Source of the DNA: a bacterium TMED217
GTDB taxonomy: Bacteria > Fidelibacterota > Marinisomatia > Marinisomatales > UBA1611
Reading direction: 5' to 3'
NCBI GenBank assembly: GCA_002169695.1
Contig: NHJO01000004.1
Span: 1 to 32,633 of the forward strand
Length of the DNA stretch: 32,633 bases
Shown: in pieces, positions 1-32,633 of the stretch
Layout: each line of letters opens with the position of its first letter
How positions within the stretch are numbered: the first letter of the stretch is position 1
The notes under the pieces: generated by a model
What the model saw: the letters and a program-made list of their open reading frames with translations, nothing else
Told to the model about the DNA's origin: nothing
The model's database searches: none
Made by a program: the position numbers and the translations under genes

Positions 1-1788
1 CCATTAATAATAAACTATTTCTATATTATTGTTTCAGACTCAACAAATTTTTCAACAAAAAGCAATATATATTCATCAACCATTGACCCTAGACCAAACC
101 CTATTCAAATTCAATCAGTAACATATGATGATATTACTATGGATATTTTATGGGATGAGTCTTTAGATGGAGACTTTTTAAAATATGAACTTTATAGAGG
201 CCTTGATACTACGAACACTAATCTTTTAGAGACTTTTCTCGATAAACAGATAACAAGCTATAGCATTAATGATTTCGATCCATATACATCTAATTTTTTC
301 AGAATAATTGTTTATGATACATTAAATCAAAGTACGAAAGGCAATTTTTTATCTAATACAATTCAGCCAGCTCCTGAACCAGTAGATTTAGACCCTATTG
401 ATTCTTTTGGTAATGAGTTTTCTATAGTGTGGTCTATTTATCCCTCTGATAGCTTTGAACGTTACAACCTTTATCAGGCTTATGATATAGATATGACTAA
501 TAAAGAAATTATCTTTACAACCACAGACCGTTCAGTTAATACATATTCATCGATAGATAATGATTACGAAACCGATTATTATTTTCAAGTTTCTATAATT
601 GATAACTGGGGCTATGAAGTTTACAGTAATATAGAATATATCGATACTGAATATTTTACTTTCATACATAACTATGACTCAGGATCTGATGAAGATATTG
701 GCTATTATGGTATACAAAACGCATCTGATAAATATAAGATTATTGCAAAGACTAGTTTAGATGTAGTTATGGCTAGTACAGATAGGTATGGATCTAATTT
801 ATCATTCAACTCATTTAATTATGAAATTGATGAATCTCCTGTCAAACTATTGCAAACAGATAACCAAGACTATATTTTTATATCTAATATTGTTAATAGT
901 TCTAATGATACAGATATTAGGATAACAAAAACTGATCAAAATGGCGGAGTTATTTGGAATACTGTATATGGCTTTATTGATCCCTACAATCCAGGAGCTG
1001 GTAATGCCACATATGGAAATGATTTAGCAAATGATATTTCTATCACCGCAGATGGTGGCTATATTTTAACTGGACGATATCACTCCTCGCAGTCAGATAT
1101 TCTAATTCTAAAGTTAAATTCAGTGGGTGAAATAGAAAATATACATCAAATTTCTACTGCACCATCATCACAAAGGATTGTAGAAAATGGTCATGCAATT
1201 TTAGAAAATATCAATAACAATTATGTTATACTTGGTTCTATATCTGCATTTTCATCAACAGAACCCTCAAATGTTTGGCTAGCTGAGTTTGATCCCAATC
1301 AATCAGAATCTGGTGAAATTATTTGGTCATCCACATGGGATATAGATAACTATGACTATCCCAAAAGTATGATTATTAATCAAAATGGTGAATACACTAT
1401 ATCTGGATACTCATCAAATGATAATAATGGAGATAACGGTTCTTCTTGGATTATTAAAACAGATATAAATGGCAATGGTGAGGTTTTACAGCCATTCACT
1501 GGAAATAATTTTGTATTTAGTATGATTGAGATTGAATCAGGAGATTATATTTTAGCTGGAAAAAAAATTGAAGATTCCAATTCTCAAGGCTGGATAGTCA
1601 GTGTTGATTCAGAAGGTAACCAAAACTGGGAAAGACTCTATGGTGGCGATGATGTTGAAGTTTTTTATAGTATTCAACAAACCAGTGATATGGGGTATAT
1701 AATAACAGGTGAAACTAATTCAAACGGAGTATCTGATATTTACCATGTTAAAACAGACCCTTATGGTGAGGTAATAACAACAGAATAA
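1..1788 (+). CDS. FN3/beta-propeller surface-type protein (5' end outside window)
   Basis: The reading frame is open from base 1, so the first internal ATG (position 139) is not the true start; 595 residues are visible. The first ~215 residues hold about two and a half FN3-like repeats, with patterns such as 'YELYRG' followed by '...YYFQVSIIDNWG'. The rest is a series of ~50-residue blades of the type '(D)GGYILTG...SDILILKLNSVGE' and 'MGYIITGETNSNG...IYHVKTDPYGE', a repeat known from large secreted proteins of Bacteroidetes-like bacteria and expected to fold as a beta-propeller. Few cysteines and many Asn/Asp/Ser residues fit an extracellular protein. No C-terminal sorting domain follows the last blade; the protein ends 'GEVITTE'. 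It ends 3 bp from the stop of the convergent ROK gene. The specific role is unknown. Confidence 0.85.
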   Translation, partial: PLIINYFYIIVSDSTNFSTKSNIYSSTIDPRPNPIQIQSVTYDDITMDILWDESLDGDFLKYELYRGLDTTNTNLLETFLDKQITSYSINDFDPYTSNFFRIIVYDTLNQSTKGNFLSNTIQPAPEPVDLDPIDSFGNEFSIVWSIYPSDSFERYNLYQAYDIDMTNKEIIFTTTDRSVNTYSSIDNDYETDYYFQVSIIDNWGYEVYSNIEYIDTEYFTFIHNYDSGSDEDIGYYGIQNASDKYKIIAKTSLDVVMASTDRYGSNLSFNSFNYEIDESPVKLLQTDNQDYIFISNIVNSSNDTDIRITKTDQNGGVIWNTVYGFIDPYNPGAGNATYGNDLANDISITADGGYILTGRYHSSQSDILILKLNSVGEIENIHQISTAPSSQRIVENGHAILENINNNYVILGSISAFSSTEPSNVWLAEFDPNQSESGEIIWSSTWDIDNYDYPKSMIINQNGEYTISGYSSNDNNGDNGSSWIIKTDINGNGEVLQPFTGNNFVFSMIEIESGDYILAGKKIEDSNSQGWIVSVDSEGNQNWERLYGGDDVEVFYSIQQTSDMGYIITGETNSNGVSDIYHVKTDPYGEVITTE

Positions 1789-1791
1789 TAT

Positions 1792-2754
1792 TTATTGATT
1801 GAAACTATTTAGACACGAAGCACCTAAAATACCAGCCTCACCATCAGGTAAATCTGATAATAATATTTTTATCTTATTTTTTTGATATTTTGACCGATTA
1901 GCATTCATTGAATCTTTTGCAAAATCAAGTATCCTATGTTTAGCATTACTTAATCCACCATAAAACACAAAGGCCTCTGGCGATAAAATTTTTGCGATTT
2001 GAGCGAGTCCTAAGCCAAGCATATTCCCAGTATATTTATAAATATCCTTTACGATCTTTTCACCATTATCAAAAGCAATATCAAGCAATTTCCCATCAAT
2101 AGTTTGACTTTTTATGCTCTGTAGGAATTTATTATCTTGATATTCTTTTCTGTATTCTTGAACAGTATAATCTAATCCTTTCGCTGAGACATACATCTCA
2201 AGACATCCCTTCCTTCCGCACCCACAATCACGACCGTCAGGTTCAATTACTAGATGTCCTAACTCTCCAGCGAAACCATCATACCCATATACTAAGTTAT
2301 TATTAACTATTATTCCACTTCCTAGTCCAGTCCCAAGAGTAATAACCACAACATCATTCATTGATTTAGCTACACCATAAGATTTTTCACCTAATGCTGC
2401 TGCATTAGCATCATTTGTAATTGTTACAGGAATATTCTTAAAACTTTTTATTAAGGAAACTAAATTTAAATCATCCCATCCCTTTCCTAGATTAGGTGGA
2501 TTTATAACCATACCAGTAAAGTAATCCCCATTAGGTACTCCTACGCCGATATCTTTAATAAAATTTTGTAGATTTAACTCTGTCTCCCATAATTTTATTT
2601 TATTAAATATATTTTTAAACAATAATTCTGGAGCTTTATTAGAATTAGTTAAAATCGAGTTTTTTTTAATAATATGACCACAGCTATCAATTAAACCAAA
2701 AACTGTATTTGTACCACCAATATCGATCCCTAAAGAGTATTTGCGATCTGTCAT
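1792..2754 (-). CDS. ROK-family sugar kinase (probable glucokinase)
   Basis: This 320-residue protein matches the usual ROK kinase length. The phosphate-1 motif DIGGTNT is at 11-17, the catalytic Asp in 'TNDANAAALGE' at 115, and the phosphate-2 loop LGTGLGSG at 140-147. The ROK zinc site is complete: His167 in 'ELGHLVI', then Cys177, Cys179 and Cys184 in 'CGCGRKGCLE'. There is no N-terminal helix-turn-helix, so it is a kinase and not a ROK-type repressor such as Mlc/NagC. The family phosphorylates glucose, N-acetylglucosamine, N-acetylmannosamine or fructose; glucose is the most likely substrate here but the sequence does not settle it. It is cytoplasmic. It starts with ATG and sits 81 bp downstream of the PKD gene, separated from it by a terminator-like palindrome. 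Confidence 0.93.
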   Translation of the reverse strand: MTDRKYSLGIDIGGTNTVFGLIDSCGHIIKKNSILTNSNKAPELLFKNIFNKIKLWETELNLQNFIKDIGVGVPNGDYFTGMVINPPNLGKGWDDLNLVSLIKSFKNIPVTITNDANAAALGEKSYGVAKSMNDVVVITLGTGLGSGIIVNNNLVYGYDGFAGELGHLVIEPDGRDCGCGRKGCLEMYVSAKGLDYTVQEYRKEYQDNKFLQSIKSQTIDGKLLDIAFDNGEKIVKDIYKYTGNMLGLGLAQIAKILSPEAFVFYGGLSNAKHRILDFAKDSMNANRSKYQKNKIKILLSDLPDGEAGILGASCLNSFNQ

Positions 2755-2804
2755 TTGATTGAAATTATTTTATAATAATTAAATAAATAAAAATAGAGAC
2801 GCGG

Positions 2805-2833
2805 AAAAAACATCAATTTATCTTAAGATAAAT
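2805..2833 (-). terminator. Possible AT-rich terminator after the PKD gene
   Basis: An 18-bp perfect palindrome (2816-2833, ATTTATCT/AGATAAAT arms with central TA) begins 2 bp after the TAG stop of the PKD gene. In the transcript it is followed, after five bases, by a run of six U (plus-strand A run 2805-2810). This resembles an intrinsic terminator, but the stem is AT-rich and weak. A palindromic protein-binding site is the alternative. Confidence 0.45.
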
Positions 2834-2835
2834 AA

Positions 2836-3351
2836 CTAATCTGTAAGGCCTTGACGAATCTCCAAATCTACAATTGGTGCCTGGTTAGGTTCAGTCTCAA
2901 TTTGTACCGTTTTGGTAATGACTGTTGACTTACCATAATTATCAGATACAGTAAGTTCAAACGTATATTCTCCTGGAGTTCCTTCAAAAGAAACAATTCC
3001 AGAACTTGAATTTGGTCTTAGTCTAATTTTGTTCCCACTAAGTTGTTTCCAACTATAACGTATTCTATCTCCTTGGTCAGGATCAAACGAGCTAGTTGCA
3101 TCTAAAATCATAGGAAATGTATTTGTTTCAGGTCTACCATCATGAGGGATTTGGACTTTAAATTTTGTCTTTTCTTCTTGCTCAATACTTTCTAATTCAT
3201 TTATTTGGTCTTGTTTTTGCTGTTGCTGTTGTATTTTTAATTTTACTCTATCCTGGTATAAACGTTCACGTGTCTGACGTTCATACTCTCTCCATCCAAA
3301 GAGACTACAACCAACAATAACGATTAGAAATATAGCAAACCCTCTATTCAT
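2836..3351 (-). CDS. Membrane-anchored PKD-domain protein
   Basis: 171 residues. The N-terminus is a single hydrophobic segment (5-19) after Met-Asn-Arg, which should anchor or export the protein. 'IVGC' ending at Cys15 resembles a lipobox, but a plain membrane anchor is equally possible. Residues 21-65 are charged and Gln-rich (five Gln at 41-45) with coiled-coil character. Residues ~68-152 form a PKD-type beta-sandwich: 'LDATSSFDPDQGD', 'YSWKQLSG', then 'GEYTFELTVSDNYGKS'. The C-terminus 'NQAPIVDLEIRQG' looks like the beginning of a second such domain. It lies 63 bp downstream of the FN3/pseudo-caspase gene on the same strand and is the last gene before a terminator-like palindrome, so it probably shares that operon. 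A periplasmic structural or adaptor role is inferred from domain type only. Confidence 0.8.
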   Translation of the reverse strand: MNRGFAIFLIVIVGCSLFGWREYERQTRERLYQDRVKLKIQQQQQKQDQINELESIEQEEKTKFKVQIPHDGRPETNTFPMILDATSSFDPDQGDRIRYSWKQLSGNKIRLRPNSSSGIVSFEGTPGEYTFELTVSDNYGKSTVITKTVQIETEPNQAPIVDLEIRQGLTD

Positions 3352-3414
3352 AAGCTTAAATATAAATAATTTGTAATAAAATTGTAGTTATAACTTTAAT
3401 TAAAAATAAATATT

Positions 3415-6369
3415 TTATCTCAAATCTAATAATATTCTTTTTAGGTCAGATCCAATGAATTCTGGGTTCTGGATATTCTTATTATCTTCTAAAGTAGATA
3501 ATTCAGGAATTTTTCTATATAAATATTCTGCTAACTCCCCTAACTCAATTTTACTATCTGCACCCATTGCCTCTCCATTTAAGCCCTTAAATAAAAAATA
3601 AGAAAAAACACTATGTTTCATATCATCATTTTCTATTGAATTTTCTCCAGGGGTACAAGCTAATAAAAGGCTAATCTTATCTGATAATTCGGGATAACGA
3701 TAGCCATCTGTAATATCCGAAGGATTAATATATTTTATATCTAATATAAGTGTTATTGAATTAATATTTTGAAGTACAGATAACAATGATAGATTAGTTA
3801 AAATCTCTTCTAATGAACATAAAGAAACTGGCTTTAAAGCATTACCATCCTTAGGAATTAAAAATGGCTTTCCACCAGACCACATACCTAATCCAGAATA
3901 ATAAATATTAATATCAACAAATTCTATATTAGAATATTTACTTGATGAAACAACCCGATTTCGTATTATACCCTGATGTGGATCAAAAATTTTACTAAAA
4001 TCATTTTTTTCAGGACCAGACTCCATTTGCCATGGTTTTGATGGTAATATCTGGTAATCATCTAGACCAAAAGCATTCTGCATATATAGTCTAAATATTC
4101 GACCGTCTCTTTCAGTATATTTTAAACTAGGTAGAGATATATCATCGTACTTATCAATCGCTAATATAACGGCCATGCCATTAGGATTTCTTTTTCCAAT
4201 TGGGACATTTTTTTCTATATCTAACTCTCCTATTTTAACTGGATAGGGGATAACATTTTCAGCGCCAATTTCTTGTAACGCTAACTCACTTTTCGGTCTA
4301 TAATGCTTCATTAATTCAAGATTTATTTGATGCGTCTTTTCATTCTCTAGGTAATCTTTTGTTTTAAATTTTATTGCAAATTGGTCTCTATCACTTTTAA
4401 TCTTTAAATCTATATCACTATACTCACCCGGTTTTAATTCATCTAATTCTAGAAATCCAGTAAAGTCAATTGCTGAATATGTGTGATTTTCTAACAAATT
4501 AAAATCTACTCTTTCTGTTAACCCTTCACCTACATTTTGAATTCGAACTGTAAGATTAACATCTTCATTTTTGGGTATATAATTTGTGCCAAAATTATTT
4601 TCAATTGAATAATCTGCAAGAATGATTTTAGGTTTATCTACCGCTTTAGTATTTAAAGAAAACTCATATGGCTCTTTTGTTTTAAACCCATTTTCATCTT
4701 CTGCTATTATAATATATTTCCAATCCCCTGACTCTATTTTTAAACCAGCTGAAATATCAAATTCAAAATACTTTGCCTCATCAATATTTATATTATCAAT
4801 AATTTTAATCGTATCCATAATTATATCATTAACAATATCACTTATTATTAAAGGTTTAATTGATGCTTTAATATTCTTTGAGGGACTATTCCCATTATTA
4901 ATTAATGCAAATCGCAACTTCCCACTTTCTCGTGCACCAAGTGAATTATTTCCTGTATTATCTAACATTTTAAAATTTTTGATCTGTAAATCTGGAGGTG
5001 TATTTGTTCTGCCACATAAAACATCAGAAAAACCGCTATTATCTCCCTCTGCATCTACTGCTATAATCGTGTAACAATGTTCCTCATCATATCCAAGACT
5101 ATGATGTTTATATGCATTCGACTTTACTTTTTGAATAAATATAGTTGAGTCACTATCTAATTGCTTATATATTTTATATTCGAATGTACCAGGTACATTA
5201 TTCCAACTTAATTGATTTAGTCTAATACCACCGATAACATTTAAGCCACTAGGAGACTTTAGATATAACTTTGAACAATGTTTATCTGATAATTTGCTCT
5301 CTACCTTATATTTATCAATACTAGCTACCTGGTAACAATGTGTTTCTCCTGCCTCACATTCATCTTTATAAGAATTAACCTTAAGGGTCTTTATTAAGGC
5401 CCCATCTCTATAAAGATTATAATCTGTAGCTAAATCAACCTCATTCCAGATAAGATTAATTGAGTTTTCATTATTAAAAGATGATAATGTTGGTGGCTCA
5501 ACATAATCTCTCGTTCGTATTTCATAAGTTTCTGATGTTAAACCTTCAACGCCGCTAGCGCTAATTGAAGATATATTATAATAATAACTTGTTGAGAAAT
5601 CTAAACTATCCTCATCGAACATGGGTTTTACAACATATCCAATAGATTTATTATTTCGCTTTATATTGTACTCAGACGCGCCCTCTACATGGTCCCATTT
5701 AATTGTAATATTATTTTGATTTACTACCCCAGCAATATTTTGAGGGCTCGCTGTCAATCTACTATTACAAGATGGTTCACTCAGAACTCCGGTAATATCA
5801 TACTTTCCAATTGCATTTACTTGATAGCAGTACTTAACACCTGGGTTAACACTTGTATCGATATAAACATTATTTTCGACTACAGCTAAATGCTTATCAT
5901 CTCTGAGTATTTTATATTTTACGGCTTGACCTATGGCTTCCCAACTTAGTTGAATATATCTATCATTAGTCTTTGTACTGATTTTTTTCATACGTAGTGC
6001 TGGATCTTTTTGAATAGGCTTTACATTCGAATAAGTATATATGTATGGTACTTCTTTTTCTTTTTTAAGATTTAATCTAAGAAGTAAATCCCTGTTCCTT
6101 GCTTTTCTTGGGTTAATCTTGATTCTTACAGAGCCATCCTCGGGATGCAACGCAACTAAATAATAATAATCAGGACTTAAATCAGAGAATTCAAAACGAC
6201 CTTTACGATTTGTTTTAACCAAACCAATTTGTGATTCATCAATTGTAAAAAGTTTAACTTCTGCTCTTCTAGATGGCTTTCCCTCATCATTATAAATACT
6301 ACCTGATATTGATACCGTTTTTGAAAAACAAATCTCTATTATTACAAATACAAGTAATATATTTCTCAT
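3415..6369 (-). CDS. Secreted FN3 protein with a degenerate caspase-like domain
   Basis: I chose the ATG at 6369 (984 residues) because it gives a short signal peptide (1-16, 'MRNILLVFVIIEICFS'). A GTG 15 bp upstream at 6384 would give 989. Order of domains: carboxypeptidase-regulatory-like fold (~19-105), four FN3 repeats (~130-457), two CARDB-like beta-sandwiches (~460-575 and 580-688), and a C14 caspase-like domain (~729-980). The caspase fold is recognisable from 'GMAVILAIDKYDD', 'INIYYSG', 'LLLACTPGENS' and 'HSVFSYFLFKGLNG'. The catalytic His of the usual YYSGHG is Leu827 (YYSGLG, codon 3889-3891) and the catalytic Cys of the usual LDAC is Lys879 (LDIK, codon 3733-3735), so peptidase activity is not expected. 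Three FN3 repeats carry cysteine pairs 20 positions apart. It lies 55 bp downstream of the larger paralogue. Its role is unknown; a scaffold or binding function is inferred. Confidence 0.87.
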   Translation of the reverse strand: MRNILLVFVIIEICFSKTVSISGSIYNDEGKPSRRAEVKLFTIDESQIGLVKTNRKGRFEFSDLSPDYYYLVALHPEDGSVRIKINPRKARNRDLLLRLNLKKEKEVPYIYTYSNVKPIQKDPALRMKKISTKTNDRYIQLSWEAIGQAVKYKILRDDKHLAVVENNVYIDTSVNPGVKYCYQVNAIGKYDITGVLSEPSCNSRLTASPQNIAGVVNQNNITIKWDHVEGASEYNIKRNNKSIGYVVKPMFDEDSLDFSTSYYYNISSISASGVEGLTSETYEIRTRDYVEPPTLSSFNNENSINLIWNEVDLATDYNLYRDGALIKTLKVNSYKDECEAGETHCYQVASIDKYKVESKLSDKHCSKLYLKSPSGLNVIGGIRLNQLSWNNVPGTFEYKIYKQLDSDSTIFIQKVKSNAYKHHSLGYDEEHCYTIIAVDAEGDNSGFSDVLCGRTNTPPDLQIKNFKMLDNTGNNSLGARESGKLRFALINNGNSPSKNIKASIKPLIISDIVNDIIMDTIKIIDNINIDEAKYFEFDISAGLKIESGDWKYIIIAEDENGFKTKEPYEFSLNTKAVDKPKIILADYSIENNFGTNYIPKNEDVNLTVRIQNVGEGLTERVDFNLLENHTYSAIDFTGFLELDELKPGEYSDIDLKIKSDRDQFAIKFKTKDYLENEKTHQINLELMKHYRPKSELALQEIGAENVIPYPVKIGELDIEKNVPIGKRNPNGMAVILAIDKYDDISLPSLKYTERDGRIFRLYMQNAFGLDDYQILPSKPWQMESGPEKNDFSKIFDPHQGIIRNRVVSSSKYSNIEFVDINIYYSGLGMWSGGKPFLIPKDGNALKPVSLCSLEEILTNLSLLSVLQNINSITLILDIKYINPSDITDGYRYPELSDKISLLLACTPGENSIENDDMKHSVFSYFLFKGLNGEAMGADSKIELGELAEYLYRKIPELSTLEDNKNIQNPEFIGSDLKRILLDLR

Positions 6370-6424
6370 TGTCTTAATTAACACTGCAATATTATTCTAG
6401 AGTGTCTCTTAGACTTGCCCACAC

Positions 6425-9400
6425 TTACGGTAGGCGTAAAAGAACTCTATCAGGTTTTTCAGTGAAAAGTTGAGGCGTTTGAGGCAAACTTGAGTATAAA
6501 CTTTTGGTTGTATCATGTACATTTTTACGTATATAATTATGTAATTCTTCAACTGTAATGACCTTATCTCCATTGTCAGCATCACCGCGAAGTCCTTTTA
6601 ACATATAATAGGTAAAAATTCCATTATTAGCATCTGGATGATCATATGATTTTTCAGTTGTATTTGCAGCATAAAAGGTAGTTATACCTTTTGGTGGTAT
6701 TAACTCTTTTGGGAAAACCGGGACCACTACTTTTTCAACAACTTTTTCTTTCTTTTTCTTCTTTTTCTTCTTTTTCTTCTTTTTCTTCTTTTTGTCTTCA
6801 ACAACAACTGGTTTAGGAGGTTTTAAATTTTGAGTGAAACCAGAATTATTAAAATCAACATCCATAAAGACAAAAATGTCTCCAATGTTATCAATCTTTT
6901 CAATGTCTTGAAGCATTGAATAAAGATCTTTTATTTTAAAGAATGAATGTATCTTATTTTTATCTGCGTCATATGGTATAATACACTTATCACCAGCAAT
7001 TGTCGTTCCCTCACCAGAATAATATAGCATAAGATCAATTGTATCTATTTTAGAATATTGTGTCACAGATTCTATCTTATCTTTTATAAAACCTAAGTTT
7101 GGATTAAAAATTTCATTAAAATTATTTATTGTAATACCTTCATCAAAAAGCCAGAACTGTGATGGAATCATTTGATGATTTTTTATACCAAATAATTTAT
7201 TATAGTATTCTCTTACTATTTTTACATCTTCTTCAGAAGACTGATTCCCAGGAATTTTTTCTGTCCAGAATTGTTTGTTTCCAATGACAACCCCTATCAT
7301 GTCTCTTGATACATTCACATCTGGAAGATCACTTAATAGTCTGTGATATTCTGGTAGCTGGCCAGGAGGCTTAAAGTCAGACACAGAGGCATCTATCGCT
7401 TCTAAATCTGTTTTGCCTTTATAATGTTTCAGGGTTTCCAAATGAATAGGTATGGTTTTCCTAACATCAAAATAATCATACGTATCGAAATAAACAGTAA
7501 ATCGATCTTCTTTAGCAAGAACTTCGAAGCTATAGTCAAACCAAGCACCTCCTGGAACTAGGCCAAAAGTTTTGATCTCACCAGCATCATTAGTAAACCC
7601 TTCACCTCTTCTAAATGCAAGAACAGCTGTATCCGTTTTTCCTATTGATAAATTTTGAAATCTAACAGTAAGTGTTGTAGTCTCATTTTTTGGTATATAA
7701 TGATGTCCAAATTCATTATCTATTGCAAAATCAGATATTACTAAATTTGGAGGAACAACAGCTAATGTCGGAAAAACAACTTTTTCTGGAGCTAAATCCA
7801 TTCCGGCATACTCATCTATTCTAATATTAAATTTTCTTTCACCAGTCTCAATCTTTAGCTTTGCATATACAGGGAAATTAATTGTGATAGAATCGCCTAC
7901 GCCTAATACTGGTATCGTTGCGATAGTATCTATCACCAAAGATGGTGTATTAGAAAAATCGAGTGACTCAAGCCATGGTTTTAGCTCTCTTGCCGGACTA
8001 CGACCGTCATTAACTATTTTTACTACAATTAATCCTTTTTCTTTTCCATCAAGAATTTGATTGTCAGATTGTTCAACAAAAAATTTCTCAACAAGAGTCA
8101 AATGCGGTGGCGGTAATACCCATCCACACATCACAGGAGATAATGGACCTTCATCTCCATCAGCATCCACAGAAGACATTTTATAACAATATTCTGTATC
8201 AAACTCTAAACCCTTATGAATATAATAATTGCTTGTTGTCTTTGTCATAAACTGAGTCTCACCATTATCTTTATTGTGAGTGTAAATTTTATATTGAACT
8301 GCTCCAAGCATCTGCTTCCATCTAAAAATAACTCTTTTAACATCCCCTGTGAGCGTTAGACCTTTTGGATAGTTTACTAACACCTTATAGCATTCTTCAT
8401 TCGATGAAGGCCCTTCAGTTCCATATGCATCTTTTGCTGTTATTTTATAACAATAAAACTGCCCTGGATCAACGATATCAACATAAAATGTATCGGTAAG
8501 ATCTGCTAACAGAACACCATCTCTGTATACTTTATAGACATGATCTATCCTAAGTGGCAACTGATTCCATGTTAATGTAATTTGCTTCAAATCAGCTGCT
8601 CCTGACATTACTGGGGAAGTAACTTCTTCATGAGTACGACGATTTAATGGTACTAAAGGTCCATCATCACCGTCTTGATCAAAAGAAGCAATTTCATATT
8701 TAAAATCCTTATCATATATAAGATCCTTATCTATATAGAATAGATCTTGAGTAGTTAATATCAACTCACCATCAAGGTATAGATGATAACCACTAACTCC
8801 TTCTACAGATTTCCAAGTAAAACTAACAGTATTTCGCATTACCTCTGCAACGAAATTAGATGGAGGTGCGAACTGACCTTTGCCACACTCTGTTGTAGAC
8901 TGCTCCCCCTCGGTACCATATTGATCTGCAGCTGAAACTGAATAACAATATTCCTTACCAGGCGCTACATTATCAGAGAAGGATGGTTTGTCAAAATCAC
9001 CAAGATAACTACCATTACGGAAAACTTTATAAAAAGTTGCAATGGGTGAAAGATCAGTCCAAGATAGATCAACGGCATTCACATTACCTTGTGCTATTAG
9101 CTCAGGAATTAATACCTCAGGATGTGTATTTACAATAACATCTTCAGACATAGCTCCCTCATCATTATCCGGATCAATCGAGTTAATATTATATTTATAC
9201 TTTTTTCCCCATTCTAATGAATCTATATACGTTAATTCTTCTTGCTTTGAAATAAGAACACTATCACGATATAAAGCATATTTTTCAACGTTTGGTATCG
9301 AAATCCACTCTAATGTAACAATGCGCCCACTACCCTCTGTCTTTAAAGCACCCATTTTTATACTTGGTTTAAGAGTAGGATACTGATATGAAGATTTTTG

Positions 9401-11263
9401 TTTTTGTTTATTTGACTCTGGACCTTCTAAATCATATAAATCCCATGCTCTTACATGATATTCATAAAACTTACCAGGTGCAACATTATCGATATATTTA
9501 GTCTCTTTAATTTTTTCCGCCACAGGTTTATTATTTTTATAAACGGTATACGATTCTGCATGTGGTAATGATTTCCATTTAACGAGGACTCTTTGTACTC
9601 CTCTTTTAGCTGATAATTGTGATCTTAATCCATCAGTAGATAGGTTAATCTTTGTACTCTCATCTTTATTTTTGACTGTCAGATTAACTCCTCCATTACC
9701 AGCATATTCCCCATTATTACCATGACCATTACCAAATACTTTTATACTATACTTGCCAGAAATAATTCTATTTTCAAACGTGAATTTTCCATTGGAGCCA
9801 GCTGTGTACTCTTCCCAAAGAACATTATCAGCAGTATATAAAAACACTTTCGCTTCTTCTATTTTTTGTTGTCCTTTTTCATTTATAAGCTGACCATTAA
9901 TTTTATAAATCTTTGGAGTGCTCTCTTTCACAGGCTCTGACAATGGTCCCTCTAGTCCATCATCAGACAAAGAAGAAATCTCATATGTATACTCAGTTCC
10001 AAAATCTAAATCCTTATCAATATATGTTGTCTTCTTTGAATTAGTAAGTGACTTACCATCTCTATAGATATTATATGAACCAGGGCCATCTATAGCATCC
10101 CAAACAATTGTAATGGTATTCATGTCATCAGAATATTCCTTGCCAAGAGTCAATGTAATCTTTTCAGGCGGAGGATATTGCGCTTTATCACATGCAGGTA
10201 CAGATTGAGGACCCTCTGTACCATATTTATCCACAGCAGAAACAGTAAAACAATTTTCAGAACCTGGATCTGTCTTAGCCGTATACTTTATCGCTTTTGT
10301 AGAATCAATTAATGTCCCGTTCTGATAAATTTTATACTTAACTGCTAAATCATGTTTTGTCCACTCTAAATCAACAATACTCTCACCAGCTTCAGCTTTT
10401 ATTTTCTTAATTTTTTTAACTTCTTTATGCGTAGTAACCGACTTGGAACTAGATTTTGGTCCTTCTTCTTGATGATGATCAATCGTCACAACCATATACG
10501 AATAGTCTTCATTATATTTTAACTTATAATCTGAATATTCTTGATCAGTAGTTGTATTGATAAGGTCATCATCACGATAAACATTATAGCTACTTGCATT
10601 TTCAACCTTATCCCAAGTCAATGTAATAGCATTCTTCTTAGCTTTTCCATTTATTTTTGCAGGAGACTTTAATAAAGCTTTACCATATTCAGTTAAAGAC
10701 CTTGTTCCTTTCTCACCATTATTATCAGTTATCGTGATATTATAAGCATAAGATTTTCCGCCTGAGACTTTATCATTGTAAGTTGTTTTGGATGTTTTAG
10801 TAAGCTCTGTATTATCTCGGAAAATAATATATTCTGCCGCATTTTTTATCGGCTCCCACTTTAAAACGACTGTGCCAACTTCTGAATCAACAGTAAGCTG
10901 AGGCTGTTTGTCATCTTGGCTTGTAATAACCTCAAGCTTTGATACAGATGCAGATCTAAGATCAATTTCTTTTGTAGCAGAGTTCCCGCCTGCACCATAA
11001 ATATTGAGAGTGTATTTATCAGGCTTTATTTTTTTAAATTTAAATTTACCATTGCCTTTTGTTCTCTCTGTCTTTACAAGCTGATGTTTTTTAGAATACA
11101 ATGTGAGTCTAGCACCTGAAACTTTCTTACCACTCTCATCTTTAATAACACCAGATATATCATATGTCTGTCCTGTTATAATGTTAAAAACAGCCAACAT
11201 TATAACTATAGTTTTAGAAAAAGTAACTTTTGAGCGTAAGAAGCCCTTTACATCATTAGACAT
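6425..11263 (-). CDS. Giant secreted FN3 protein with a degenerate caspase-like domain
   Basis: 1612 residues starting at an ATG. A hydrophobic export segment is at 17-30. Order of domains: regulatory-like fold (~34-112), four FN3 repeats (~119-450), a second regulatory-like fold (~452-545), six more FN3 repeats (~548-1050), two CARDB-like domains (~1054-1170 and 1172-1285) and a caspase-like domain (~1320-1608). The FN3 repeats share a 'YKVYRDGVLL'-type strand and an 'AxDxYGTEGP'-type hairpin. In the caspase domain the His position is Glu1418 (YYSGEG, codon 7010-7012) and the Cys position is Asp1470 (MDVD, codon 6854-6856), so it should be catalytically dead. A 15-lysine tract (1491-1505) sits between the two halves of the caspase domain. 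The protein is paralogous to the gene downstream and probably co-transcribed with it. Its function is unknown; a surface or periplasmic location is inferred. Confidence 0.87.
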   Translation of the reverse strand: MSNDVKGFLRSKVTFSKTIVIMLAVFNIITGQTYDISGVIKDESGKKVSGARLTLYSKKHQLVKTERTKGNGKFKFKKIKPDKYTLNIYGAGGNSATKEIDLRSASVSKLEVITSQDDKQPQLTVDSEVGTVVLKWEPIKNAAEYIIFRDNTELTKTSKTTYNDKVSGGKSYAYNITITDNNGEKGTRSLTEYGKALLKSPAKINGKAKKNAITLTWDKVENASSYNVYRDDDLINTTTDQEYSDYKLKYNEDYSYMVVTIDHHQEEGPKSSSKSVTTHKEVKKIKKIKAEAGESIVDLEWTKHDLAVKYKIYQNGTLIDSTKAIKYTAKTDPGSENCFTVSAVDKYGTEGPQSVPACDKAQYPPPEKITLTLGKEYSDDMNTITIVWDAIDGPGSYNIYRDGKSLTNSKKTTYIDKDLDFGTEYTYEISSLSDDGLEGPLSEPVKESTPKIYKINGQLINEKGQQKIEEAKVFLYTADNVLWEEYTAGSNGKFTFENRIISGKYSIKVFGNGHGNNGEYAGNGGVNLTVKNKDESTKINLSTDGLRSQLSAKRGVQRVLVKWKSLPHAESYTVYKNNKPVAEKIKETKYIDNVAPGKFYEYHVRAWDLYDLEGPESNKQKQKSSYQYPTLKPSIKMGALKTEGSGRIVTLEWISIPNVEKYALYRDSVLISKQEELTYIDSLEWGKKYKYNINSIDPDNDEGAMSEDVIVNTHPEVLIPELIAQGNVNAVDLSWTDLSPIATFYKVFRNGSYLGDFDKPSFSDNVAPGKEYCYSVSAADQYGTEGEQSTTECGKGQFAPPSNFVAEVMRNTVSFTWKSVEGVSGYHLYLDGELILTTQDLFYIDKDLIYDKDFKYEIASFDQDGDDGPLVPLNRRTHEEVTSPVMSGAADLKQITLTWNQLPLRIDHVYKVYRDGVLLADLTDTFYVDIVDPGQFYCYKITAKDAYGTEGPSSNEECYKVLVNYPKGLTLTGDVKRVIFRWKQMLGAVQYKIYTHNKDNGETQFMTKTTSNYYIHKGLEFDTEYCYKMSSVDADGDEGPLSPVMCGWVLPPPHLTLVEKFFVEQSDNQILDGKEKGLIVVKIVNDGRSPARELKPWLESLDFSNTPSLVIDTIATIPVLGVGDSITINFPVYAKLKIETGERKFNIRIDEYAGMDLAPEKVVFPTLAVVPPNLVISDFAIDNEFGHHYIPKNETTTLTVRFQNLSIGKTDTAVLAFRRGEGFTNDAGEIKTFGLVPGGAWFDYSFEVLAKEDRFTVYFDTYDYFDVRKTIPIHLETLKHYKGKTDLEAIDASVSDFKPPGQLPEYHRLLSDLPDVNVSRDMIGVVIGNKQFWTEKIPGNQSSEEDVKIVREYYNKLFGIKNHQMIPSQFWLFDEGITINNFNEIFNPNLGFIKDKIESVTQYSKIDTIDLMLYYSGEGTTIAGDKCIIPYDADKNKIHSFFKIKDLYSMLQDIEKIDNIGDIFVFMDVDFNNSGFTQNLKPPKPVVVEDKKKKKKKKKKKKKKKEKVVEKVVVPVFPKELIPPKGITTFYAANTTEKSYDHPDANNGIFTYYMLKGLRGDADNGDKVITVEELHNYIRKNVHDTTKSLYSSLPQTPQLFTEKPDRVLLRLP
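6749..6793 (-). repeat. In-frame 9-bp tandem repeat encoding poly-lysine
   Basis: About five copies of a 9-bp unit (plus strand CTTTTTCTT, with edge variation) encode Lys1491-Lys1505 of the giant FN3/pseudo-caspase protein. Because the unit is a multiple of three, gain or loss of copies would change tract length without shifting the frame. Confidence 0.85.
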
Positions 11264-11330
11264 TTTTTATTCAATACTTTTTTATATTATTATTCCAACT
11301 CGAAGCATTTTACCTCGGATTTTGGACTCC

Positions 11331-11383
11331 GCTTTTTTAACTCATTTGCAACGATTAATACGTTGCTTGGCAAGTTAAAAAGC
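11331..11383. repeat. Imperfect inverted repeat upstream of the giant FN3 gene
   Basis: Inner arms GCAACG (11348-11353) and CGTTGC (11361-11366) pair perfectly around a 7-nt loop. Outer arms GCTTTTTTAACT (11331-11342) and AGTTAAAAAGC (11373-11383) pair with one bulge. No U-tract follows on either strand, so it is not a standard intrinsic terminator. It lies between the DUF3228 stop and the giant gene's start and could form a structured 5' leader. The rest of the 169-bp gap (11264-11432) is AT-rich with nothing else recognised. Confidence 0.55.
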
Positions 11384-11432
11384 TAATTAATTAAATACAA
11401 GGTTTTCAGGATATATATATTTCTTTATATTT

Positions 11433-11999
11433 TTAAATATTTGAGGGTTCTATAGCAGCATATTTTTGCCAAAATTGAACTGAATCAGCCCATTCTTCAG
11501 ATGTATAAGATGCTTGAGTGCCACCATTCAGATTTAATTGATTCCTCATCATGGTAATAGGGCCAATTGGCATTTTATCTACTCCCTCAGGAAGAGCGTT
11601 AATACTAATTAATTCCCACTCTGCGTTTGTTGTATTCTCATTATTCTCAGCTAAGACATCATGCCGATATAATATTAATTGCACAGAACCTGCTGTCAAT
11701 GGAGTCCCATTTAATGCTCGTACTTGTATATATGGATCTTCACCGACCCTTCGTATTACTTGTTTTGCTATTAATTTGATATCACTTGTTATTTTAACAT
11801 AAGGGCAAAATACTTTTTCAACGTAATCTTGATCAAGATTGACAATCCGAACCCCATCTCTATAACCATTAATAAAATCATTCCTATTCATTTTTTGTTC
11901 AGCATGTTTCGCAAAAAAATCAAATGATAAACTCTTAGAATATGTCTTCCCTGAATCCTGGGTTTGCCTTCTAACGAAATTATTTACTGCAACTTTCAT
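11433..11999 (-). CDS. DUF3228 family protein
   Basis: 188 residues, close to the ~190 usual for DUF3228. Recognisable family features are an N-terminal 'VNNFVRRQ', a central 'YRDGVRIV', the block 'VQLILYRHDVLAEN' followed by 'EWELISINALPEG', and the near C-terminal 'PITMMRNQLNLNGGT' and 'YTSEEWADSVQFWQKYA'. There is no signal peptide or membrane segment, so it should be cytoplasmic. The biochemical function of the family is not known to me. The gene starts with ATG and is divergent from the DUF92 fusion gene, with a 70-bp intergenic region. It is upstream of the giant FN3 gene on the same strand, but the 169-bp gap with a large inverted repeat argues for separate transcription. Confidence 0.88.
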   Translation of the reverse strand: MKVAVNNFVRRQTQDSGKTYSKSLSFDFFAKHAEQKMNRNDFINGYRDGVRIVNLDQDYVEKVFCPYVKITSDIKLIAKQVIRRVGEDPYIQVRALNGTPLTAGSVQLILYRHDVLAENNENTTNAEWELISINALPEGVDKMPIGPITMMRNQLNLNGGTQASYTSEEWADSVQFWQKYAAIEPSNI

Positions 12000-12069
12000 A
12001 TGTTAAATATATATAATAAATGTAATAATCTTGCAGTAAGGATATAAAATCAAATAATTTGCAGCAACC
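12000..12069. promoter_or_regulatory. Divergent intergenic region, likely promoters
   Basis: This 70-bp AT-rich gap separates the divergent DUF3228 and DUF92-fusion starts, so promoters for both should lie here. A TATAAT hexamer is present on the plus strand at 12012-12017. I see no convincing -35 partner, and the minus-strand promoter cannot be assigned by eye. Confidence 0.4.
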
Positions 12070-13530
12070 ATGGCTAATATTTTTTTTGAATTGATTAAAA
12101 ATGATTGGTATTTATTTACATTATTTTTTGTTTTAATACTGTTTTTAATCCTTTTAAGTGAAATAGCTCTGAAGAAAAATATTTGGTCAAATCATATTAA
12201 TAGAAAAATAATTCATATTACTATAGGAATAGCGGTGTCTATTACTCCTTTTTTATTTTCTATTAACCTATACCCTACTTTCTTGGCATCATTTTTTTTT
12301 ATAATTAATATAATTAGCTTAAAAAATAATAAGCTTAATAGTTTTCATTTAATTGAAAGAGAGTCTTATGGAACGATTTTTTTCCCTTTATCATATATAT
12401 TGATATCAGGGTTTTTCTGGGACTATCCTTATTATATTACAGCGTCTTTTCTAATTTTAGCAATAGCGGACCCTATCGCATCTGCTATTGGTAGTAGTAA
12501 GAATAAAAATATACATTACAATATACTAGGCGATAAAAAATCATTAAATGGCTCTATCGCTATGTTCATTTGCACCATAATAATCTTATCAATATTTTCT
12601 AAAGAAATTTTTCATGAAATGAATATTAGTTACCAAATAATAGCAATTCTATATACGGGAATAGCTATTACAATCTCAGAAGGATTAAGCTATAAAGGTT
12701 CTGATAATTTAAGTATCCCTATAATGGCTTTTCTTTTTATTGAATTATTTAATTTTTTAAACAGAATTGATTTTATCATTATATTTCTTTTTTTTACTAT
12801 ATTGATAATTCTTTTACTATATCTTTTTTATTTAAAAAAACATCTTTCAATTAGTGGGTTTATTGGATCAAGTATAATGGGTATTTTATTATTTGGCTTT
12901 GGCGGAAACATTTTTATTTATCCAATCGTAATATTTTTTATTACTTCTACGATGTTATCATTCATTAAAAAAGATGATCAAAAAACCCAAAGAATTAATA
13001 GGACCATTAACCAAGTATATGCTAATGGTGGAGTAGCATTATTTATTTGCCTACTAAATTATTTTTATAATCACAACCTTATTTACCCATGTTTTTTGGC
13101 ATCCATAGCCGCTGCTAACTCAGATACATGGGGCACAGAAATAGGTAAATTCTCAAATAAAAAGCCAATAGATATTATATCAGGATTTAAATTAAAAAAT
13201 GGTGTTTCTGGTGGTATTACTATGAATGGCACCATTGGTTCATTTTTTGGAGCAGCCTTAATTGGATTTATAGGGTTTTATTTTTCAATAGATATAAAAA
13301 TAGTATTATTAATTATTATTTCTGGTTTTTTATCATCCATATTTGATTCAATTTTAGGAAGTTCAATTCAGGGTAGATATATTTCACCAGATGGCTCTAT
13401 TATTACTGAAAAAAACATAGAGTCTTTCTATTTATATACTGGCTCAAAAAAAATCAACAATGATATTGTAAACCTCTACTGCACTATCTCAGGTCCTTTG
13501 ATTTTTTTAAGTTTATATTTTATTGTATAA
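12070..13530 (+). CDS. Fused phytol/dolichol-kinase-like and DUF92 (VTE6-like) membrane protein
   Basis: 486 residues, almost entirely transmembrane helices. The N-terminal half (~1-230) has SEC59/DGK1/VTE5-type features: 'NRKIIHI' at 44-50, 'SYGTIFFPLSYI' at 99-110, 'AIADPIASAIG' at 131-141, 'GDKKSLNGS' at 154-162 and 'KGSDNLSIPI' at 209-218. The C-terminal half (~258-485) is DUF92: 'NRTINQVYANGG' at 310-321, 'AANSDTWGTEIG' at 348-359, 'GVSGGITMNGTIG' at 378-390 and 'DSILGSSIQ' at 426-434. In plants and cyanobacteria VTE5 phosphorylates phytol and the DUF92 protein VTE6 phosphorylates phytyl-phosphate. A fusion would therefore convert a prenol to its diphosphate in one protein, but the substrate here is inference. 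The ATG start is followed directly by a hydrophobic helix, and no clear Shine-Dalgarno site precedes it. A bidirectional terminator follows 3 bp after the stop. Confidence 0.88.
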   Translation: MANIFFELIKNDWYLFTLFFVLILFLILLSEIALKKNIWSNHINRKIIHITIGIAVSITPFLFSINLYPTFLASFFFIINIISLKNNKLNSFHLIERESYGTIFFPLSYILISGFFWDYPYYITASFLILAIADPIASAIGSSKNKNIHYNILGDKKSLNGSIAMFICTIIILSIFSKEIFHEMNISYQIIAILYTGIAITISEGLSYKGSDNLSIPIMAFLFIELFNFLNRIDFIIIFLFFTILIILLLYLFYLKKHLSISGFIGSSIMGILLFGFGGNIFIYPIVIFFITSTMLSFIKKDDQKTQRINRTINQVYANGGVALFICLLNYFYNHNLIYPCFLASIAAANSDTWGTEIGKFSNKKPIDIISGFKLKNGVSGGITMNGTIGSFFGAALIGFIGFYFSIDIKIVLLIIISGFLSSIFDSILGSSIQGRYISPDGSIITEKNIESFYLYTGSKKINNDIVNLYCTISGPLIFLSLYFIV

Positions 13531-13533
13531 AAA

Positions 13534-13559
13534 AAAAGAACCTCTAAAGAGGTTCTTTT
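13534..13559. terminator. Bidirectional intrinsic terminator
   Basis: Arms GAACCTCT (13538-13545) and AGAGGTTC (13548-13555) are perfectly complementary around a very tight loop. They are flanked by an A-run on the left and a T-run on the right, which gives a U-tract for transcripts from either side. It lies between the convergent DUF92-fusion and DUF350 genes and is the clearest terminator in the window. Confidence 0.9.
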
Positions 13560-13588
13560 CATAATCTTCTAATAAAGTTATTTTTATT

Positions 13589-13822
13589 TTAAATAACTTT
13601 ATATACAAGCAAACCAACCATTACAATAAGGGAAATAAATATTAAAGAAACACCCATGTTCCCTTTTTTTATTTCTTCCCATTCATCAATATCAGTTGAT
13701 AGCCAATCAAATACTTTCAGTGCTATTCCCACACCAAAAGCAAATCCTACCGCAGCAGTCACAGACCAACCTACTGCCCTTAAATATTGTAATAATGTTT
13801 CTTCTAAACCTAAGCCAAGCAT
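13589..13822 (-). CDS. Small DUF350 family membrane protein
   Basis: 77 residues with two hydrophobic helices (~16-37 and ~57-76). Between them is the DUF350-type motif 'ALKVFDWLSTDIDEWEEIKKGNMGVSL', compressed here as 'DxLxxxIDEWEEIKKGN' at about 39-55. Many DUF350 proteins hold two or more copies of this unit; this one holds one. It is an inner-membrane protein of unknown biochemical function. It has a strong Shine-Dalgarno site (AAGGAGGG) overlapping the stop of the upstream secreted-protein gene, which points to a coupled two-gene unit. It ends about 30 bp before the bidirectional terminator, so it closes the long minus-strand run. Confidence 0.85.
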   Translation of the reverse strand: MLGLGLEETLLQYLRAVGWSVTAAVGFAFGVGIALKVFDWLSTDIDEWEEIKKGNMGVSLIFISLIVMVGLLVYKVI

Positions 13823-13825
13823 ATT

Positions 13826-13833
13826 CCCTCCTT
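13826..13833 (-). promoter_or_regulatory. Strong Shine-Dalgarno site for the DUF350 gene
   Basis: AAGGAGGG overlaps the TAA stop of the upstream gene and ends 3 nt before the DUF350 ATG. It is among the best matches to the canonical ribosome binding site in the window. Confidence 0.8.
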
Positions 13834-14266
13834 ATGATGTTTGTAAATCAATTTTTTGCATAAACTCTGATGAATCTAGTGTCCCAGCTGCAAGATCAAT
13901 TGCAATATCAGATGAACACGTTGCCTCAAAAACCATAGTTTCGCCTTTTGATGCAGGGACATTCACCCTAACTGTTATTTCTTTTGGGACATAAGCATTT
14001 GATAATCCAAGGTTGTTTTGATGGGTGACAGCCTGACCGGCAGACGCAAAACCAACAAGCATAACCATTTCAAAATTATTTCTATTACTTTCTAAGGTAA
14101 GTGAAAATAAGTCGCTATCAAAATCCATAGATGAAGCATCTACTGTAACTCTATAGGACGAACATACTGTCTTTATTTTCTTTTTAAATGCGTAATTTGC
14201 AAATGTATAATTAAATGCCAATATTGAGAGGCAACAAACGAGTGCTATATGTCTTTTGTTTATCAA
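13832..14266 (-). CDS. Small secreted protein of unknown function
   Basis: 144 residues beginning at TTG, the only reasonable start before the signal peptide, with AAGGA 7 nt upstream. Residues 1-23 form a signal peptide (basic start, hydrophobic 'IALVCCLSILAF', probable cut after 'TFA'). The mature protein has two cysteines (35 and 117) that could form a disulfide. Alternating hydrophobic residues ('SLTLES', 'EITVRVNVPASKGETMVFEATC') suggest a beta-sandwich. I do not recognise the family. The gene is 9 bp upstream of the DUF350 gene and 58 bp downstream of hutI. The tight coupling suggests a functional partnership with the DUF350 protein, which is inference. Confidence 0.75.
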   Translation of the reverse strand: MINKRHIALVCCLSILAFNYTFANYAFKKKIKTVCSSYRVTVDASSMDFDSDLFSLTLESNRNNFEMVMLVGFASAGQAVTHQNNLGLSNAYVPKEITVRVNVPASKGETMVFEATCSSDIAIDLAAGTLDSSEFMQKIDLQTS

Positions 14267-14324
14267 AATATTTTCCTTAAATCAATACCTAGATTTTAAT
14301 CTGTAGATTCATTTTAACAAAAGA

Positions 14325-15533
14325 TTAAAAAATAATATTTCCAGATTTAATTACTGAGCTTATAGGATTTGTAGAGAATTTATATGGTATCTGAATTGGA
14401 TCATTTATATCCCAAACAATAATATCTGCATTTTTACCTACTTCAATTGATCCGCATTGCTCACTAATGTCCAATACTTGCGCTGGAACGTAAGTACTTG
14501 AACAAATTGCATCTAGTATATCCATATTCATGTAAATTGATGAGAGAGCAATAATAAAAACCATAGATTGAATATTACAACTCCCTGGATTATAATCTGT
14601 AGCAATAGCTATTTCTATACCTGATTCTTTTAATTTACTGTATGGAGCATAATTAGAATGCCCTAAAAAAAAGGTAGTACCAGGCAATAACACTGCCTTC
14701 ACATTAGAAGCCACCATGTGGTGAATATCATCATTGTTAATATTCATCAAATGATCAGCTGAAACACAGTTTATTCTACTCGCCATTTTTGAGCCACCTA
14801 AATTGTTGAATTCATCTGCATGAATTCTTGGTATTAATCCAAACTCTAATCCTTTTGTTAATATTCGTTCAGATTGTTCTACATTAAAATATCCTTGTTC
14901 ACAAAACACATCATTAAACACCGCAATTCCCTGTTTTGAAACATTGGGAATAATAACATCACACAATAAATCAACATAACCTTCAGGGTCATTTTTATAT
15001 TCTGGAGGTATTGCATGAGCTCCCATAAATGTTGGAATAATATCAATATTATGATTAGAGTCTACTTCATGTAATACTTTAAGTGATTTTAATTCTGACT
15101 CTAAATTTAAACCATATCCACTCTTTGCCTCAACTGTTGTCGTACCAAGTCTAAGAAAATCATCCATTCTAAGACTTACTCTATTTATTAATTCATCTTC
15201 AGTCGAATTGCGTACACCATCCACACTATAATTAATGCCTCCTCCTTTATTCGCTATATCCTCATAGGAGGCCCCCTTCGTCCTCATCTCAAACTCATTT
15301 TCTCTTTCATCAATAAAAACAGGATGGGTATGGCAGTCTATAAAACCTGGTGTAACTAATTTATTTTTACAATCAAATACTTTACAAGAATCACTAAGGT
15401 TTTCTCCAATCTCTAAAATCTTACCTTCTGAAATAATTATTTCATTTTGTCCTAATGAGACCATTGACTCAAGATCTGTATTATAAGTAACTATATTACC
15501 TATATTAATTAACTTTAATGAGTCCGTGTTCAT
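14325..15533 (-). CDS. hutI: Imidazolonepropionase
   Basis: The enzyme hydrolyses imidazolone-propionate to N-formimino-glutamate, the third step of histidine degradation. I chose the ATG at 15533 (402 residues, the usual family size) because it overlaps the hutU stop as ATGA, typical of translational coupling; an upstream start at 15566 would add 11 residues lying inside hutU. It is an amidohydrolase fold: metal ligands in '[12 protein letters not shown]' (His68, His70), 'GAHAIP' (His173), 'RIHADEF' (His238) and '[10 protein letters not shown]' (Asp313). It is cytoplasmic and Zn- or Fe-dependent. Its partner hutU is immediately upstream; hutH and the final hydrolase gene are not in this window. 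Confidence 0.96.
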
Positions 15534-17188
15534 CGACCTTGATTCATTGGTATATCGATATTCCAAGCATCTGCATTTTTAATGGCATCGTCATAACCGG
15601 CATCAGCATGCCTTAGAACACCAGTACCAGGGTCATTTGTTAGAACCCGTGAAATACGATTCTCCATTTCTTTAGTCCCGTCAGCGACGATGACCTGACC
15701 AGCATGAATAGAGTATCCCATACCAACTCCTCCACCATGGTGTATTGATACCCAAGAAGCACCACTAGCAGTATTTAACAGTGCATTTAAAAGAGGCCAA
15801 TCTGCAACTGCATCTGATCCATCCTTCATCGCCTCTGTCTCTCTGTTTGGTGAAGCAACAGAGCCACAATCCAAATGGTCTCTACCAATGACAATTGGCG
15901 CAGACAACTTTCCAGAACCAACCATTTTGTTTAATTCTAAACCAAGCCTTACTCTATCTTTATATCCAAGCCAACATATCCTTGATGGGAGCCCTTGAAA
16001 AGAGACCTTTTTATTAGCCATTTCTATCCAATGGCATAATGCTTTATCTTCAGAAAACATTCTCAACACAAGCTCATCTGTCTTGTATATATCATTCTTA
16101 TCTCCAGATAAAGCTACCCATCTAAATGGTCCCTTACCTTCGCAAAAAAGTGGTCTAATATATTCAGGAACAAAACCTGGTATATCAAATGCCTTATCTA
16201 CTCCAGCCTTTAGAGCTTGAGCACGAATATTATTGCCATAATCAAAAACTATAGAGCCTTTTTTTTGTAATTCTAACATACCTTGCACATGCTTTCCCAT
16301 TGATCTAATAGATTCATTTATATATTTAGCTTTATCTTTAGACCTTAAATTTTCTGCCTCAGACAAGGAAAAATTATTTGGTACATATCCTACTAATTCA
16401 TCATGAGCAGAAGTTTGATCTGTTACAATGTCAGGTATAATACTGTTTTTAGCGAATTTTGGGATAATATCAGCTGCATTACCCAACAATCCAATACTTA
16501 GTGGTATTTTATCTTTTATAGCTGTTTTAGCCCAAGAAATAGCTTCTGCTAAATCACCAGTTGATCTGTCCAAATAATCTGTTTCGATTCTACGTTTTAT
16601 CCTAGTCTCATCTATCTCTATGCATATTGCAACTCCTCCAGCCATTGTTACAGATAATGGCTGAGCACCACCCATACCACCTAGGCCAGATGTCAATACA
16701 AGTTTGCCTTTTAAATTATCCACTCCCCAATGCTTCTTCGCAGCTGCTATAAATGTTTCATACGTTCCTTGAAGAATGCCTTGTGTACCGATATATATCC
16801 AACTACCGGCAGTCATTTGTCCATACATCATTAGACCTTTAGCCTCTAGTTCATTAAAGTGCTCCCAATTTGCCCAATTAGGAACAAGATTAGAATTAGC
16901 GATTAGAACTCTTGGCGAATATTCATGGGTCTTTAAAACTCCAACAGGCTTACCAGACTGAATTAGCAAAGTTTCATCTGAGGATAATCTTTTCAAGGTT
17001 TTTAATATTAAATCAAAACAATCCCAATTTCTAGCAGCTTTACCCTTTCCACCATATACTATTAATTCATCAGGGTTCTCAGCAACATTTTGATCAAGAT
17101 TATGTTGAATCATTCGATATGCTGCTTCTATTTGCCAATTTTTACAATTTAATTTTTTACCAGTAGGTATAGTGATTTTTCTTTTCAT
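15530..17188 (-). CDS. hutU: Urocanate hydratase
   Basis: 552 residues, the standard length. It converts urocanate to imidazolone-propionate using tightly bound NAD+ as electrophile. The NAD-binding loop [10 protein letters not shown] is at 168-177. The urocanase signature is at 397-406 as '[10 protein letters not shown]', with the conserved active-site Cys405; the residue before Arg is Ser where Ala or Gly is usual, a mild change. The C-terminal block '[17 protein letters not shown]' and '[15 protein letters not shown]' is intact. It starts with ATG 13 bp after the GHL10-family gene on the same strand and overlaps hutI by 4 bp, so hutU-hutI form one unit. No dedicated promoter or hut regulator is visible in the 13-bp gap. 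Confidence 0.98.
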
Positions 17189-17201
17189 AGTTTTATTTTA
17201 T

Positions 17202-18308
17202 CTAAAAATATTTTTTCAATCTTCGCCAATAATACGGTTTTTCAACAATAGTATTATATGAAAAAATGGAAATATTATTAAAATCCATTTTTCTTAATCT
17301 ATTAATTTTTTTTCCTAAAGATTTTGCACTCTGATTATATGCAGCAACACCAACTATAATATTATCATGATATTTTTTTGGTATATTATCTTTTATCATA
17401 TACATATTTTGAACAAAATCATTATTATCTACAGCATAATTCATTGGAACTGCCCAATCAAGATAACCTGCGGAAAGCCACAAATCCCATTCCTGGAAAA
17501 ATGTTAATTTCGCATCATAAATATTTGGCTTAACAGCTGCTGAAATAATACAACTAGGTAAATTATTTTTAATTTCTATGTTAGCATTCTTTACAAATTC
17601 AGTTATTGAACGCCTTTTATAATTTGAAAATAATCTGTTAAAGTCTTCGTTTAGGTTATAATCATTTATTTTATTATTTTCTTTAAAAATTGATAACCCA
17701 GTTTTATTATGACCATAGTCTATACTATGATACCTAATATAATCATAATGAATACCATCCAATGAATAATTACTAGACAATTCTGAAACAACATTGATAA
17801 GATATTTATTAACATCTGGATTGGTAGGAGCTAAAAAAAAGCCTTCTCCATTAACATATATATTATTTTTTTTATTTAAAAATTTTTTATCTAAAATATA
17901 TCCATCATTCTCTATTCGATCTAACCACTCTGGCTTTTGAAAAAATAAATGATTTTCGTTCGTAGGATGTTTTTTTGAAGACCACAAATAATAAATATTT
18001 ATCCAGGCATGGACTTTTAAATTTTTATTTTTACATTCATTTATTAAATATTTAAGAGGATCGAAATCATTAATAACTAATTTTGATTTAGGTACAAATT
18101 CAGAATTGTAAAAAGAATCGCCCCGACCTCTTACTTGAGCAAAAATATGATTAAAACCATTATGTTCAGCAAAATCTATTGCTCTATCAATGTCCTGAGG
18201 CTTCACCATATGATCTCTAACAATCCATAAAGCCTTTATTGTATTCTCATTTTTAGAATACATTATATTAATAAGAAAAAATATAAGTATAAATTTAAAG
18301 TTCACCAT
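17202..18308 (-). CDS. GHL10-family secreted glycoside-hydrolase-like protein
   Basis: 368 residues. Residues 1-18 form a signal peptide ('FILIFFLINIMYS'). The remainder matches the GHL10 (YngK-like, PF02638) TIM-barrel: 'ALWIVRDHM' at 26-34, 'HIFAQVRGRGDSFYNSE' at 54-70, 'KVHAWINIYYLW' at 98-109, the conserved 'DGIHYDYIRYH' at 184-194 carrying the likely acidic catalytic region, and 'WAVPMNY' further on. It is expected to act on a polysaccharide or peptidoglycan-like glycan in the periplasm or outside; the substrate is unknown. It lies 36 bp after rplQ, with no terminator seen, and 13 bp before hutU. The AT-rich coding sequence is rich in Asn, Lys and Ile, as is usual for this window. Confidence 0.88.
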   Translation of the reverse strand: MVNFKFILIFFLINIMYSKNENTIKALWIVRDHMVKPQDIDRAIDFAEHNGFNHIFAQVRGRGDSFYNSEFVPKSKLVINDFDPLKYLINECKNKNLKVHAWINIYYLWSSKKHPTNENHLFFQKPEWLDRIENDGYILDKKFLNKKNNIYVNGEGFFLAPTNPDVNKYLINVVSELSSNYSLDGIHYDYIRYHSIDYGHNKTGLSIFKENNKINDYNLNEDFNRLFSNYKRRSITEFVKNANIEIKNNLPSCIISAAVKPNIYDAKLTFFQEWDLWLSAGYLDWAVPMNYAVDNNDFVQNMYMIKDNIPKKYHDNIIVGVAAYNQSAKSLGKKINRLRKMDFNNISIFSYNTIVEKPYYWRRLKKYF

Positions 18309-18344
18309 AATAACAAAGATTAGGTTAGACCTGAAATTTATTTT

Positions 18345-18743
18345 TTAAGAAGTGCTTGAATCTTTTTCTTCTGAAGAACTGACATCAACCATATCTACAA
18401 ATTCAATAATTGAAACAGGAGCTCTATCATTATCTCTATAACCTAATTTCACTATGCGTGTATAACCACCTGGCCTATCGATATAATTAGGAGCAATATC
18501 ATCAAATAAAATTTTTACAATATTTTTATCTGGGATTTTTTTTATTACCATTCTCCTTGAATGAACGTCATTTTTTTTGGCTAATGTAATTAACGGCTCT
18601 ATAAACATTCTAAGCTCTTTAGCTTTTGAATCAGTTGTTTTTATTCTTTTATGCGTAATAATCTGTAAAGCTAAATTCATCAAAAGCGCTCTACGATTAC
18701 CAACTTTCCTGCCTAGTTTACGACCTTTTTTCTTATGCCGCAT
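18345..18743 (-). CDS. rplQ: 50S ribosomal protein L17
   Basis: 132 residues. The N-terminus 'MRHKKKGRKLGRKVGNRR' and the segment 'RPGGYTRIVKLGYRDNDRAPVSIIEFV' (family end at about residue 117) identify L17. L17 assembles into the large subunit near the exit tunnel. A 15-residue acidic, Ser-rich tail ('SSSEEKDSSTS') extends past the normal family end. It is the last gene of the alpha operon and starts 4 bp after the rpoA stop. The next same-strand gene follows after only 36 bp. Confidence 0.98.
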   Translation of the reverse strand: MRHKKKGRKLGRKVGNRRALLMNLALQIITHKRIKTTDSKAKELRMFIEPLITLAKKNDVHSRRMVIKKIPDKNIVKILFDDIAPNYIDRPGGYTRIVKLGYRDNDRAPVSIIEFVDMVDVSSSEEKDSSTS

Positions 18744-18747
18744 TTAT

Positions 18748-19719
18748 TTATCCCTCTTCAGCCATAATTTTACTGGTATCCATGCCAAAATGAAGACCCA
18801 TCGAATTCAATTTTTCGACCAACTCTGTTAAACTTTTCCTACCAAAATTTTTATACTTTAGCATTTGATTCTCTTCTTTACTTACAAGCTCATGAATGTA
18901 TTTAATACCAGCAGCCTGTAAACAATTAAAACTTCTAACAGATAATTCCATTTCATCAATTGCTTGATTTAATAAGTTCCTAAGCGCCAATGTTTCATCA
19001 GAGACACCTTTAGAAATTTCAAGAATTTCAGGGTTAGCAATAGCTTCTACAAATTTTAAATGTTCTCTAATATATGTAGCAGAATAACTAATTGCATCTT
19101 TAGGACCAATCGATCCATCCGTTTGAACGTTCATTGTTAATATTTCTATTGGTTCCTTTGCACCCGGAACAGGCTTAACACTAAAACTAACTTTAGTAAC
19201 CGGATTAAATATACTATCAATAGACATTGTACCTAATGATAAATTCGGTAATTCATTTTCCTCCGATGGAACATACCCCTTACCAATACCTATTCTTAAC
19301 TCTATATCTAATTTGCCACTTGAATTTACCTCGGTTATATATTGATCAGGATTTAGAACTTCAAATTGGTCGCTAGCATCTTGAATGTCTTTAGCGGTAA
19401 CTACACATTTACTTTTAAACTTAAGATTTATTTTATCTGGATTATTATCCATCAACATAAATCTAACTTGTTTTAAATTCATTATAATATCTGCAACATC
19501 ATCCTTAACACCTTTTATAGATGAAAACTCATGCTCTACACCTTCAATTTTTACATGTGTAATTGCAGCTCCAGGAATAGCAGTCATCAATACTCTGCGC
19601 ATAGCATTACCCAATGTTATACCATATCCTCTATCTAGAGGCTGTATAGTAAATTCACCATCTGTTTTCGTTAAAGACTTTTCATCAGTTTTGACTTTTA
19701 GTTTAAATGATTTATCCAT
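18748..19719 (-). CDS. rpoA: DNA-directed RNA polymerase subunit alpha
   Basis: 323 residues with both domains. The N-terminal assembly domain (~1-235) includes 'LDRGYGITLGNAMRRVL' at 28-44 and 'IEGVEHEFSSIKGV' at 58-71. The C-terminal DNA-binding domain (~248-312) includes 'LSVRSFNCLQAAGI' and the helix 'NFGRKSLTEL' at 291-300, which in the family contacts UP elements and activators. The dimer of alpha nucleates assembly of beta and beta'. The gene lies between rpsD (27 bp) and rplQ (4 bp), the standard alpha-operon position, and starts with ATG. Confidence 0.98.
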   Translation of the reverse strand: MDKSFKLKVKTDEKSLTKTDGEFTIQPLDRGYGITLGNAMRRVLMTAIPGAAITHVKIEGVEHEFSSIKGVKDDVADIIMNLKQVRFMLMDNNPDKINLKFKSKCVVTAKDIQDASDQFEVLNPDQYITEVNSSGKLDIELRIGIGKGYVPSEENELPNLSLGTMSIDSIFNPVTKVSFSVKPVPGAKEPIEILTMNVQTDGSIGPKDAISYSATYIREHLKFVEAIANPEILEISKGVSDETLALRNLLNQAIDEMELSVRSFNCLQAAGIKYIHELVSKEENQMLKYKNFGRKSLTELVEKLNSMGLHFGMDTSKIMAEEG

Positions 19720-19746
19720 TTATAATGTATCCTTTTTTTTATAAAA

Positions 19747-20364
19747 TTATTTAGAGTATAGCTCCACTACTAGCTGCTCATTAATTGTAAGACTCATCTG
19801 ATCCCTTTCAGGAATACTTTCAAAAACACCTAACATTTTAGCTTTATCTAAGTTAAGCCAAGGCAATTCGATATCACCTTTAATTGTTCTAATTGAATCT
19901 AAAATAATTTCCATTTTTTTACTTTTTTCACGTACAGAAATCTCATCACCTGGTTTTAATATATAAGATGGAATATTTACCGATTTACCATTAACCAAAA
20001 AATGCTTATGATTAACCAACTGTCTAGCAGCAGGTCTTGTTGGAGCAAAACTTAGCCTATAGACAACATTATCTAATCTACTCTCAAGAAGTTGTAACAT
20101 ATTAGTTCCAGTTTCGCCTTTAAGCTTTTCAGCTTTTTTAAACGTAATCCTAAATTGCTTCTCTAATAGTCCATACATGAACTTAATTTTTTGTTTCTCT
20201 TGCAATTGAGTCCCATAATTAGAGACCTTTGGCCTACGTGACTGAGCATGTTGACCAGGACCATATGGCTTCCTATTTAGCAACCTATCATACTTGGGAT
20301 TACCAAATATATTTTCACCAAATTTTCTTACTAATTTTCCTCTTGATTGTTTTGTTTTTGCCAT
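19747..20364 (-). CDS. rpsD: 30S ribosomal protein S4
   Basis: 205 residues. The S4 RNA-binding fold is at ~94-160 ('LESRLDNVVYRLSFAPTRPA', 'VNHKHFLVNGK'). The N-terminal region 'LLNRKPYGPGQHAQSRR' has no cysteines, so this is the zinc-free form. S4 is a primary 16S rRNA binder that starts small-subunit assembly and, in E. coli, represses the alpha operon; whether it does so here is not visible. It lies 23 bp after rpsK and 27 bp before rpoA. Confidence 0.98.
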   Translation of the reverse strand: MAKTKQSRGKLVRKFGENIFGNPKYDRLLNRKPYGPGQHAQSRRPKVSNYGTQLQEKQKIKFMYGLLEKQFRITFKKAEKLKGETGTNMLQLLESRLDNVVYRLSFAPTRPAARQLVNHKHFLVNGKSVNIPSYILKPGDEISVREKSKKMEIILDSIRTIKGDIELPWLNLDKAKMLGVFESIPERDQMSLTINEQLVVELYSK

Positions 20365-20387
20365 TATTAATATTCTCGTTTAGTTAG

Positions 20388-20771
20388 TTAGACGCGTCTT
20401 CTTTTTGGAGGACGACATCCATTATGTGGCAGTGGTGTTACATCCTTTATTGAAGTAATTTGCAAACCTGATACAGCTAAAGCTCTAATAGCAGATTCTC
20501 TGCCAGCACCTGGACCTTTTACCTCAACTGAAATACTAATTATACCCATTGCCAATGCTGATTCAGCCACTTTTTGAGCTGTCAATGTTGCAGCATATGC
20601 AGTACTCTTGCGAGAACCTTTAAACCCTGAAGATCCTGCTTTCTGCCAAATTAAGACATTCCCGAATTTATCCGAAATCGTAACATGTGTATTGTTAAAT
20701 GTTGATTTGATATGCGCTACCGCATTTGAATCAACCACTTTCTTTTTTTTCTTTTGTAACTTTTCAGTCAA
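20388..20771 (-). CDS. rpsK: 30S ribosomal protein S11 (TTG start)
   Basis: 127 residues. '[12 protein letters not shown]', '[13 protein letters not shown]' and the C-terminal '[13 protein letters not shown]' are diagnostic. S11 shapes the 30S platform near the mRNA exit path. The start is TTG: the in-frame TGA just 12 nt upstream leaves no ATG or GTG option, and GAGGT ends 6 nt before the TTG. A lysine-rich stretch (five Lys at 7-11) precedes the conserved fold. Confidence 0.97.
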
Positions 20772-20777
20772 GATTGT

Positions 20778-20782
20778 ACCTC
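20778..20782 (-). promoter_or_regulatory. Shine-Dalgarno site fixing the rpsK TTG start
   Basis: GAGGT overlaps the in-frame TGA codon and ends 6 nt before the TTG start of rpsK. It supports TTG as the functional start. Confidence 0.7.
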
Positions 20783-20792
20783 AATTATTTAT

Positions 20793-21170
20793 TTAAATAG
20801 CTTTCTTACCTAATCCAATAGTTCTCTTTTTACCTTTACGAGTACGCGCATTTGTTTTCGTTCGCTGACCATTAGCAGGCAAACCTTTTCTATGTCTAAG
20901 GCCTCTATATGCGCCCACATCTTTTAATCTCTTAATATTCATAGCGTTAAAAGAACGTAATTCTCCCTCAACATTAATATCTAAAGAACTTATTGCTTCT
21001 CTTATCGAAACAATTTGTTTTTCAGTCAAATCCTGGACTCTTTTTTCAGTATCTATTTTCACTTTCTCACAAATCATTGTTGCCGTTGATATACCAATGC
21101 CATGGATATAACAAAGAGAGTAAGCAATTTTTTTATTTCTAGGTATGTCTACACCAACAATTCTTGCCAT
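20793..21170 (-). CDS. rpsM: 30S ribosomal protein S13
   Basis: 125 residues, normal length. The N-terminus '[17 protein letters not shown]' with the helix-two-turn-helix region is followed by the basic tail '[20 protein letters not shown]'. S13 sits in the 30S head and contacts the 50S subunit and the P-site tRNA. It starts with ATG 6 bp after the rpmJ stop and 21 bp ahead of rpsK. Confidence 0.98.
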
Positions 21171-21176
21171 TATTCT

Positions 21177-21290
21177 TTATCCTTGCCTTTGTTTATGTTT
21201 AGGGGTTTCACATATTACCAATATCTTCCCTTTGCGCTTAATAACTTTACATTTCGCGCACATTTTTTTTACAGATGCTCTTACTTTCAT
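21177..21290 (-). CDS. rpmJ: 50S ribosomal protein L36
   Basis: A 37-residue gene found by translating the gap between infA and rpsM. It reads '[20 protein letters not shown]...' with the zinc ligands Cys11, Cys14, Cys27 and His32, so this is the zinc-binding form. The ending '...KQRQG' is typical. The start codon is ATG, 4 bp after the infA stop. Confidence 0.97.
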
Positions 21291-21294
21291 AAAA

Positions 21295-21522
21295 TTATTT
21301 CTTCCTATATACAATTCTAGCCCTAGATAAATCATAAGGACTCATCTCAAGCGTGACAACGTCACCTGGCAAAATTTTAATAAAATGCATCCTCATCTTA
21401 CCACTCACATGTGCCAAAACAGTGTGATTATCACCACCTATTTCAACATCTACTCGAAACATAGCATTTGGCAGAGTTTCTTTAATGACACCATCAATAG
21501 TAATTGGTTGCTCTTTAGCCAT
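21295..21522 (-). CDS. infA: Translation initiation factor IF-1
   Basis: 75 residues, a single OB fold. '[15 protein letters not shown]', '[20 protein letters not shown]' and '[13 protein letters not shown]' are characteristic. IF-1 occupies the ribosomal A site during initiation and assists IF-2 and IF-3. It starts with ATG and overlaps the end of map by 8 bp, the position infA holds in many FCB genomes (map-infA-rpmJ). Confidence 0.98.
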
Positions 21523-22273
21523 TTTTAGTTATCTTACTTAATATCTGAGGGCCATCTTCTTTTATAGCGATAGTATGCTCAAAGTGAGCAGAAACCTGAC
21601 CATCTAAAGTATGAATTGTCCATCCATCTTTTGATGTATATATATCTTTAGAGCCAAGATTAATCATTGGTTCAATCGCTATACACATACCAACATGAAG
21701 CTTATATCCTTGTTTTGGTATTCCATAATTAGGGACTTGAGGTTCTTCATGCAATTTTTCACCTATCCCATGGCCAACTAATTCTCTAACAACTGAATAT
21801 CCATTCGACTCAGCATGGTTCTGAACAGCATATCCGATATCCCCAACATAGTTACCTGGGATAGCCTGGTCAATGCCTTTATATAATGACTCTTCAGTTA
21901 TTTTCATTAATTTATTTTTTTCTTCTGCTATAGTCCCGACTGGAAATGTTTTAGCATGATCTCCATAATAACCATTTAATTCTGCACCGCAGTCAATGCC
22001 AACAATTTGTCCTTCTTCTAAAGTTCCATCATAAGGAATCCCATGAACAACAGCATCATCTATTGATATACATAATGTAGAAGGAAACCCCATATACCCT
22101 TTAAATGCAGGCCTGGCACCACAAGAAATAATAAAATTTTCTGCTTTACTATCTAAATCTATTAAGGAAGCACCTGGAACAATGTATTCTGATAACATTT
22201 CGAGAGTATCTGCTACAATTTGACAGCTATTTGAAATCATATCTATTTCGCGCTCTGACCTAGTATATACCAC
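21515..22273 (-). CDS. map: Methionine aminopeptidase type I
   Basis: 252 residues. It removes the initiator methionine from nascent proteins. All the pita-bread-fold metal and substrate residues are present: His77 ('VVHGIP'), Asp94 ('GIDCGAE'), Asp105 ('YYGDHAKTF'), His168 ('LVGHGIG'), Glu201 ('AIEPM') and Glu232 ('FEHTIAI'). The start is GTG, sharing its first base with the TAG stop of secY (TAGTG). There is no adk between secY and map, unlike the order found in many Firmicutes. Confidence 0.98.
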
Positions 22274-23586
22274 TACATTCTTCTCCTTCCACGAATTTTC
22301 CCCTTTGTTAAAAATCCGTCATAGTGCCTCATCATCAAATGAGACTCTAACTGCTGAAGAGTATCTAATGCAACACCAACAATAATCAATAAACTTGTCC
22401 CACCAAAAAATGATGCCAAGTCGTATTCTATATCGGCCATTTTCATTAAAAGATATGGAAATATTGCGACTGCAGCCAGAGCAACAGATCCTGGAAGAGT
22501 AACCTTAGATAAAATATTATCTATGTATTCAGAGGTTTTTTTACCAGGCCTTACACCCGGGATAAAACCACCTTGCTGTTTCATTTGTGAACTTACTTGA
22601 ATAGGATCGAAAGCTATTGCAGTATAAAAATATGTGAAAAATATTATCATCAACCCAAAAAATGTCCAATAAATTGGATGCTCAAAAGAGAACCAACGCA
22701 TTATGCTTGCAGAAAAATCACTATCAGCAAAAAAAGTTGAGACCGTACTAGGAATAAACATAATTGATTGAGCAAAAATGATTGGCATAACACCTGCAGT
22801 ATTCACTCTTAATGGAATATGAGTATTTTGACCACCATATACTTTTCTACCAACAACTCTTTTAGCATATTGAACAGGTATTTTTCTTGTACCTTGAGTT
22901 AAAAGCACAACAAAGCAAATCACTAAGAACATTGTTGCCATTAAAAACAACTCAGAAATAAAAAGCTTTTCTTCAGCCATTACTGCTCTAATTTCATTAC
23001 CAATGACAAACGGCAATCTCGAAATAATACCGACCATAATAATCAGTGAAATACCATTACCAATTCCCCTTTCCGTAACTCGTTCACCCATCCACATTAA
23101 AAGAATAGTTCCAGTAACCATACTAACTATTGCAGTAAAAACAAAAAGCGCACCTGGATTAACCACAACTTGCAACTCTTTTTCAAGAAAAACAGTGACA
23201 CCATATGATTGCATCGTTGCAATTAATACAGTCCCATATCTAGTAATCTGCGTTATCTTCTTTCTACCAGCTTCTCCTTCTTTTTGCAGCCTTTGAAAAT
23301 ATGGTAATACAGAACCCATCAGCTGAATTACGATTGAAGCCGAGATATAAGGCATAATTCCTAGAGAGAATAACGATGCTTTTTCGAAAGCGCCACCAGT
23401 AAACATATTAAATAAACCAAATAAAGTATCTTGCAACCGCTCAAAAGCACCAGCCAAAGCATTAGCATCTACTCCTGGTATAGGAATATGTGCTCCAATT
23501 CTCACAACAATCAATATAGAGAGTGTATATATAATTTTAGCTCTTAAATCAGGTATGCTAAAAATTGTTTTTATTTTATCTATCAT
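22273..23586 (-). CDS. secY: Preprotein translocase subunit SecY
   Basis: 437 residues with about ten membrane helices. It is the channel subunit of the Sec translocon, through which the secreted FN3, PKD and GHL10 proteins of this window would pass. Diagnostic segments are 'GIMPYISASIVIQLMGS', 'ERGIGNGISLIIMVGI', 'TFFYTAIAFDPIQVSSQMKQ' and 'GFIPGVRPGKKT'. The ATG overlaps the rplO stop by 4 bp (ATGA) and the stop abuts the map start. Confidence 0.98.
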   Translation of the reverse strand: MIDKIKTIFSIPDLRAKIIYTLSILIVVRIGAHIPIPGVDANALAGAFERLQDTLFGLFNMFTGGAFEKASLFSLGIMPYISASIVIQLMGSVLPYFQRLQKEGEAGRKKITQITRYGTVLIATMQSYGVTVFLEKELQVVVNPGALFVFTAIVSMVTGTILLMWMGERVTERGIGNGISLIIMVGIISRLPFVIGNEIRAVMAEEKLFISELFLMATMFLVICFVVLLTQGTRKIPVQYAKRVVGRKVYGGQNTHIPLRVNTAGVMPIIFAQSIMFIPSTVSTFFADSDFSASIMRWFSFEHPIYWTFFGLMIIFFTYFYTAIAFDPIQVSSQMKQQGGFIPGVRPGKKTSEYIDNILSKVTLPGSVALAAVAIFPYLLMKMADIEYDLASFFGGTSLLIIVGVALDTLQQLESHLMMRHYDGFLTKGKIRGRRRM

Positions 23587-24023
23587 TGGATAGTTACTGT
23601 CCCACCAGCTTTCTCAATTTTATTTTTTGCAGATTCACTAAAAGAAGAAGCGATAATATTAACTTTTTTATCAAATTCGCCATTACCTAGTATTTTTACT
23701 GGCTTCAATGAAGATCTGATGAGACCGCTCTCTTTTAAAATAACTGAATCGATATCTGATTTTTTTTCAATTTTACTAAGGTCAGATAAATTTACAATTT
23801 GATATTTTTCCTTAAAAATATTTGTAAAACCTCTTCTGGGAAGCCTACGCGCGAGAGGCATTTGCCCACCTTCAAACCATGCTCTTTTTTTATTTCCAGA
23901 CCTTTGACCAGCACCTTTGTGTCCTCGACCAGAAGTTTTTCCTAATCCAGAGCCATGTCCTCGACCAATTCTTTTTCTATTTTTCCTTGAGCCAGCATTT
24001 GGCTTTAATGAATCAAGTTTCAA
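23583..24023 (-). CDS. rplO: 50S ribosomal protein L15 (TTG start)
   Basis: 146 residues. The N-terminal Gly/Arg/Lys-rich segment ('RKNRKRIGRGHGSGLGKTSG') and 'FEGGQMPLARRLPRRGF' are typical of L15. It is a late-assembly 50S protein. The start is TTG: the in-frame TAA of rpmD lies one codon upstream, so no ATG is available. GAGGTG ends 6 nt before it. The gene overlaps secY by 4 bp. Confidence 0.97.
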   Translation of the reverse strand: MKLDSLKPNAGSRKNRKRIGRGHGSGLGKTSGRGHKGAGQRSGNKKRAWFEGGQMPLARRLPRRGFTNIFKEKYQIVNLSDLSKIEKKSDIDSVILKESGLIRSSLKPVKILGNGEFDKKVNIIASSFSESAKNKIEKAGGTVTIQ

Positions 24024-24026
24024 TGG

Positions 24027-24200
24027 TTACACCTCTTCAACTTTGATAAGATAGTCAATTTTTTTAATCATTCCTCTTATCTGAGCAGTATCAGCCTTCT
24101 TCACAGTCTGATTGATTTTTTTTAAACCAAGCGCAGATAAGGTCAGCTTAGCTTTTGGTTTATAACCAATTGCACTTTTTATTTGAGTAATTTTTAACAT
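24027..24200 (-). CDS. rpmD: 50S ribosomal protein L30
   Basis: A 57-residue gene found by translating the gap between rpsE and rplO. It reads 'MLKITQIKSAIGYKPKAKLT', then 'LSALGLKKINQTV' and 'IRGMIKKIDYLIKVEEV'. This is the usual L30 ferredoxin-like fold at normal length. It starts with ATG, 3 bp after rpsE and 3 bp before rplO. Confidence 0.96.
   Translation of the reverse strand: MLKITQIKSAIGYKPKAKLTLSALGLKKINQTVKKADTAQIRGMIKKIDYLIKVEEV
24030..24035 (-). promoter_or_regulatory. Shine-Dalgarno site fixing the rplO TTG start
   Basis: GAGGTG, inside the last two codons of rpmD, ends 6 nt before the TTG of rplO. Confidence 0.65.
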
Positions 24201-24203
24201 TTT

Positions 24204-24707
24204 TTAATTAAAAACCTCTTCAATAGTAATCTGTCTTTTATTAGCAATCGTAACGGCATCTTTAAGATTAAGCAAACCATTTAAAGTAGCATATACTAAA
24301 TTCATTGCATTTTTAGAGCCATATCGCTTCGTAAGTATATTATGCACACCAACCTGTTCCATGACAAACCGAACCGGACCACCTGCTATTATACCAGTAC
24401 CGGGCGCCGCAGGTTTTAACATAGCTCTGCTAGCTCCATGCTTCCCTATAATCTTATGAGGTATAGTACCATTTATGATTGGAATTTTATACATATTTCT
24501 TTTGGCGATTTCTTTACCTTTTTGGATACACATTATTACCTCATTTGCCTTACCTAAGCCAATTCCAATATGTCCTTTACCATCACCAACAGCGACTAAT
24601 GCAGAGAATCTAAATCTCTTTCCTCTAGAGGTTACCTTAGCAGTTCTATTTATTTTAATTACTGACTCTTCAAGTAAATCTAATTCCGATGGATTAATTA
24701 TTGACAA
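24204..24707 (-). CDS. rpsE: 30S ribosomal protein S5 (TTG start)
   Basis: 167 residues. 'INRTAKVTSRGKRFRFSALVAVGDG' marks the double-stranded RNA-binding-like domain (compressed here), followed by 'GKHGASRAMLKPAAPGTGI' and 'RYGSKNAMNLVYATLNGL' in the C-terminal domain. S5 lines the mRNA entry channel and affects decoding accuracy. The start is TTG with AAAGGAG ending exactly 6 nt upstream; the next Met in frame is at residue 59, inside the conserved fold, so TTG is required. Confidence 0.97.
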   Translation of the reverse strand: MSIINPSELDLLEESVIKINRTAKVTSRGKRFRFSALVAVGDGKGHIGIGLGKANEVIMCIQKGKEIAKRNMYKIPIINGTIPHKIIGKHGASRAMLKPAAPGTGIIAGGPVRFVMEQVGVHNILTKRYGSKNAMNLVYATLNGLLNLKDAVTIANKRQITIEEVFN

Positions 24708-24713
24708 TTTATT

Positions 24714-24720
24714 CTCCTTT
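24714..24720 (-). promoter_or_regulatory. Strong Shine-Dalgarno site fixing the rpsE TTG start
   Basis: AAAGGAG overlaps the rplR stop codon and ends 6 nt before the TTG of rpsE. Confidence 0.8.
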
Positions 24721-25090
24721 AAAACTCTAATCCTGCTTCACGAGCGGCCTCGGCAAAAGCCTTAACTCGACCATGAAAAGGATACCCATTTCTATCAAAA
24801 ACTACTTTTTTTATATTTTTTTTCTTTGCTACTTTGGCAAGATTCTTACCAACTAAAACAGATATATCAGTTTTAGTCTTCAATTTACCAACTTGTTTTT
24901 TGACAGTTTTATCTTTTGAAGAACTAGAAACTAAAGTTTGACCTTCAAAATCATTAACTATTTGTGACTCAAAATGCTTATTGCTTCTATACACAACTAA
25001 CCTAGGATACTCAGGATGAAACATTGATGTAGCCTTAGATCTATTCCTCCTTCGAATTTTACGCTTTATATTATTATTAAATAAACCCAT
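24719..25090 (-). CDS. rplR: 50S ribosomal protein L18
   Basis: 123 residues. 'HPEYPRLVVYRSNKHFESQIV' (in two pieces: 'PRLVVYRSNKH' and 'ESQIVND') and the C-terminal 'VVFDRNGYPFHGRVKAFAEA' are characteristic. L18 binds 5S rRNA together with L5. It starts with ATG, sharing a base with the rplF stop, and is 11 bp ahead of rpsE. Confidence 0.97.
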   Translation of the reverse strand: MGLFNNNIKRKIRRRNRSKATSMFHPEYPRLVVYRSNKHFESQIVNDFEGQTLVSSSSKDKTVKKQVGKLKTKTDISVLVGKNLAKVAKKKNIKKVVFDRNGYPFHGRVKAFAEAAREAGLEF

Positions 25091-25626
25091 TATTCACCAA
25101 CCGTTTTACCTTGTTTAATTCTAACATACTCATCTTTATATCTTATTCCCTTGCCTTTATAAGGTTCAGGCTTACGAAATGATCTTATTTTTGATGCAAC
25201 AGATCCCACTAGCTGTTTATCAATACCTTCTATAGTTATTTTAGTTCGATCTGCAGCAGCCTTAACTCCTTCAGGCAAATCAAAAAATATATCATGAGAA
25301 TATCCAATTTGAAGCTGCAATCTATTACCTTGCACTATAGCTTGATAACCAACCCCAATAATTTCCAATTCTTTTTTAAATCCTACAGACACACCCAAAA
25401 CCATATTGTTTATAATCTGCCTAGTCGTCCCATGAAGAGATTTACTCAAAGCACTTTCATCAATTCTTTCAAATAAAATAATATTTTCTTTTATAGTAAT
25501 TTTTATATTAGAATGGGCAGACCATGATAACGAGCCCATCGGACCAGAGACATTAACTACTTCGCTACTTAAGTCAACTGAAACACCTTCTGGTATTACA
25601 ATTGGATTATTTCCAATTCTAGACAC
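25090..25626 (-). CDS. rplF: 50S ribosomal protein L6
   Basis: 178 residues, the usual length. The fold is duplicated: 'SRIGNNPIVIPEGVSV' and 'GPMGSLSW' in the first half, 'EIIGVGYQAIVQGNRLQLQIGYSH' region in the second. The C-terminal 'PEPYKGKGIRYKDEYVRIK' is diagnostic. L6 sits by the sarcin-ricin loop. The start is GTG with GAGGT about 9 nt upstream inside the end of rpsH. Confidence 0.98.
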   Translation of the reverse strand: MSRIGNNPIVIPEGVSVDLSSEVVNVSGPMGSLSWSAHSNIKITIKENIILFERIDESALSKSLHGTTRQIINNMVLGVSVGFKKELEIIGVGYQAIVQGNRLQLQIGYSHDIFFDLPEGVKAAADRTKITIEGIDKQLVGSVASKIRSFRKPEPYKGKGIRYKDEYVRIKQGKTVGE

Positions 25627-25628
25627 TA

Positions 25629-26027
25629 TTAAAATACCTCACACAATAATTCGCCGCCGACGCCAAGTTTATTAGCCGTCTTATTACTTATAACTCCTTT
25701 TGATGTGGACAAAACAGAAATTCCAAGCCCATCAAGCACTCTAGGTATATCACCACCACCAACATAAATACGCTGCCCAGGCTTACTGCTGCGATCTATG
25801 CACTCTATTACTGATTTACCATTCAAGTCGTATTTTAAAAATATTCTAATAGTTACAAATTCATCATTTTTAATAAAAAAGAAATCTTTAATATACTTTT
25901 CTTCTTTGAGAACATAGGCGATACGTTTTTTCATATTAGATGAAGGAATATCCACCCATCTTTTGTTCGTGCGAACAGCATTACGTATTCTAGTTAAAAA
26001 ATCTGCTATCGGATCAGTCATTGACAT
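25629..26027 (-). CDS. rpsH: 30S ribosomal protein S8
   Basis: 132 residues. The N-terminus 'MTDPIADFLTRIRNA' and the C-terminal 'GISVLSTSKGVISNKTA' followed by 'VGGELLCEVF' are diagnostic. S8 is a primary 16S rRNA binder and, in E. coli, the translational repressor of the spc operon. Two in-frame ATGs (26027 and 26021) both give a plausible N-terminus. It lies 10 bp after rpsN. Confidence 0.98.
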   Translation of the reverse strand: MSMTDPIADFLTRIRNAVRTNKRWVDIPSSNMKKRIAYVLKEEKYIKDFFFIKNDEFVTIRIFLKYDLNGKSVIECIDRSSKPGQRIYVGGGDIPRVLDGLGISVLSTSKGVISNKTANKLGVGGELLCEVF

Positions 26028-26037
26028 AATATTTTCC

Positions 26038-26343
26038 TTACCAACTTGCTTTTGTTACACCAGGAATTTCACCATTCAAAGCCATTTCCCTGAAAGATAA
26101 CCTCGAAAGTTTAAAACGTCTTATTACACCTCTAGGTCGACCTGTAATAAAACACCTATTTCTAATCCTAATAGCGCTAGAAGATTTAGGAAGCATATCC
26201 AAATTAATAACTGCAGCTTCTCTCTCCTCAATGGGTGTATTAGGATTACTAATTATTGATTTTAAATCTGCCCTTTTCTGAGCATATTTCGCTACGCTTC
26301 TCATCAATTTTTTTTCACGAACTATTTTTGATTTTTTAGCCAT
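26038..26343 (-). CDS. rpsN: 30S ribosomal protein S14 (zinc-free long form)
   Basis: 101 residues, the long S14 class. The C-terminal half has '[20 protein letters not shown]' and '[10 protein letters not shown]' and lacks the paired CxxC zinc motifs of the short form. S14 assembles late in the 30S head. It starts with ATG, sharing a base with the rplE stop. Confidence 0.98.
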
Positions 26344-26969
26344 TAAACAGCCTCATCTCTTTTTTCTTTTGAAGGTTTTTCTATCAATGGAAAACCCATT
26401 TCTTTTAACAACCAATATGCTTCATCATCACTATTTGCCGAAGTTGTGATTGTAATATTTAAGCCTCTAACAGAGTCAATATTATCATAATTAATTTCTG
26501 CAAAAATAATTTGCTCCTTTACACCAAAATTGTAATTACCTCGACCATCAAAGGATTTAAATGAAAGACCTCTAAAATCTCTACTCCTTGGGAGTGCAAT
26601 ACAAACAAGTCTTTCAAAAAACTCATACATCTTCGCAGATCTAAGGGTTACTTTACATCCGGCAGGGTAACCTTTTCTAATTTTAAAATTTGAAATATCT
26701 GATTTAGATTTAGTGATAATAGGCTTTTGTCCTGATATTGCAATTAATTCTTCTAATGCACTTTCTAGTTTTTTTGAATTAGCTTTTGCATCACCAATAC
26801 CCATATTCAAAGAGATTGATAATAATTTTGGTACTTCCATAGGGTTACCATAAGAAAAACGAGAGACCATATTTGGAACAACTGTATCCAAATATGATTT
26901 TTTCATATTAGAAACATAAGGAACATTATTTTTTGTAGAAGCCTTACTACCTGTTTTCTTCTTACTCAT
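26343..26969 (-). CDS. rplE: 50S ribosomal protein L5 with N-terminal extension
   Basis: 208 residues versus about 180 for the family. The conserved core begins near residue 22 ('[21 protein letters not shown]') and includes '[12 protein letters not shown]', '[19 protein letters not shown]' and '[20 protein letters not shown]'. The first ~20 residues are Lys/Ser/Thr-rich and not part of the usual fold. The long start is preferred because its ATG overlaps the rplX stop (TAATG), matching the tight packing of the operon; an ATG at 26906 would give a 187-residue form. L5 binds 5S rRNA and contacts tRNA in the P site. Confidence 0.95.
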
Positions 26970-27280
26970 TATTGTATTTCTGTCTCTTCATTTGTTTTTT
27001 TAAATATTCTAACTTTAGATCCATCATCTAATATTTTATAACCAATCCTTGACACCTCTTTATTTTGCACAACCATAACATTTGATATATGCAAAGAAGC
27101 CTCTTTCTCAACAATCCCTCCTTTAGGATTATCTTGTGTTGGCCTCGTAGATTTTTTAATAAGATTTACGCCCTCAACAATAACACGTTCTTTCTTTGGA
27201 GAAATAAATAAAACCTTACCCTCCATCCCACTATGTGCACCACTAATCACTCTAACAATCATTTCTTTTTTTATTAACAT
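26969..27280 (-). CDS. rplX: 50S ribosomal protein L24
   Basis: 103 residues. A KOW motif is present at the N-terminus ('[22 protein letters not shown]'-type, core '[11 protein letters not shown]') followed by '[21 protein letters not shown]'. L24 is an early 50S assembly initiator. It starts with ATG 2 bp after the rplN stop. A second ATG at residue 7 is an alternative start. Confidence 0.97.
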
Positions 27281-27282
27281 AT

Positions 27283-27651
27283 TTATAAAACTTCCGGTGC
27301 TAAAGATATAATACGCATATAACCTGATTCTCGCAGCTCTCTACCAACTGGCCCAAATATCCTAGTCCCTCTAGGCTCACCCTGGCTATTTAATAGAACT
27401 GCTGCATTTTCATCAAACCGAATAGAACTCCCATCTGATCGACCATATTCTTTCTTTGTCCTAACAACAACTGCTCTATGAACCTCACCCTTATTTACCA
27501 TTCCACCAGGTATCGCTTTTTTCACTGTAATTACAATTTGGTCACCGACACTAGCATATCTACGACCTGAACCACCTAAGACCTTAAAACAAAGTACTTC
27601 TTTTGCTCCAGTATTATCTGCTACTCTTAATCTTGTTTCTTGCTGTATCAA
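27283..27651 (-). CDS. rplN: 50S ribosomal protein L14 (TTG start)
   Basis: 122 residues, exact family length. '[19 protein letters not shown]', '[16 protein letters not shown]' and '[15 protein letters not shown]' are diagnostic. L14 forms an intersubunit bridge. The start reads TTG; the in-frame stop of rpsQ is two codons upstream, with only ATT between, so TTG is the most likely start. GGGA ends 6 nt upstream. Confidence 0.97.
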
Positions 27652-27654
27652 AAT

Positions 27655-27921
27655 CTATCCCAATATTTTTGACTCTTGTAATATTTCACTTACCTGCCAC
27701 TTTTTATTTTTACTTATAGGTTTCGTAGACACAATCTTTACAATATCACCATCTTTTGGGACTACAGAAGATACATGAGAAAGATATTTTTTATATTTTT
27801 TCATTCTTTTTTTATAAACTGGATGAGACACTACTCTAGTTACTAACACACTAACAGTGCTATCCATTTTTGTAGAAACTACCTTACCTACCAAATTTTG
27901 TCGTTTATTTTCTTTAGACAT
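27655..27921 (-). CDS. rpsQ: 30S ribosomal protein S17
   Basis: 88 residues, an OB-fold primary 16S binder. 'LVGKVVSTKMDSTVSVLVTR' and 'HPVYKKRMKKYKKYLSH' followed by 'GDIVKIVSTKPISKNKKW' identify it. ATG start, 2 bp after the rpmC stop. Confidence 0.98.
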   Translation of the reverse strand: MSKENKRQNLVGKVVSTKMDSTVSVLVTRVVSHPVYKKRMKKYKKYLSHVSSVVPKDGDIVKIVSTKPISKNKKWQVSEILQESKILG

Positions 27922-27923
27922 TA

Positions 27924-28136
27924 TTAGCCATCACTTTTCATTTTATTTTTTAAAGCATTTTCATGAATTATCGTTTTTATTCTAGCAATTTTCTTTTTTA
28001 CTTTTTTAATTTGAGATAAATCTTCTAATTGTTGCATACTTTTTTGAAATCTTAAATTTTGTAAAGACTGCTCATTCTCATCAAGCTGAATAATTAGATC
28101 AGAAATAGAAGAATCATTTTTATTCTTATCAGACAT
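27924..28136 (-). CDS. rpmC: 50S ribosomal protein L29
   Basis: 70 residues, two-helix protein near the tunnel exit, where the family contributes to the docking site for trigger factor and SRP. 'LRFQKSMQQLEDLSQIKKVKK' region (core 'LRFQKSMQQLED') and 'KKIARIKTII' match the family. The N-terminal dozen residues are polar and slightly longer than usual. The ATG directly abuts the rplP stop. Confidence 0.95.
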   Translation of the reverse strand: MSDKNKNDSSISDLIIQLDENEQSLQNLRFQKSMQQLEDLSQIKKVKKKIARIKTIIHENALKNKMKSDG

Positions 28137-28550
28137 CTACATCGATCTCCTTTCTACTATTTTTGTTTTAATAGGAAGCTTATGACCTGCATTTCTAAAA
28201 GCTTCTTCAGCCATTTCCCTATCAACACCATCTATCTCAAATAAAATCCTACCTGGTTTTATGTTTGCAACCCAATATTCCAGACTACCTTTACCTTTAC
28301 CCATTCTAGTTTCTGCCGGCTTTGCCGTGATTGGCTTGTCAGGAAAAATCCTTATCCACATCTTACCTACTTTCCTAACCACCCGTGATATCACAATCCT
28401 TGAAGCCTCAATCTGCCTAGCTGTAATCCAACCTGGCTCAACCGCTTTGAGACCATAGCTCCCAAATGCAACATGACTCCCACGAGTTGCCATACCACGT
28501 CTATGTCCTCTATGATGTCTTCTATATTTTATTTTTTTTGGTTCAAGCAT
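28137..28550 (-). CDS. rplP: 50S ribosomal protein L16
   Basis: 137 residues from the ATG at 28550, which gives the standard N-terminus '[15 protein letters not shown]'; an ATG 9 bp upstream would add three residues. '[20 protein letters not shown]', '[14 protein letters not shown]' and '[14 protein letters not shown]' are diagnostic. L16 helps organise the A-site tRNA elbow region and the peptidyl-transferase centre. It lies 18 bp after rpsC. Confidence 0.98.
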
Positions 28551-28568
28551 AATTATCAATTAAAAATA

Positions 28569-29189
28569 TTAAGATTTACAAATCCAAACTTTTACACCAA
28601 TGATACCGTAAGCAGTATGAGCTTCACTAAGAGCATAATCTATATCAGCTCTTAATGTATGCAATGGCACACTACCATCAGAATATTTTTCACTTCTAGC
28701 GATCTCAACCCCGCCTAATCTACCGGCAATATTTATTCTAATTCCATTTGCGCCCATTCTCATGGTTGCCTGCATAGCTTTATTTATAACTCGCCTATAT
28801 GAAATTTTCTTTTTTAATTGCTGACATATATTCTGACCAACTAAAGATGCATTTAATTCAGGTCTTTTTACCTCAGATATATTTATCTGAGCATCTTTTT
28901 TATTTGTTAACTGTCTTAATTCTTTTTTTAATTTATTTACCTCTTCACCTCCCCGACCGATAACTATACCTGGCCGGGCAGTATTAATAGAGACTGATAC
29001 TTTCTTAGAAGTTCTACTTATTTCAACATTTGATATTCCTGCATTTGGAAGCCTATAAGAAATATATTTTCTAATATTTACATCTTCTTCTAAAGAATCT
29101 GAAAAATTATTTTTATCAGCGTACCATACTGAATTCCATCTTTTATTTACACTTAACCTAAAACCTATTGGATGTGTTTTTTGTCCCAA
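28569..29189 (-). CDS. rpsC: 30S ribosomal protein S3 (TTG start)
   Basis: 206 residues, a little shorter than the E. coli protein at the C-terminus. 'GQKTHPIGFRLSVNKRWNS' opens the protein, the KH domain has 'RPGIVIGRGGEEVNKLKKEL', and 'GRLGGVEIARSEKYSDGSVP' closes the conserved part. S3 lines the mRNA entry channel. The start is TTG; the in-frame TAA of rplV is two codons upstream, so no ATG or GTG exists. AAGGGA ends 6 nt before the start. Confidence 0.97.
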   Translation of the reverse strand: MGQKTHPIGFRLSVNKRWNSVWYADKNNFSDSLEEDVNIRKYISYRLPNAGISNVEISRTSKKVSVSINTARPGIVIGRGGEEVNKLKKELRQLTNKKDAQINISEVKRPELNASLVGQNICQQLKKKISYRRVINKAMQATMRMGANGIRINIAGRLGGVEIARSEKYSDGSVPLHTLRADIDYALSEAHTAYGIIGVKVWICKS

Positions 29190-29192
29190 CTT

Positions 29193-29558
29193 TTATCCCT
29201 TTATCCTTTTATCTAATTGTTCAGTTGTTAAAACTATAGTTAAATGACTAGATGGCCTACGCAATCTTGAAGCACGCCCCATAGAAGCAGCACGGAATCT
29301 TTTCATCACAGGCCCCTGATTTACATATGCCTCTTTAATATGAATTAGATCAGGGTCCATATCGCTATGTTCATCATGCTGCATTAGATTTGCAACAGCT
29401 GATTTTAAAGTTTTTTCAATAACCACTGAAGCTTTTTCTGGAGAGAAATGTAGATAGTTTAGTGCACTACCCACTTTAAAACCTCGAACTTCATTTAAAA
29501 CCTTTCTTACTTTTCTAGCCGATTGTCGATTATATCTAGATGTAGCTCTTGATTCCAT
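29193..29558 (-). CDS. rplV: 50S ribosomal protein L22
   Basis: 121 residues from the ATG at 29558. 'YNRQSARKVRKVLNEVRG', 'LNYLHFSPEKASVVIEKTLKS' region and the tunnel-lining loop 'RFRAASMGRASRLRRPSSH' with 'LTIVLTT' are diagnostic; the loop is where macrolide-resistance changes occur in the family. The reading frame stays open into rpsS, but the conserved protein begins here, 4 bp after the rpsS stop. Confidence 0.97.
   Translation of the reverse strand: MESRATSRYNRQSARKVRKVLNEVRGFKVGSALNYLHFSPEKASVVIEKTLKSAVANLMQHDEHSDMDPDLIHIKEAYVNQGPVMKRFRAASMGRASRLRRPSSHLTIVLTTEQLDKRIKG
29196..29201 (-). promoter_or_regulatory. Shine-Dalgarno-like site fixing the rpsC TTG start
   Basis: AAGGGA in the last codons of rplV ends 6 nt before the rpsC TTG. 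Confidence 0.6.
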
Positions 29559-29562
29559 TTGA

Positions 29563-29829
29563 TTACTTTCTATCCCCAGAATGCATTCTAAAAATTCTTG
29601 TTGGAGAAAACTCTCCCAACTTATGACCAACCATATTTTCAGAAACAAAAACAGGTATAAACTTATTACCGTTATGAACGGCGAATGTATGACCAACAAA
29701 ATCAGGTATAATCATTGACCTTCTAGACCATGTCTTAATAACTGTTTTTTTACCACCATCATTAATTTTTTCAACTTTCTTAACAAGTTTATTATCAACA
29801 AATGGTCCCTTTTTTAATGATCTCGCCAT
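29563..29829 (-). CDS. rpsS: 30S ribosomal protein S19
   Basis: 88 residues. '[19 protein letters not shown]', '[20 protein letters not shown]' and '[13 protein letters not shown]' are nearly invariant in S19. It partners with S13 in the 30S head. ATG start, 2 bp after the rplB stop. Confidence 0.98.
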
Positions 29830-29831
29830 TT

Positions 29832-30656
29832 TTATTTACGCCTTTTAATTATCATTGAATTAGATTTTTTATTCTTCTTTCTCGTCTTATAACCTTTAGT
29901 CGGCTTCCCCCAAGGAGTAACTGGATGACGACCACCCGATGTTTTTCCCTCACCACCCCCATGAGGGTGATCAACTGGATTCATTACTACGCCTCTAACT
30001 TTAGGCCTTTTACCTAACCATCTAGATCTACCAGCTTTACCAGAGATAATTTGTTCAAATGTTCTATTACCTATTTGCCCTATAGTAGCCATGCATTTAC
30101 TAGAAACCATTCTTATTTCCCCAGAAGGAAGCTTTAAAGTTGTAAAACCTCCATCATGAGCCATAATTTGCGCATAACCCCCCGCCGATCGAACCATTTG
30201 TCCTCCTTTCCCAGGAGTTAATTCAATATTGTGAACAGATAAACCAGTAGGTATATTAATTAATTTTAAAGCATTTCCTAGTTTTAAAGGAACCTTGTCA
30301 CCCGAAATGACTAAATCTCCAACTTTTATTTTTAATGGTGATATAATATATCGTTTTTCTCCATCCTCATAATGAACTAAGGATATATAAGCTGAACGAT
30401 TTGGATCATATTCAATTGTAGCAATTTTACCATTTATTCCAAATTTATCTCTTTTATAATCAATTATTCTATAGCGACGCTTATGACCGCCACCTCTACG
30501 TCGGACAGTTATACGACCTGTGTTATTTCGACCACCTTTTTTTCTCAGAGCAACAGTTAGTTTCTTTTCAGGCTTATCAGTAGTTAAATCTGAAAAGTCT
30601 GACCTAGAAGCAAAGCGACTCCCTGGAGTAATCGGCCTTAAGTTTCTAATTCCCAT
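29832..30656 (-). CDS. rplB: 50S ribosomal protein L2
   Basis: 274 residues, full length. '[21 protein letters not shown]', in two adjacent blocks, opens the RNA-binding domain. '[16 protein letters not shown]' and '[20 protein letters not shown]' are diagnostic; the His-rich loop lies near the peptidyl-transferase centre in the family. It is essential for subunit association and peptide-bond formation. ATG start, 1 bp after the rplW stop. Confidence 0.98.
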
Positions 30657-30657
30657 T

Positions 30658-30975
30658 TTAACTATCTACACCTTCACCAACAAAATCAATTGAATAACCA
30701 TCCGCTAAGGTAATGATTGTTTTTTTATAACTTGATCTTTTACCTTGAGTCCTAATCGTTTTTCCATTACTTTTAGTTGTCATCTGTTTTAACTTCCCAT
30801 CTATATTCATAGTCGCAACCTTAGAAACTACAACTTCAAATTTTTCTTCAACGGCCCGCTTAATTTGAACCTTATTAGCACTTTTTTCGACAATGAAAGC
30901 ATACTTATTCTCTCGCTCTTGCAGAATCGCCATTTTTTCAGTTAACACAGGTTCAATTATTAATCTGTAATCCAT
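30658..30975 (-). CDS. rplW: 50S ribosomal protein L23
   Basis: 105 residues. '[20 protein letters not shown]', '[20 protein letters not shown]' and '[15 protein letters not shown]' match L23. It sits at the tunnel exit and is the main docking site for trigger factor and SRP in the family. ATG start, 3 bp after the rplD stop. Confidence 0.97.
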
Positions 30976-30978
30976 TTT

Positions 30979-31602
30979 CTAAGCTAAAACCTTAATTAAA
31001 TCTTTTAATCCAGACAAATCTATAATTATTATATCTGAATCTAACATATCATAGGTACTAATATTTTTAACATCTTCAATGAACACATTTCTTACATTTC
31101 TAGATGACAAAATAAGATTCTCATCAAAGCTGGATACCAAAATAGTAATTTTTTTATTTTCAAATTTTAACTTCTTTAAAATCGATACAAAATCTGATGT
31201 TCTATTTGTATCAATGATAAAATTATCAAAAACCATGAATTCACTTTTTGCTATCTTATCTGAGATTACTGACCTCCGAGCTAGTTTCTTCATTTTTTTT
31301 GGTAACTTATGTTTGTATTTATGGGGCTCTGGACCAAAAACGACGCCACCACCTTTCCACAAAGGAGACCTAATAGTACCAGCCCTAGCGACTCCACGAC
31401 CTTTTTGCTTCCAAGGCTTTTTACCACCCCCTCTAACCGCTGACCTATTCTTGGATGAATGAGTACCTTGTCTCAAATTTGTCATTTCAGCTAAAACTGC
31501 TTGCCTAATTAAAGATGTGTTTAACTCTACTTTAAAAATTTTATCATCTGCATTCATTTTGTCTACGATATCACCCTTAATACTATATATATCAATTTTC
31601 AT
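30979..31602 (-). CDS. rplD: 50S ribosomal protein L4
   Basis: 207 residues. The tunnel-constriction loop is present: 'RQGTHSSKNRSAVRGGGKKP' then 'KQKGRGVARAGTIRSPLWKGGG' with 'FGPEPHKYKHKLPKKMKKLA'. In E. coli L4 represses its own S10 operon; the leader needed to judge that lies outside the window. ATG start with AGGT 7 nt upstream, 5 bp after rplC. Confidence 0.98.
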   Translation of the reverse strand: MKIDIYSIKGDIVDKMNADDKIFKVELNTSLIRQAVLAEMTNLRQGTHSSKNRSAVRGGGKKPWKQKGRGVARAGTIRSPLWKGGGVVFGPEPHKYKHKLPKKMKKLARRSVISDKIAKSEFMVFDNFIIDTNRTSDFVSILKKLKFENKKITILVSSFDENLILSSRNVRNVFIEDVKNISTYDMLDSDIIIIDLSGLKDLIKVLA

Positions 31603-31607
31603 ACGAA

Positions 31608-32225
31608 TTACCTAGCAATAAGAACAATCCCATTCGGAGCACCAGGAACGCTTCCCTTGACCAAAATCTGATTATTTTCTTCGTTAATCATCACAACTTC
31701 AAGTGATTTTACACTAACCTTCCTATTTCCAAATCTCCCAGGCATTTTTTTACCAGGGAACACCCTAGAAGGATCCGAGGCATTTCCAATAGAACCTACA
31801 TGCCTATAAGTATCACCCTGACCATGAGTTTTTCTTTGTGTACTAAAAGAATATTTTTTTACAGTTCCCGCAAATCCACGACCTTTTGAATGTCCACTTA
31901 CAGTAACATAATCACCCTCCTTAAAAAGCGAAACATTAAAGACTTGTCCTGGCTTATATTCAAAATTTGGCACTTTCTTGAATTCTGCTAAAATACGCAT
32001 CGGTTTTATAGATGATTTATTGAAATGACCCATTAAAGGCTTATTTAAATGTTTTTCCTTAGACTCTTTATAACCAATTTGAACTGATTCATAGCCGTCA
32101 TTTTCAATTGATTTAACCTGTGTAACCAAGCAAGGACCAGCTTCAAGGACAGTAACAGGAACAGCTTGACCACTTGAATTAAATATTCTAGTCATACCAA
32201 TTTTTTTTCCTATTAAACCTCGCAT
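31608..32225 (-). CDS. rplC: 50S ribosomal protein L3
   Basis: 205 residues. 'MRGLIGKKIGMTRIFN' and 'VPVTVLEAGPCLVTQVK' open the protein. 'GHSKGRGFAGTVKKYSF', 'HGQGDTYRHVGSIG' and 'FPGKKMPGRFGNRKV' are conserved; the Gln of 'HGQG' is the methylation site in the family. L3 is an early assembly protein reaching toward the peptidyl-transferase centre. ATG start, 6 bp after rpsJ. Confidence 0.98.
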   Translation of the reverse strand: MRGLIGKKIGMTRIFNSSGQAVPVTVLEAGPCLVTQVKSIENDGYESVQIGYKESKEKHLNKPLMGHFNKSSIKPMRILAEFKKVPNFEYKPGQVFNVSLFKEGDYVTVSGHSKGRGFAGTVKKYSFSTQRKTHGQGDTYRHVGSIGNASDPSRVFPGKKMPGRFGNRKVSVKSLEVVMINEENNQILVKGSVPGAPNGIVLIAR

Positions 32226-32231
32226 TATTGA

Positions 32232-32540
32232 CTATACCTTAATTTCTATATCAACACCAGCTGGAAGATCTAATTTCATAAGAGACTCGACCGTTTTAGG
32301 AGTAGAATTAATAATGTCAATCATTCTTTTATGAATTTTAGTTTGAAATTGCTCTCTAGATTTTTTATCGACATGAGGAGATCTTAGAACAGTATAAATA
32401 GACCGCTTTGTAGGCAACGGGATAGGGCCGGAAATTATAGCACCTGTCGACTTTGCCGTCTTAACAATTTTGTCTGTTGATTTATCTAGCAATATATGAT
32501 CATATGCCCTGAGACTAATTCTTATTGACTGATTAGCCAT
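32232..32540 (-). CDS. rpsJ: 30S ribosomal protein S10
   Basis: 102 residues. '[20 protein letters not shown]', '[21 protein letters not shown]' region (core '[13 protein letters not shown]') and '[21 protein letters not shown]' region are diagnostic, ending '[11 protein letters not shown]'. S10 works in the 30S head and doubles as NusE in transcription antitermination. ATG start, 3 bp after the tuf stop. Confidence 0.98.
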
Positions 32541-32543
32541 TTT

Positions 32544-32633
32544 TTACTCGACGATCTCAGTCACGACACCAGCACCAACAGTATGTCCACCCTCACGGAT
32601 TGCAAAACGCAATTCTTTATCCATAGCTATTGA
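32544..32633 (-). CDS. tuf: Elongation factor Tu, C-terminal end (rest outside window)
   Basis: The last 29 codons and TAA stop of a gene running in from the right edge. The translation includes 'RFAIREGGHTVGAGVVTEIVE', read here as 'RFAIREGGHTVGAG' plus 'VVTEIVE', the near-universal EF-Tu C-terminus. EF-Tu delivers aminoacyl-tRNA to the ribosome. It sits 3 bp ahead of rpsJ, the common fus-tuf-rpsJ arrangement. Confidence 0.96.
   Translation of the reverse strand, partial: SIAMDKELRFAIREGGHTVGAGVVTEIVE

Follow-up and report, generated by a model that had tools for sequence, protein, structure and literature searches.

A conserved operon with a tandem pair of exported, dyad-less caspase-fold proteins in a family of Neomarinimicrobiota

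Two large neighbouring proteins of a marine bacterium, here called A and B, both end in a caspase-like (peptidase C14) domain in which the two catalytic residues have been replaced. With a probability of about one half, we take A and B to be dead, exported descendants of CARDB-C14 proteins (orthocaspases) that would serve as non-catalytic binding modules of a membrane-anchored complex. At the level of sequence, their common origin, the loss of both dyads, purifying selection, conserved synteny, hydrophobic N-terminal segments and the absence of a T9SS tail are established, and we infer that the C14 fold may now bind rather than cut. The class of pseudo-orthocaspases is already known; what is new is an exported FN3 pair with a conserved Glu/Asp site.

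The window, i.e., the whole stretch of 32,633 nucleotides that was analysed, is contig 23 of a Neomarinimicrobiota MAG of 1.1 Mb that is 64% complete, and the nearest named relatives of gene A are Candidatus Neomarinimicrobiota MAGs. All genes, codons and RNA elements of the window given below by position are on the minus strand. Gene A (6425-11263) encodes 1612 amino acids with an N-terminal hydrophobic signal, carboxypeptidase-regulatory-like domains, about 10 FN3-like repeats, CARDB-like domains and the C-terminal pseudo-C14 domain. Gene B (3415-6369) encodes 984 amino acids with a signal peptide, a carboxypeptidase-regulatory-like domain, 4 FN3-like repeats (in both proteins the repeats were counted by eye), CARDB-like domains and, again, a C-terminal pseudo-C14 domain. 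The open reading frame of B extends over 3415-6384, and the start is most likely the ATG at 6369, where the signal peptide begins; with this start, the gaps become 55 bp between A and B and 63 bp between B and the third gene, C (2836-3351). The 171 amino acids encoded by C consist of one N-terminal membrane helix, for which the hydropathy within the first 50 residues is at least 2.42 in 26 of 26 orthologues, and a PKD domain (PF22352, E = 1.8e-9). Both A and B have a hydrophobic N-terminal segment; one A orthologue scores low, and its start may be wrong. A gene for a ROK-family kinase (1792-2754; PF00480, E = 6.8e-55) starts 81 bp past C, compared with 5-6 bp in relatives, and is the probable end of the operon. 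Directly upstream of A, on the same strand, is a DUF3228 gene (11433-11999), a neighbour that is conserved in relatives, and beyond it follows a divergent DUF92 gene. In the list of open reading frames, A, B and C are all intact. A sequence-only reading of this DNA had described a three-gene operon of exported proteins built around two paralogous pseudo-caspases, and the shared strand, the two gaps and the PKD domain of C were found as it had stated.

The assignment of the C-termini to the C14 fold is direct for A, where residues ~1310-1612 (6428-7336) match Pfam PF00656 with E = 5.6e-10, over the cut-off. The B protein of the window gives no Pfam C14 match when taken alone; 9 of its 23 orthologues do match, and the B profile can be aligned over its full length to active CARDB-C14 proteins (hhalign, 5e-60). 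AF2 models place a caspase fold at both C-termini, with pLDDT values of 76 for A and 83 for B, and the best caspase match of both models in Foldseek is the MALT1 caspase domain (PDB 3v4o), with TM scores by target of 0.60 and 0.64, respectively. When relatives with a solved structure were sought by sequence, none were found. MALT1 is an active eukaryotic cytosolic protease, and the likeness of A and B to this paracaspase is at the level of the fold only. Both proteins thus have the p20/p10 fold of the peptidase C14 and orthocaspase group, and both lack the His-Cys dyad of its active members (the two residues are Glu and Asp in A, Leu and Lys in B), which places them among the pseudo-orthocaspases, i.e., proteins with a p20 domain in which the dyad is substituted. 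They are paralogous to each other, with 28% identity over 911 amino acids (E = 8e-113), nearly all of B. With the FN3-like repeats visible in both, the picture of two large paralogous FN3 proteins, each with a C14-type C-terminus that has lost its dyad, is therefore upheld. A candidate identity of A and B as T9SS surface cargo was discarded on account of the missing tail: neither A, B nor C matches Por_Secre_tail (TIGR04183) in NCBIfam, while the genome has 37 such matches, and A and B are therefore probably not exported by this route.

The two dead sites have had different fates. In A, the position of the catalytic His is taken by E1418 (YYSGEGTT, 7010-7012) and that of the catalytic Cys by D1470 (FMDVDFNN, 6854-6856), and all 21 A orthologues have Glu and Asp at these positions. 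Of the 16 positions in the two former catalytic loops of A, 13 are invariant, versus 50 of 276 in the remainder of the domain (P = 2.5e-7); the segments GEGTT and MDVDFNN remain nearly unchanged across deep divergence. At the first position of the S1 pocket, A has Asn in 16 and Asp in 5 of the 21 orthologues; the second pocket Asp is present in every one of them and, more generally, in all 64 aligned A, B and comparison proteins. Between the window and members of its genus, dN is about 0.09 in the FN3, CARDB and C14 parts of A alike; dS is saturated, and dN/dS is about 0.03 where it can be computed. A thus has the look of a protein that makes use of its rebuilt site. Since the dead cutting site has, by these alignments, been rebuilt as an invariant acidic pair, the fold of A has probably passed from a cutting to a binding role, and the Glu/Asp pair, situated beside the old pocket Asp, could form an acidic cleft for a cation, a basic ligand or a protein partner.

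In B, the dyad positions drift while the pocket is kept. The position of the His is occupied by L827 (YYSGLGMW, 3889-3891; Leu in 12 and Tyr in 11 B orthologues) and that of the Cys by K879 (LDIKY, 3733-3735; Thr in 13, Lys in 8 and Arg in 2). D755 (4105-4107), in contrast, corresponds to the first S1-pocket Asp of active orthocaspases, in the RD motif, and is Asp in all 23 B orthologues as well as in all 20 proteins of the comparison set; the two Asp residues of the Arg/Lys-binding pocket, D755 and D877, and the p10 Ser are together retained in 23 of 23 orthologues. As the two Asp residues that hold Arg or Lys in active orthocaspases are kept, B could bind a basic side chain, or a loop that carries one, without cleavage, and it looks like a protein whose pocket, rather than dyad, is in use. 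The catalytic loops of B are not enriched in invariant positions (2 of 17, versus 32 of 238 elsewhere in the domain), and from this follows that the C14 part of B may be only structural. For B, dN is 0.25-0.36 between the window and members of the genus, with dN/dS of 0.12-0.24, a rough estimate since dS is high.

These observations bear on the alternative that survives best, namely that A and B are adhesin- or scaffold-like stalks whose function resides in the FN3 repeats, with the C14 domain retained from the ancestor only as a folding cap and the dead site idle. FN3 and CARDB domains do make up most of each protein, and the drifting dyad and unremarkable loops of B are what an idle cap would give. 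An idle site does not, however, lead one to expect that conservation within the C14 domain of A peaks at the dead loops, where the Glu/Asp pair is invariant, nor that B retains both pocket Asp residues and the p10 Ser in every orthologue, and we regard a purely stalk-like role as a possible but clearly less favoured account. A non-enzymatic role of the fold, as the sequence-only reading had proposed, is the simplest interpretation of two pseudo-caspases that are both under purifying selection.

If A and B are binding modules, their arrangement can be pictured as follows. Both duplicates would be retained as obligate neighbours in an envelope operon together with C and, as a rule, a ROK kinase; several genera add an LPP20 lipoprotein. 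The long, Ig-like FN3/CARDB stalks would space the C14 heads outside the inner membrane, and the complex would be anchored by C, which sits in the inner membrane, and, where present, by the outer-membrane-type lipoprotein. How the heads might meet is suggested by the p20-p10 linker of A, which in the window contains a poly-lysine stretch (K1491-K1505, 6749-6793) that is disordered in the model. The linker is Lys-rich in 19 of 21 A orthologues, with a longest run of 4-17 residues and mixed AAA and AAG codons. Because active orthocaspases cleave after basic residues (PMC6426788), the loop of A is Lys-rich and the pocket of B is retained, it may be guessed that the basic-binding pocket of B grips the loop of A as a non-cleaving clasp. 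Co-variation does not support this guess, since in one genus (g2) the Lys tract is missing from A and the pocket is still retained in B. A more far-reaching proposal, which we regard as tentative and rather doubtful, is that the His-Cys dyad of A has become a Glu-Asp site for a metal, a ligand or a new catalysis while B has kept the pocket without the dyad, so that one protease would have been split into two complementary, non-proteolytic envelope modules.

The gene order is conserved in relatives. In every locus of the same family that is long enough, B comes next after A, with gaps of 2-60 bp and one of 202 bp (where this gap is negative, the cause is an alternative start call or a contig edge). 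After B comes C, either directly or, in several genera, via an inserted gene X of about 440 amino acids, in one case with a gap of 242 bp that results from a stop in the 5' part of X. The order A-B-(X)-C is thus held in every locus that reaches, with spacings of 2-242 bp overall, and almost all loci with sufficient sequence have the ROK kinase after C, at 5-77 bp when adjacent. X is an LPP20-family lipoprotein, with PF02169 in 7 of 8 members and an invariant lipobox Cys at alignment position 18; the operon of the window's own genus does not include it. A CsgG/LpoB-like protein, Y, is also found after C in two genomes of one genus. That A, B and C remain neighbours is accordingly confirmed across the bacterial family. 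Relatives in which the three genes lie apart, which would have refuted the sequence-only reading, were looked for and did not turn up. The description as a three-gene operon stands for the A-B-C order and falls short in extent: the unit is larger, because the ROK gene usually follows and the lipoprotein gene lies between B and C in several genera, and DUF3228 is found upstream. X was also considered as a homologue of the DUF4384 partner of active C14 operons and rejected, with an hhalign probability of 6.7%. Clusters of several LPP20-family lipoprotein paralogues were seen at four further loci (L117, L118, L119 and L120), two of which (L118 and L119) also have a CsgG-like gene that matches Y.

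Upstream of A is a conserved leader of 121 nt (11285-11405) with nested helices and, in the window's genus, a strong predicted fold (RNA fold z = -3.3). The leader is conserved at three other loci (L053, L055 and L073), occurs as a single copy in the genome and has no match in Rfam. In other genera, only a weak 5-pair hairpin and a conserved CCGAGGTAA ribosome-binding segment are found. A function as cis-regulatory RNA is possible. The terminator that had been suggested after C was not borne out: the 18-bp AT-rich palindrome at 2816-2833 has no loop and only 2 G-C pairs, is not called by a terminator scan, does not fold stably (z = -0.38) and is not conserved.

A tree of 64 C-terminal halves places A and B together in one clade against 20 CARDB-C14 relatives, with 100/100 support; each of the two is a clade of its own, and the sister group of A+B consists of active CARDB-caspase proteases from the same phylum with the motifs YYxGHG and DACFSG. 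From this single clade beside active proteases it follows that A and B arose by duplication of one C14 protein, and in the sequence tree this duplication precedes the radiation of the bacterial family. The tree is compatible with a single loss of catalysis ahead of the duplication as well as with two separate losses following it. Among 245 searched genomes of the phylum, the A/B pair was confined to one bacterial family, bar one short contig; the relatives in the rest of the phylum are CARDB-C14 proteins that have YYxGHG and DACFSG intact. The exception, a 3.7 kb contig binned to another family, was considered as a case of transfer, which is disfavoured: it is 88% identical to the A of the window and probably misbinned. 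In the comparison set of 20 CARDB-C14 proteins, the catalytic His is present in 19 and the Cys in all. The one exception (L037:4225-7074) has Lys at the His position with the Cys kept, which makes it an additional, independent case of partial dyad loss.

The active CARDB-C14 proteases of Neomarinimicrobiota (e.g., L104:7716-11033 and L034:2919-5729) resemble A and B in having the same CARDB-C14 C-terminal half, in being exported and in sometimes occurring in tandem. They differ in having an intact dyad (YYxGHG/DACFSG) and in often lying beside a small lipoprotein and a DUF4384 protein rather than PKD and ROK genes, and a Lys-rich linker was not seen in them. At five loci from other families of the phylum (L104 to L108), an active CARDB-C14 protease shares an operon with a DUF4384 protein and a small lipoprotein that contains LATADYV or LATTDYV. 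Paired CARDB-C14 proteases with intact dyads were also observed within the family of the window, adjacent at one locus (L034:2919-8665) and two genes apart at another (L035:3-6659).

The presence of active relatives raises the question whether A and B serve as decoys in the regulation of an active orthocaspase whose gene lies elsewhere in the genome, which was one of the roles that the sequence-only reading had put forward. A known example of this kind is cFLIP, a dead caspase paralogue that regulates an active caspase (caspase-8), and A and B are like cFLIP-type pseudo-caspases in being dead paralogues that are retained in what would be a non-enzymatic role. Five genomes of the family (G007, G008, G019, G025 and G026) do have active CARDB-C14 paralogues; these copies are, however, unlinked to the A-B operon, and three near-complete genomes (G009, G014 and G023) have no C14 protein beyond A and B. 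Neither in the window's own genome (64% complete) nor in its genus, with genomes up to 92% and 93% complete, was an active partner or any C14 gene other than A and B found, and control of an active caspase is therefore disfavoured; unlike the case of cFLIP, no active caspase to control was found in the genus. We consider decoys improbable, and the earlier interpretation as a whole is thus supported in part, for the lasting neighbourhood of the three genes and for the non-enzymatic role.

Equally hard to credit is that A has become an enzyme again, with the Glu/Asp pair as a re-invented catalytic site, e.g., for carboxylate-based or metal-dependent hydrolysis, on a caspase scaffold. Acidic residues at both catalytic positions within the nearly invariant GEGTT and MDVDFNN segments would fit such a site, while B is without one, and a limited literature search found no precedent. 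That the genes are an assembly artefact or pseudogenes of a MAG that is 64% complete is already refuted for all practical purposes by strong purifying selection and by the same intact genes in the same order in more than 20 independent genomes.

Bacterial pseudo-orthocaspases have been described before, and the statement that no system of this form is known holds only for the dyads and the architecture seen here. Among 9,994 bacterial orthocaspases, 858 lack the dyad, and 90% of these are from Alphaproteobacteria and Cyanobacteria (PMC6426788). The dyads reported are YS, YN, YA, YG, FS, QC and HA (Klemencic et al. 2019, PMC6426788), compared with E/D in A and L or Y with T, K or R in B. Like the known cases (PMC6426788, PMC7889975), A and B combine a C14/p20 fold, replacement of both catalytic residues and a conserved clade. 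The cyanobacterial pseudo-forms keep two acidic pocket residues (PMC6426788), as B does, while A keeps one, with the other as Asn in 16 and Asp in 5 orthologues. In contrast to the described proteins, those studied here form a tandem pair with a C-terminal C14 domain, an FN3/CARDB stalk, p10 present and an operon of their own. To exemplify what a pseudo-orthocaspase may do, knock-out of SyOC leads to higher tolerance of oxidative stress (PMC7889975). In the same limited search, no paper on C14 proteins in Neomarinimicrobiota was found; for caspases together with LPP20 or CsgG there was none, together with Marinimicrobia only unrelated ones, and together with CARDB nothing relevant.

So far, pseudo-caspases of bacteria have mostly been described from cyanobacteria and alphaproteobacteria, as scattered losses. 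In the present case, strong selection maintains a linked pair throughout a marine family of Neomarinimicrobiota, and in A the dead site is more conserved than the rest of the domain. The role of a caspase fold without catalysis can therefore be tested on two natural variants, one in which the pocket is kept (B) and one in which the dyad appears to have been rebuilt (A).
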